Positions 1 to 64,000 of a stretch of 64,000 nucleotides of DNA are shown in pieces. Origin of the DNA: Neoarius graeffei (lineage: Eukaryota; Chordata; Actinopteri; Siluriformes; Ariidae); the NCBI RefSeq assembly GCF_027579695.1, contig NC_083569.1, forward strand, positions 72,178,149-72,242,148, written 5' to 3'. Every line of letters starts with the position of its first letter. Position 1 is the first letter of the stretch. The notes under the pieces were generated by a model. It searched no databases. It worked only from the letters and a program-made list of their open reading frames with translations, and had not been told where the DNA came from. Position numbers and translations under genes: made by a program.

Positions 1-977
1 CTCACTTCAGCCCGACACGGCTCGCGTTTCGACTACCAAAAACCGGCACGACTCAGCTCGTTTCAGCCCTGCTTAGCCCCTAAAACTCGCACCGTTTTGG
101 AGTGGGGCTGAAGCGAGCCAAACCGTGCCGACTGAGGCTGGGGGCGTGAGCAGACACTCCCCTGTGCACTGATTGGTGAGGAGGAGTGTCCTCACATACC
201 CACACACGCCCCGCGAGCGCGCTGGGATCTGTAAACACTGCAAACCCGGAAGGAGAATAATTACGAATTACGAGAATTTCTGAAGCCTTATGCGCCTCGC
301 CTCATCTATACGCTCTTGCCAGTATCTGTTGGCGTTGTCGGTGACAACAAGCCACAGCACCAAGACCAGCAACACTAACGACTCCATGTCCTCCATGTTT
401 ATTGTTTACTATCCGGGTCGTGAGACTACCGCTTAAAAGATCACTGAATCAGTGACATACAGAGCATCGTGGACGAGTTCGCGGAGCGCAAGGCTCGTCG
501 TATGCCCTTCAAATAATGTGCGCAGTATAGGCTATTGATATTTTATTATGAGCCATGTACAGTATCCTAATGTTTTTTGTTTCTGAGTTACATGTTCGTT
601 TGAAGGACTTGATGTACTAAATAACATATAGTTGCACCCGGTAGTGTTGAAATTGGTAAACACCGCAGTTGCGGACATTTTGTAGCCTAAAATGATGTTA
701 TGATAAGCTTTAATAAAGGGTCCGGTCATTTGCCCCGCCCCCGGCCCGGCTCTGACTTGTTCCGCCACTGTCACTGATGTCACTGTTTGCGCTGCTTAAC
801 GACATCACGTGACGTCCACCCACTTTCACTAACTCCACCCAATGTGTCCACCCACTTCCAGCCAGCACGGTTCAGCGCGGTTGTAGTCGAAATGCAACTC
901 CAACAGCCCCGCTCAGCTCGACTCAGCTCGACTCGGCACGGCACGACTCAGCCGCGTTTGTAGTGGAAAAGCGGCAT
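1..977. mobile_element. Non-autonomous DNA transposon, left end outside the window
   Basis: The first ~150 bases and bases ~850-977 are GC-rich, share CAGCTCG/GACTCGGCACG-type blocks and are roughly complementary (CGTTTCGACTAC near the start against GTAGTCGAAATG near 885). The right side ends in GTTTGTAGTGGAAAAGCGGC, the kind of terminus seen on fish DNA transposons. I find no transposase. The superfamily and the left boundary are undetermined because the element runs off the window. Confidence 0.55.
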
Positions 978-1784
978 AGTAGTCTTGGGTGGCCATGTTT
1001 GTAGTCTGGTTAGCGCTGTTGGTTTCAGCGCTCCTACTGACATTGTTATTGAATCTTAATGAACATGAGGCAGGGTCAAGGGGTAAACTGATAGCTACCT
1101 AATGAGCTCGAATACACAAATTCACACTTATATATGTGTAGCACCATGGGATTTTTGTACCAGATGCGCAGTTTACAGAACGTGTAGAAACGGCATTGAA
1201 AAGCGTGCAATATTTTGGACCATTTTCGCTGGCCGATCCAGCAACTATCATCCACCACTGAGACAAGTATAGATCTTCCTTCTGCCCTAAAACTCGGCAA
1301 ATGACATTTTGATCTGTAGTGAAAATGCGTCGATCATGTGAGCACAGTTTTCACGCAACATTCGCTTGGTGGTGCTAAGAGTTCACCACGTGTTTTCTTG
1401 ACCTTCTGAGCAGCAGTTTGTGGTCTCAACAAATCTTGGAAATTCACCAATAATCTACAGTTGAGATTGTCTCCTGGTAGATTCACATGATTCTATATCA
1501 TCTGTAGTCAGTGCCTGGAAAATGGGCCATTTTGGGTTGCATGACCATGATTTCATGTCAGATTTACAGTAACTTCCTTTGGTCCAATTTCAATTTGGTT
1601 TGTACTGTATTTCTTGCATACGGAGGCTTGGTAATGTAATGCAGCAGGTATAAGTCAAAATCCATAATCTGAGCATCTGATATGAAAATCTGGTGGACTG
1701 ACACATATAGTGCAGAAATACAACTGTTTTACTGGAAAACAGTAAATGCTGTCACTAGTTTTGTCATATTCCCACCAACAACAC
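978..1784. other. No recognisable feature
   Basis: AT-rich sequence with only short unsupported open frames. I see no repeat family, splice-flanked exon or RNA gene here. Confidence 0.5.
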
Positions 1785-1785
1785 T

Positions 1786-3705
1786 GAAGCTTTTATTTAT
1801 TTATTTTATTTAACCCTTGTTTAACCAGGAAAGGTCCCGTTGAGTCACAGTGACTCTTCTTCCAGGGTGTCCTGGCCAAGTGGCAGCAAGTTAAAAGTTA
1901 AAAAACACAAGGACAGAGGACAACACTACCAAAACACTAAAGACTAAATCAGACTACAAAGCACACAAAACAGTGGAATATGTGCTGTAACTAAACATAT
2001 AACATACACTAAATACACCAAGTCAAAGGAACACAACTAAAACAAGACAAATCTCATAAACATAACAAAAACAATTGACAGTACAGCCAAGAACACTAAA
2101 GACAAGAGACTGCAAGAAGACAAGACTCACATAAATTCTAAGATAAAACACAAACTAAACAACAATAAAAGGATTTAAAAAAAACACATAGACACATGGG
2201 CACCATATTTAAAAGCAATGGCACTGCTCTGTAAGAGCTGATTTTAAAAGATTTTTAAAAGTATTAACAGAAGGAAGTGTCTCTAGGTGTAGTGTGTTCT
2301 GAAGTTCGTTCCAAACGTATGGTGCATAGAAGGAAAAAGAGGTCTTGCCCAGTTCAGTCCTTTTTGAGGGTGTGTATCTTATAATATCTTATTTGTAGAC
2401 CTTGTACTATAAATACTAGTGTGATAAGAAAGCAGATTTGAGATGTACTGTGGTAATTTACCCATTAATGCTTTCAAAGTAAAAATCAACAAGTGAAACT
2501 TTCTCCTGAGAGAGAGAGAGGACCATTGAACCATTTCATATAGCAAGCAGTGGTGAGTCCTATTTGCTGTTCCTGGGATAAAATGCAAGGCAGAATGATA
2601 TAAAACATCCAATTTTTTCAACAGCAATTGTGAGGAATGCATATAAATCATATCACCATAGTCTAATACTAATAAGAAGGTGCTCTCTACCAACCTTTTT
2701 CTTGCTTTGTATGGAAAACACTTTCTTTGTCTGAAATAAAATCCTAATTTGGGTCTGAGTTTTTTTTTTTAAGAGACACTCAATATGTGTACTAAACGAC
2801 AGTTTATCATCCAACCATATTCCTAGGTATTTATAGGAGGATACTTTTTCTAACTGTGTTCCATTCGTAGTACAAATAGTGTCATTACAAGATGTGTGTG
2901 AACGTGTGAAGACCATGAATTTAGTTTTTTTGGCATTTAGCACCAACTTAAGTCCTACAAGGGAATTTTGTACCTTGTTAAAAGCAGACTGTAAGTAGTT
3001 CACAGCCTCCTGCACTGATGAAGCAAAAGTGTATAATATTGTGTCGTCTGCATAAAGATGTACTTTTGTGGGACTTAGTCCCGCACCCAAGTTATTTCTC
3101 ATCTCATTATCTGTAGCCGCTTTATCCTGTTCTACAGGGTCGCAGGCAAGCTGGAGCCTATCCCAGCTGACTACGGGCGAAAGGCGGGGTACACCCTGGA
3201 CAAGTCGCCAGGTCATCACAGGGCTGACACATAGACACAGACAACCATTCACACTCACATTCACACCTACGGTCAATTTAGAGTCACCAGTTAACCTAAC
3301 CTGCATGTCTTTGGGGGAAACCGGAGCACTCGGAGGAAACCCACGCGGACAACATGCAAACTCTGCACAGAAAGGCCCTCGCCGGCCACGGGGCTCGAAC
3401 CCAGACCTTCTTGCTGTGAGGCGACAGCGCTAACCACTACACCACCGTGCCGCCCCCCCCCAAGTTATTTATATAGATAGAAAACAAAATGGGGCCTAGA
3501 CTTGATCCTTAGGGCACACCCATTTTTACCTCTAAAGAGGATGAGGTGCAGTTATCAACAGTTACACACTGAGTTCTACCACTCAAATAGTTAGAGAACC
3601 ACTTAATAACAGAAGGGCTGAAACCTATACTTTTCAATCTGTTCAAAAGAAGATCATGACAAACAGTATCAAACGCTTTAGACAAATCGCTTTAGACAAG
3701 CTCAC
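1786..3705 (-). pseudogene. 5'-truncated non-LTR retrotransposon (CR1/L2-like), reverse transcriptase relic
   Basis: On the minus strand, 3700-3470 reads through reverse transcriptase motifs (DLSKAFDTV, then a GVPQGS-type block with a stop, then GPILFSIYINNLG). After a SINE interruption it resumes at ~3085 with the YADD catalytic box and YKYLGIWLDDKLSF. A region at 2690-2380 (LDYGDMIY, THHCLLYEMVQW) is typical of the C-terminus of CR1/L2-type LINEs. The 3' end near 1790 is a TTTA-type tail after an AACCAGG motif. Stops and frame changes show it is dead. The clade is inferred from motif style, so Rex1 or a relative is possible. Confidence 0.75.
3098..3458 (-). mobile_element. Mermaid/DANA-type tRNA-derived SINE, full length, inside the LINE
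   Basis: Read on the minus strand it has the tRNA-like head (GTGGTGTAGTGGTTAGCGC as A box, GGTTCGAGCC as B box), the body shared with all copies here, and a short ATGAGATGAG-type tail. It is flanked by CCCAAGTTATTT at 3086-3097 and 3459-3470, a 12-bp TSD. It interrupts the LINE reverse transcriptase just upstream of the YADD box, so it is the younger insertion. Confidence 0.93.
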
Positions 3706-3831
3706 TGAATACTGTGTTGTAAAACTTGTAATGTTTTCTTACTGGAGTTATTTTGAAGTGTGTTGTTATAATATTTGGTGTAATATCAATAGGTCTTAAA
3801 TTACAGGTAGCATTTGAAAAAGTACCTTTTT

Positions 3832-4050
3832 TTTTTTACCTCCACCAACTTTGTTGGAGGAGGTTATGGTTTTGCCTCCATTTGTTTGCTTGTTAGTTTG
3901 TTTGTTCCCAACATAACTCAAAAAGTAATGAATGGATTTTACTGAAATTTTGAGGAAAAGTGGGCCATGGACCAAGGAGCAATGGGTTAGATTTTCATGC
4001 AAATCTGAATATATGGCTTGGTGGAGGTCTGCACTCTACCAAGTACCCTT
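3832..4050. repeat. Interspersed repeat with CCTCCACCAA ends
   Basis: The unit starts ACCTCCACCAACTTTGTTGG and closes near TTGGTGGAGGTCTGCACTCT. In between, a TTTGTTTG-rich block is followed by a 'do-not-code' segment that resembles a repeat seen widely in fish introns. The ends are partly complementary, as in a small DNA element. I see no coding potential, and the family name is not known to me. Confidence 0.5.
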
Positions 4051-4692
4051 TAAAATTCAGTTTAATGTACTGAATTTAGCTTGAGGATGTGTTACTGTTT
4101 TACATAAAGCTAACTGGTGAAATAAGTCTGAGTCTATTGTTGATGCACCTTTTCTGAGATCATATTTAAGGTGAAGTAAACATCATTATTAATGCATTAA
4201 TCTTACAAACCCAACCTTATCTGCAAACAGAGAGACGTTTCCAACCTTCTTTCAATACCACATAATGTTCGACACAATTTAGCTGACTGTTTTCCTTGCC
4301 ATCTGGGTTTGTTTGTTCATTTTGAAATCACTCACACACAATAATGAGAGAAAATTACAGGATATTAGCCACGGGGGAAAAAAAGTTGTAATGGAGTGAT
4401 AAAGTTCATGCTGTTCTTTGTTTAATGAGGTCTGATAATCATAGATTTGGGTTTGAACATGTTTTCAGTCATTGTTGATTTTTAATATTCCTAGCATGAC
4501 GTCTGTGTGCTTCTCGCCCGTGATCATTAGCACGGACATGAAACACAAACATGGTCATGTTTTTCTGCTTGCCTTCAGATACATGTGTCCTCAAATGTAA
4601 TAGCCCTCTTATTGCTTCTACTGGAACAGAACACAAACCCAAATTCCTGCTTACAAGGTTGATGTATGCCATCTTGGCCACTGGCTGTGAGC
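4051..4692. other. No recognisable feature
   Basis: Apparently single-copy AT-rich sequence. Short open frames on both strands overlap each other and have no domain or splice support. Confidence 0.45.
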
Positions 4693-4696
4693 TTAA

Positions 4697-5879
4697 AGTG
4701 CATATCCTGGACCAATTTTGTGGTTTTTTTATATGAAAGAATGTCCCTTTACACACTCATCCAGAAGGGTAATTTTGCACAAGGCCATCTGTCTACAGGA
4801 GAAAAAAATAAAATAACAAAACACGTGTGGAAAAATCCCAAGGGAGTCTGGAGCCAGATTTGTGATGTCACGTGCGGATCCGCCAGCAGGCTGCGAGAGC
4901 TTGCATGGATTCAGTGCACAGTCTGTGTAGACCAAGTTTAGCAGCTAGCGATTTTGCATTGAAATATGGAATTGTCGCCTGAGCTTCTAAACCCATGGAT
5001 TCATGTATCAATGCTCATCTATCTATTGCTACATAAATCATATTTTTTTCTAATTACTATTATGTATTTATATATTTCTTCATTTAGAAGAGTACTGGCT
5101 ACTGTAGGAGAAAGATTTCATAAGCTACTGTACACACATGGAATCGGCTAAGCAGGGTTGTAAATACATTTAATGCGTTTGACAGGTCCCAAGATCTCAA
5201 GCCCTGGCACACATATCCCTTGATACATGTGAAGTAAGAGTATTATCGCCCAGCGCTTTCGTGTTGTTTACTTTTGTGTGTGTCAATAAATAACATTATC
5301 CGTGTACCACACAAACACAGGAACACCTAATTTAGAGTGTAGTCTCTCTTATTTCTTACCCTGGCAACAGTCAACTTGTGAATCGCCGATTTTCTTGGTC
5401 TTTTTCTCGGCTCTGCTTTGGTCCTTGGCTTCTGGGTGCCTCGCACAAAGCGCTCCCATTTCTCTCTCATTGTCCGGTCTTTAGGAAAATGATGAGTACT
5501 AATCCCATCAAGATTGGTGTTGCTACACCCTCCTATGATACATCTGTTAACCATTTTAATAATTACGGATAACGTTGAAGAAATTTGCAGAAAACCACCA
5601 GGTCGTTTTCTCATAAACAAACCAGCGCTGGCGTAGGATTCAGAGGGAGGCGTCCCGCACGCGACGTCACGAAAATCAATGTTTCCCGGGAAATCCAAAT
5701 GCCAAGTTTTTTCAGAGGCGGACCAATTCACCTCAAATGGCTTGATTTCAACTGAATTTTTCTGGTATTGCGCAAGGTCAAAAAAATTGCACAAAATGTG
5801 ACAGATATTTGACCAAAGTTTAATATAAAATTGGAAAATTACATTGATCTTGCTCCTGAATTTACCCGTGATATGCACT
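4697..5879 (-). mobile_element. TTAA-flanked Kolobok-like non-autonomous transposon carrying a THAP exon
   Basis: The ends are AGTGCATATCCTGG at 4697 and, on the other strand, AGTGCATATCACGG at 5879. They are directly flanked by TTAA at 4693-4696 and 5880-5883. TTAA duplication with A-G-rich TIRs and a THAP exon fits Kolobok better than piggyBac, whose TIRs start CCY. The 1,183-bp body lacks a DDE transposase and holds only the first exon of a THAP protein near the right end, reading inward. Confidence 0.72.
5360..5554 (-). pseudogene. First exon of a THAP-domain protein (transposon-derived)
   Basis: The start at 5554 gives 65 residues beginning MVNRCIIGGCSNT, with the C-x4-C zinc ligands (C5, C10) of a THAP finger, then HHFPKD and KWERFVRG as in the first half of the domain. 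The exon ends at a consensus donor (CAGG|GTAAGA, 5360/5359). The downstream C-x2-H half would be in exon 2, which is missing. An open frame extends upstream of M1 without domain support, so I prefer this Met. It is probably the 5' exon of a THAP transposase gene whose remainder was deleted. Confidence 0.62.
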
Positions 5880-5885
5880 TTAATG

Positions 5886-6458
5886 TTAGCCTGGCTAACG
5901 CGACTTCAAAGCTCTCCGAGCATTTGGTCTGGCTAAGCTATTAAGCCCAATCGTTTCCCAGAGCCCGTGGTTGACCCTCCTCCCTGAAATGCCTCAGTTT
6001 GCTACTGGTCGAAGCCAGAAAAGGCTGTGACGAAGCTTAAACCAATCACATCACTCTTTCCTCTGACGTATGTGACGCGACGGAAACTGCTTGAGTAACA
6101 GGAAGAAGATAAACACCTCCAGGGCTGCTCTTTGCTCCGTTTTCAATGAGAACTTCCCGTTGAATGCTTTCAATACAGCATCTACCGCTGTGTTAAAGGC
6201 TTGCCGCTGCTCCATGTTCGTGATGTGAATGAAGCGCTTCCGGCATAGATTCGGTAAACAATCTATGGCTTCCGGTCGCAGTTCTACTACGTCACTGCCT
6301 TGAACACGCCTCTACCCAGGGCCGTTGGAGATGCTCAAAGTTGATTGGTTCCCGATTTTTCGGGAGCTTGGAAATGCTGTAGATAGCCTGCCTGGCCAGA
6401 CTAAGCTCGCAACAGGCCCTCGTGTTGCGTCACGCTTAGGATGGGCGGGCCCAGGCTA
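5886..6458. mobile_element. hAT-like MITE with 8-bp target duplication
   Basis: The ends TTAGCCTGGCT and CCCAGGCTA are inverted and are flanked by CTTTAATG at 5878-5885 and 6459-6466. An 8-bp duplication points to hAT. It has no transposase. The duplicated target includes the last two bases and the TTAA of the adjacent Kolobok-like element, so this insertion came second, exactly at that element's edge. Confidence 0.72.
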
Positions 6459-6466
6459 CTTTAATG

Positions 6467-8203
6467 TATACTTGACCCTCTTTTGTTCAGGTTAAAGAAG
6501 CTATAAGCAAATGCTGATGTATTCTATTGACATTTATAATACAGTTCTACTCTTAATAAGGCTGATTATGTTGTCTAGAGGAAAGCATGGCTCTTGTGCT
6601 TGACACAAAATCTTTACTTTTGCTAATGTGTAAGAAGACCAACTGCTTATAGTGCATTTTAGAGATATAATCGTAAGTCATAAAGATATAATCTTATTCC
6701 AATTTGGAGAGTTTGCAATTTTGCAAATGGATTTCAGTGAAAGATGCTTTCAACAGGAGAATCCAGAGAAATGATAACAAGTATAAAATGTAGACTTCAG
6801 AACACGGCATTCTTGTTTCCGATGCTAAATCTAATGAAAACCTTTCTGTCTTCTCTTTTACAGAATGCTGAAGTGTTGCCCTGGTCCTCTGGAACACAGA
6901 GGAATGAAGTCCTAGAGTTTTCCTGCACACACAGTGTGTGACTGTTCGAAAACAAACAGGCAGTGTGTGTGTGTGCACGCAAGGTCCAGCCACCTCTTTG
7001 GCACTTTGGAAATAGACTGATAAACCATTTTGACTCTGTTTTTAGTTTGTCTTGTTGCAGCAACCAGTAAGAGTGAGTGCCAAAAGAACTCTCCTTGCTG
7101 CCCAGATTGGTTTTGTAACAAATAAAAACTGCAGCCAATCAGAGGACAGAATGAAAAACGCCTGCCGAGTGAGAGCCAATCAGGTCCGACAATCAGGCAT
7201 GTGAACAGTTTGGCATAAGGATTCAGTCAAACAATGGAACTTAAGGATAAATTCTTGAATTGTGAATGGCTTGAAAAAAAAGTGCCTATTGTTTTGATTG
7301 TAGATATTTGAAACAAGACTTACAGCTTGATTTTGACTGAAGAACTGCTGGGAAGGCAAAACTCACCAAGAAAAAGACGTGGTACTACAGTGTGAATTGT
7401 TCAGATGATGGTCGTGCTGTGATGTTTAGTTGATTAGTATAGCAGCTTTACCGTAAGCCTCATTACTTCGGACTGTCTCACTACTGACTGTCTCTGTAGA
7501 TTCCTTCTCACAACCCTGTCCATATATCTCACCTCCCACATCTTTCATTCTTCTCTCCTTTTGCTCCGCTCTTTGACATTGTGTCATTTTTTTGGTCTCT
7601 TTTTATGTGATTTAAATGTCCCAACTATGCAGTAGTACTTTAGTGCCTATCTGTAATTCTGCACTTCTCTCATGTCCTCGTTTAGCCTGTGCTCCTACAG
7701 TAGGTAGCATGTATCCCGGCGCGCTATTTTTATCTCTCCTCTTAAGGTGGGGTGTTTCTCTGTGATGGTACCTGCTGTTACTTACCTCATGCAAACACGC
7801 TAGCTGATCCAGTCCATGGTGGACTGTACAAATGATGTTTCAAATAGGAATGTGAAAGACATTATCAATCTTAAGAGTTCTGTGGACGTCACCTTTTTTT
7901 CACTGGGTTTAGACCTTTCCTTGTTTTCTAGCAGTGGTTAAAATAAGGATCAGTGACTTGACATCAGTGTAAAAGGCAACGTCGATGTGTAGCATGAAAT
8001 ACCAGCCTCCATATTGGTTGATATGATCAAAGGCAAACAGTGCCAAAGTTGAATATACGGAACTCTGCTTATAGTTCTCTAATGTCACTGTTAATTTTGT
8101 AATGCTTTTCTATTTTCATTTTCTGGCATTATTCTTACATTAATTCAACTTTTAATGATGGTTAACTGCCTTCTGAAGATCATTTTCAGTTTCACTATAT
8201 TTA
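6467..8203. other. Long stretch without recognised genes or repeats
   Basis: There are overlapping short open frames at 6690-7140 on both strands but no domain, conserved splice structure or repeat match that I recognise. Two AGCCAATCAG (CCAAT-box type) motifs occur at about 7133-7142 and 7172-7181, but no gene follows convincingly. Confidence 0.45.
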
Positions 8204-8306
8204 CGGCGGCATGCAAAAGTTTGGGCACCCCGGTCAATATTTCTGTTACTGTGAATAGTTAAGTGAGTGGAAGATGAACTGATCTCCAAAAGTTAAAGAT
8301 GAAACA

Positions 8307-8648
8307 TCTCATTATCTGTAGCCGCTTTATCCTGTCCTACAGGGTCGCAGGCAAGCTGGAGCCTATCCCAGCTGACTACGGGTGAGAGGCGGGGTACAAG
8401 TCGCCAGGTCATCACAGGGCTGACACACAGACAACCATTCACACTCACGGTCAATTTAGAGTCACCAGTTAACCTAACCTGCATGTCTTTGGACTGTGGG
8501 GGAAACCGGAGCACCCAGAGGAAACCCACGCAGACACGGGGACAACATGCAAATTCCACACAGAAAGGCCCTCGCCAGCCACGGGGCTCAAACCCAGACC
8601 TTCTTGCTGTGAGGCGACAGCGCTGACCACTACACCACCGTGCCGCCC
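8307..8648 (-). mobile_element. Mermaid-type SINE inside a Tc1 element
   Basis: Minus-strand copy with tRNA-like head and tail, lacking one internal AC-rich repeat block relative to other copies. TSD AAGATGAAACA occurs at 8296-8306 and 8649-8659. Confidence 0.93.
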
Positions 8649-9385
8649 AAGATGAAACATTATTTTCAATATTTTTAGCAAGATTAGTGTATTATTTTTG
8701 TTTTGTACATTTTTAGAGTGGAAAAAAAGGAAAGGAACATTCTGCAAAAGTTTAAGAACCTCAAGAGATTTGAGTTTGAATTTTTATGAATGTCTCAGAC
8801 GTTAATTAGCTCGTTGGGGCTGTGGTTTGTTTACAGTCTTCGTTAGGAAGGGCCAGATGATGCAAATTTCAAAGTTTTATAAATCGCCTGACTCCTCAAG
8901 CCTTGTCCCAATAATCAGCAGCCATTGGTTCCTCTAAGCAGCTGCCTAGTGCTCCAAAAATTAAAATAATTGATGCCTACAAAGCAGGGAAAGTCTATAA
9001 GAATATATCAAAGCGTTTACAGGTTGCCGTTTACTCAGTTCATAAGGAAATTAAGAAATAGCGGTTAACAGGAACAGTGAAGGTCAAATTGAGGTCTGGA
9101 AGACGAAGAAAAGTTTCAGAGAGAGCTGCTCATGGGATTGCTGGAAAGGCTACTCAAACCACCATTTGACGGCAAAAGCCCTTCAGGAAGATTTAGCAGA
9201 CTCTGGAGTGGTGGTGCACTGTTCTGTTGTGCAGAATCACCTACACACATATGACCATCATGGAAGTCATCAGAAGAAAACTTTCCTGTGTCCTAGCCTC
9301 AAAATCCAGTATTAGAAGTTTGCAAAGGAACACCATCGATCTATGATGCATTTTTTTAATGAGTCCTGTGGACTAATGAAGTTAA

Positions 9386-10239
9386 AGGGGTACAAAATAT
9401 AATATATATGGTTGCTGATGTGACAAAGTAACGTATTCTATCAAATTTATGTACTAGAAAACAACGAAATATCTTGGTAATTGTAAATATAATACTTTAT
9501 ACGCTAAACTGCACAAGAGTCGCCATTTTTAAAAGACCGTGACGTCAGCGCTACCCACTGCACTAGCGGAACTCTCCGAAATAGAGGAGATAAGCGTGTA
9601 ATCATGGTGTCGGGCGCATCAAGTGAAAGCGACAGCTCTGTCGAATCATACGAAGAGATCCCGCAAGACACACTGCAAGCAGGCTATGGCTTAGAAGGGT
9701 ACCAATTTGAACCTAGGAGAGGTACTCTCGACTACGGTGATGAAATAAGAGAAGAAAGCTCGGATGACGGCGAGGATGAGACTGATGCTGACCATGGGCA
9801 TGGCGAGCGTGGGGCAGAGCGTCTGCGTGCAGGTGACACGGCGTGGTGCTCGTGCGGAAAATGTAACGTGGAGTTGCTCACGAGTCCAGCAGAATTTATT
9901 CGCTGCAATGAGATAGGCGCCACCCGTGGACTTGCGAAATCGTCGCAAGAGGCAGAAACAGGTATTTCACACGTGCTATTCCCAACCTCAATGAGCCAAC
10001 ACAACTGGGCACATACATACGTCATGAGTGTTACGCAGAGAAAATGAACATGCATTCTGATTGGATAAAATTAATATCATGGCGGGCTGTTCAAACTGCG
10101 GAAATAGTTTGCTCGAGCTACTTTCAAAACACTATAACTTTCCAACCTTAGAACAAAAAACTTTTGTAAGTCTTGAATAAGGTTCATTAATGTGTGTTTT
10201 ATTGTTATATTTACTCTATATATTGCCCTCTGTTCCCCT
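9386..10239 (+). mobile_element. TTAA-flanked Kolobok-like element carrying a P2X7-tail-like exon
   Basis: The ends are AGGGGTACAAAAT and, on the other strand, AGGGGAACAGAGG. TTAA is present at 9382-9385 and 10240-10243. Excising the element and one TTAA restores the Tc1 reading (GAAGTTAAAATAGAA against GAAATCAAAATAGAA in the sister copy). It is 854 bp with no transposase. One inward-facing exon near the left end is its only coding content. Confidence 0.75.
9604..9961 (+). pseudogene. First exon encoding a P2X7 C-terminal-like cysteine domain
   Basis: ATG at 9604 opens ~119 residues: an acidic, serine-rich N-terminus (MVSGASSESDSSVESYEEI), a DDGEDETDADHGHGE acidic run, then WCSCGKCNVELL and IRCNEIG. 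This resembles the Cys-rich cytoplasmic tail of P2X7 receptors (C-x-C-x2-C followed by a CCQEI-type motif, here RCNEI). The exon ends at a plausible donor (ACAG|GTATTT). Fish databases contain many 'P2X7-like' proteins of this kind, which I take to be transposon-borne. No downstream exon remains. It is not the receptor itself, as no channel segments are present. Confidence 0.55.
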
Positions 10240-10852
10240 TTAAAATAGAATGTTTTAGCTGCAATGAGCAAAGGTGTGTTTGGAGAAAAAGGGTGCAGAA
10301 TTTCATGAGCAGAATTCCTCTCCAACTGTTAAACACAGGGTGGATAGATCATGCTTTGGGTTTGTGTTGCAGCCAGTGAGGCTTAAGAGGCACAAGATGA
10401 AGGTTTTGCCATGGTCCTCACAATCCCCTGACCTAAACACCATCAAAAATCTGTGGCTGTACTTCAAAAGAGCCGTGCATGCAAGATGGCCAAAGAATCT
10501 CATAGAACTAGAAACCTTTTGTAAGGAAGAAGGAGCAAAAATTCCCCAAACAAGATCTGAAAAACTCTTAGCTGGCTACAAAAAGCATTTACAAGCTGTA
10601 ATGCTTGCCAAAGGGTGTGTTACTAAATACTGACCATGCAGGGTGCCCAAACTTTTGCTTCAGGCCGTTTTCCATTTTTGTTATTTTAAAACTGTAAAAG
10701 ATGTAAATAAAAAGTAATCTTGCTTAAAACATTAAAGAAATGTGTCATGCTTTAACTTTATGCCTTTTGGAAATCAGGTAACTCGCTTAGCTATTCACAT
10801 TAACAAACATTTTGACCAGGTGCCCAAATGTCCCCAAACTTTTGCAACTGTA

Positions 10853-11440
10853 TGAGTAGGGAGAAGTCTGCTGTTGCACAATGACCTCTCTCTCAAAATA
10901 ATTTTTAAAGGTGTAAGTGAACTTCACAAGCAAAATATGCCTAATAAAGCATGCTGATGTGCAGACACATGACACTAAAATCTAAACCAGCATATTTCAA
11001 TATTCCTGCCTATTCCTTGAGATGTCCTGGAGACAAACTGTGAATGCCAGAATGGTAGAGATGTCTTGCCCTGATAATTTTCTGATGAACACAGAAAACC
11101 TTTTGTAGCCACGGACCCTTATAATTGTAAAATAAATTTCACGGACTCCCTCAGTACCAATTTATTTTATTTTATTTTTTTAACGTAGTCCGATATTCAA
11201 ATATAAGACTCATTTAAATGTGTGCAGTAATATTCTGTCTGTTTTGCAGTCCTAGAATTTTCAGCACTCACATAGACTAATACCATAAGAGCTCAGTAAT
11301 AAATAAAATATAATAGCTGAAAATGGTGGATTCTGATTTCCAACACAGTACAAAGTTAAAAAAAAACAATCTCCGGACCCCCAGCTTTGCTTCTCTGGCC
11401 ACTGTTATAAAGCATGCTGTTATAATGCCTCTGCTGTTTC
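10853..11440. other. No recognisable feature
   Basis: AT-rich sequence. Two blocks containing GGACCC (about 11110-11130 and 11370-11380) may mark a decayed element, but I cannot define ends. Confidence 0.4.
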
Positions 11441-11441
11441 A

Positions 11442-12485
11442 GGAGCAGCCATGGCCTAAAGGTTAGAGAAGCAGCCTTGAGCCCAAAAGGGTGCTGGTTC
11501 AATTCCTGGCCTGGTAGGAAAATCCATGGCTGAAGTGCTCTTAGGTGGTGTTTACATTAGACCGTATCCGTCTTGTTTTCGTCGCGGATGCACTTTCCGT
11601 TCACATTAAAACCCCGGGAAATGACTCCACAGGCGGAACAACTTGAATCCGCCAGGGCCCACGTATTCAACCCAGTTCGTATCTGATCCGGTGCTGTGTA
11701 AACATTGAGACACGAGGAAACGCAGTGCTGAGCTCTAGCTGACGTCGTCATTGGACAACGTCACTGTGACATCCACCTTCCTGATTCACTGGCGTTGGTC
11801 ATGCCACGTTGGTCATGTGACGCGACTGCTGAAAAACTGCGCGGACTTCACTTCCTGCTATTGTTTCCGCCTTGTATCACCTTTTTGTTTTTCATTAAAG
11901 AGTATAAAAGTATGAATATAATGCTTTGCTTTGTCATTCTTAATGTTGTTCATGGTAAAATGCAAATACTGCCCATTGTGTAGTTATGATTGTCTTTAGG
12001 CTTGCCATCCTTCCACTTGCAAGTGGTGAGTGACTTGCGCATGCCCGATATGCACTGGGATCACACACACAGCGGCTCAGTCCCGAATCACTGCTCGTGC
12101 GCTTCACTCGCGTGCTCTGTGAGCTGCGCAGGGCCGGAGTGCGCACCCTCCAGAGGGCACTCGCTGTTCAGGGCGGAGTGATTTGGAGCGCAGCCGCTGA
12201 GGAGGAAGCGCTGAGCCGTACTGACACATTTCAACTTACGTGCCATCTAATTAGTCATGTGATTAGCGTATCCGTGTATTGGCGTTGCTGTGTGCACGCG
12301 AATCGTGTATTGGCGTTGCTGTGTGCACGCGAATCGTTTTAAAAACGTTAATCTGATGATCCGCTGATACGGTCTAATGTAAACACCACCTTAAGCAAAG
12401 CACCTAACCCCCAGCTGCTCCCCAGGCCCTGGGTATGTGTGCGTGCTTGTTGTACGTCACTCTGGAAAAGAATGTCTGTAATATA
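11442..12485 (+). mobile_element. tRNA-derived SINE (second type) split by a Harbinger-type element
   Basis: The left part, 11442-11543, has a tRNA-like A box (GGCCTAAAGGTTAGAGAAGC) and B box (GGTTCAATTCC). The right part, 12391-12485, continues AAGCAAAGCACCTAACCCCC and ends with the CACTCTGGAAAAGAATGTCT tail typical of this fish SINE. Joining the halves at the TTA duplication gives a continuous element. It is distinct from the Mermaid copies. Confidence 0.8.
11544..12390. mobile_element. PIF/Harbinger-type non-autonomous transposon
   Basis: There are perfect inverted ends of at least 25 bp (GGTGGTGTTTACATTAGACC at the left, its complement at the right). Both are flanked by TTA (11541-11543, 12391-12393), the 3-bp TWA duplication of PIF/Harbinger. 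It has no transposase and GC-rich interior sequence. A 29-bp unit containing TTGGCGTTGCTGTGTGCACG is tandemly doubled at about 12277-12335. Confidence 0.87.
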
Positions 12486-12741
12486 ACGTTTCTCATAACA
12501 TGACAAAGTGATCAGAGAGGCCTGGATATTAAACAGGTAGCATATCAGATGAGTATTACATATAGCTGACCAAATCTGAGAGCTTGTATAATTAATATTT
12601 TATTGAAAAAGTGTGATTTGGACATCCAGAAAAATTGTTAAACTGAAGTCTTTTAGTGAGGACAGGTATGCGAAAACAAACATCCTCTCTCTCTCAATCT
12701 GATTTTGCAGTAAAATCATAAGAGGATATACATTATTGTAT
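12486..12741. other. No recognisable feature
   Basis: Short AT-rich spacer between the SINE and the hAT element. Confidence 0.4.
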
Positions 12742-12749
12742 ACTGAGAG

Positions 12750-13487
12750 CAGTGGCGTGCACAGATAGACACGAGGTGGTGCTCAAGCACCTGCCCCTCT
12801 GCCCTCTGTCCAAAAAAGTGCCCTTTTGAATTTTTTTTTTTTTTACAGTTTACTGAGGCCAATGTCGACATGATCTTTTAGAAAAGCCGCAGCATTAAAA
12901 GCGTGTGTGAAAATAATGTCCCGATGTGTGCCCCCTCCGCACACACACCAGACCTCTGTCTCTCTTGCTCTGTCACGTGAACAAGCGTGCAGTGCATTCA
13001 ATGTGAGGTTGCAGCAGCATAGCGTCCTGGAAGCCACGGCCTTGTCGTAGCGCAGACAACACATCGGGCAGTCAGTCAGCTCTTCCCCTGCCCCACCAGC
13101 CAGGTAACACATGAATCGAGTGAAAATGTATTGTTTGCCCTCTAAGCCCAAGCTGTAATTATTTTGTCGTGAAGTAGCCCGTCGCATACAGAAACAACTG
13201 CACATAAGGATTATATTTTTTGCTAGCCCATTTTCAGATTTAGGAAAACAAAAATTTATTTTTCTATTTTGTTCAACTAGAGATTCCTGGCAAAGTCAAA
13301 AAGCCTTGATGTAATAAATTAAGTGGTTGTTTTACACCTTTAAAAACTAAAACGGGTCAGTGGCGACCCGAACACAAGAGGAGGGTTAAATCTCAGACTT
13401 TTATAATAAGGTGTTCCACATGCGCAAAAAAGTGCCCTTTTCTCCCCCCAGAGCACTTGCCCCCCAAAATGTCTGTGCACGCCACTG
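12750..13487. mobile_element. hAT non-autonomous element
   Basis: Starts CAGTGGCGTGCACAGA and ends TCTGTGCACGCCACTG, inverted termini of 16 bp of the hAT type. The 8-bp flanks are ACTGAGAG (12742-12749) and ACTGAAAG (13488-13495), one mismatch. The subterminal AAAGTGCCCTTTT blocks are repeated in inverted order. No transposase domain is visible, and the open frames inside have no support. Confidence 0.87.
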
Positions 13488-13657
13488 ACTGAAAGTGACA
13501 CAGTTGATGGTTTTGCTACATCATAGTGTAAAAAGTCTTTGTATTTCTGGACCATTCCCACAATTTGTTTTGCTGCTGGCTCTGCTAGTTTTTGGGGTTG
13601 GGGGTTAGAGCTTACCACAAGGGTTAATGTTGATTTTATGCGCTAGAATTATGTTTC

Positions 13658-14031
13658 GGCGGCACGGTGGTGTAGTGGTTAGCGCTGTCGCCTCACAGCA
13701 AGAAGGTCCGGGTTCGAGCCCCGTGGCTGGTGAGGGCCTTTCTGTGTGGAGTTTGCATGTTCTCCCCGTGTCCGCGTGGGTTTCCTCCAGGTGCTCCGGT
13801 TTCCCCCACAGTCCAAAGACATGCAGGTTAGGTTAACTGGTGACTCTAAATTGAGCGTAGGTGTGAATGTGAGTGTGAATGGTTGTCTGTGTCTATGTGT
13901 CAGCCCTGTGATGACCTGGCGACTTGTCCAGGGTGTACCCCGCCTTTCGCCCGTAGTCAGCTGGGATAGGCTCCGGCTTGCCTGCGACCCTGTAGATCAG
14001 GATAACGCGGCTACAGATAATGAGATGAGAT
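13658..14031 (+). mobile_element. Mermaid-type SINE, complete reference copy
   Basis: 374 bp. The tRNA-like head has an A box in GGTGTAGTGGTTAGCGCTGT and a B box in GGGTTCGAGCC. Then follow the conserved body (AGTCCAAAGACATGCAGG), GTGTGAATG repeats and the AGATAATGAGATGAGA tail. A perfect 14-bp TSD, TAGAATTATGTTTC, lies at 13644-13657 and 14032-14045. Being long and perfectly duplicated, it is probably one of the youngest SINE copies here. Confidence 0.96.
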
Positions 14032-14356
14032 TAGAATTATGTTTCCTGTGAATTAAAGTCACTCATTTTGCATATATTGCAGTGTGAGTTGCTTGTTTGT
14101 GTTACTCATGTGTTCTTGGTTCTCTGTTCAAGAAATAAAAAGGAAGCGTATAGCATGGAAGTGTTCAGAGTGGAGATTTATTGGGGTCCACATGCTGCCA
14201 TTGTGAAACCAGTAACTGAAGTAGGTGTACACTTAAAACACTTAGGACTATGGCAAAGAAACAGGCATTTCCAAAGTCATTTTAAAGATGTAAGTTAATA
14301 ATAATAAGAAGAAATTTGTTTCCTACATCAAATGCACAAAGTGAACTTGGGTTTAA

Positions 14357-14996
14357 AGTGCCATTCCACCATTGGATGTATTTTTTTGGCATAAAATACA
14401 ATATATTTTATGACAACATGACTAGACAGAGAAATCTTTTAGCTTCAAAATGATATATCAAACATAATTTTTGACAACGACAAGTATATTAATTTTGCGA
14501 CCAAAGTCACCTACCCTTTTAATTTCCGCGCGGTAGTGAAACGTGATGTCATCGGCAGGTTCCCCTTCTTGTGTACCACGTCACGTGTGACATGACACAG
14601 ATTATCAGCAATGGCGGATAGAACGCGATTGTCAGCTTCAGAAAAGAAGCAGAGTCAAATAGCAAGTGATGCCCAAAGGAGACGGTCGATGGTGAATATC
14701 GGCACAGCAATCGACAAGTGGAAATCGCGTTCTATCCGCCATTGCTGATAATCTGTGCCACGTCACACGTGACGTGGTACACAAGAAGGGGAACCTGCCG
14801 ATGACATCACGTTTCACTACCGTGCGGAAATTAAAAGGGTAGGTGACTTTGGTCACAAAATTAATATACTTGTCGTTGTCAAAAAATTATGTTTGATATA
14901 TCATTTTGAAGCTAAAAGATTTCTCTGTCTAGTCATGTTGTCATAAAATATATTGTATTTTATGCCAAAGAATACATCCAATGGTGGAATGGCACT
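14357..14996. mobile_element. 640-bp TTAA-flanked foldback element
   Basis: The arms 14357-14630 and 14723-14996 are each 274 bases and near-perfectly complementary, around a 92-base loop (14631-14722). TTAA flanks both ends (14353-14356, 14997-15000), and the TIR begins AGTGCCATTCC. The left arm plus loop carry a start codon and coding sequence, so the structure looks like an inverted duplication of the 5' end of a gene-bearing TTAA transposon (Kolobok-like). As RNA or single-stranded DNA it would form a very stable hairpin. Confidence 0.85.
14611..14748 (+). pseudogene. Short open frame across the foldback loop (truncated transposon gene)
   Basis: ATG 14611 to TGA 14748, 45 residues: MADRTRLSASEKKQSQIAS, then DAQRRRSMVNIGTAIDKW, then KSRSIRHC. 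Up to DKW it reads like a real basic N-terminus with the VNIGxAxxxW motif I associate with uncharacterised transposon-linked fish proteins. The last eight residues come from the inverted arm and are artefactual. The ATG context AGCAATGG is fair. Identity is uncertain; this is a motif impression, not a database match. Confidence 0.5.
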
Positions 14997-15211
14997 TTAA
15001 GGCTGGTCATATGGATATGATAATTTTTTATGTTATTTTATTTTTAGATTTTTTTTTTGTTTAATCATAGCACCATTTAAATCTTGAATCTGTTTGGTCA
15101 GAAGGTATTGAATAATTTTCTATAACAGCGGCTCAGAGAGTTGTCACAGCTACGAGGCAAATCATCAAATGTTAAAATGTTGTAATGTTAGTAATCATAT
15201 ATTTGTGATGT

Positions 15212-15668
15212 AAAGCACACCCCAAAGGATTTTATTCCTCTTATACCACAGCAGTACAACATTTGATTTATTAAAGAACATTTTTATCCATTTATAGCTA
15301 CATGTAATGTTGTAGTATTGAACGTTACAAATCAGCAAATGTTACAGGAGTAATTCACAGGTGCTCCACATAATCTAAGACTGATTACAAACTGATTACA
15401 AACACTCTAAAACTTGCTGTTATTTCAGAAAGAAGAATGTAGCTTATAGTTGTTGATTTGGTGAAGCTTGAAAACTTGTTAAATTTCATTAACTTTAAGA
15501 AAAATAAAGGAACTACTGTGTCTAGTTACTGTAACAGGATAACTTGTTTCATGGACATTCTATAACATTACATCTAACTATACCGTAAATGGATAAAGTT
15601 CTTTAATAAATAAAACATTGTCCTGCTGTGGTATAAGAGGAATAAAATCCTTTGGGGGTGTGCTTTGC
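15212..15668. mobile_element. MITE with ~85-bp terminal inverted repeats
   Basis: 15212-15296 (AAAGCACACCCCAAAGGATT onward) is the reverse complement of 15583-15668 (ending AATCCTTTGGGGGTGTGCTTT), with one small gap. Both arms contain the TACCACAGCAG and ATGGATAAA blocks. It is non-coding. I do not see a clear target duplication, so the superfamily is open. Confidence 0.7.
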
Positions 15669-15691
15669 ATGAAGCTACATCACATCACTCT

Positions 15692-16064
15692 CATCTCATC
15701 TCATTATCTCTAGCCGCTTTATCCTGTTCTACCGGGTCGCAGGCAAGCTGGAGCCTATCCCAGCTGACTACGGGCGAGAGGCGGGGTACACCCTGGACAA
15801 GTCACCAGGTCATCACAGGGCTGACACATAGACACAGACAACCATTCACACTCACATTCACACCTACGGTCAATTTAGAGCCACCAGTTAACCTAACCTG
15901 CATGTCTTTGGACTGTGGGGGAAACCGGAGCACCCGGAGGAAACCCACGCGGACATGGGGAGAACATGAAAACTCCACACAGAAAGGCCCTCGTCGGCCA
16001 CGGGGCTCGAACCCAGACCTTGCTATGAGGCAACAGTGCTAACCACTACACCACCGTGACACCT
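15692..16064 (-). mobile_element. Mermaid-type SINE
   Basis: Minus-strand full-length copy. TSD ATCACATCACTCT lies at 15679-15691 and 16065-16077. Confidence 0.95.
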
Positions 16065-16114
16065 ATCACATCACTCTTTCATTAAATATTTAAATAATAT
16101 TGGCTGGCTTTGAG

Positions 16115-16222
16115 TGGTCTATCAGATATATTCCATGCAGCTAGCAGGATATTGAACAAGTCGAAGATGGGTCCAATATCATGGTAGCTGAATGGAATTT
16201 ACCTGATAGACTATGAAAAAAG
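16115..16222. repeat. Imperfect hairpin, ~45-bp arms
   Basis: TCTATCAGATATATTCCATG... at ~16118 pairs with ...GAATTTACCTGATAGACTAT at ~16215, with a few mismatches and a short loop around GTCGAAGATGGG. It is probably a small foldback MITE. Confidence 0.6.
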
Positions 16223-16264
16223 TCATTATTATTATTATTATCCATACACACTCTCTTCATATCA

Positions 16265-16575
16265 GCATTCTCAAAGGCCAACACAAGCTTACCTGCGAGT
16301 TGCTGCAGTCAGCACAGCAGTGAAGTCACCTTCCAGCTGGTGTAGCGTTCATCAGTAGTGTTAGCAAAAGCTAATAAAGCAGTCAAGCCAGTGCTATCGA
16401 GAGCAAGTAGCACAGGCTAACAACCAAGAAACTAAAATTTCTGTCTCCAGAATCTTCTTACACGCACGCTCACTACAGTATTTTTCACTCAGACTTAAGT
16501 ATTCATTTCCCTGTGTAATTTACTTAGTTACTTTTAAAATCAACATTGACAACGACACGACCTGGCAGCCAAAAT
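16265..16575. repeat. Dispersed repeat, copy 1
   Basis: AAGGCCAACACAAGCTTACC... through ...CGACCTGGCAGCC matches 21112-21432 in the same orientation, with scattered substitutions. The shared part contains GTGAAGTCACCTTCCAGC and TAGCGTTCATCAGTAGTGTT. It is non-coding and its family is unknown to me. The TTAA element at 16600 lies directly downstream. Confidence 0.75.
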
Positions 16576-16599
16576 TCTCTCAAAATCTTCCACTTTTAA

Positions 16600-17266
16600 A
16601 GGGGAACTGAAGGCAAATTTTTTTATGATCAAAATTCTATTTATCTCATTTTATTAAATATAGGAACGCATTTGTGATAGCTATTTTGTCACTGCTATAG
16701 TAAGTTATAAGTGTTTGAAATATGCTATATAATATATCAGTCCATATATCAAAGCAATGGCTGTAAACGAGATTCGTTGAGACCTGTGCGAGACATCGTA
16801 GGACGGAAGTAAAACGTACAGCGGAAATCAAAGTGACCAACATCTGCCAACGTTGTCAAAAGACGCACGCGCCCTCTTTCGAATGCTGATGTAATCAAGC
16901 CAGAAGTTTTGTTTGTTTTGATAGCAATCAGGAAAGTTTTAAAAAAGTTGGCAGTAATCGTCATTTAAACTCGTTTTTGTGAAATATTTCGTTTGGAAAA
17001 CAGTTTTCAAAATGGCAGCACTGACACCTGGCTGACACTTCACATTTCAAAGTCTCGTGAAGATCGTGCGGATAAGCGACGCCTGCCGTGGACCAAACGA
17101 ACTAAATTCAACATGGCTAAAAACCGAATTGGCCGATAAGTATCATATTTAATTGCGATTAGTTGCCAATACGAGTCACGATATAAGGTTACTAAAACCG
17201 AAAACGTAATTGAATAACACGTTAATTAAGAAATAAAGCAAGTTTAAAAATGACTTCAGTTCCCCT
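16600..17266. mobile_element. TTAA-flanked Kolobok-like MITE
   Basis: Inverted ends AGGGGAACTGAAG and CTTCAGTTCCCCT, with TTAA at 16596-16599 and 17267-17270. The termini resemble those of the 9386-10239 element (AGGGGAAC), so they may be related families. It is 667 bp with no supported gene. Confidence 0.82.
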
Positions 17267-17270
17267 TTAA

Positions 17271-18281
17271 CAAAGCAAACCTAGCAGCCATGGTTGTTTA
17301 CAAATTGTCACAGTCGCTCGTGAGCACAGAAGTTTAACATCTCCGACGTGTCTCTTTTCCAGTTTTTCGATGTCCGTTGGTATGTTTTTCTTTTGTAAAT
17401 ATGCGTGAAGAATGTATAATGAAGTTTTGGTAGCCTTTCAGGTGTTCAACGTATCTTTCTCTTTCCCAGCAAATACAGAAATGGTTCTGCGCATACACAG
17501 CAGAAAACTTTCTCATTGGATATTCGTGCTCCGACGTGTGGCATCGTGTCGTCTTGACAACATGTAATACCGTAAACCATATTGCAAGCTCATTCTCCAT
17601 TGGATAAAGTGGCGTAATACACGTAGGATAAGCGATATGATAACAATGTTGCATGCTATCAAACCAAATGAATGAAACCCGCTAGAAGGGAATAGAACAC
17701 ATGTTTTTACTCCATCGAAAAGTGTCCTGTATGTATAATAATTTCCTATAACAGCACATTCTAGTGTGTTTTATTTATTCCTTAGTTTTCATACTGACCA
17801 TATCCACAGTTATTTATATTAACAGAAACTCAACTTGGTGACTGTTAAAACGTTTGCTTAATTTTTTTTTTTTAATTTTGTTAGAGAAAGTAAAGGTACT
17901 CTATTTGTATAGATATAGCAGAAACTGTCATTCATCATAGATCACATTATATTGCTGGTAACTAAATATTACGATTCACCCATATCATCATATCGCTGCC
18001 CCTCATTGGGATGGAACTGAACTGAAATTAGAAAGTAGGGTAAAAAAAAAAATTGACAGCTAAATTTATAGTAATATCAACATTGCACTGTTCGTGTATT
18101 GTAGAGGGCATGTAGCAGGATTCTACTTTAAAATGTTTATCTTTTACCACAGTTTCTCTCACTCTGCGTCTGTCTTCTACTTACTAAATACTCTGTCATT
18201 TTCTGTCTGTAGAAAAATGATAAGTGCATCTACAGGCATATAAACACAAAGCATTCATTATGTGCTGTGCACACGTGTGGG

Positions 18282-18282
<1 letters not shown>
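17271..18282. other. No recognisable feature
   Basis: AT-rich sequence. The CTATAACAGC motif near 17750 also occurs near 15120, suggesting remnants of one repeat family, but boundaries cannot be set. A minus-strand 106-codon open frame at 17334-17654 has no recognisable domain. Confidence 0.4.

Positions 18283-18345
<63 letters not shown>
18283..18345. repeat. (GT)n followed by (GA)n microsatellite
   Basis: About 23 GT units run directly into about 8 GA units. Confidence 0.97.
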
Positions 18346-18348
<3 letters not shown>

Positions 18349-19284
18349 CATAATGTGCCAGATGGCATTCTTTCGACAGAGATAAATCCATATTATGCCC
18401 ACGATTGTAACAGTATCTCAGGTGAACTGCACACTGAATGACAAGCAGTCATGCAGTTGTCACCTGGACCTGTGCTTACACTGACCTCTTTCTTCTGAAC
18501 CCTGTGTCCCCAAAGCAATGCGGAGTTTTTTGCAGTTTGTCTGTGAGAATATAAGGCCTAGACAACAGTGTTAGGTCTAACTTCACACCAAAAGGGTAAG
18601 TAGCTTTGGGGAAAATTAGAAGAACATATACATAAACCACCCATTCCAAGTCAACCAGTCATTTCCACAAAACCAGCACCTTGTAACACAACACACAACA
18701 TTACAGCAGCCGCAAACAGACCAGCTGACCCGGGTGTATTTTTACCCGGCCACCTAGGAGGACAGACGCATGGATCTGAAGGGATTCTGTCTCTGACCTG
18801 ATTACATATACGGGCATCTCTCATTCCAGTTTCTCCTCTTCAAGGTGCCTTACAGAGCTTGAGGCTTCTGGATGGTACACGGTTCACACCGTCTCATTCT
18901 ACAGTTGTACAAGGAAGTTATTTTTGCAGGCTGATGTAGGACCTGCAACTTTTATTGAGAACAATATTAGTCTCACATCAAATGAACAAGAAACAGCTTA
19001 ATAAAAGGCATCTTTTGTAAAATATCAGGATTAAAAGCTAATAATGTTCTCAAGGTCTTGACTCAGAGGAAGGCAGAACAGCAAACATCACATTGAAGAC
19101 ACCAGAGAGGAACCGTCAGGACCTTCTAGTCCTTCAGAGAAAGCCCAAACATATCAGCATTTCAAATGTTATATTTAATTTCTTTCATTCTTTAATTTCT
19201 ATCATTCTTTCATAATTTCATTATAATTATTCTCTTCTAATTTGGCCTCATTTTCTATCAAATTTGCTTCAGAAATGAAAGGGT
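18346..19284. other. No recognisable feature
   Basis: Apparently single-copy sequence; I see no exon or repeat. Confidence 0.4.
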
Positions 19285-19286
19285 TA

Positions 19287-20893
19287 CAGTGGTGCTTGAA
19301 AGTTGTGAACCCTTTAGAATTTTCTATATTTCTGCATAAATATGACCTAAAACATCATCAGATTTTCACACAAGTCCTAAAAGTAGATAAAGAGAACCCA
19401 GTTAAACAAATGAGACAAAAATATTATACTTGGTCATTTATTTATTGAGGAAAATGATCCAATATTACATATCTGTGAGTGGCAAAAGTATGTGAACCTT
19501 TGCTTTCGGTATCTGGTGTGACCCCCTTGTGCAGCAATAACTGCAACTAAACGTTTCCGGTAACTGTTGATCAGTCCTGCACACCGGCTTGGAGGAATTT
19601 TAGCCCATTCCTCTGTACAGAACAGCTTCAACTCTGGGATGTTGGTGGGTTTTCTCACATGAACTGCTCACTTCAGGTCCTTCCACAACATTTTGATTGG
19701 ATTAAGGTCAGGACTTTGACTTGGCCATTCCAAAACATTAACTTTATTCTTCTTTAACCATTCTTTGGTAGAACGACCTGTGTGCTTAGGATCGTTGTCT
19801 TGCTGCATGACCCGGCTTATCTTGAGACTCAGTTCATGGACAGATGTCCTGACATTTTCCTTTAGAATTCGCTGGTATAATTCAGAATTCATTGTTCCAT
19901 CAATGATGGCAAGCCGTCCTGGCCCAGATGCAGCAAAACAGGCCCAAACCATGATACTACCACCACCATGTTTCACAGATGGGATAAGGTTCTTATGCTG
20001 GAATGCAGTGTTTTCCTTTCTCCAAACATAACGCTTCTCATTTAAACCAAAAATTCTATTTTGGTCTCATCCGTCCACAAAACATTTTCCAATAGCCTTC
20101 TGGCTTGTCCACGTGATCTTTAGCAAACTGCAAATGTGCAGCAATGTTCTGTTTGGAGAGCAGTGGCTTTCTCCTTGCAACCCTGCCATGCACACCATTG
20201 TTGTTCAGTGTTCTCCTGATGGTGGACTCATGAACATTAACATTAGCCAATGTGAGAGAGGCCTTCAGTTGCTTAGAAGTGACCCTGAGGTCCTTTGTGA
20301 CCTCGCCGACGATTACACACCTTGCTCTTGGAGTGATCTTTGTTGGTTGACCACTCCTGGGGAGGGTAACAATGGGCTTGAATTTTCTCCATTTGTACAC
20401 AATCTGTCTGACTGTGGATTGGTGGAGTCCAAACTCTTTAGAGATGGTTTTGTAACCTTTTCCAGCCTGATGAGCATCAACAACGCTTTTTCTGAGGTCC
20501 TCAGAAATCTCCTTTGTTCGTGCCGTGATACACTTGCACAAACATGTGTTGTGAAGATCAGACTTTGATAGATCCCTGTTCTTTAAATAAAACAGGGTGC
20601 CCACTCACACCTGATTGTCATCCCATTGATTGAAAACACCTGACTCTAATTTCACCTTCAAATTAACTGCTAATCCTAGAGGTTCACATACTTTTGCCAC
20701 TCACAAAGATGTAATATTGGATCATTTTCCTCAATAAATAAATGACCAAGTATAATATTTTTGTCTCATTTGTTTCACTGGGTTCTTTTTATCTACTTTT
20801 AGGACTTGTGTGAAAATCTGATGATGTTTTAGGTCATATTTATGCAGAAATATAGAAAATTCTAAAGGGTTCACAAACTTTCAAGCACCACTG
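19287..20893 (-). mobile_element. Tc1-like transposon, copy A of a two-copy family
   Basis: Starts CAGTGGTGCTTGAAAG and ends CTTTCAAGCACCACTG, with TIRs of roughly 190-200 bp and TA at both flanks (19285-19286, 20894-20895). The same family recurs at 59644-61188. Both TIRs are complete here, so it could in principle be mobilised in trans. Confidence 0.92.
19437..20526 (-). pseudogene. Tc1 transposase, multiply disabled
   Basis: Compared with the sister copy, the start codon is ACG (TARTKEISEDL instead of MARTKEISEDL). A frameshift near 20060 destroys the first catalytic Asp motif (WTDE-type). The second Asp (QQDNDPKHT) is intact. The catalytic Glu is changed to Lys (NPIKMLW for NPIEMLW), a stop follows at DLK, and the terminal stop after GGHTRY reads CGA. 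The HTH N-terminus and the GGGSIMVWACFAASG core are still clear. Confidence 0.9.
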
Positions 20894-21111
20894 TAGTGTC
20901 CTGAAAACATTAAAATCGAGTTATCCAATGAGATATTTTTGTTTGCCGTCTCTAGGCTGAGAAGGGTTTCGAGCTGGCTCATTCATTGGTTAGGACTTCA
21001 TTGCTGGGACAGAAGGCCATGGCACTGTATGTTTATATAGGAAGTGACAGATGAATTAACCAATCAGATTTTGATTTATAGTGGGAGGAACAAAAAAATG
21101 TATCACCCTCG

Positions 21112-21432
21112 GCCTTCTCGAAGGCCAACATGAGCTTAACCCTGAATCGGCGCAGTCAGCGCAGCAGTGAAGTCACCTTCCAGCCGGTGTAGCGTTCATC
21201 AGTAGTGTTAGTGAACGCTAATAAAGCAATCAAGCCAGTGCTATCGAGAGCAAGTAGCACAGGCTAATGACCGAGCAACTAAGATTTTGGCCTCCAGACT
21301 CTTCTTCCACGCACACTCGCTCACCGCAGTATTTTTCACTCAGACTTAAGTATTCATTTCCCTGTGTAATTTACTTAGTTACTTTTAAAATCAACATCAA
21401 CAACTACACACAACGGAGCGACCTGGCAGCCT
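21112..21432. repeat. Dispersed repeat, copy 2
   Basis: Matches 16265-16575 in direct orientation. The two diverge sharply after CGACCTGGCAGCC, so that may be a real family boundary or a deletion point. Confidence 0.75.
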
Positions 21433-22175
21433 GCTGCTAATCCCTTGTAAAATCCTTTGCCCTGTTGCTTTTTTTGGTGTGTCTGGCTAAGTTTTGGCTG
21501 AGCTCAAGTCCTAGCTCTAATAGTAACCGTTCACCACTGGAAGACACAAAGGCCAGAGTGTAGTGTAGTCATTTACACAGTTAAAAAAAAAACCTTCAAA
21601 TGATTTGCTTATGTTAAAGTATTGAAGTAGATGCATTAAATTTGTTTAAAGTCAGTACATGAAAAGAACTCACCCCTCTTACCGCTAACAATCAGTGTGC
21701 ATTTGACCTCATAAAACCAAGGAACACAGGGAAAACAGTAACTTCATATTAATCAGCAGCTCAAATGTTACTCAGTAACAGCTCTGATGATACAAACTGC
21801 TTTAGCTTGCATGCCAAGAGTGAGCTGATATAAACTGGCTAGATACACAAAACAGATGGCAATACATAAATATTTGTGGCAATAGATATTAGATCATGTA
21901 AATTTGTGGTTTTTATGGAGCTTCAAAGAAGGCAAAAAATGTAGAAATGTTTTTAGGTTTATTGCACAGTTTTTGAAACTCAAGACCTTCATTCTGTCTC
22001 AGTTCCTTTTTGAGACACTGTGCCTACATGTGTACAAACAGCCAATGGTACAAGAACTTTCGAAATTTAAAGAAATACTGATCACATCCATTAGCATTTA
22101 GATTTGCCAAAAGAGCTCTGATACAATAAGTCACTTTATGACTTCCAAAAATATGTGGATTAAATTTAAATGATA
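21433..22175. other. No recognisable feature
   Basis: AT-rich, probably single-copy. The 65-codon open frame at 21904-22101 has no domain support. Confidence 0.4.
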
Positions 22176-22815
22176 GATTTTCTTCTTCTTCTTCTTCTTT
22201 CGGCCGTTCCTGTTAGGGATCGCCACAGCAGATAATGTTCCCTCCATCTCCTCCTGTTCTCTGTATCTTTTTCTGTCACACCAACCGTCCTCATGTCCTC
22301 CTTTACCACATCCATAAATCTTATCTTTGTTCTTCCTCTTCTCCTTCTACCTGGCAACTCCATCTCCAACATTCTTTTCCCAATATACCCTAGATCTCTC
22401 CTCTGTACGTGTCCAAACCGTCTCAATCTCATCTCTTTCACTTTGTCTTTAAGCCATCCTACATGTGTTGTCCCTCTAATATACTCATTTATCATCCTGT
22501 CCAACTTTGTCACTCCCAAAGAAAATCTCAGCATTTTCAGCTCTGCTACGTCCAGTTCAGCCTCCTGTCTTTTTGTCAGTACCATGGTCTCCAAATCGTA
22601 CAACATCGCTGCTCTTACTACTGTCTTATACACTTTCCATTTCACTCTTGCTGGCAATCTTCTGTCGCAAATCACTCCTGACACTCTCCTCCATCCATTC
22701 CACCCTGCTTGCATTCTCCTCTTTACTTCTCTTCTGCACTCTCCATTACTTTGTACATTTGACCCCAGATATTTGAACTCATCTGCTTTGACCACCTCTA
22801 TTCCTTGTAGCTGTA
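22176..22815 (-). pseudogene. 3' end of a non-LTR retrotransposon (C-terminal polyprotein)
   Basis: An uninterrupted minus-strand frame of 209 codons contains EFKYLGSNVQSNGE, the KVYKTVVRAAMLYDLE motif downstream of reverse transcriptase, and LRRFGHVQRRD. This is characteristic of the C-terminal domain of a common fish LINE. It ends in an (AAG)n tail (TTCTTC run at 22180-22198 on the plus strand). It is 5'-truncated before the catalytic domain. The same family lies at 40030-42175. Confidence 0.82.
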
Positions 22816-23002
22816 ATGTAAATTATAGATTAACCATTTGTTTTAAATTGTAGTGAGTATATAGTTTTTTCTCTTGAAAGATCGTAACTGAAAGTCAATA
22901 GTAAGAAAATACATATGAAACCATAAAATGAATTTATAAAGGTAGTGGAAATATAAAAAGATGCATTATCAAAGTAATCAGTGTGAATGTGTTGGATGGA
23001 TG

Positions 23003-23088
<86 letters not shown>
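23003..23088. repeat. (GATA)n-(GACA)n compound tetranucleotide repeat
   Basis: About 13 GATA units followed by about 9 GACA units, preceded by GGAT units. This composition is known from vertebrate Bkm-type satellites. Confidence 0.97.
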
Positions 23089-23089
<1 letters not shown>

Positions 23090-23534
23090 TGTTTATATCT
23101 CCGGCTATTACTTTTCAGTAGTTTCTATATAAATATCACTGTTCCAAACAACAACCACAAAACTGATCCCGCAAGAGTTGAGTTTATCATCTGGAAACAG
23201 TAAATTTATTTTATTTTCCTCTTGGGAGTTAGAACCTGTTTGGAGCACAATTTAAAAAAAAAAAACGGAATAAAACAATCCATACTTTGCATATTGATTT
23301 CAGCGCTTACAAAGCCAATTTTTACATTAAATCTTGGCTGTCTATACTCACAGTTTCTGCTTTTTAACTTATCTACTGGCGTAAAGGGACAGGGTGAAGA
23401 AGCGATGCAGGCCTCAACCATGCTGCAGATGTACAATTTCCATTAACATTCATTTTTAAAGTTAAACGCTGTTGCTATCCATCATAAAAATAAAAAAAAA
23501 CATTTCCAGCCACACACTCTTAGGATTAAGTGTA
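23089..23534. other. No recognisable feature
   Basis: Overlapping short open frames on both strands at 23206-23446 are mirror frames without domains. Confidence 0.4.
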
Positions 23535-24162
23535 CACTGTAAAAAAAAAATCCATTGTTTTTACGGAAAAATACTGGCAGCTGTGGTTGCCAGAATAATC
23601 CTGTTAAAAATACAGTGAAATGTAAACAACATTACAGAATAACTTGTACATTTCACTGGGATTCCATGTACAATTAATGATAACTAAATGCACATTTTAC
23701 AGGTATTCAATGTACAATAATCAATACATAACTGTTCATCTAGGAATGATTTACGAGTGTTCTCGATTATTGGTTTTTGTGGCTCCAAAATGATGGTTAC
23801 AAGCAATGATCTACTAGACAGATATTTTATTTGATTTAGAGTTTTACGAAATGTGCCGGAGAGCCTCTACTGACATTTTTTGTTATTTTTTTAACAGGGC
23901 AATGATGTAATTTTAACTACCACATTCTGTTTTAGTATTACAGTTTGTCTGTGTTTAAACTACAACAATTTGTAAATTCTACAAAAAAATATGATCAATT
24001 CAACATAGTCTTACTGTTAAATTAACAGTGGTATTTGTTTAGGAGTTTTACAGTATATTGATGTAAATTACACACTGCTTCATTGTTTTTGTATTTACAG
24101 TTTTTTTATGTCATGATTTTACATAAATTCACTGTTAATTCTACAGACATTTTTTACAGTGT
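23535..24162. mobile_element. MITE with CACTGTAAAAAA ends
   Basis: The ends CACTGTAAAAAA and TTTTTTACAGTG are inverted. The interior has many short ACAGT/ACTGT-type blocks and TTTACAG repeats. I see no clear target duplication and no gene. A partial relative starts near 45048 (CACTGTACAAAATTTTCCTG, then the shared CTGGCAGC.GGTTGCCA block). Confidence 0.6.
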
Positions 24163-24513
24163 TCAGGAATTCTTCCTGCTTTATTACTTCCATTTTGGCA
24201 GACAGGAAGGTTCCTGTGTGTGTTTGCCTGCCTGTGTATGTGCATGAGCTGGGAAAACAACAACAACAACAACATAGATTTGTCTGTATTTAAGTGTAAT
24301 CTAATTCATCTTCCTTTTTTAAATATCTAACTTCGTGGCTTGATTTTTACAGAGAGGTTTCTTTTTCCTGTTTTTACTAAATTCTACTCGCTTTTCAATT
24401 TTACACATACCACAAGCTAAAGAAGATCCAACAGGCACAGGCCAATAGAGAATAGCCAGAATAGCAGCTACAGTACAGAGTATCGGCTGATTGACCATGA
24501 CATTAATCATAAC
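24163..24513. other. No recognisable gene; short (CAA)n tract
   Basis: Contains an ACAACAACAACAACAAC tract near 24258. Otherwise I recognise nothing. Confidence 0.4.
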
Positions 24514-24531
24514 TATATTCTAAGGCATATC

Positions 24532-25238
24532 TGTGAAGAATCTCAGTCATCCAGGTACATAGTAATCTGTGGTTGGTTGAAGAGAGCAACTGGACTTGCT
24601 TGAAGATTCTTGAAAACGTTTCGCCTCTCATCCTAAAGGCTTCCTCAGTTCTGTCTGACTAATAGGGAGTATCCAGTATTTATCCTCTCATGGATCATCA
24701 TAGAATCCGAATCAGAATGCTGATGGCTGCATTGTAGGTGGCTGATAAAAGATGTCATAGACACCCACCTCTGTTCAGTGATGGTCGTTCCAGGTTGACA
24801 AAAATGAATGATCCTCTCTGGCTAAGATGTCTGCCAGTTTTCTGGAAGTCCCCTCATACTCCCGCACCAGTCGAAGGGATCTCATCCCAAAGTGCGTAGA
24901 AACATATCTGTGAAGAATCTCAGTCATCCAGGTACATAGTAATCTGTGGTTGGTAGAAGAGAGCAACTGGACTTGCTTGAAGATTCTTGAAAACGTTTTG
25001 CCTCTCATCCTAAAGGCTTCCTCAGTTCTGTCTGACTAATGTCTATGACATCTTTTATCAGCCACCTACAATGCAGCCATCAGCATTCTGATTCGGATTC
25101 TATGATGATCCATGAGAGGATAAATACTGGATACTCCCTATGAGTCAGACAGAACTGAGGAAGCCTTTCGGATGAGAGGCAAAACGTTTTCAAGAATCTT
25201 CAAGCAAGTCCAGTTGCTCTCTTCTACCAACCACAGAT
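24532..25238 (-). mobile_element. Penelope-like retroelement composite (repeated terminal units, one inverted)
   Basis: Three copies of one unit are present: minus strand at ~24532-24745, minus partial at ~24903-25040, and plus at ~25045-25237. Each contains GGATGAGAGGC followed by a GAAACG-type block (AAAACG in the third copy) and CTTCAAGCAAGTCCAGTTGC. Between the first two, the minus strand reads FGMRSLRLVREYEGTSRKLA, probably element coding sequence. The whole block is bounded by an 18-bp duplication, TATATTCTAAGGCATATC (24514-24531 and 25239-25256). Terminal repeats in tandem and inverted order are typical of Penelope-like elements; the assignment is inferred from that and from the unit's similarity to fish copies. 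Confidence 0.68.
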
Positions 25239-25439
25239 TATATTCTAAGGCATATCAGCATCTGGTCTTTAGTGCACTTGACTAATTTCTTCGTCTTTTC
25301 AGAAGGAGATGCATAGAAAGGTTTTATATCATCTCGGTTCCCTGCTGAAAAAATCCACCTTTGTCTGATCAGCTGTCAGGGCCAAGCTGGGCAAACTGAG
25401 AGACCATGTTTGCCAGATGGTAAGTTTCCACCTTTCCTT

Positions 25440-25800
25440 ATTGCTTGATGATATTCTCAATACTGCTTATCCTACTAAAGGTTGCAGGAGAGCTGGAGCC
25501 AATCCCAACTGACTTCAGGCAAGAGGTGAGGTGCACCCCAGACAGGTCGCCAGTCTTTTGCAGGGCTAACACAGAGAGACAGACAGCCATTCACACTCTT
25601 TCACATCTATGGGAAATTTTAAGTAGCCAGTTGATCTAAACTGCATGTTTTTAGACCGTGGGAGGAAACCGGTGCACCCGGAGGAAACCCACACAAACAT
25701 GATGAGAACATGAAAACTTCACATAGAAAGGCCCCAGCTGATCCCTGAACCTGCTTTCTGTGAGGTGACAGTGTTAAACACTGCACCACCATGTCGTCCT
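25440..25800 (-). mobile_element. Old, diverged Mermaid-type SINE
   Basis: The same order of blocks as the young copies (GCTGGAGCCAATCCCAACTG, GGAGGAAACCGGTGCACCCG, TGCACCACCATG) but with many substitutions. No target duplication is visible. It is clearly older than the other copies. Confidence 0.85.
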
Positions 25801-25854
25801 GCATGGCAATATTCATCAGTGCATGTTTGATTTGTTGATTGTCTTATACACCTA

Positions 25855-27465
25855 CAGTGCTGAGCGTAAATGAGTACACCCCCTTTGAAAAGTAACATTT
25901 TAAACAATATCTCAATGAACACAAACATTTCCAAAATGCTGACAAGACAAAGTTTAATATAACATCTGTTTAACTTATAATGGGAAAGTAAGGTTAATAA
26001 TATAACTTAGATTACACATTTTTCAGTTTTACTCAAATTAGGGTGGTGCAAAAATGAGTACACCCCACAACAAAAACTACTACATCTAGTACTTTGTATG
26101 GCCTCCATGATTTTTAATGACAGCACCAAGTCTTCTAGGCATGGAATGAACAAGTTGGCAACATTTTGCAATATCAATCTTTTTCCATTCTTCAACAATG
26201 ACCTCTTTTAGTGGCTGGATGGAGAGTGATGCTCAACTTGTCTCTTCAGAATTCCCCCAAAAAATAATTTCTTTACACCACAAAAGTGAAGGCTACAAGA
26301 TCAGCAAAGCTTTACTTATCAGTCAGAATACTGTTGCAAAAGTGGTACAAAAATTTAAGAAAGATGGAACTGCAACCATCTCACAGAGACGTCCAGGTCG
26401 TCCACGGAAGTTAACACCTCGACAGGAGCGTCTTCTGATGAGAAGAGTTGAAGAAAACCGGCATGCAAGTTCACTGCAGTTATCTAAAGAAGTAGAAAGC
26501 TAAACTGGGGTGACTATTTCCCGTGACACAATATGGCGTACACTGCAGAGGAATGGCATGCATGGATGCCGTTCACGAAAGAAGCCTCTCCTAAAGCCCA
26601 GGCACAAAAAAGCCCGCCTAGAGTTTGCCAGGGCCCATGCTGACAAAGATGAAGACTACTGGGACTCTATACTCTGGAGTGATGAGATAAAGATAAATGT
26701 TTTTGGAACTGATGGCTTCAAAACTGTATGGCGTCGCAAAGGTGAGGAATACAAAGAAAAATGCATGGTGCCTACAGTGAAACATGGTGGTGGCAGCGTC
26801 CTTATGTGGGGCTGCATGAGTGCTGCTGGTGTCGGAGAGCTGCATTTCATTGATGGCATCATTAATTCACAGATGTATTGCTCTATACTGAAAGAGAAGA
26901 TGCTACCATCACTCCGTGCCCTTGGTCATTGTGCACTTTTCCAACATGACTAAACACACATCTAAGGCCACTGTTGGATTTCTGAAGAAGAACAGGGTGA
27001 AAGTGATTCAGTGGCCAAGTATGTGTCCTAATCTGAACCCAATCGAACACCTCTGGGGAATTCTGAAGAGACAAGTTGAGCATCACTCTCCATCCAGCAT
27101 CCAGTCACTAAAAGAGGTCATTGTTGAAGAATGGAAAAAGATTGATGTTGCAAAATGTCGCCAACTTGTTCATTCCATGCCTAGAAGACTTGGTGCTGTC
27201 ATTAAAAATCATGGAGGCCATACAAAGTACTAGATGTAGTAGTTTTTGTTGTGGGGTGTACTCATTTTTGCACCACCCTAATTTGAGTAAAACTGAAAAA
27301 TGTGTAATCTAAGTTATATTATTAACCTTACTTTCTCGTTATAAGTTAAACAGATGTTATATTAAACTTTGTCTTGTCAGCATTTTGGAAATTGTTTGTG
27401 TTCATTGAGATATTGTTTAAAATGTTACTTTTCAAAGGGGGTGTACTCATTTACGCTCAGCACTG
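25855..27465 (+). mobile_element. Tc1-like transposon with ~405-bp inverted arms
   Basis: The ends are CAGTGCTGAGCGTAAATGAG and its complement, with TA flanks (25853-25854, 27466-27467). The inverted repeat does not stop at the usual TIR: 25855-26257 is complementary to 27055-27465, which includes the last ~55 codons of the transposase gene and its 3' end. The 5' end therefore appears to be replaced by an inverted copy of the 3' end. Confidence 0.88.
26262..27233 (+). pseudogene. Tc1 transposase, N-terminus replaced and frame broken
   Basis: The HTH region reads KIISLHHKSEGYKISKALL. After a stop in place of Gln (VES*TGVTIS) come SRKKPLLKPRHKKARLEFAR, the first Asp (ILWSDEIKINVFG) and GGGSVLMWGCMSAAG. 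The second Asp box is damaged: QHD is followed directly by a stop, about nine bases having been lost from the DNDPKH segment. The third acidic residue is intact (NPIEHLWG), ending GGHTKY at 27233. The open frame before KIIS comes from the antisense arm, so the native start codon is gone. Confidence 0.88.
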
Positions 27466-27610
27466 TATTATTTTCTTCAATATAACTAATAATTATCGCT
27501 AATAGCTGGACTTTTCAGGATGATAAATTGGGTTTTAAAGACAGTGAATGCGGACAGAGTCATTTCAGGTTCTGCTGTTAGGGTTGGTTGAAGAGAGAGA
27601 AAGAGAAGAA

Positions 27611-27613
27611 GAA

Positions 27614-27660
<47 letters not shown>
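27611..27660. repeat. (GAT)n trinucleotide microsatellite
   Basis: About 16 GAT/ATG units after a short GAA run. Open frames of Met, Ser or Ile runs here are repeat artefacts. Confidence 0.97.
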
Positions 27661-27661
<1 letters not shown>

Positions 27662-27667
27662 AAAGAA

Positions 27668-28710
27668 TGGTGGTGCCAGGGGTAAGTTACGTAGCCTGCC
27701 GCTTTGGGGCCTCGAGGGTTTTTTTTCCCCCGAGCTCCGAACCCACAGGCACATGGTGCAGAATCCAACTGCAGTGGTGTGTGTATGTGTGTGAGTGAGT
27801 GAAAGAATAAGAGAGCATGAGAATACGAAAGGATAGAGGGAGGGGTGGGAAAACGACAACATGGACACGTTCTTACACACATTAAAGGGAAATACAGGAT
27901 GAGCCCTATTTCACTCCTCCAGTGCTTTTTTTTTTGTACTGCACAAAATCCCACCATTCAGACTTTTTCCAAAATGTCATCACCATTCTCCAACTCTGCA
28001 GATCCATGCGCTTTTCACGGAGAGGACACAAAACTTCTTAAGTAGATGGAATGTTCCACTTTTCCAGGCATTTATGGGGGAGGGGCAGTGATCCAGTGTA
28101 CAATGTATGTAGTCATGATTGACAGAAACACCCCAAACACATTTTTCCCTTTCGCCTCGGCCTCATGCTGAGCCACAGCAGCAGTTGAGGACTGGGTGTA
28201 GAAAAGGGGATTTCTGGGGAGGATTTCCATTTGGAAAAGAAGAGTATAGGGGTCACACAGATGAATAGGAGAGGGGCAGCTTTCATTCATGTCCGATGGA
28301 CAATCTTTTAAGTGCTGTAAACGAGAAACGCACTTTGTTGTTTGATCAACTGAAGTATTTGTGATTGCTTCATGAGCTTTTAAAATGTCTAGGCACTTTC
28401 TTAGCAGGATATCATGAGGATATATATCAGTCATTTACATAACTTGTTCATTAATCAATGAAATGTTCCAAATATTACTCGTGTCTGAATTAATTCATTT
28501 TGATTTGTTCACAGATGTATATGCTTTTTAAAAGGTACAACAGGCCCATAGTGTCCTACTGACAAAAAACAAAAATGAACCCAAACACCTCCGGGAGCAT
28601 TTCTTCCCTGAACGGTACACACACACCATCTAGTGGCTCGGTCACAACCACTGGTTTCAGCTCATAATTAAAAGCAATGTGTAAAGACCTTCTCATGTTT
28701 TCCTGTACAT
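27668..28710. other. No recognisable feature
   Basis: Possibly single-copy. A minus-strand 120-codon open frame at 28072-28434 has no recognisable domain, signal or splice context, and I do not call it a gene. Confidence 0.4.
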
Positions 28711-28724
28711 CCTGCTCTTAAAAT

Positions 28725-29100
28725 CCATCCATCCATTATCTCTAGCCGCTTTATCCTGTTCTACAGGGTCGCAGGCAAGCTGGAGCCTATCCCAGCTGAC
28801 TACGGGCGAAAGGCGGGGTACACCCTGGACAAGTGGCCAGGTCATCACAGGGCTGACACATAGACACAGACAACCATTCACACTCACATTCACACCTACG
28901 CTCAATTTAGAGTCACCAGTTAACCTAACCTGCATGTCTTTGGACTGTGGGGGAAACCAGAGCACTCGGAGGAAACCCACGCGGACACGGGGAGAACATG
29001 CAAACTCCGCACAGAAAGGCCCTCGCCGGCCACGGGGCTCGAACCCAGAACCTTCTTGCTGTGAGGCGACAGTGCTAACCACTACACCACCGTGCCGCCC
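28725..29100 (-). mobile_element. Mermaid-type SINE
   Basis: Full length, with a (CCAT)n-type tail on the plus strand. TSD CCTGCTCTTAAAAT lies at 28711-28724 and 29101-29114. Confidence 0.95.
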
Positions 29101-29145
29101 CCTGCTCTTAAAATGTTCAACATAATTTTTTTTCAGCTTAAATGT

Positions 29146-29522
29146 CTCATCTCATCTCATTATCTGTAGCCGCTTTATCCTGTTCCACAGGGTCGCAGGC
29201 AAGCTGGAGCCTATCCCAGCTGACTACAGGCGAAAGGCGGGGTACACCCTGGACAAGTCGCCAGGTCATCACAGGGCTGACACATAGACACAGACAACCA
29301 TTCACACTCACATTCACACCTACGGTCAATTTAGAGTCACCAGTTAACCTAACCTGCATGTCTTTGGACTGTGGGGGAAACTGGAGCACCCGGAGGAAAC
29401 CCACGCGGACACGGGGAGAACATGCAAACTCCACACAGAAAGGCCCTCGCCGGCCACAGGGCTCGAACCCGGACCTTCTTGCTGTGAGGCGACAGCGCTA
29501 ACCACTACACCACCGTGCCACC
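29146..29522 (-). mobile_element. Mermaid-type SINE, 45 bp from the previous copy
   Basis: Full length, with TSD AGCTTAAATGT at 29135-29145 and 29523-29533. The separate duplications show two independent insertions in the same orientation rather than a tandem duplication. Confidence 0.95.
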
Positions 29523-29564
29523 AGCTTAAATGTATGAACAAAAAAATTACACATTCATCCACAC

Positions 29565-30088
29565 ACAGGCTACAGAATCCCAGCTCTGCCTTTTATTTAT
29601 TTTTTGAAAACAGGAAAAGAACAGGACTCAAAATACTGTGAAAAAAATCTGAACACTTCTTTGAAAACCATCTTCCTTTCAAGTATTTAATATCAGTTAA
29701 GCAGTTCAGAAAGGCTACTGCACCTAATGGACAAAAATTATTCTATAAAATTACTGAAAATCTTACAAGTAGCTTCGAATCCTGTTGCTATAAACACATT
29801 CATAAAACAAACAAAAAGAAAGTAAAAAAAAAAAGTGGCTCTGTAAGATGCTCAGTAAAACTTACCAGATAGTTTCTTTATAAAACTGGACTAATTGTAC
29901 CTGAGACTACTATTTATTTTAAAAGCAAAGGGTCATCAGACCAAATACTTTGTTTCTTTTATTACTGTTTACTGCTCTTTATCATATTTTTTCAAATATA
30001 TAAACATTTAATTTCATTATTTTTGAAGGCATCTTTGCTCTACCGCATTTCTTTGCATGTGCCTAAGACTTTTGCACAGTGTACTGTA
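29565..30088. repeat. Decayed mariner/Tc1-type element, copy 1
   Basis: The right end CCTAAGACTTTTGCACAGTG..CTGTA is a common fish Tc1/mariner terminus. The block ACCTGAGACTACTATTTATTTT and AAGCAAAGGGTCATC recurs at 45590-45645. No open frame remains. Confidence 0.6.
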
Positions 30089-30456
30089 TATCAGCTTTTC
30101 CTGATTTCTAAAATGTATAAATAATTCCAATTTGGATCATTTTAAAATGTCAGTTTTGAGATTTTGAAATTATTTATGAGAAAATCATTCTTTGAAAAGA
30201 TTAGTTTTTGGGTTTTTTTGACTGCTGCCTCGAACTGCCCTGAAGATCATTGCTACCTTCTTCTTTCTCTAATCAGTTACACATGTCAGTGCCATTCAAC
30301 TTTGAAAAATGAATTGGTTTAAAGGTGATTGTGTAGTTGTCCTTGAGAAGAATTACGGTTTTTGTAGGAACTACATTTACCTATCTAGGTATTAGCTCAT
30401 CCGGCCGACATGCGATGAGTTTATGCCATTGTGTGTCGTCCATCCAACGTTGTCCA

Positions 30457-30763
30457 TATTTCACGAAAATCACTTCTTCTCTCTCAATTCCTCACCAATT
30501 TTTATTCTTTTTGGCAGGAAGGTAGATCTGCCTGGGGTGCATATAGCTTTTACCCACATTTGCATAATTGCAATTAATAATGAAGATATGGAGTAATTAA
30601 GCCCTAACGAGTAGTTTCCACACAAATCACTTCTTCTCCCTCAATTCTTCACCGATTTTGATTCTTAATGGAATGAAGGTAGGGGTACCTAGGGTGCATA
30701 TAACTCCTACCCAAATTTGCTTAATTACAGTTATTAATGAAGTTATGGACTAATTAAGCCATT
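30457..30763. repeat. Two-unit tandem repeat, ~160-bp period
   Basis: The first unit (AATCACTTCTTCTCTCTCAA ... GGAGTAATTAAGCC) repeats once as AATCACTTCTTCTCCCTCAA ... GGACTAATTAAGCC, with moderate divergence. Both include a GGGTGCATATA box. It is non-coding and resembles a dispersed fish repeat. It abuts the TIR element at 30797. Confidence 0.75.
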
Positions 30764-30872
30764 TTGGATTTGGATTTGAGCTGAGCTGGTTGAGAATTCT
30801 TGGGTTTCAGTCACGTGACTTTTCTTAGTGATTTTACTTCTGGTAAAACAGCTGGTGGCCTAGCAAACCAAA

Positions 30873-31426
30873 ATGGCTGCCGTAGTGCAAACAACTAGCG
30901 ATAACTTATCAGAGTATGGTCATAATCTAGAAGCCACTGCTCGCTTTAGATATATTCAGAAGATTGCTATGTGCAATGGAATCGACCCCTACAGTCTGGG
31001 AAAGGATTTGTCATATGATCTCGAAAACCACCCTTCAGTCGAGTTCCCCGACATCTCGAACTATCTGGTGTTGCAGACGTCCTTCTACACCGCAAAACAG
31101 ATGAAAGCGTGGAAGAGTATGGAGGCTTACAACTTTTTTGTATGTGGCTGGGTAAAGGACCTCGCTATCAAGTCACTGCCGAATGAATCCTGTATTGTTT
31201 TTGCCCGTGTAAATGTTTTTTTTTTTAAGCTTTTCGTTCACGTCTTAACAACGAAGCGCTGCAAGTTGAAGTGTAAACAACAACAGTTTGCTTGATTCTC
31301 CCTTGTGTTGGCCCTTATCTCTCCGGTAAATCATTCACAAAGATCATCAGAAACCCCTTTAAAGACCCGGATCTTAGTTAAACAAGCTGGAGAAGTGATC
31401 ACGGCGCATTGTAACTGTATGGCTGG
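30873..31426 (+). pseudogene. 5' exons of a SWIM zinc-finger/YqaJ-type protein
   Basis: Exon 1, 30873-31208, starts at MAAVVQTTSDN with good ATG context and contains FPDISNYLVL, YTAKQMKAWKSMEAYNFFV, CGWVKDLAIK and IVFAR, then a donor GTAAAT. Exon 2, 31326-31426, reads [20 protein letters not shown] then AHCNCMAG and ends at a donor (GG|GTACGA). HCNCMAG is the first half of a SWIM finger (C-x-C-xn-C-x-H). In fish proteins of this type LGExCSH follows, then a lambda-exonuclease-like YqaJ domain; both are absent. The exon 2 acceptor reads CG instead of AG, so splicing is probably dead. Family assignment is from memory of the motif string. Confidence 0.66.
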
Positions 31427-31580
31427 GTACGAATTTTGTCACGACCTTCATGAATATGTAAACAAAGAAACAGCTGGGGACTTTTGCGCTTCGTGACTAA
31501 AAAAAGTACTGTAAAATAATGACACATAGCAAGAAAAGTACTTGGAGAACACTAACGCCATAGCTGAGAGGGATACAAAC

Positions 31581-31797
31581 CTTTCACCAAGTGATCACTG
31601 CAAACTCGAGCATGCTTCGACTCGGCTCCCTTCGATTTCAGTGAGAGGTTCGAAAGCCACCTTTCTCGATGTCTTTTTGTGAAATCCTGTGTTCGTTCAC
31701 CCTTTTTTATTAGTTCACGGGGAACCCTGAAGAAACTTTTATCAGTTTCATGGTTTGATCGATTCGAACAACCTAAAACAACACAAGCGTAAGGCAT
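31581..31797 (-). pseudogene. First exon encoding a complete THAP zinc finger
   Basis: The start at 31797 (AAAAATGCC) gives 72 residues: MPYACVVLGCSNRSN with the C-x4-C pair, FFRVP, RERWLSNL, then ARVCSDHLVKG with the C-x2-H pair. All four ligands of the C2CH THAP finger are thus present in one exon, followed by a donor (AAAG|GTTTGT). THAP fingers bind DNA and occur in P-element and Kolobok-type transposases as well as host factors. Here the context is a transposon end. Nothing downstream survives. An upstream in-frame Met five codons earlier (MVALK) is less likely. Confidence 0.72.
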
Positions 31798-31918
31798 TTT
31801 TAATGCGACCAAGGCACCTTCTCAATACAAACGCTTTGTCAACTGAGCTTTGGTAGACCACCAGCTAAAGTTCTGAATAACTAATTAGGCGGATATGACG
31901 TCATGTGAAACCCAAGAA

Positions 31919-32689
31919 AAGAACTGCGCGAGATGGCCTACTTTAGATCGTCCCTTCTGGACTAGATGGTTCTTTCATTGACGGTCTCGTTGTTTGTTTG
32001 CTTTAAGATGGCCATGTTCTGCCTCACTCTTTCTTGTATTCATGACAGACTTTAATGCCAACCACAACATTGCATGACTGGCCTTGACCTCTACCTGTAT
32101 GTGTTATGAAAAATGACCACAATAGTGTGTGATTATTTCACCTTACCGTATTTTACTTTCCTTTACTGACTTCACCTGGCCTTGCTTTTCACAAGTGCTA
32201 ATTAAATTCAGTTAGATCTGGCTGGTCGTTTACATGCATGTGTGTGCAATGATGTATCTGTACATTACCAGTTTATGAATTTCTGAATTTGACATTCTGA
32301 AAGTGCCATTCTGGCCTTTAGTGCCCTTATGTAACCTGTTATATATTTTTTGAGTGCCACATTATGTGTTATGTGCTATCCATTAGCACGGTATAAATTG
32401 CTATGAGATGAATAGATAACAGTCAGGATGCTTTTAGGATTAATGGTGACATTGGTGACAGTATGCTGAGATCACTGAGCAGAAAAAGGCCATCTGTAGA
32501 CACAGATTTCCCAGCAGAGCTTTCTGAATAGGTGACATCAGTGCTGACAGGTTAGGAACAGCGCCAGCTGGATAAATAAACCTTACGGGAATGATGTTCC
32601 ATTGTCTAATTTATTTTTCCTTTATTACATAATGCTTCTGGCTGATAATACGGGGGAAATCTGACATTTAAAAAGTCTTTACATCATAC
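31919..32689. other. No recognisable feature
   Basis: Possibly single-copy DNA; no exon or repeat that I recognise. Confidence 0.4.
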
Positions 32690-32701
32690 AAATCTCTGCT
32701 G

Positions 32702-33068
32702 AGGCAGCACGGTGGTGTAGTGGTTAGTGCTGTTATCTCACAGCAAGAAGGTCCGGGTTCGAGCCCCGTGACCGGCGAGGGCCTTTCTGTGTGGAGTTTG
32801 CATGTTGTCCGCGTGGGTTTCCTCCGGGTGCTCCGGTTTCTCCCACAGTCCAAAGACATGCAGGTTAGGTTAACTGGTGACTCTAAATTGAGCGTAGGTG
32901 TGAATGTGAGTGTGAATGGTTGTCTGTGTCTATGTGTCAGCCCTGTGATGACCTGGCGACTTGTCCAGGGTGTACCCCGCCTTTCGCCCGTAGTCAGCTG
33001 GGATAGGCTCCAGCTTGCCTGCGACCCTGTAGAACAGGATAAAGCGGCTACAGATAATGAGACGAGAT
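32702..33068 (+). mobile_element. Mermaid-type SINE
   Basis: Full length. The flanks are AAATCTCTGCTG (32690-32701) and AAATCTGCTG (~33070-33079), a TSD with a 2-base slip. Confidence 0.92.
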
Positions 33069-33538
33069 GAAATCTGCTGTTTTGAGGAATATATTGAGCT
33101 AGTTGAAATTATTCACTGAATACAGGTTCTCATTCTTGGTAAAATGACTTTAAAAGCACTTAACGCTGACATATGGTTCAAAAATTAAGATGAGCATGAT
33201 TTAAGAGCTTGTCTCCCAGTAGCAATGTTGTTTTTCATAAAATATCTGAGAAAAAAAAATCTTGCTGATTGATGTTCAGCAAAATTGATTTCCCCACAAA
33301 ATGCTACATAAACCAATGCCAGACCAAGATAAAGCAAGACCATTGTCACAATACTTCAACTCAGTCACGATTTTGCACAAGTTTATAATTTTGTTGGAAA
33401 TCCACTCTCTCCGTCAGATCACTGCAGTAACATGGCCGCTCTGACGGCTTTTCTTTCAGCCATCAAAGTTTCTACGGAAGAATTACAGTAGTGGTTTCCT
33501 ATCACCTTCTACTGGATTATTATAGAGGTTTTCTCCTC
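33069..33538. other. No recognisable feature
   Basis: AT-rich spacer; nothing recognised. Confidence 0.4.
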
Positions 33539-33762
33539 TCAACCATTCACACACACCTATGGGCAATTTAGAAAAGCCAGTTAACGTAACTGCATGTCTT
33601 TGAACTGTGGGGGAAACCGGAGCACCCGGAGGAAACCCATGTAGGCATTGGGAGAACATGCAAACTCCACACAGAAAGGCCCCCATCGGCTGTGAGGTTT
33701 GAACTCAGAACCTTCTTGCTGTGAGTCAACAGTGCGAACCCCTGCACCACCATGCCACCTTT
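33539..33762 (-). mobile_element. Mermaid-type SINE fragment, diverged, tail side missing
   Basis: Carries the head and body blocks (TGCATGTCTTTGAACTGTGG, GAACATGCAAACTCCACACA, CACCACCATGCCACC). The tail-side third (CAGCTGACTACGGGC to GATAATGAG) is absent. Confidence 0.85.
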
Positions 33763-34718
33763 AAATCCACTAGCAGACAAAAAAAACTTGCTAAAACACT
33801 GAGTACCATCGTTCATTTTCAGATGGTAACAGAAGCCAAGGGCGCAGATAGAGGGGGGGACAGGGGGATTCGTCCCACCCAGATTTAAATTCACCTCGTT
33901 CAGTCCCCCCCACTCATAGGGAGGAAAAACGTCTATGCTGTCTTTCTTTGCATAAGGCAAACCTCACGGAAAAATCAAAAGACTAATTACCATTCGGTTT
34001 ATTGAGGTGCACAGCAGTACATACATAGTTGCAACTGCGCAGACTGCACAGGTTGTGAGCTCGAGCTTGGTTGCTATGGTTACCCACAACAAGTTTGACA
34101 GGCATATCGGGGATAGCTCCTCCTAGTTCAGGACCCCAACACGGCATGATGAAGGGTGCCAAAAGGCAGTAAACGATTGCATCGTTTAAAAAAAAAAAAA
34201 CGACTGTAAGTAAACTGTGCCTTACTTTATCATATCACCTTGCAATTTTTGGATACTCTGTTCAAAGTAATGTCGTAGTGAAAGTAAAATCGTATGGAGT
34301 GATGCCTTTCTGGTAGCCTCCTTCTTTTGGTGGTAGCCTGTAGATACAGTGCTCAGAAGGCAGTTTTAATGTTTAATCTGGCGTTCCCTGCCATAATTTC
34401 AGCGAGCATATTGTTTCATAAGGAAACTTTGCGAAGAGTTGTTGACTGACCGCCGCTCACGCAACACACAGGCATAGTTAGAAAGTCAGGATGCACTGGT
34501 TTACACTTTACACACACACACGTAGCCCAGCCTCTCGCTATGTTTAACAGTTGGAACTTAGCGGTTTTAAAACTAGTTTTGCAGTTTTGCAATTTCTGTG
34601 CGTGATGATAATGTGTAAACTTTGGATTTCCATAGGCTATGTTAAAATGTTATCATTGTCCTGGCCTGCAGGTAGTTCCTGGTGATGGCAGTGAGGGAGG
34701 TGAAATAACATGTATACA

Positions 34719-35243
34719 CACTACCGTTCAAAAGTTTGGGGTCACCCAGACAATTTTGTGTTTTCCATGAAAAGTCACACTTTTATTTACCACCATAAGT
34801 TGTAAAATGAATAGAAAATATAGTCAAGCCATTTTTCTGGCCATTTTGAGCATTTAATCGACCCCACAAATGTGATGCTCCAGAAACTCAATCTGCTCAA
34901 AGGAAGGTCAGTTTTATAGCTTCTCTAAAGAGCTCAACTGTTTTCAGCTGTGCTAACATGATTGTACAAGGGTTTTCTAATCATCCATTAGCCTTCTGAG
35001 GCAATGAGCAAACACATTGTACCATTAGAACACTGGAGTGAGAGTTGCTGGAAATGGGCCTCTATACACCTATGGAGATATTGCACCAAAAACCAGACAT
35101 TTGCAGCTAGAATAGTCATTTACCACATTAGCAATGTATAGAGTGCATTTCTGATTAGTTTAAAGTGATCTGCATTGAAAAGAACAGTGCTTTTCTTTCA
35201 AAAATAAGGACATTTCAAAGTGACCCCAAACTTTTGAACGGTA

Positions 35244-35245
<2 letters not shown>
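34719..35245. mobile_element. Tc1-type MITE, copy 1
   Basis: The ends CTACCGTTCAAAAGTTTGGG and its complement CCCAAACTTTTGAACGGTAG are a very common fish Tc1 MITE terminus, next to TA-rich flanks. Copy 2 is at 37259-38002. It is non-coding. Confidence 0.92.

Positions 35246-35281
<36 letters not shown>
35246..35281. repeat. (TA)n microsatellite
   Basis: About 17 TA units adjoining the MITE end, probably an expanded TA target. Confidence 0.95.
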
Positions 35282-35288
<7 letters not shown>

Positions 35289-35357
35289 AAATGGAATCAT
35301 TTGCTGACAGCTCAGTCCCCCCAGTTCAAAAATCCTATCTGCGCCCCTGACAGAAGC

Positions 35358-36365
35358 TCATAATCAGAGAGCAGACTGCACCTGGCAAACAGGAGTGAAA
35401 GGGAAATGCCCTCCTTTTATGAGCTCATTATTGGCGATATCCCAAGCTGGTTCCCATTTCAGGTTGTTTATTGTGTACGTTGGAGATAAACATGTTGTTG
35501 CAAGTTTGCTGCTAAATGTTCTTTGTGTCTAGATTTTTAAGTTGCATGCCAAGTGTATTTAAAACCAAAGATCCTGAGTTTGTTTCTAACACCACACTGA
35601 CACGTGCTACTTTTTAAAATCAGCATAGGCTCAGTGAGCTACTAATAAAATTCAACAAATCAGGGAAAGAGTTTCTCATGTCATACTGACTTAGGATTTT
35701 CAGTTTACTTTGGTCCATCACCAGATTACATTAGCCTTCTTTATTTAACTAGATTCCGATAAAATATAACCCTCTTTTTAGATGTGTGCATGAAATAAAT
35801 GGCTACTTCTTCAGTCTCAGCGAGAAGACAGTGTTGATTAATTCAAGCTTAAATTGCCTTTTAAGCATATACACCACTCCGAATACTTTATCTTCCGGAA
35901 ATATCTTTAATGTAACCTGACCAACAAAGTATTTTTCATATAAATCTTTATTTTTTTTTTAAAATGTTACTCAAATGTATATTCAGTATTCCCTGTGACA
36001 CGTGCACACACACAGCTGTTCTTTCTCAGAACAATTTAAATACAAGTTACGTGGTTGGAAAAACAAAACAAAAAATCTTAGAGAATGAAATATAATAGCA
36101 TAATAAATACAAATGACTATATACACACATATAAAGCATGCAGCCAAATTAACAAGTTAATACTAATTAGAATTCATGTTTTGTTATAAATTACTTGGCA
36201 TTTGAGTCAGAGTGCAAGTCTCCCAAAAAAACACCCCACCTGCTGTCCAACATATAATTATAACAAATATTTCACAGTATGAAAACATTGAATACATAAA
36301 ACATTCAATACAAGGCAGTTCAAGTTATCATAAGTTAGAAACTTAATGCTCCCCGCTATTAACAC
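35358..36365. other. Probable 3'-flanking DNA of the minus-strand RING gene
   Basis: I see no repeat or exon. A second AATAAA on the minus strand lies near 35946-35951, followed by a T-rich tract on the plus strand, and could be an alternative poly(A) signal for the gene ending at 36516. Confidence 0.35.
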
Positions 36366-36375
36366 TTTATTTATT
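36366..36375 (-). terminator. Candidate polyadenylation signals of RING gene 1
   Basis: Two overlapping AATAAA hexamers on the minus strand (AAATAAATAAAG), about 140 nt downstream of the stop codon at 36516. Confidence 0.5.
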
Positions 36376-36515
36376 TATGCCTGCATTTCACTTCTCTCAA
36401 TGTAGCCTGCTGGGGAAAGAGTCCAGGATTTTCAGATAGTTCTGAAAGGAATGATCCATGCACCAACCCATCATTGGTTTGTGTCCAATAGGCCAGGTTC
36501 ATCAGTCCAGGCTCT

Positions 36516-38564
36516 TTACATCATGAAGTAAGCCATTATGGCCAGATCTCTCATTTCATCATGAGTAATACAGCCTAAAGAAAACACACAAAAAATGAAT
36601 GCTTGTTTAGTCTGTAGTTAATTCACAATATTAACTCAGGGTCATGATTAGTTAACCTGTTCCCAAGCCCGGTCCTGGAGTTTTAGTGGGTTCATTAGAG
36701 GAGAATGAATAGGACAGTGCGCAACTCCAGGACTAAGGTTGTGAAACTGTGGGTTAAGGTTTGATGTAGGGAATGGGACAGCGTCATATGACTATGCCAC
36801 AACTATGAAACTGACGAACATCACATGAGGCTTGGTCTGCTCTGAGGAAATAGTATAGAAACAATCTCTCACCTACTTTTTAATGAGATGAGATTATTAT
36901 TATTATTAAATTGACCGTAGGTGTGAATGTGAATGGTTGTTTGTCTCTGTGTCAGCCCTGTATCAACCTGCCTCACAGCAAGAAGGTCCGGATTTGAGCC
37001 CCGTGGCCGGCGAGGGCCTTTGTGTGGAGTTTGCATGTTCTCCCCGTGTCCGCGTGGGTTTCCTCCGGGTGCTCCGGTTTCCCCCACAGTCCAAAGACAT
37101 GCAGGTTAGGTTAACTGGTGACTCTAAATTGACCGTAGGTGTGAATGTGAATGGTTGTTTGTCTCTGTGTCAGCCCTGTGATGACCTGGTGACTTGTCCA
37201 AGGCCAAGCTGGGATAGGCTCCAGCGACCCTGCAGAACAGGATAAGCAGTTACACATACACTACCGTTCAAAAGTTTGGGGTCACCCAGACAATTTTGTG
37301 TTTTCCATGAAAAGTCACACTTATTTCCCACCATAAGTTGTAAAATGAATAGAAAATATAATCAAGACATTTTTCTGGCCATTTTGAGCATTTAATCGAC
37401 CCCACAAATGTGATGCTCCAGAAACTCAATCTGCTCAAAGGAAGGTCAGTTTTATAGCTTCTCTAAAGAGCTCAACTGTTTTCAGCTGTGCTAACATGAT
37501 TGTACAAGGGTTTTCTAATCATCCATTAGCCTTCTGAGGCAATGAGCAAACACATTGTACCATTAGAACACTGGAGTGAGAGTTGCTGGAAATGGGCCTC
37601 TATACACCTATGGAGATATTGCACCAAAAACCAGACATTTGCAGCTAGAATAGTCATTTAGCACATTAGCAATGTATAGAGTGGATTTCTGATTAGTTTA
37701 AAGTGATCTTCATTGAAAAGAACAGTGCTTTTCTTTCAAAAATAAGGACATTTCAAAGCCACCTACAATGCAGCCATCAGCATTCTGATTCTATGATGAT
37801 CCATGAGAGGATAAATACTGGATACTCCCTATTAGACAGACAGAACTGAGGAAGCCTTTAGGATGAGAGGCGAAATGTTTTCAAGAATCTTCAAGCAAGT
37901 CCAGTTGCTCTCTTCTACCAACCACAGATTACTATGTACCTGGATGACTGAGTATCTTCACAGATATATTTCAAAGTGACCCCAAACTTTTGAACGGTAG
38001 TGTAATGGATGGAAGGATGGGACTTTCCCCCTGAATCCTCTGACTATACATGCTTATATTTGTAGAAATGTAGCCTAGTTGTCTTTTATATTCCTCACCT
38101 GAGTGATAGATTATTTTTGTGAATGAAAAAAGGTTCACTAGACTAGTATGAGGAAAGATTTGGATAAAACTCCACTCACCTCGCTGACTCGGTTGTTTTA
38201 TTTTCTTGTACAGACGCTTGATGGACCTCCACACTCGTCCTCTGGGGGAATGACCTTCTTTGGACTGGCTGATTGTCTCAGTCCTCGGCTCTTCATCCTC
38301 CTCCTGGTCTCCATGGACACCTTCCTCCTCCAGGCGGTGCACAGTGTCCTCGTCCACGGGGAGGCTGTCTCTGAGTTTCTCCCCGGTCAGAGGGGTGCTG
38401 TGTCTACAGAAAGCGCAGATGATCATCCGAGATCCAGACTGACACACACTGAGCGTCAGTAAGCAGCTCTCACAGAAGCTGTGTTTACAAGCCAGCTGTC
38501 GTGGACAGCGAGCGGCAGTGTCGTAAAGCCGGAAGCAGATCCCGCACTCGAGCTCGGACAGCAT
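36516..38564 (-). CDS. Small RING-finger protein (putative E3 ubiquitin ligase), two exons
   Basis: Exon 1 coding 38564-38180, exon 2 coding 36574-36516; the donor is CGAG|GTGAGT and the acceptor is TTTTCTTTAG|GC. The product is 147 aa: an N-terminal C3HC4 RING (C7, C10, C26, H28, C31, C34, C50, C53), an acidic stretch near 85-93, and a basic segment WRSIKRLYKKIK near 112-123. Exon 2 adds GCITHDEMRDLAIMAYFMM. RING proteins of this size recruit E2 enzymes for ubiquitin transfer. The start is chosen because the TATA box lies between it and an upstream in-frame ATG at 38675. There is no transmembrane segment. It resembles the RNF182/183/224/227 group loosely, with no confident orthologue. The ~1.6-kb intron is largely SINE, MITE and Penelope-like sequence. 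Confidence 0.82.
36884..37252 (+). mobile_element. Mermaid-type SINE with an internal duplication at its head
   Basis: The body segment TTGACCGTAGGTGTGAATGT...GTCAGCCCTGT occurs at 36912-36961 and again in its proper place at 37130-37181, flanking the head (CTCACAGCAAGAAGGTCCGG onward). The first tRNA-like bases are missing. The tail region has small deletions (GGCTCCAGCGACCCTGCAG). It lies in the intron of RING gene 1. Confidence 0.85.
37259..38002. mobile_element. Tc1-type MITE, copy 2, interrupted
   Basis: The ends CACTACCGTTCAAAAG and CTTTTGAACGGTAGTG are flanked by TA (37257-37258, 38003-38004). It is nearly identical to the 34719 copy along its length. It is interrupted at 37759 by a Penelope-like unit. 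It lies inside the RING gene 1 intron. Confidence 0.92.
37759..37967 (+). mobile_element. Solo Penelope-like terminal unit with 9-bp duplication
   Basis: 209 bp, from CCACCTACAATGCAGCC to TATCTTCACAGATAT, the same unit as at 24532-25238. TSD ATTTCAAAG lies at 37750-37758 and 37968-37976. It contains CTGAGGAAGCC, GGATGAGAGGCGAAA and the AAGTCCAGTTGC block. It shows that the unit can insert on its own. Confidence 0.8.
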
Positions 38565-38648
38565 GGTCTCGCGGTATTTACTGAGACTCTGTGAGAACTC
38601 GGCGAATAGAGAAGCTGAAGGATTGAGCGAGAAAGCTGGCGGAGCCTG

Positions 38649-38656
38649 TTTTATAT
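38649..38656 (-). promoter_or_regulatory. TATA box of RING gene 1
   Basis: Minus strand ATATAAAA, 85 nt upstream of the chosen start codon, which places transcription initiation near 38620 and leaves a 5' UTR of about 55 nt. Confidence 0.65.
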
Positions 38657-38756
38657 GAAGGGTGGTTCCAAACAAAACAATGTGTGTGGGGAGAGGATTG
38701 CATAATATCGGACTGAAAGGAAGTACCGTAAACTGGTAATTCCTGAATAAATACTA

Positions 38757-38764
38757 TGACGTCA
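38757..38764. promoter_or_regulatory. CRE (TGACGTCA) upstream of RING gene 1
   Basis: Perfect palindromic cAMP-response element about 100 bp upstream of the TATA box. CREB/ATF-family binding is established for this octamer; use at this gene is inferred from position. Confidence 0.5.
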
Positions 38765-39210
38765 CCCCCTGGGCTCTGCCTCGTACAGCACGTCAGCCAT
38801 GTCGGAAGCTACAAATAATAAACAAACTAAATATATCCTCTGGTTTGAAACTCATTTCTGGGGTCTGGATTCATAAATAAAAGCAAATGTAAAATGGAAC
38901 AATCGCTCTTGTTTAGGTCCTTGCCACCTTAAAGTGGATCTTCATCTCTGCCTGGTTATAAATCTCCATCTTTAGCTTTTAAAATAATGTCTCGTCTCAC
39001 TATAGGTTTTAGAGCAAGTCTGGGGACAGAAAGGTGTGCCAGGCGCCAGGCTACATCTAAAATAAACTAACTCAAACAGTGAGTCATTATCAGTGTTACG
39101 TGCTGAAACATGCTTACTGAAGTGATGAGTCACTTTTATTTACTCTTCTTCTTGAGGAAACAAGAAGGGTTTATTAGCATTATCCAAAACAAAGTTTGGC
39201 TCTTACAATG
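38765..39210. other. Upstream flank of RING gene 1, nothing else recognised
   Basis: No exon or repeat recognised. Confidence 0.4.
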
Positions 39211-39220
39211 CTAAAACTAT

Positions 39221-39466
39221 CTCGTCTCATTATCTGTAGCCGCTTTATGGGCTGACACACAGACAACCATTCACACTCACATTCACACCTACGGTCAATT
39301 TAGAGTCACCAGTTAACCTAACCTGCATGTCTTTGGACTGTGGGGGAAACCCACATGGACAACATGCAAACTCCACACAGAAAGGCCCTCACCAGCCACG
39401 GGGCTCGAACCCAGACCTTCTTGCTGTGAGGCGACAGCGCTAACCACTACACCACTGTGCCGCCCA
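39221..39466 (-). mobile_element. Mermaid-type SINE with internal deletion
   Basis: The tail (CTCATTATCTGTAGCCGCTTTAT on the plus strand) joins directly to GGGCTGACACACAG, losing ~110 bp, and CCGGAGCACCCGGAGG is also lost. TSD CTAAAACTAT lies at 39211-39220 and 39467-39476. Confidence 0.92.
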
Positions 39467-39476
39467 CTAAAACTAT

Positions 39477-39781
39477 CTCATCTCATTATCTCTAGCCGCT
39501 TTATCCTGTTCTACAGGGTCACAGGCAAGCTGGAGCCTATCCCAGCTGACTACGGGCGAAAGGCAGGGTACACCCTGGACAAGTCGCCAGGTCATCACAG
39601 GGCTGACACATAGACACAGACAACCATTCACACTCACACCTACGCTCAATTTAGAGTCACCAGTTAACCTAACCTGCATGTCTTCGGACTGTGGGGGAAA
39701 CTGGAGCACCCGGAGGAAACCCACGCAGACAACATGCAAACTCCACACAGAAAGGATCTCGCCGACCACGGGGCTCGAACA
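39477..39781 (-). mobile_element. Mermaid-type SINE inserted at the previous copy's target duplication
   Basis: The tail side begins immediately after the second CTAAAACTAT. The body runs to GGGGCTCGAAC and stops before the head end, where it meets the composite SINE. Confidence 0.9.
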
Positions 39782-40022
39782 CACCCAGAGCAGTGGGCAG
39801 CCACACTACAGCACCCAGGGAGCAGTCAGGGGTTAGGTACCTTGCTCAAGGGCACCTCAGCCCAAGGCCGCCCCACGTCAACCTAACTGCGTGTCTTTGG
39901 ACTGTGGGGGAAACCGGAGCACCCAGAGGAAACCCACGCAGACACGGGGAGAACATGCAAACTCCACACAGAAAGGCCCTCGCCAGCCGCTGGGTTCGAA
40001 CCCAGAACCTTCCATGCCACCC
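39782..40022 (-). mobile_element. Composite SINE: Mermaid head with a different tail
   Basis: On the minus strand a Mermaid head and body (CCATGG.. to AGTCCAAAGACACGC) joins a tail with GGCTGAGGTGCCCTTGAGC and CACTGCTCTGGGTGTG. The 59210-59480 copy has the same joint (GGTTAGG..GGGACAGCCTTGGGC), so this is a family structure and not a chance fusion. Confidence 0.75.
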
Positions 40023-40029
40023 TAATTCC

Positions 40030-40207
40030 CAAGCTCTCCACATGTGCTGTCCCTCTGATGTGCTCGTTCCTTATCCTGTCCAACCTCGTCACTCCCATCG
40101 CAAACCTTAACATCCTCAACTCCGCCACCTCCAACTTTGCCTCCTGTCTCTTCCTTAATGGTACAGTCTCCAATCCATACATCACAGCTGGTCTCACTAC
40201 TGTCTTA
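40030..40207 (-). pseudogene. LINE fragment (downstream half), same family as 22176-22815
   Basis: Minus strand reads KTVVRPAVMYGLETVPLRKR, then AELRMLRFAMGVTRLDRIRN and EHIRGTAHVESLG. It continues the reading frame of 41827-42063 once the Tc1 element is removed. Confidence 0.85.
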
Positions 40208-40209
40208 TA

Positions 40210-41824
40210 CAGTGGCATGCAAAAGTCTGGGCACCCTTACTGAAAATGTCTGTTACTGTGAATAGTTAAGTGAGCAGAAGATGAACTGATCACCAAAAGG
40301 CATAAAGGTAAAGACAACACATTTCTTTTCAGTGTTTTCTGCAAGATTTGTGTATTATTTTTGTTTTGTACAATTGGAGAGTGAAAAACAAAAAGGAATA
40401 CCATGTGAAAGTTTGGGCACCCCAATACATCTGCGCTCTCAGGTAACTTTTACCAAGGTTCCAGACCTTAATTAGCTTATTGAGCTGTGGCTTGTTCAAA
40501 TTCTTCGTTAGGAAAGGTCAGATGATGCAGATTTCAAAGCTGTATAAATTCCCTGACTCCTCAAACTTGTCCCTAAAATCAACAGCCATGGGCTCCTCTA
40601 AGCAACTCCCTCGCATTCTGAATAATAAAATAATTGATGCTCACAAAGCAGGAGAAGGCTACAAGAACATAGCAAAGTGTTTTCAGGTAGCTGTTTCCTC
40701 AGATTGTAATGTTATTAAGAAATGGCAGTTAACAGAAAGAGTGGAGATCAAGGTGAGGTCTGGAAGATGAAGAAAACTTTCTGAAAGAGCTGCTCATTGG
40801 ATTGCTAGAAAGGCAAATAAAAACCCCTGTTTGACTGCAAAAGACCTTCAGAAGGATTTAGCAGACCCTGGAGTGGTGGTGCACTGTTCTACTATGCAGC
40901 GACACCTGAACAATTATGACCTTCATGGAAGAGTCATCAGAAGAAAACCTTTCCTGCGTCCTAGCCACAAAATTCAGCATCTGAAGTTTGCAAATGAACA
41001 TCTAAATAAGCCTGATGCATTTTGGAAACGAGTCCTGTGGACTGATGAAATCAAAATAGAACTTTTTGGCCACAATGTGCAAAGGTTTGTTTGGAGAAAA
41101 AAGGGTGCCAAATTCCAGGAAAAGAACACCTCTCCAACTCTGAAGCATGGGTGTGGATCGATCATGCTTTGGGGTTGTGTTGCAGCCAGTGGCACAGGGC
41201 ACATTTCACTGGTTGAGGGAAGCATGGATTCGAATAAATACCAGCAAATTCTGGAAGCAAACATCACACCATCTGTAAAAAAGTTGAAGTTAAAAAGAGG
41301 ATGGGTCCTACAATAAGACGATGATCCAAAACACACCTCAAAATCTACAATGGAATACCTCAAGAGGCACAAGCTGAAGGTTTTGCCCTCACAGTCCCCT
41401 GACCTAAACATCATTGAAAATCTGTGGATAGATCTCAAAAGAGCAGTGCATGCAAGACAGCCCAAGAAACTTGTAGAACTGGAAGCCTTTTGCAAGGACG
41501 AATGTGTGAAAATCCCCCAGGTAAGAACTGAAAGATTATTAGCTGGCTACAAAAAGTGTTTACAAGCTGTGATACTTGCCAAAGGGGGTGTTACCAAGTA
41601 CTAACCATGCAGGGTGCCCAAACTTTAGCTTCGGGCCCTTTTCCTTTTTTGTCATTTTGAAAACGTAAAAGATGAAAATAAAAAATTGTTTTTGCTTAAA
41701 ATATAAAGGGAATGAGTCATCTTTAACTTTATGCCTCTTGGAGATCATTTCATCTTCAACTTGCTTAACTGTTCACAGTAACAGCAATTTTGACCAGGGG
41801 TGCCCAAACTTTTGCATACCACTG
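40210..41824 (+). mobile_element. Tc1-like transposon inserted in a LINE
   Basis: Starts CAGTGGCATGCAAAAG and ends CTTTTGCATACCACTG, with TA at 40208-40209 and 41825-41826. Both TIRs are complete. Excision rejoins the LINE frame (GKMYKTVVRP). Sister element of 8204-10850 but much better preserved. Confidence 0.95.
40588..41604 (+). pseudogene. Tc1 transposase with two in-frame stops
   Basis: ATG at 40588 (MGSSKQLPRIL) to TAA at 41604, about 338 codons, collinear with Tc1 transposases. HTH N-terminus; first Asp in LWTDEIKIELFG; GCGSIMLWGCVAASG; second Asp in DDDPKHTSKS; Glu in NIIENLWIDL; ends GGVTKY. One TGA (SGR*RK, probably from CGA) and one TAA just before DDDPKH break it. The DDE residues are otherwise all present. 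Of the broken copies it is the nearest to functional. Confidence 0.92.
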
Positions 41825-41826
41825 TA

Positions 41827-42175
41827 CATCTTACCTTTCACTTTTGCTGGGACTTTCCTATCACAAATGACTCCCTTAATCCTTCTCCAACTGCTCCACC
41901 CTGCCTGCACTCTCTTTCTCACCTCACTATCACAGCCCCCATTTTCCTGAACAGTTGACCCCAGGTACTTGAATTCACCAACCTTCTTTACGTCTACTCC
42001 TTGCATCTTCACTACACTCTCATCCCCATTCTCATTGATGCATATGTATTCTGTTTTGGGCATCCAGTTTCACACTGGATCCCCTTCCTGACACAACCCT
42101 CACCATTTATTCAGGCTTGGGACCGGCACCAAGAGTACGCTTATGCACCCCCAGTGGCTGGATTTCATATATATA
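41827..42175 (-). pseudogene. LINE fragment (upstream half)
   Basis: Minus strand reads GEFKYLGSTVQENGGCDSEV and RRIKGVICDRKVPAKVKGKM up to the Tc1 insertion. Upstream sequence to ~42175 (CCTTCCTGACACAACCCTCA on the plus strand) is typical of the same element. Confidence 0.8.
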
Positions 42176-42573
42176 TATATCAGGTTATAGGTTTTGCAAA
42201 ATTCTGGGTTGCCCCCAGACTTCCATGTCAAATTTGGTGAAGATCCATTGAGAAATGGTGATGTTAACCCAAGACAAACAAAAATCCAAACATCCACCAC
42301 CCAGGGGCCCAAATATGGAATTTCTGAGTTCTGCCAAATTGTGGTTACCTCCTGTACTTACGTGCCAAGTTTAGTGAAGACCTGTCGACGAGAGTTTGTG
42401 TTGATAAATGTAATGTGAAAGGCGTTGAGGGAGGGGGTGGGTGGATGTTGTGCCCCCCAGGGACCTCCCTAGGGCCTGTACATGAATTTTGTTTATATCT
42501 GCAAAATTCTGGGTCATCCCCAGACCTACTCGCCAAATTTGGTGAAAATCCGTCGAGAAATGACAAACAAACA

Positions 42574-42576
<3 letters not shown>
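42176..42576. repeat. Imperfect repeated units of a dispersed fish repeat
   Basis: AAAATTCTGGG..CCCCCAGAC and CAAATTTGGTGAA.ATCC.T.GAGAAATG occur at ~42195-42260 and ~42502-42562, with a third weaker unit near 42325-42390. It ends at the (TA)n tract. It is non-coding. Confidence 0.65.

Positions 42577-42577
<1 letters not shown>

Positions 42578-42639
<62 letters not shown>
42578..42639. repeat. (TA)n microsatellite
   Basis: About 30 uninterrupted TA units. Confidence 0.97.
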
Positions 42640-42645
<6 letters not shown>

Positions 42646-42647
42646 TT

Positions 42648-42860
42648 TGTCAAGATGAGTCAAATCAGATTTATTTGTCTATTTGTATCTTTTAACAGCA
42701 GGCATTGTCACAAAGCAGATTTCCAGAAATACATACATTCCAGATATAAATATTAAACATATGAGTTTATAAATTTATTCTAATAAATACATCCCTAATG
42801 AGCAAGCCTGAGGCAACGGAAGCAAGAAAAAATTCCCTGAGACAACCTGAGGAAGTAGTA
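42648..42860 (-). repeat. Tail part of the repeat family found at 56690-59122
   Basis: The complement contains CAAATAAATCTGATTTGAC, TGTTAAAAG and CTGCTTTGTGACAATG, then GCTTGCTCATTAGGGATG and the CCTCAGGTTGTCTCAGGGA block, in the same order as the 56.7-kb copy. Confidence 0.7.
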
Positions 42861-43387
42861 AGAACAAGAATAGACTTGAACGTCTCATTAAACTGGCCAT
42901 TAAAATCTCAGGGAGGAGTCGGGCCAAGCTTTTGGACATTTATAACAGGCAGATTCTTAGGAGGGCTAATGGTATGTTGGATTGCCAGGAACATTCAGTA
43001 CAGATGGAGTTTGAGCTATTGCTTTCAGGCTGTGGTTTCAGGGCACCTGTTGTTGATGTTGTGCCTTTATAGTCTGTCATTATGTGAACCGTTGCTGAAT
43101 AACAGATTTACCCTGATGGACAATAAAGATTAACTTGAACTTTGAGACAGCAATTGAGTAATGGCCCAGTGAGTATTTCTCAAAGTCAAGGAGTTCAACC
43201 TTGATAGGACAGGTCTTTCCAAGTCGGGTCCTTCAAAGGCTAAGCAGGTGTGTAACTGAAAAAGTCCCACCTTGTACGTGTGCATAGGAATGTGGATGGG
43301 AATGTGGGTGTTTTAAAAACGCAGAGGATACACACATTCCTCCTTGAAAATTCTCTGAACAATGGACTCAGTCCACAGCAAAATCCC
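42861..43387. other. Unidentified; possible LINE 3' end
   Basis: The segment to ~43140 ends GATGGACAATAAAGATTAACT, like a LINE 3' tail, and has a 111-codon plus-strand open frame without a recognised domain. Beyond it I recognise nothing. Confidence 0.35.
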
Positions 43388-43502
43388 CAGTGTTGAATTA
43401 ACACCCAGAGTGTTGATTTAACACCCTACTGTGTTTATATAGGTCCAATTGGACACAAATTAACTCTAAAAGTGTTAATTCAACACTGAGGAATTTGCTG
43501 TG
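43388..43502. mobile_element. 115-bp foldback MITE
   Basis: CACAGCAAAATCCCCAGTGT and the complementary ACACTGAGGAATTTGCTGTG bound an interior with mirrored GTTGAATTAACAC and GTGTTAATTCAAC. It is non-coding. Confidence 0.75.
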
Positions 43503-43959
43503 TCTTTGGTAAAAGTCAAAGGATCTTAGACATCATAACAATCCTTTAGTACGATTCAATGATGTACCATCCTTGAAATGCAGCTGTTAAGGCTCTTTCC
43601 TTCAAAATAATTAACACCCAATGTTGTCATCTACGTACCACTTATTTTCTGTCCCAAATATCACAAGGAATGTAGGTGATAAGCTCCAAATCAGGTTGGT
43701 AAAACACCCATCCAATACCATATCGATGAGACCATGTCTCTACACTTGTGTTTGGTCATAAAAGATGTGACCAAATACGTTTAGTTGCAGAAAGGCCAAT
43801 CATCAGCCAGATTCCCAATACCATAAAAGCTTTTAAATGTGGCTGCTTATACATGTGCCATAGCTGACCTGTTACACACCTAACTTCAGCTTTAGTTAGC
43901 TCAGAAATATCTGATATCTATGATGACACTCTAAAATTGTATTGCTTCACTGGTACTAT

Positions 43960-44009
<50 letters not shown>

Positions 44010-45047
44010 AGTGAGTGACATCAGAAAAATACAGCTAGTTAAATTAGAGATGTGCATTTATAAAAAGAGAAATATTAACCAACTGCTCAAACAGCAGTGC
44101 TCTGATGTGTCCATGGGGTGTCTTGTGCCGTCACTAATTCCAGATCCAGTATCCTTTATAAATTGAATTTATAATTTATCACAATCACAAGTGATTTTTG
44201 TGATTACAAGGAGTTGTTCATGTTGGGACATTTCAGCCATTGGTTACTTGCTTTTTATTGTAAATCTGCAGGAAACTGCTGCTTACTCAGGTCGTGATAT
44301 TTCAACTAAACGCCTTATATCAAAACAATGTTTCTTCACCCCATGCTGACTTCCCAAAAATGTATCTGTGTCTGTCTTTCCCTCCCACGCTTGTTGGTGT
44401 ACAGTAACTCAGGAAGACATTGCTGGATCTAACTGGCTGGGCTTTACAGTCTTTTTTGGCACTCCAGACACTCTTTGTCTAAAATATGTATGACCTCATT
44501 CTTCAGGAAGCAAAAGTGAAAAAAAAAAAAGCCTACTGAGGTAAACTGTGTATTCATACAGTAGGCCCTTAAAGACACAGAGCTTCTCTGCTTTAATTTA
44601 TATCGAAATTGAGAATATTTAATTTATCATAAAATACATTTTCATATTTTTCAGATTACATTTTTCTTTCTGTGCCACTAAACATATACTTCCAAATTTC
44701 AGGTAGTTTTCAATGACCTGTACAAGTCCAAATCTGTTAATGTGCTCATCTGTTGAACATGTTAATACAGGTTCTGAGAAGTGCAGCACTTGAGATCTAA
44801 GGTGTCTGTTTTGACTCGGTCAGCAAAATGGGGGATGTCATGCTTTACATCTCACACTTTTACTGGAATGAATCAACTGAAGCTAAGTCAGCAATGACCG
44901 AAAGTGCAATGTCCACCGCCCACATTGTTCACATCACCGAAACATGACCTGTGTTCACTTGGTAGTTGAAATGCTAATCATAATGGAAAACATTGAGAAT
45001 TAATTAACTGATGTTATAATGATTACCCAAACACAGTGACCTACACT
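43503..45047. other. No gene recognised; contains a (GT)n tract
   Basis: (GT)n of about 20 units at 43968-44007. The rest appears single-copy. Confidence 0.4.
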
Positions 45048-45200
45048 GTACAAAATTTTCCTGTTTTAAAAATAACAACAACCTGGCAGCAGGGTTGCCA
45101 TTACAGTATATTACTGTAACATTAACATTTTTTAATGTCACTAAGGTGTACGGTTTTGTACTGTGAATAAAAAATACAGTGTGACCTTGTGTTTTTGAGT
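45048..45200. repeat. Partial relative of the 23535-24162 MITE
   Basis: CACTGTACAAAATTTTCCTG, CCTGGCAGCAGGGTTGCCA and repeated ACAGT/TACAG blocks resemble the start of the 23.5-kb element. The other end is not evident. Confidence 0.5.
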
Positions 45201-45399
45201 ACTTTCACGCAGTTAAATGACAAATACATTATATTGTTTATTTTTCTTTTACAGTTTCTTATAGTTGACTGATTTCTTTTAATGCACTTTTTAATTGTTG
45301 TTTTTTACAAACATTTTAATGAACCTATTTTTTTTATCTTAATTAATACTGACATAGCAGGTTAGACACATAAGAATAGTCACACTACATTATGATTAA

Positions 45400-45792
45400 A
45401 GGCACTTTTGTTAAGAAAAAAGGCTAGAATAGACCTTACTGGTGGTCATAATGAAAACATAAAGAAAACATAATGAAGGCTGCTGGGTTTTGGTGCAAAA
45501 TGAAGAAGCGAGTGTGGCAGTCAAAGTGTCCAGAAGAACTGTGGCTGCTTCTGTAAGACGTTCAGTAAAACCTACAGCTCATTTCCTTATCAAACTGCAC
45601 TCACTGTACCTGAGACTACTATTTATTTTTTAAGCAAAGGGTCATCTCACACCAAATATCGACTTTGTTTCATTTATTATGGCTTACTGCTGTTTATTTT
45701 TAATGTTGAAACATTTCATTTCATTATTTTTAAGCCATTTTTTTGGTCTACGGCATTTTATTACATGCCAAAGACTTGTGCACAGCACTGTA
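45400..45792. repeat. Decayed mariner/Tc1-type element, copy 2
   Basis: Shares ACCTGAGACTACTATTTATT, AAGCAAAGGGTCATCTCA and the terminal CCAAAGACTTGTGCACAGCA..CTGTA with 29565-30088. No open frame. Confidence 0.6.
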
Positions 45793-46149
45793 ATTACCAT
45801 CTGAGAGAAAAAAAAATCCATAGTTTCTTATCTTACTTTACTTTTTATTGTAAAATAAAGTCAGAAAGTGTATGTCAATGCAAATAAACTTGAAACATCA
45901 CCGATAGACCCTGTCTGATTGATTAATAAGCAATAATCTCTGAAATTCTAGCTAACATTAGCTGCTGAATTCTTCACATATTGACCTGGACATATTCAGT
46001 AATAAAGACAAGCTAAAACATCAGTGATATAATCTGAAATGATTTATGGATTCAATAAAATTGCTAACCACCAAATCATTAGTAAGATGGCTGGGAATGG
46101 ATGAAGAAAACCTCTCCAGCTTCACATGTGCAGTTCAGCTTTTCTCTTC
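45793..46149. other. No recognisable feature
   Basis: AT-rich spacer; nothing recognised. Confidence 0.4.
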
Positions 46150-46523
46150 ATCTCATCTCATTATCTCTAGCCGCTTTATCCTTCTACAGGGTCGCAGGCA
46201 AGCTGGAGCCTATCCCAGCTGACTACGGGCGAAAGGCGGGGTACACCCTGGACAAGTCGCCAGGTCATCACAGGGCTGACACATAGACATAGACAACCAT
46301 TCACACTCACATTCACACCTACGGTCAATTTAGAGTCACCAATTAACCTAACCTGCATGTCTTTGGACTGTGGGGGAAACCGGAGCACCCGGAGGAAACC
46401 CACGCGGACACGGGGAGAACATGCAAACTCCACACAGAAAGGCCCTTGCCGGCCCCGGGGCTCGAACCCAGGACCTTCTTGCTGTGAGGCGACAGCGCTA
46501 ACCACTACACCACCGTGCCACCC
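46150..46523 (-). mobile_element. Mermaid-type SINE
   Basis: Full-length minus-strand copy close to the consensus of the young copies (2-base deletion in TATCCTTCTACAGG). No clear target duplication. Confidence 0.94.
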
Positions 46524-47984
46524 TACTGTTGAAATCCTGCTGTAAATTAACTATAATCTTTTACAGTGTAAATTTTCCTGCTGATGCAATGCTTTTTATA
46601 ATTTCCTGGATAGAGTAAAATATACTGTATACTAGAGATAGGAATAGATTCCGTATAGGATCGAAATTTAAATCACAAGCTTGTGAAGTATTGACGAGAA
46701 GTGTATATTAACCAGAGGAGATGAATTGAGGCATTGAAATCATCACGGCTCCCTCTCCTAGAAACCAAACCATGTCTAGGTAATAAATGTCAGGGAAACT
46801 CACCCCCTTGGTAGGACAAGAGGCATGGGAATTAAAGACAGAGAGTGAGAAAGTGAGCTTAAACATATTCCAAAACATACACGAGCTGATAAAAGCATGA
46901 GATTTGACAGAGGTAACGCCGAAGGCCGTCTATATCTTTGCCCTTAATGCGACATGTAAAAATGGACGTGTTCCTCAAATTCAAGAAGAGACCCAAGGCT
47001 TCAATGGAAAAGTAGGACCAGTAATTCTTTGAGAAGGTAAATTTAATCTCCTTCTCAAAATAAAATGTTATCAGCTGGTTTGGGTTCTTGATATCAGCTG
47101 ACCTATTTAGATTAACTTGTTATTTCTAACCACAAAGTATCCCTGCTATCTCTTCTCTGTGCCTCTTCCTGAAACTATTATTCCTAAAAAGTATTGTAGT
47201 ACAGGCTGTTTTATTGTCATTTTTTTTTTTTTTACATTTGTGTTCTGTTTACAAGACAGAAAGGAATGTTTTAGAAATTTTACACAAAATTGTAGCCTAG
47301 AAATAGCATATAGATTCACACCTAGGAAACTGTTGTTGAACACATTTGTAAGCTTTACCAGTCACACTGACTCTATGGGGACATGTACTGCTAGGTTGAG
47401 CTCCCTTTGAGTGATGGTTGCTCTGGCAGTGCCAGTGTGAATTGAGGTTTGAGATTATCAGTCTAAAACAGAAACGGACTACAGGCAACAACTAGCAGTA
47501 CTCCGGAGAATATAATCTTTGGCTGTATAATGTTTTCAGTCAGTACCTGTCCTAATAATCTCTTAAACATATACCTGTTTTCAGTGAGCAATTATCTTCT
47601 TGATGTAGGCATATCAGGTGAAAATTCAAATTCAGTCCAAATTGCTTGAAATTGTTCTCATTGAATTCAGAATTGAATGCAGGTCAACATACTTTTTTTT
47701 TACAGAATTAAAATATGCTTATGCATTATTGAGATATTACAAATCAAAGACTGAAAAAACAGCTTTAATGTAAAAAAAAAAAAACTGCTGTAATATTCTG
47801 TATGAGGCTCACATGGTCCAAAATGGGGTTTTTTTTCAAATGTTTTTTTCTTAATAACTTTTCTAATTTTCAAGATATTTACATGGAAATTGGCAGGCAA
47901 ATAGATGGTTGTATACTGAATACAAAGTTTGAAAAATTAGTAAAAACAAATTGGGCTAATTAACATTTAATTAGTATTAATTAT
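46524..47984. other. No recognisable feature
   Basis: AT-rich sequence with T runs near 47220 and A runs near 47773. The 97-codon plus-strand open frame at 47117-47410 has no domain or signal I recognise. Confidence 0.4.
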
Positions 47985-47993
47985 GCTAATTAG

Positions 47994-48367
47994 AGGCGGC
48001 ATGGTGGTGTAGTGGTTAGCACTGTTGCCTCACAGCAAGAAGGTCCTGGGTTTGAGCCCAGCGGCCAGCAAGGGCCTTTCTGTGTGGAGTTTGCATGTTC
48101 TCCCCGTGTCTGCATGGGTTTCCTCCGGGTGCTCCGGTTTCCCCCACAGTCCAAAGACATGCAGTTTAGGTTAACTGATGACTCTAAATTGACCGTAGGT
48201 ATGAGTGTGAATGGTTGTCTGTGTCTATGTGTCAGCCCTGTGATGACCTGGCGACTTGTCCAGGGTGTACCCCGCCTCTCACCCATAGTCAGCTGGGATA
48301 GGCTCCAGCTTGCTTGCGATCCTGTAGAACAGGATAAAGCGGCTAGAGATAATGGATGGATGGATAC
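47994..48367 (+). mobile_element. Mermaid-type SINE
   Basis: Full length, ending in GGAT units. TSD GCTAATTAG lies at 47985-47993 and 48368-48376. Confidence 0.94.
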
Positions 48368-48376
48368 GCTAATTAG

Positions 48377-48909
48377 GTAAAACCGTTAAATCGGTACACT
48401 CAATAAAATAATAAAAGATTATTTCTAATACCCTCTTTGTGCTCTGTAGGCCTTTGTATTTCTCAAAAGTAGGGCCTACTAGTGTTTATATGAAAGAATA
48501 TAAATGATAATTTCGATTAATATTCACAGCTTTCAAGGTGAACCTCGAAAAAACTGTGTGATCCACATCCAATAAACAATTCCAGTTAACTGAATTGAAA
48601 TTGACACTCGCATTTCTGACTTCCGGTTTTTTAAACTATCACTCCGACCACAAAGATCTCAATATTTGTCATCAAAACAACAACAGTTATATTCTGTTTA
48701 CATTTTTTTACATGAATCAGTTTGATTTGAAAAAATAAGTAGGTAAAGCTATGAAAACCCACTTCAAAATCTCCCATGAAGCGTAACATCAAAACTTAGC
48801 TGACGGAAAATTTTGCTGAATACTTCATCAGAAACTGAGAGTGAGAGAACGTCCCTATAAAAGTTATCTGATTGATATTCACGAGTAATCCAGTCGGAAA
48901 CCGATCAGA

Positions 48910-48951
<42 letters not shown>

Positions 48952-49412
48952 TGACCACTTTGTCATGACTCATAAAACACAAGCAGTTTCCCAACGTGAC
49001 GCAAGCAGAGAGTGGACCAACTTCAACCTGCTGTTTCTCCCAAAGTACTGAACAGATCTTAATGAGAAATTTCTTTGGAAAGCAGGAATTATAACCTTTT
49101 TAATGATAGTATTCACGAGAGAAAATATTCAAGAGTTAAGCAATGACAGATTTGGAAACTTAGATGAGCGTCTGCATGCACAATTTTCACAGCACAGCCA
49201 GTGAGTGTCTGATATTCCTACTCAATGCACACACTACATACTAAGACACACAACATTTCTACTTCTGATTATAAAATTTTCTCACACAGTTCTCAGTTTA
49301 CTTTCATTACAGACTGCATTGTCAGATATTTTCAGTAGCAAGAAATAAGAATAAGGGAAGGACAGTTTGTGGTTAGAGAATTATGAAACTCGCTGTGATT
49401 TTGTCAGATCCA
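48377..49412. other. No gene recognised; contains a (GA)n tract
   Basis: (GA)n of about 17 units at 48915-48949; otherwise unassigned. Confidence 0.4.
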
Positions 49413-49578
49413 GTCAGCACCAGGGCCATAGCCAGCATTTTAAAATCACCGAGGTCCGTGACGCGCAAAGCGCGTGGTGAAAATTTTTCGACATATTTAA
49501 ATGAGGGGTAAATTACATGTCACACAAGAGATCTATTCCTGAAATTACTTTTAATGGTGTTTGAACTGAATATCATCA

Positions 49579-49707
49579 TCTCATCTCATTATCTGTAGCC
49601 GCTTTATCCTGTTCTACAGGGTCGCAGGCAAGTTGGAGCCTATCCCAGCTGACTACGGGCGAAAGGCGGGGTACACCCTGGACAAGTCACCAGGTCATCA
49701 CAGGGCT
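49579..49707 (-). mobile_element. 5'-truncated Mermaid-type SINE inside the hAT
   Basis: Only the tail-side 129 bp is present, ending at CACAGGGCT. The duplication TGAATATCATCA (49567-49578, 49708-49719) proves it inserted already truncated, as in LINE-style incomplete reverse transcription. Confidence 0.93.
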
Positions 49708-50059
49708 TGAATATCATCAGTTTTGAAAAAAAAAATCATGTACGGTATGTGGCAAGAGTAAGAATAATTGAAGCTTGTTTAATAGTTTGATCTGGCCCAA
49801 GCAATGAGGACAAAAGATACCCTAACCATGTAGCCTAAGTAACTAAGATACATTAACAATCTGGCATCCGTTACACGTACACAAAAAAAAAATTCTGGGA
49901 AAAAAATTAGTATACACCACCATGTTTGAATAAAGAGTAGGGGTAACTTTAAACTTGTTGAACAGTTTGCCTTATCAACTGTGTACGTGTGTCTCCGTCT
50001 GTAAGTGTCACCTTTATTGATTTTATTTTTTATCCTAACAGGGTCAAAGGGATGCAGAG

Positions 50060-50312
50060 TGCATGAATTTCCCATTTCTTCTCCCCCCGTTTCTCGGTTT
50101 TCCTCCTCCCTGCTCTCTCTGTCCCTCTGCTCTCCATCCGTCTCTGAATGACTCTCCTCTCTGTATTCCACCTCACTGTCCCTATTCTCTCTGTCACCCT
50201 CCATTCTTTCCTGCTCACTGTCTCCCTCTTTGTCCATTTCTTCACCATGGGACTGATTAGGCTTCTTTGCCAGAAATGCATCTAATGTATTTTGTTTTAA
50301 TCGTTTTGACAT
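50060..50312 (-). pseudogene. N-terminal exon of a hAT-type transposase
   Basis: MSKRLKQNTLDAFLAKKPNQ followed by a long Glu/Arg-rich stretch (repeated RE, EE, DRE) up to about GEEMGN. The KRxKQxxLDxFxxKK opening is common at the N-terminus of hAT/ZMYM-like transposases. Beyond ~50060 the frame continues without similarity, probably intron. No BED or catalytic domain remains. Assignment is supported by its position inside a hAT element. Confidence 0.5.
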
Positions 50313-50784
50313 GTTTGCCCTGCTCGCTGCAGCTTGTTTTCTGGGTAATAGGTAATATTACATTAGAATTATTATTAATGAGCTGAAATCTTGCCAAATG
50401 AACAGAGCATTAAAATGAGTATGAAGCATGTATTTTAAGTTTTTAACTCAATGCAAATAAACAAACACAAATATAACAGATATGTTTGATATAACAAGCA
50501 AAGACACTTGGCTATATCTTTATTAATAACCAATCTAAATTCTCCTTTGAAATGTTTGGACACTATTTTTAAGGACCATATAATAATCTTTAATTCAGTC
50601 AGTGCTGTCTGACGTTGTGTAGGCTAGCTTTGTAAAACACTCGTTATCCAAATCGAGGCCTATTTAAATAAAAACCTCAACCTTTACTACAAGGCCAGAG
50701 CCATGTCCAGATCATTTCTACATGTGTCACTGTCAGCCTTTTATCTTTACACCACAGCAAAATCAAGTCAGAACCCTTCTTACA

Positions 50785-51330
50785 AATATTGCTTTGACTT
50801 ACCGAATGATTTATTAAAGTTCACAAACAAAGCTGTACTGCTTCGAAAACCTGTAAGCTAAATTTTAACAGCTTTATGGAAGTGCGCTGATGGTTACCAT
50901 GCACACGCTCTAGAATGAGCGGCGTTCTTTTGGGGGTCGCACTCGCACACTCTCATAGCCTGCCCTATCTTGTTGGGTTTTTTTCTGTTCTTGTTCTCCC
51001 ACGCACACAAGATACAGACGCAGAGGACCCAATCCCACCAAGATCCTCTTACCCTCTCTAATATCACAAGGCAAAGTTATCCAAGGCAAATATAAGTTGA
51101 AACTTTCCACTCTATTGCTTTGGCTTATCGAATGATTTATTTTTAAAATCACAAACAAAGTAGGCTACAACTGCGCTGCTTCGAAAATGTAAATTGAACA
51201 GCTTGATGAAAGTGCGCTGATGGTTCCCATGAAAAAAAACGTGTCTCCTGCACTGCGTTCCTCCCCCGAGTCGCGCGCTCATTCGCTTTTGTGTTCTTGG
51301 TCTCAGAGCTGCGCGCACCAAACAGACACA
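50785..51330. repeat. Direct ~210-bp duplication inside the hAT, period ~330 bp
   Basis: ATTGCTTTG.CTTA.CGAATGATTTAT ... GTGCGCTGATGGTT.CCATG... occurs at ~50788-50990 and ~51113-51330 with moderate divergence. It lies between the transposase exon and the right TIR, where the promoter would be. Confidence 0.75.
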
Positions 51331-51785
51331 GAAGACAGAATCAACATTTAACATAATTAACAGTGCACTTTTTACAGAGACGTTTTAATGTTATTCTTTT
51401 TTTTTTATCCAGTTGAATATTTAGCGTACAAATGTATTTTCAGCTCTTAAAAATGACCGAGGTCCGGACCACGGGGGCCTCAGAGCTGGCTATGGCCATG
51501 GTCAGCACCAGCTATTGCCAATTCTTCTGAGGAAACTGTTTCCCATGTGCTTGTTTTGCACTATTTTATACTGGAAAGTGTAATAGTTTGAATTTAGTCC
51601 ACATTAAATGACTTTCAGTAACAATGCAGATCAAGGTTAATTACAAAGACAAGATCTAATCACTTTCAAAAATTTTTGCAACTCTGATGTTTTGACACAA
51701 AAATACACAGTGTATGCCTTTTCACAGTACACTAGTAACAGTCCTCTTCTGTACAGCTCTGTCTAACAGACAGTGTTCCTTTCAG

Positions 51786-52460
51786 ATTCCCAAATCACAC
51801 TATACCGGTAGATCTCAATCTCAGAAGTCCCAGCGACAGTCTACCTCCATGTCAATGGCTCCAGTACCAGTTACAACATCAGCCAAGGAGGAAAGCTCTG
51901 TCAGTGGGGACTCTCCAGAGGTGGAATGCCCCATTTGCTACCAGGAATATGATCAAGATCGTAAGCTTCCTCGTATGCTGGAATGCCTCCATGTCTTCTG
52001 CACAGAATGTCTTCATAATATCCAGTTGTCCCTTATCCACCCACCTGATCCCAACAGCCCTCCTTCTATCTCCTGTCCCTTGTGCCGCCACTCCACCCCA
52101 CTAGAAGGTGGCGATGCATACTCACTCCCATGCAACTCCCGTATCCTCGCACAGCTACCTCCTGTAACTTTTCGCCTGCCTGTGTCAGTCTCTACCCGAT
52201 TAACTACTGTCACTCAGAGGGTGATCCTGTCTCTGGAGTCACGCGATGCTCGGTTTATTATTTTACCCACAGTCAGCCTACGGGTGGAGCAGATGGGTGA
52301 GGGCTCAAGCACGCCTGATTCCATAACAGGGACGGTGGAGGGGTTGAGGAGGAGAAAGAACCTGATGTGTATCCAGATGTTGGTTGTGATATTCTGGATG
52401 CTTTTTGTCCTGGCCTGTGTGATGGGACTGCTGTTCGGCCCTAATTTGTTCCACAACTGA
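51786..52460 (+). CDS. Membrane-anchored RING protein, RNF183/RNF223-like; coding part 51849-52460
   Basis: The exon starts after the acceptor TTCCTTTCAG (51785). The first good ATG is 51849, giving 203 aa; an in-frame Met upstream of the acceptor is ignored. C3HC4 RING at 27-79 (C27, C30, C46, H48, C51, C54, C76, C79), then SRILAQLP..RFIILPTVSL, a basic RRRK stop-transfer and one hydrophobic segment at ~172-197 close to the C-terminus. This is the layout of RNF183/RNF223-type tail-anchored E3 ligases of ER and endolysosomal membranes. The whole coding region is in one exon; 5' noncoding exon(s) upstream are not located. The frame is intact. The paralogue identity is uncertain. Confidence 0.88.
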   Translation: MPKSHYTGRSQSQKSQRQSTSMSMAPVPVTTSAKEESSVSGDSPEVECPICYQEYDQDRKLPRMLECLHVFCTECLHNIQLSLIHPPDPNSPPSISCPLCRHSTPLEGGDAYSLPCNSRILAQLPPVTFRLPVSVSTRLTTVTQRVILSLESRDARFIILPTVSLRVEQMGEGSSTPDSITGTVEGLRRRKNLMCIQMLVVIFWMLFVLACVMGLLFGPNLFHN

Positions 52461-52566
52461 AAGATAGAAAAAACACAGTATCAAAGAATTCATCTAACAT
52501 ATGTAATTTCATGTAAAATTAGCAAAATAATTCAGATAAACAGAGTATTGTGTGGGGTTTTTTTGT

Positions 52567-52572
52567 AATAAA
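52567..52572 (+). terminator. Polyadenylation signal of RING gene 2
   Basis: AATAAA, 107 nt after the stop codon. Confidence 0.6.
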
Positions 52573-52668
52573 TTTGATATGTTTTAATTTAGCATACACT
52601 GGAATCACTAATTACTACCTTCACTTTTGTAGCATTGATTCCACTGCCAATTTCTCTAAATCCATATA

Positions 52669-53217
52669 CTCAACAGCCACTTTATTAAGAACACCCATCC
52701 ACCTGATGTTTTATGTGGTTCTCTAATCAGCCGATCCCTTGACAGCAGCACAGTGCATCAAATCATACAGATACAAATCAAGAGCTTCAGTTAATGTTCA
52801 CTTCAAACATCAGAACGGGAAAAATTGTGATCTCAAAGTGTGACTTTCACTGTGGCGTGGGCGTTGGTACCAGATGGACTGGTTTGAGTATTTCAGAAAC
52901 TGCTGATCTCCTGGGGTTTTCACACACAACAGTCTCTAGAGTTACACAGAATGGTGTGAAAAACAATAAACACTGAGTGAGCAACAATTCTGTGGGTGGA
53001 AACGCTTTGTTGATAAGAAAGGACAGAAGAAAATGGTCAGATTGATTCAAGCTGCCAAGAAGGATATAGTAACTCATAGCAACTTTTTACTACCGTGGTG
53101 AGCAGAAAAGCATCTCAACATGCAGCAGCAGAAGACCACATTGGGTTCCACTCCTGCCAGCCAAGAACAGGAATCTTAGAATCAAGAACAGGTTCCTGTT
53201 AAAGTGGCCGGTGAATG
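52669..53217 (+). mobile_element. Internally deleted Tc1-like element
   Basis: The left end CAGCCACTTTATTAAGAACAC and the right end GTTAAAGTGGCCGGTGAATG are a known fish Tc1 terminus pair, next to TA. The interior keeps the HTH-coding part (GGACTGGTTTGAGTATTTCA, GAAACTGCTGATCTCCTGGG) and jumps, after CACTCCTGCCAGCCAAGAAC, to the 3' end. The catalytic domain is absent. Confidence 0.85.
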
Positions 53218-53371
53218 TAGTGTGTCAGCACCTTTCTTTACAAACTGCTGGGATTCATACATTTTTTTTTCATATATTTAAATCAATTCCAGCCTTCTTC
53301 CCATATAGAAAAAATGACTAAATTGTCATTTTAGGCATGGAACTGAAACTAATCTGTCCATATTTAATTGG

Positions 53372-53752
53372 GGGCAGCACGGTGGTGTAGTGGTTAGCAC
53401 TGTCGCCTCACAGCAAGAAGGTCCTGGGTTCAAGCCCAGCGGCTGGCGAGGGCCTTTCTGTGTGAAGTTTGCATGTTCTCCCCGTGTCTGCGTGGGTTTC
53501 CTCCGGGTGCTCCGGTTTCCCCCACAGTCCAAAGACATGCAGGTTAGGTTAACTGGTGGCTCTAAATTGACCGTAGGTGTGAATGTGAATGGTTGTCTGT
53601 GTCTATGTGTCAGCCCTGTGATGACCTGGCGACTTGTCCAGGGTGTACCCTGCCTCTCGCCCATAGTCAGCTGGGATAGGCTCCAGCTTGCCTGCGACCC
53701 TGTAGAACAGGAGAAGCGGCTACAGATAATGGATGGATGGATGGATGGATGG
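53372..53752 (+). mobile_element. Mermaid-type SINE
   Basis: Full length with a (GGAT)n tail. TSD ATATTTAATTGG lies at 53360-53371 and 53753-53764. Confidence 0.95.
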
Positions 53753-53764
53753 ATATTTAATTGG

Positions 53765-55372
53765 CTAGTGTAGTGAGGCACAGTACTGTACTGAGGGAGT
53801 TAAATAAGAGTTACATGGTGCCCTCTAGTGGATATTATAGAAACTGCCACTTGGCCACATTTACCCTCGCTGACTCCTCAAGGCTCTTCAAGGGTTCTTT
53901 GGATGACTAATGCTTCCTAAATGGACCAATTTAGTGAAACAGCTTGTTGTAGGATATTACTTAGAACTTTTGTCATATTTAACCCTTATTTCTGAGAGTA
54001 CACTGAATGGTGCAGTGCTGCACAGCTCAAGTGTAACTGTAACATATTTATTATAGCTCAGTGTTCATGTCCTAAAACATACCAGTAGTGCATAACCTCA
54101 AAACTCAGTTTAACTTGTGAAGGCCTGGGTAATGAACCATTTTATTTCTGTGTTGTGGCCCTACTAGGACTGATTGTTTCTGATTGTTTCTAAAAGTATG
54201 CAATAGAACAAATGTAGTTATTTAATCAAAACTTTTCTTAACAAGTAATGAGGTATCTTAATTAGGCCTATAGATAGTTTAGTCTATTGTCATCAAATTA
54301 TATTAAAACTGGTGGCACATGGTCCTTCACTTAAAAAAAAAATCACACACACACACACACACACAATTTGGAAATAATCATTTAAAAAAATCTGGAGCTG
54401 ACAGTTCAACTGCAACTGCTATAAAATTTTATCAAAGCAAATGCAGGACTCGGTTAATCCCACTGCCGCTACCTCTGTGTCGGTCTCATGTCTAGATTTA
54501 AGACAATGAATTGCAAGAGGGGGTAAACTATCATGCTGGAATGGTACCTAAATATCTGAAAAATTGCATTTGTAGTACTGTATATCTGATTTGTTCCTTT
54601 GTGCTTAGTGACAGTACTTTGTTGGCTTTATGATCCTAATACTGAACAGCCGCAGTATATCAGTAAAGATAATTCAACTTGAGTTAAATGTAATGTGTTA
54701 AACTGACATGTATTGTGCAGGAAGAACACATCTCTCAGTGATGAGCTGGGGTGAGATGGAGCGGCAATTGGGGTGGCAAGGTGACTGCTGCCACTGTGTT
54801 TCATCTTTGTGGCCACATCTATACTCATGATACAATCATAATGAAGTGATATTATAGTACGTGAACTTTCTAGAAGATGTGCTTGAAGATATCTAGATGT
54901 GAAATCAGTTCATTTATCAATTAATTTGCCAGCCATTAGCTATTATGAGATAGTCATTCGTTAACGTACTGTTAGATATTACAAGTCATGGCAAATATTT
55001 TTGGGCAGGGTAAGGTATGAATTGAATTCCTACAGTTCCTTTTAATTCCTTTTTTTTAATGGTCAGATGAGTATATTAGCCACAATCTATAGAGGGTGTA
55101 TACCCCACAAAATAAGGCTGATGTTGTGCTACAACAAGCTGATGTGCTGGCAGTCTATACCACAATTTTATTTGCAAATAAACAGAGAAGAGCTGCAAGA
55201 AAAGAAGAACTGTTTGGGAAATTTTATGAGGAAATTACTTCTAGCTTGTGGCATATGGAATCCTGGTTTTCTGTTACCTGGAACATAATAGGCTTATGGC
55301 TTGAGTTTTCATTTGCCAAAATCATTAAATAGTAAATCAATAAAAGTACCAGTCTCGGTATAAATAAGTAAG
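53765..55372. other. No gene recognised; short (CA)n tract
   Basis: (CA)n near 54343-54365. Several AT-rich short open frames have no support. Confidence 0.4.
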
Positions 55373-55404
55373 TAAGGAAGGAAGGAAGGAAGGAAGGAAG
55401 GAAG
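55373..55404. repeat. (GGAA)n microsatellite
   Basis: About seven GGAA/GAAG units. Confidence 0.95.
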
Positions 55405-56344
55405 GTAGGTAGTTCTCATTACCTGAAATAACCTTTCTGTTTTGTTTTGAATGCAAACGTTTTCTTAACCTTACTTTAAAATTAAGAAATTAATACAATT
55501 AATGCAAGTTTGGTTTTACTGATGTTTGTTCATTAGCATAAGCAGCAAAAAATGGTGAAAAGTGTATGTGAAGATATGAATATTGAAACAATAAAAAATA
55601 ATATATCTAAATGTTATGTAACTGTAGACTTTTATTGCATTTAACAGGTTTCCTGCTTTATTTCATTTAATTTTTTGTCCATTTTAGCAATGCTTTGTGT
55701 TTGTTTCTTAATTTCTGTATTTTTACTGGTAATAATGAACACATCTTTCCCCTCTTCAGATCAGTATTTTATGTCGAAGGTCTTATGAAAGCTGTTTTCC
55801 TAATCCAACTCCAATCTTCACCGCCTTAAGACTAAACAAAGTAAATACGTGTGCAACTTTTTAAGTAATTGAACACCTCAATAAGGCACATTTAAACAAA
55901 TCAAGAGTCAACAGGAGTGCAAACATGCTAATAAAAACCAATGAGACTCTAATATAGAGGCCCTGCTGTAATTGATTGGAAAACACTATTTAATCAACAT
56001 GAACCCAAGGGAGATGCAAATGTTTTTGCACCCAATTATATGTTTTTGAACAAGTTATTTTTTACTCTTAGTAGATAAAGAGATACGGTTTATTAGAGAC
56101 TCCCTGTTCCCACTGGTCCAATCCCATGGACTGTACATGTTGTATTAGGTATCCTAAATTCACATGATATCACATTTATTTGCTTGAATACAACCATGCA
56201 AATTTCAGCATATAACATGGTGAAATTTGCCTTCACATTTTTTTCCCATATGTAATTACATATGAAGATACACTATTATCCAAAGGTTTGTGGAACCCTG
56301 ACCAATCACACCAATATGTGCTTGTTGAACATCCTATTATAAAT
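55405..56344. other. No recognisable feature
   Basis: AT-rich. CAATTATATG with GTTTTTGCACCC near 56020 hints at another decayed Tc1-like end, without a partner. Confidence 0.4.
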
Positions 56345-56660
56345 ACAATACCATCCACAATTATTGGCACCACTTATAAAGTAAAAAGGTTAGGAAAAAA
56401 TGCACCTTATGTTGAAGTATCTTCATCTCACATTGGAAAAATGAGAAAAACCCAACTTTTAATTCAAATAAATTAGAGGGCCGAGGGCTCTGGATGATCT
56501 GGAGAGATCGTGTAAAGAGGAATGGTCTCATATGCCCTGCTCTGTTTTCTCCAACTGAGAAGACTCAGTGCTGATTTACTGGCAAAGGGAGGTTGTACAA
56601 AGTATTAAATGCAGGGGTGCCAATAATAGTGGCACATGTGGGGTTTTTTTTGTTTGTTTT
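56345..56660 (+). mobile_element. Internally deleted Tc1-like element
   Basis: The left end ACAATTATTGGCACCACTTA and the right end GGTGCCAATAATAGTGGCAC are inverted. Just before the right end the sequence still encodes a Tc1 C-terminus-like segment ending GGTTGTACAAAGTAT (GGCTKY). The rest of the transposase is gone. Confidence 0.7.
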
Positions 56661-56689
56661 TTTAAATTCAATAGTTACATGTCAATCCT

Positions 56690-57173
56690 ATGACCGAGGT
56701 GCTGACCTCTTCTGTTCCTCGGACCTGCCTCATCCATCCTGATGCCCTACGTCTGGCTGGAGTCTCATCACATCACTCCTGTGGAGGACAGCCCCATATG
56801 GACAGATAAAAGTCACACTTGGAAGACGCTATGGACTCTTACAGTAATGCTTTTATGGCTGAGGACTACAGTTGACTTGCTAACTTTAGGACTCCAGTTG
56901 TCATGAGCAGTTTTGCACTCAAGTTTCCATCAATGAAGAGTTTATAACATCAACAAAACTGACTTCATGTTAAAACTGTTAAAAATGTTATAATCACGTT
57001 ATCTGTTATCACCCAAATGAGGATGGGTTCCCTTTTGAGTCTGGTTCCTCTTGAGGTTTCTTCCTCATGTCATCTGAGAGAGTTTTTCCTTGCCGCCGTC
57101 ACCACAGGATAGATTAGGGATAAATTAGCTCATGTTTAAAGTCATTAAAATTCTGTAAAGCTGCTTTGTGACA
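56690..57173 (+). repeat. Dispersed repeat (SINE-like), upstream part; continues at 59072-59122
   Basis: It includes GAGGATGGGTTCCCTTTTGA, GTTTCTTCCTCATGTCATCT, TTTTTCCTTGCCGCCGTC and TTCTGTAAAGCTGCTTTGTG. After the 57174-59060 insertion it resumes AATGTCTATTGTTAAAAGCG..AATAAACTTGACTTG at 59071-59122. A minus copy of its tail is at 42648-42860. Confidence 0.75.
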
Positions 57174-59060
57174 TATCAGGGTGGCACGGTGGTGTAGTGG
57201 TTAGCGCTGTCGCCTCACAGCAAGAAGGTCCTGGGTTCAAGCCCAGTGGCCAGTGAGGGCCTTTCTGTGTGGAGTTTGCATGTTCTCCCCGTGTCTACGT
57301 GGGTTTCCTCCGGGTGCTCCAGTTTCGCCCAAAGGCATGCAGGTTAGGTTAATTGGTGGCTCTAAATTGACCGTAGATGTGAGTGTGAATGGTTGTTTGT
57401 CTCTGTGTCAGCTCTGTGATAACCTGGTGACTTGTCCAGGATGTCTCACCCACAGATTAGATTAGATTAAACTTTATTGTCATGTCACAGGTACAAGGCA
57501 ACGAAATGCAGATTGCATCTAACCAGAAATGCATAGCAGTAAACAACATAAGTGTAATATGCAAATATAAATGTAGAGGAATTACAGGGTATGGAATGGT
57601 ATAATGATATGATAGATATTTACAGTCTGTACAAAAGTGCACTATGAATGAACTATAGTGCAATGGTATGATATAGATATTTGCAGTATATACAAAACAC
57701 GGGATGAATAAACAGTAGTGCAAATGGTGATAGTGCAGTGAAGTCAATTCAGTTTGTTCGGGGGGTTGGTGCGTGTGTGTGCGTGTGTGTGTGGAGGGGG
57801 GGACCGTGGGGGGGCAGAGTTCAGCAGAGAGACAGCTGAAGGAAAAAAAAACTGTTCCTGAACCTGGTGGTTTTGGTCCGAAGGCTCCTGTAGCACCTTC
57901 CAGAGGGCAGGAGAGTGAACAGTTTGTGTGCTGGTTGGCAGGAGTCTTTGTTGATGTTTATGGCTCTCCTGACACATTGCTTCCCATAGATGTCCTCAAC
58001 AGCAGGAAGTAAGGCTCCCACAACACGCTGGGCAATTTTCACCACCCTCTGCAGTGCCTTCTGGTCCGAGACAGAGCAATTCCCATACCAGACTGTAATA
58101 CAGTTGGTTAGGATGCTCTCGATGGTACAGCGGTAGAAGTTCACCAGGATGTCTGAAGAGAGGTGGTTTTTCTTCAGAGTCCTCAAGAAAAAGAGACGCT
58201 AGTGAGCCTTCTTGACCAAGTTGGAGTAGTTGGTTGTCCAGATGAGGTCCTGCGAGATGTGGATCCCCAGGAATTTGAAGCTGGTGACACACGCCACTGC
58301 TGCACCGTTGATGTGGATGGGTGTGTGTGTGTGTCAGCATTCCTCCTGAAGTCCATGATGAGCTCCTTGGTCTTATTGGTGTTGAGCAGCAGGTTGTTCT
58401 CACTGCACCACACAGCCAGGCAGCCCACCTCCTCTCTGTAAGCTGACTCATCGTTGTCCTTGATGAGGCCTATCACTGTGGTGTCATCCACAAACTTGAT
58501 GATGGTGTTAGTGTAATGTACAGGTCTGCAGTCATGAGTAAAAAGGGAGTAGAGGAACAGGCTCATCACACAGCCTTGTGGTACACCAGTGTTTAGGATG
58601 AGGGTGGAGGAGCAGTGATGGTCTAAACAAACATGTTGGGTCCTGTTGGTTAGAAAATCCAACAACCAGTTGCAGATGGGAGCACTAATGCCTAGATCTG
58701 TGAGTTTGGTGATGAGCTTAGAGGGGATGACAGTGTTAAATGCTGAACTGAAGTCTATGAACAGCATTCTGGCGTATGTGTTGCCATTGTCCAGATGTGA
58801 GAGGACAGACTGCAGTGCTATGGAGACTGCATCTTCTGTGCTCCTGTTCTTGCAGTAGGCAAATAGGTGGGGGTCCAGGGTGGGGGGAAGATAGGATTTG
58901 AGATGTGCTAGGACCAGCTGCTCTAAACACTTTGTAACGATGGGGGTGAGTGCTACTGGACGGTAGTTGTTGAGACATGCTGGAGTGTTGGTCAGTTGGG
59001 ATAGGCTCCAGCTTGCCTGCGACCCTGCACAGGATAACTGGCTATAGATAATGGATGGAT
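57174..59060 (+). mobile_element. Mermaid-type SINE split by a LINE
   Basis: Head and body 57180-57457; tail 58982-59060 (CAGTTGGGATAGGCTCCAGC to GGATGGAT). The SINE's TSD, GCTTTGTGACA, is at 57163-57173 and 59061-59071 and encloses the LINE too, so the LINE went into the SINE. Confidence 0.92.
57461..58981 (-). pseudogene. 5'-truncated non-LTR retrotransposon with reverse transcriptase
   Basis: Minus strand: [29 protein letters not shown], then [10 protein letters not shown] as the catalytic box at ~58490, followed after a frameshift near 58200 by FYRCTIESILTNCITVWYGN and LPAVEDIYGKQCVRRA. It ends ATGACAATAAAGTTTAATC with an (ATCTA)n-type tail at 57461. Strongly reminiscent of a very common fish L2/CR1-group LINE. 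One frameshift and 5' truncation make it inactive. Confidence 0.85.
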
Positions 59061-59209
59061 GCTTTGTGACAATGTCTATTGTTAAAAGCGCTATAAAAAT
59101 AAACTTGACTTGCCTTGATTTAAATAATACTTTCTTGATGATGGATTTGTTTTTCTTTGAATAAGTTTAATTCAATTAAAGGTTCTCTCTTTTTTTCCAG
59201 TGTGAGCTG

Positions 59210-59480
59210 GGCAGCATGGTGGCGTAAGTGGTTAGCATGGTTGCCTCACAGCAAGAAGGTTCTGGGTTTGAGCCCAGTGGCCAGCGGGGGCCTTTCTGTG
59301 TGGAGTTTGCATGTTCTCCCTGTGTATGTGTGAGTTTCCTCTGGGTGCTCTGGTTTCCCCCACAATCCAAAGACATGCGGTTAGGCTAATATGGGACAGC
59401 CTTGGGCTGAGGTGCCCTTGAGCGAGGCACCTAACTCCCAACTGCTCCCCGGGTGTCGTTCGCATGGCTGCCCATGCTAA
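59210..59480 (+). mobile_element. Composite SINE: Mermaid head with a different tail
   Basis: The Mermaid head and body to CAATCCAAAGACATGCGG, then GGGACAGCCTTGGGCTGAGG, TGCCCTTGAGCGAGGCACC, CAACTGCTCCCCGGG, GGCTGCCCATGC. The tail resembles that of the second tRNA-SINE (11442-12485: CACCTAACCCCCAGCTGCTC), suggesting a recombinant SINE lineage. Confidence 0.78.
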
Positions 59481-59643
59481 CAGCGTGAAACTGTTTTTTT
59501 TTTTCTATTATAGCAACAATTTATCGCTCATTATCATAATAGAGTAGAGTGAAGTTTTTCTGGTTACTTTGTAGCACTGGGCTTGGCGAGCTTGGGTCCA
59601 TCCTCTGCGCGCACACACACACACACAAAGACATACATACATA

Positions 59644-61188
59644 CAGTGGTGCTTGAAAGTTTGTGAATCCTTTAGAATTTTCTATATTTCTGCATAAATA
59701 TGACCTAAAACATCATCAGATTTTCACACAAGTCCTAAAAGTAGATAAAGAGAACCCAGTTAAACAAATGGGACAAAAATATTATACTTGGTCATTTATT
59801 TATTGAGAAAAATTATCCAATATTACATATCTGCGAGTGGGAAAAGTATGTGAACCTTTGCTTTCAGTATCTGGTGTGACCCCCTTGTGCAGCAATAACT
59901 GCAACTAAATGTTTGCGGTAACTGTTGATCAGTCCTGCACACAGGCTTGGAGGAGTTTTAGCCCATTCCTCCGTACAGAACAGCTTCAACTCTGGGATGT
60001 TGGTGGGTTTCCTCACATGAACTGCTCGCTTCAGGTCCTTCCACAACATTTCGATTGGATTAGGGTCAGGACTTTGACTTGGCCATTCCAAAACATTAAC
60101 TTTATTCTTCTTTAACCATTCTTTGGTAGAACGACTTGTGTGCTTAGGGTTGTTGTCTTGCTGCATGACCCACCTTCTCTAGAGATTCAGTTCATGGACA
60201 GATGTCCTGACATTTTCCTTTAGAATTCGCTGGTATAATTCAGAATTCATTGTTCCATCAATGATGGCAAGCCGTCCTGGCCAAGATGCAGCAAAACAGG
60301 CCCAAACCATGATACTACTACCACCATGTTTCACAGATGGGATAAGGTTCTTATGCTGGAATGCAGTGTTTTCCTTTCTCCAAACATAATGCTTCTCATT
60401 TAAACCAAAAAGTTCTATTTCAGTCTTATCTGTCCACAAAACATTTTTCCAATAGCCTTCTGGCTTGTCCATATGATCTTTAGCAAACTGCAGATGAGCA
60501 GCCATGTTCTTTTTGGAGAGCAGTGGCTTTCTCCTTGCAACCCTGCTATGCACGCCATTGTTGTTCAGTGTTCTCCTGATGGTGGACTCATGAACATTAG
60601 CCAATGTGAGAGAGGCCTTCAGTTGCTTAGAAGTGACCCTGGGGTCCTTTGTGACCTCGCCGACTATTACACGCCTTGCTCTTGGAGTGATCTTTGTAAC
60701 AATGGTCTTGAATTTCCTCCATTTGTACACAATCTGTCTGACTGTGGATTGGTGGAGTCCAAACTCTTTAGAGATGGTTTTGTAACCTTTTCCAGCCTGA
60801 TGAGCATCAACAACGCTTTTCCTGAGGTCCTCAGAAATCTCCTTTGTTCGTGCCATGATACACTTCCACAAACATGTCGTGAAGATCAGACTTTGATAGA
60901 TCCCTGTTCTTTAAATAAAACAGGGTGCCCAATCACACCTAATTGTTATCCCATTGATTGAAAACACCTGACTCTAATTTCACCTTCAAATTAACTGCTA
61001 ATCCTAGAGGTTCACATACTTTTGCCACCCACAGATATATAATACTGGATCATTTTCCTTAATATATAAATGACCAAGTGTAATATTTTTTGTCTCATTT
61101 GTTTAACTGGGTTCTCTTTATCTACTTTTAGGACTTGTGTGAAAATCTGATGATGTTTTCGGTCACAAACTTTCAAGCACCATCACTG
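59644..61188 (-). mobile_element. Tc1-like transposon, copy B
   Basis: Same family as 19287-20893. The left TIR is complete (CAGTGGTGCTTGAAAGTTTG). In the right TIR about 45 bp between GATGTTTTCGGTCA and CAAACTTTCAAGC are missing, so the termini no longer match. Confidence 0.9.
59864..60856 (-). pseudogene. Tc1 transposase, frameshifted
   Basis: ATG at 60856 (MARTKEISEDLRKSVVDA) runs open through the HTH, the first Asp (VLWTDKTEIELFG, Glu of DE-K changed), GGSSIMVWACFAASWPG and HELNL to a stop near 60178. A shifted frame continues VMQQDNNPKHTSRS (second Asp) and NPIEMLWKDL (Glu) to GGHTRY and TGA at 59864. A short deletion near residue 53 removes the GQPTK-type hinge. Less damaged than copy A: start, stop and catalytic Glu are intact. 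Confidence 0.9.
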
Positions 61189-61407
61189 CTTGAGATGTAA
61201 CAAAATTTGGACAAAAAAACCCACAGGGTTCCTAGGACTTGCAGAGTATTGCAGAAGGTTATAGTTTTAAAACCAGCTAAGAACATTTTAAGCAGTGATA
61301 AATGAAAAGGGTGATATGCTCAGGATGTGGATTCTGCCACAGTTTGAGGCTGCTGGTGTTGTCCATGACAGTATGCTGTGATGGGATATTGGGAATCAGG
61401 AGCGCTT

Positions 61408-62430
61408 TTTTTTTTAACAATCTTTATTAGTAAAATGGAGTATACACACAAATGAGTACAGTAAGTACATATTATAAGTGTATACAACATTAATACAGAA
61501 ACATACATTCATCATAAACATAAACACGCCAGGGGTCACAGCAAAACAGAAAGGAAAAAAAGAAAAAAAAACTTATTCAATGAATATATTGTAAAGCTTA
61601 CAAAGATCGTATGTTTTAACAGCTTTTTTATTTTCACAATCAGATATTGAGGAGACATATTGTTTCACATATGCAGACAGTTCCAGAAAATTTGGTTTCT
61701 TGCCTGAGAATTTAGATTTGTGTATGTAAAACTTAGTCAAAATAATAAGCAAATTAATCAGATAAAACTGTGAATTTAATTTCTTATCAAATTCAGTGTA
61801 GCCAAACAAGACATTTTTCCAGCATAAATTAAACTGAGGGTAAATACGATCACTGATGAAGCGTGTCAGTTTGCCCCAAAGTTGTCTGGTGTGTGGGCAA
61901 AGCCAAAATAAATGGACCAAGGTTTCGTTAACAGAGTCACAGTGGGTACATCAATGTCTTTCTTGAGCCTCTGTATATACTGATTAGTTGGATAAAACCT
62001 ATGGAGCATCTTGAAGGATATCTCTTTGACCTTGTTAGTTAACAAAAACTTGTGAGGTAATAACCAGACTTTTTCCCAATTAATATCTCCGACAAAGGTA
62101 GACCAATAGGATATGGCAGAAGGTGTACTCACAATGTCCTGTTGAAATAGTCGACGAATAAATTTATTCCTATTTTTGTTATTACATGTGAGACAAGCTT
62201 TCCCAACGGCGGTTTCAGTTACTGTTAGTGATATGGGCAAATTGCTGTGTACAATAGGATTTTTAAAAAGTGAGATGATGCCCGAAGGCACAGCATCAAA
62301 AACAATAGAAAAATCCTTGGGAGTAACAGGAAATCCATAACGTTGCATAAATTCACCATAACTATAAAGACGCCCATGATGGTCAAACAACTGGCTCAGT
62401 AGAATAATATTGTTATAAACCACTGTTGAA
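61408..62430 (-). pseudogene. L1-type LINE, 3' end with poly(A)
   Basis: The minus strand from ~62423 encodes DINWEKVWLLPHKFLLTNKVKE, ISFKMLHRFYPTN, then after a frameshift ETLVHLFWLCPHTRQLWGKL (the region of the C-terminal zinc-binding motif of L1/Tx1 reverse transcriptase ORF2) and a tail to IFIE near 61573. The 3' end is a poly(A) (T run at 61407-61417 on the plus strand). 5'-truncated; no catalytic domain. Confidence 0.82.
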
Positions 62431-62670
62431 AGAAAATAGATTTGTTTTTATACAACCCCGATTCCAAAAAAGTTGGGACAAAGTACAAATTGTAAATAAA
62501 AACAGAATGCAATGATGTGGAAGTTTCAAAATTCCATATTTTATTCAGAATAGAACATAGATGGCATATCAAATGTTTAAACTGAGAAAATGTATAATTT
62601 AAAGAGAAAAATTAGGTGATTTTACATTTCATGACAACAACACGTCAAAAAAGTTGGGACAAGGCTATGT

Positions 62671-63693
62671 TTACCACTGTGAGACATCCACTTTTCTCTT
62701 TACAACAGTCTGTAAATGTCTGGGGACTGAGGAGACAAGTTGCTCAAGTTTAGGGATAGGAATGTTAACCCATTCTTGTCTAATGTAGGATTCTAGTTGC
62801 TCAACTGTCTTAGGTCTTTTTTGTCGTATCTTCCATTTTATGATGCGCCAAATGTTTTCTATGGGTGAAAGATCTGGACTGCAGGCTGGCCAGTTCAGTA
62901 CCCAGACCCTTCTTCTACGCAGCCATGATGCTGTAATTGATGCAGTATGTGGTTTGGCATTGTCATGTTGAAAAATGCAAGGTCTTCCCTGAAAGAAACG
63001 TCGTCTGGATGGAAGCATATGTTGCTCTAGAACCTGGATATACCTTTCAGCATTGATGGTGTCTTTCCAGATGTGTAAGCTGCCCATGCCACACGCACTA
63101 ATGCAACTCCATACCATCAGAGATGCAGGCTTCTGAACTGAGCGCTGATAACAACTTGGGTCGTCCTTCTCCTCTTTAGTCCGAATGACACGGCGTCCCT
63201 GATTTCCATAAAGAACTTCAAATTTTGATTCGTCTGACCACAGAACAGTTTTCCACTTTGCCACAGTCCATTTTAAATGAGCCTTGTCCCAGAGAAGACG
63301 TCTGCGCTTCTGGATCATGTTTAGATACGGCTTCTTCTTTGAACTATAGAGTTTTAGCTGGCAACGGCGGATGGCACGGTGAATTGTGTTCACAGATAAT
63401 GTTCTCTGGAAATATTCCTGAGCCCATTTTGTGATTTCCAATACAGAAGCATGCCTGCATGTGATGCAGTGCCGTCTAAGGGCCCGAAGATCACGGGCAC
63501 CCAGTATGGTTTTCCGGCCTTGACCCTTACGCACAGAGATTCTTCCAGATTCTCTGAATCTTTTGATGATATTATGCACTGTAGATGATGATATGTTCAA
63601 ACTCTTTGCAATTTTACACTGTCGAACTCCTTTCTGATATTGCTCCACTATTTGTGGGCGCAGAATTAGGGGGATTGGTGATCCTCTTCCCAT
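62671..63693 (-). CDS. Tc1-type DD34E transposase, full length
   Basis: 340 aa from [14 protein letters not shown] to KVDVSQW. Two N-terminal helix-turn-helix regions ([20 protein letters not shown] at 15-34; [10 protein letters not shown] at 101-110), GRK hinge near 59-62. Catalytic D154 ([10 protein letters not shown]), D244 ([10 protein letters not shown]) and E279 (DLSPIENIW), 34 residues apart. No stops or frameshifts. It would cut and paste the element at TA sites. The frame is open 18 codons further upstream (Met at 63747), but TATAAAAA at 63738-63731 lies within that extension, which argues for the inner Met. Confidence 0.94.
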
Positions 63694-63730
63694 CTTTACT
63701 TCTGAGAGCCGCTGCCACTCCAAGATGCTC

Positions 63731-63738
63731 TTTTTATA
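63731..63738 (-). promoter_or_regulatory. TATA box of the Tc1 transposase gene
   Basis: Minus strand TATAAAAA, about 38 nt upstream of the start codon at 63693, giving a very short 5' leader. Confidence 0.55.
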
Positions 63739-64000
63739 CCCAGTCATGTTAATGACCTATTGCCAATTGACCTAATGAGTTGCAATTTGGTCCTCCAGCT
63801 GTTCCTTTTTTGTACCTTTAACTTTTCCAGCCTCTTATTGCCCCTGTCCCAACTTTTTTGAGATGTGTTGCTGTCATGAAATTTCAAATGAGCCAATATT
63901 TGGCATGAAATTTCAAAATGTCTCACTTTCGACATTTGATATGTTGTCTATGTTCTCCTGTGAATACAATATCAGTTTTTGAGATTTGTAAATTATTGCA

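Follow-up and report, generated by a model that had tools for sequence, protein, structure and literature searches.

A high-copy 1.12-kb element in Neoarius graeffei with 5' exons of a THAP transposase gene and a SWIM/YqaJ-type gene, most probably a deletion derivative of ISL2EU

The stretch of DNA analysed here (the window; 64,000 nucleotides, G000:C1:72178149-72242148, from a genome of 2.34 Gb in 38 contigs) holds one copy of a 1.12-kb element bounded by terminal inverted repeats (TIRs). This copy is almost certainly a non-autonomous, deletion-derived member of ISL2EU (PHIS superfamily), whose ancestor would have carried a transposase gene and a SWIM/YqaJ exonuclease gene in convergent orientation. 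The two ends of the element carry inward-reading 5' exons of two genes, SWIM/YqaJ-type on the left and THAP on the right, as the first-pass annotation had stated and as profile and tblastn matches confirmed (Table 1).

Table 1. Features of the element in the window
Feature	Position	Strand	Basis
Whole non-autonomous element	30798..31917	.	Ends common to genomic copies; empty-site comparison of copy L007
Left degenerate TIR, starts TCTTGGGTTTCAGTCACGTGAC, inner limit approximate	30798..30872	+	End comparison, copies
Exon 1 of SWIM/YqaJ-type gene, 112 codons, open in window copy	30873..31208	+	tblastn to upstream exons of YqaJ loci
Exon 2, first part: HSQ block and first half of SWIM-like finger (HCNCMAG)	31326..~31427	+	Homology to exons of YqaJ loci
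Deletion junction (position within this range approximate) and putative leftover transposase-gene intron, assigned to neither gene	31428..31580	.	Lies between both exons
THAP exon, 5' exon of transposase gene	31581..31797	-	PF05485; tblastn to THAP exons of L069 and L070
Right degenerate TIR, starts TCTTGGGTTTCACATGACGTCA, inner limit approximate	31840..31917	-	End comparison, copies

A TIR element had initially been placed at 30797-31918; the element itself is real, and its limits were corrected from the shared ends of its copies. The boundaries are settled because copies elsewhere begin and end at the same place, and the ends coincide in 28 flanked loci (L001-L028), save where an end is damaged, as on the left of L014. 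Two end types, TTGCTGGGTTTCA and TTCTTGGGTTTCA, occur among the copies; the window copy has TTCTTGGGTTTCA, and the TIR of this element type starts T(GC/CT)TGGG. Within the window copy, 13 exact bases are common to both ends (score 26). The top-scoring of 500 shuffles equalled this value, and among up to 1000 random pairs of stretches from the window at least 10 scored as high or higher, so that the TIR of a single copy proves little. The majority ends of 31 aligned copies showed a degenerate TIR of ~75 bp with a score of 66; the highest score among 2000 shuffles was 60. The matching degenerate TIRs proposed from the window copy were upheld, and their similarity did not disappear in the multi-copy alignment. 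After removal of the outer 20 bases, the score was reached by 95 of the 2000 shuffles, and the inner part is accordingly weakly supported. Directly to the left of the element, at 30459-30760, a 157-bp unit occurs twice in tandem, its two copies being 82-83% alike.

The copy number of the element in the genome is large. A DNA search with 30797-31918 returned 41 rows, namely the window itself, 39 places at 88-92% identity and one short fragment at 82%; the 39 places are not all full-length, and the counts are to be read as at least these numbers, since 40 were scored among 5191 first-look candidates. The mean pairwise identity across 31 aligned rows was 91.3% (88.4-94.8%), and the family average may be lower because these rows were picked for high score and near-full length.

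The copies lie preferentially in sites around AT. In a hand count, 22 of the 28 flanked copies had AT on each side of T...A, mostly with A or T further out; the pattern was missing in L011, L013, L014, L019, L021 and the window copy (L001), which is flanked by AT at 30796-30797 on the left and by AA at 31918-31919 on the right, where most other copies have AT. The flanks of L007 without the element were used as an empty-site query, giving 40 scored matches among 1929 candidates, of which 12 were fetched. Ten of these read GTATATGAGC, with no element and one AT fewer; the empty-site pattern did not capture the remaining two (L091 and L096). The empty sites fit an AT duplication and equally an insertion without duplication of an element with ends TT...AA, the two being indistinguishable because T...A beside AT...AT yields the same empty site. 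L006 and L007, which differ in end type, sit at one and the same position of another abundant repeat; this reflects either independent insertions at a preferred site or a single insertion that was duplicated along with the host repeat and then changed.

The right gene had been described as a complete THAP finger ending at a donor, and this description held: the exon matched PF05485 at E 1.4e-9 (39 bits, cut-off 23.9), and its end at 31581 on the minus strand is followed by the junction AAAG|GTTTGT. Its identity to the THAP exons of two relatives in the same genome, L069 and L070, was 34-37% (tblastn).

The left gene starts with an ATG at 30873. Exon 1 gave no Pfam match above cut-off, and a search of phage records with the left exon found nothing at E 1e-5. 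In tblastn comparisons with YqaJ loci, exon 1 was 31-45% identical to upstream exons, reaching 60% over 20 aa in L073, and exon 2 was 32-53% identical to exons over 32-34 aa (62% over pieces of 16-21 aa). By hand count over the 31 aligned rows, the exon 1 donor was GTAAGT in 22 and the exon 2 acceptor was AG in 26; the window copy has GTAAAT and CG, respectively. Two exon-like blocks, each ending at a donor, had been proposed for this gene. The donor of exon 1 stands, whereas the end of exon 2 is better read as a deletion junction: relatives continue in one frame through CMAGLGE.CSH (32 of the 49 loci L039-L087, many of the other 17 being short or not covering the motif), which argues that the break after HCNCMAG in the window marks an internal deletion rather than a donor. 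Pfam SWIM gave no match at E up to 10 in the L070 and L072 pieces, so the label rests on the motif CxC-x7-CxH of the YqaJ-gene protein, which we take to be SWIM-like.

Relatives with both genes were found in the same genome. Between degenerate TIRs spanning ~4.87 kb, L069 holds THAP (3189-3398, tblastn) and HTH/DDE on the plus strand (HTH_Tnp_4, E 2.8e-10; DDE_Tnp_4, E 3.8e-33) and exon 1, the SWIM-like part and YqaJ (E 3.6e-21) on the minus strand, with in-frame stops. The order of parts in L070 is the same, with THAP (E 3.4e-9), HTH_Tnp_4 and DDE_Tnp_4 on the plus strand and exon 1, SWIM-like and YqaJ-gene pieces on the minus strand, over a span of ~6.5 kb that includes a nested insert, presumably Tc1/mariner-like. 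On the THAP side, the TIRs of L070 (ATAGTTTTCACATGACGTCAC) and of the window element (GGGTTTCACATGACGTCA) are similar, and the TIRs of L069 and L070 start about AGTTTTCAC. Long inverted repeats in L070 were rejected as its TIRs because they lie outside the ends given by comparison with L069. In L071, DDE (plus strand) faces YqaJ (minus strand), accompanied by a PHD-like finger, and no THAP like that of the window was found in the fetched stretch; in L072, a YqaJ gene is followed by a retrotransposon-like stretch, with no DDE_Tnp_4 partner among the matches listed.

Across the genome, 36 of 71 YqaJ matches (some of the 71 being pieces of one gene) lay within 10 kb of a listed DDE_Tnp_4 match. 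Every one of these 36 pairs was convergent, with none divergent or on the same strand. The median centre distance was 1.8 kb, and the chance expectation was 0.0013 DDE_Tnp_4 partners per YqaJ match. The other 35 matches, short pieces among them, had no partner among the best 150 of 1485 DDE_Tnp_4 candidates, and the 1335 unscored candidates may include further partners. The motif D...ExK, which we take to be that of the YqaJ domain, was present in 30 of 49 loci; among the others, many are too short to contain it. One region (G000:C17:1.0-4.6 Mb) holds 9 of the 71 YqaJ matches, six of which are L069-like (L069 itself or 93-96% identical to it) and lie at intervals of 0.40-0.59 Mb, a pattern that repetition of a large element-bearing segment would give. 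The first-pass annotation had expected a parent with a THAP transposase and a SWIM/YqaJ nuclease convergent within one TIR pair; this organization exists in L069 and L070, where the SWIM-like exons lie between the TIRs and not in host genes outside them. A transposon with its own exonuclease was correctly read from a deleted remnant.

A direct autonomous parent of the window family was not found by the YqaJ search, by the search with the L069 YqaJ protein or among the fetched loci. The best match to the SWIM exon of the window was 53% over the full 34 aa, with none above 62% on pieces, in the fetched loci, which are a subset of the YqaJ matches (71 rows for YqaJ and 89 for the L069 YqaJ protein). 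Neither 15 short SWIM-exon stretches (L073-L087) nor the regions upstream of four transposases for which no YqaJ partner was listed (L100-L103) contained a direct parent; in the latter, THAP was present at 24-27% in three and absent from L103.

The ancestor would have been ~5 kb long and bounded by degenerate TIRs. Its transposase gene (THAP, then HTH and DDE exons) would have begun at one end and its SWIM/YqaJ exonuclease gene at the other, the two running toward each other. An internal deletion probably took out the part from the middle of the SWIM exon to the first transposase-gene intron and left both TIRs and both 5' exons. Transposase supplied in trans would then have recognised these ends and spread copies of the deleted form into mostly WATW sites, with the coding remnants as passengers. 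The exonuclease itself may have had a putative role in transposition, perhaps in processing ends or gaps around excision or repair.

A very improbable origin of the SWIM/YqaJ exons is a host gene, a fragment of which was picked up by a THAP transposon belonging to a different superfamily, such as a P element or Kolobok. THAP fingers occur in P and Kolobok transposases too, and the absence of a direct parent among the loci compared would suit such a capture. The invariable convergence of the listed YqaJ and DDE_Tnp_4 pairs speaks against it, as does the exon order and TIR-adjacent position, which is the same in L069 and L070. P elements make 8-bp target duplications and Kolobok TTAA duplications, whereas the sites here lie around AT. 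Host-gene capture and membership of P or Kolobok were rejected on convergence and target sites.

It is extremely improbable that the short element is instead a two-protein unit of its own, whose N-terminal YqaJ-gene product and THAP fragment act as small transposition repressors. The left exon is open in 19 of the 31 aligned rows and the THAP exon in 9, and with CpG sites included, divergence in the left exon is slightly higher at third codon positions (0.056, 0.058 and 0.069 at the first, second and third positions, respectively), which speaks for this reading; the corresponding values for the THAP exon are 0.078, 0.090 and 0.065. Outside CpG, the difference disappears: divergence at the three positions was 0.034, 0.034 and 0.031 in the left exon and 0.042, 0.038 and 0.043 in the THAP exon (31 aligned rows). 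Exon 2, where sites are few, gave 0.022, 0.027 and 0.014. Outside CpG, no selection on the frames of the left or THAP exon was therefore seen in these copies; the SWIM-like finger is, moreover, cut in half. From codon-position divergence and open-frame counts, the element seems to have spread as a non-coding passenger.

As for the protein encoded by the complete exonuclease gene, a motif search found a PHD-like finger at the C-terminal end in 19 of 49 loci, including L041, L051, L052, L055/L072, L056, L061-L063, L066, L067/L071 and L068 (paired labels denote the same place). The finger in L071 matched PF23011 at 28.6 bits (cut-off 27), and that in L070 gave a weak match to PF00628 (E 0.092), below cut-off. 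We consider it rather doubtful, if conceivable, that the ISL2EU exonuclease is a compound reader-nuclease, with an N-terminal block, a SWIM-like finger, a lambda-exonuclease-type D...ExK domain and a C-terminal PHD-like finger; were this so, the transposon might use chromatin state to guide its nuclease. In an animal-type genome, YqaJ domains can be transposon genes, and YqaJ-type domains are listed among endogenous viral elements in PMC7826175.

Among known systems, PIF/Harbinger shares a DDE transposase of the same superfamily and a two-gene make-up, and differs in a Myb/SANT second gene and a TWA duplication (PMC4482050). Membership was rejected on the second gene, which is YqaJ-type here by exon homology and convergent pairs. 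Spy inserts into an AT-rich target without duplication, the other reading allowed by the empty sites, and differs in its single gene and AAATTT target (PMC4482050). ISL2EU (Han et al. 2015, PMC4482050), of the PHIS superfamily, has a transposase with DDE, HTH and THAP and a second gene with a YqaJ exonuclease domain, whose part in transposition is there called unknown; its target duplication is AT within A|AT|T, its TIRs measure 6-259 bp and usually begin GG, and it was described from 14 animal species, with 17 of 25 families already in RepBase. A 2022 fish survey (PMC9179366) gives the same two genes, the transposase there having HTH or THAP, and reports transcription; a limited literature search on ISL2EU in catfish gave nothing related.

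The present element differs from the published ISL2EU in that the window copy is a 1.12-kb deletion derivative and in its TIR start, T(GC/CT)TGGG; neither the window family nor L069 and L070 begin with GG, which as a usual feature is no strict criterion (PMC4482050). The SWIM-like and PHD-like parts of the YqaJ protein, not mentioned in the accessible parts of PMC4482050 and PMC9179366, are the only details that our limited literature search did not find in print. The likeness lies in the sites around AT, in the size of L069 (~4.9 kb, against a published mean of ~4840 bp; PMC4482050) and in the two genes: the window has THAP and is linked to HTH and DDE, which it lacks, through relatives with THAP, HTH_Tnp_4 and DDE_Tnp_4, and it has, by homology, the 5' exons alone of an exonuclease gene whose YqaJ domain is found in the relatives. 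The convergent transposase and exonuclease architecture is not new, being that of the published ISL2EU description, in print since 2015 or before.
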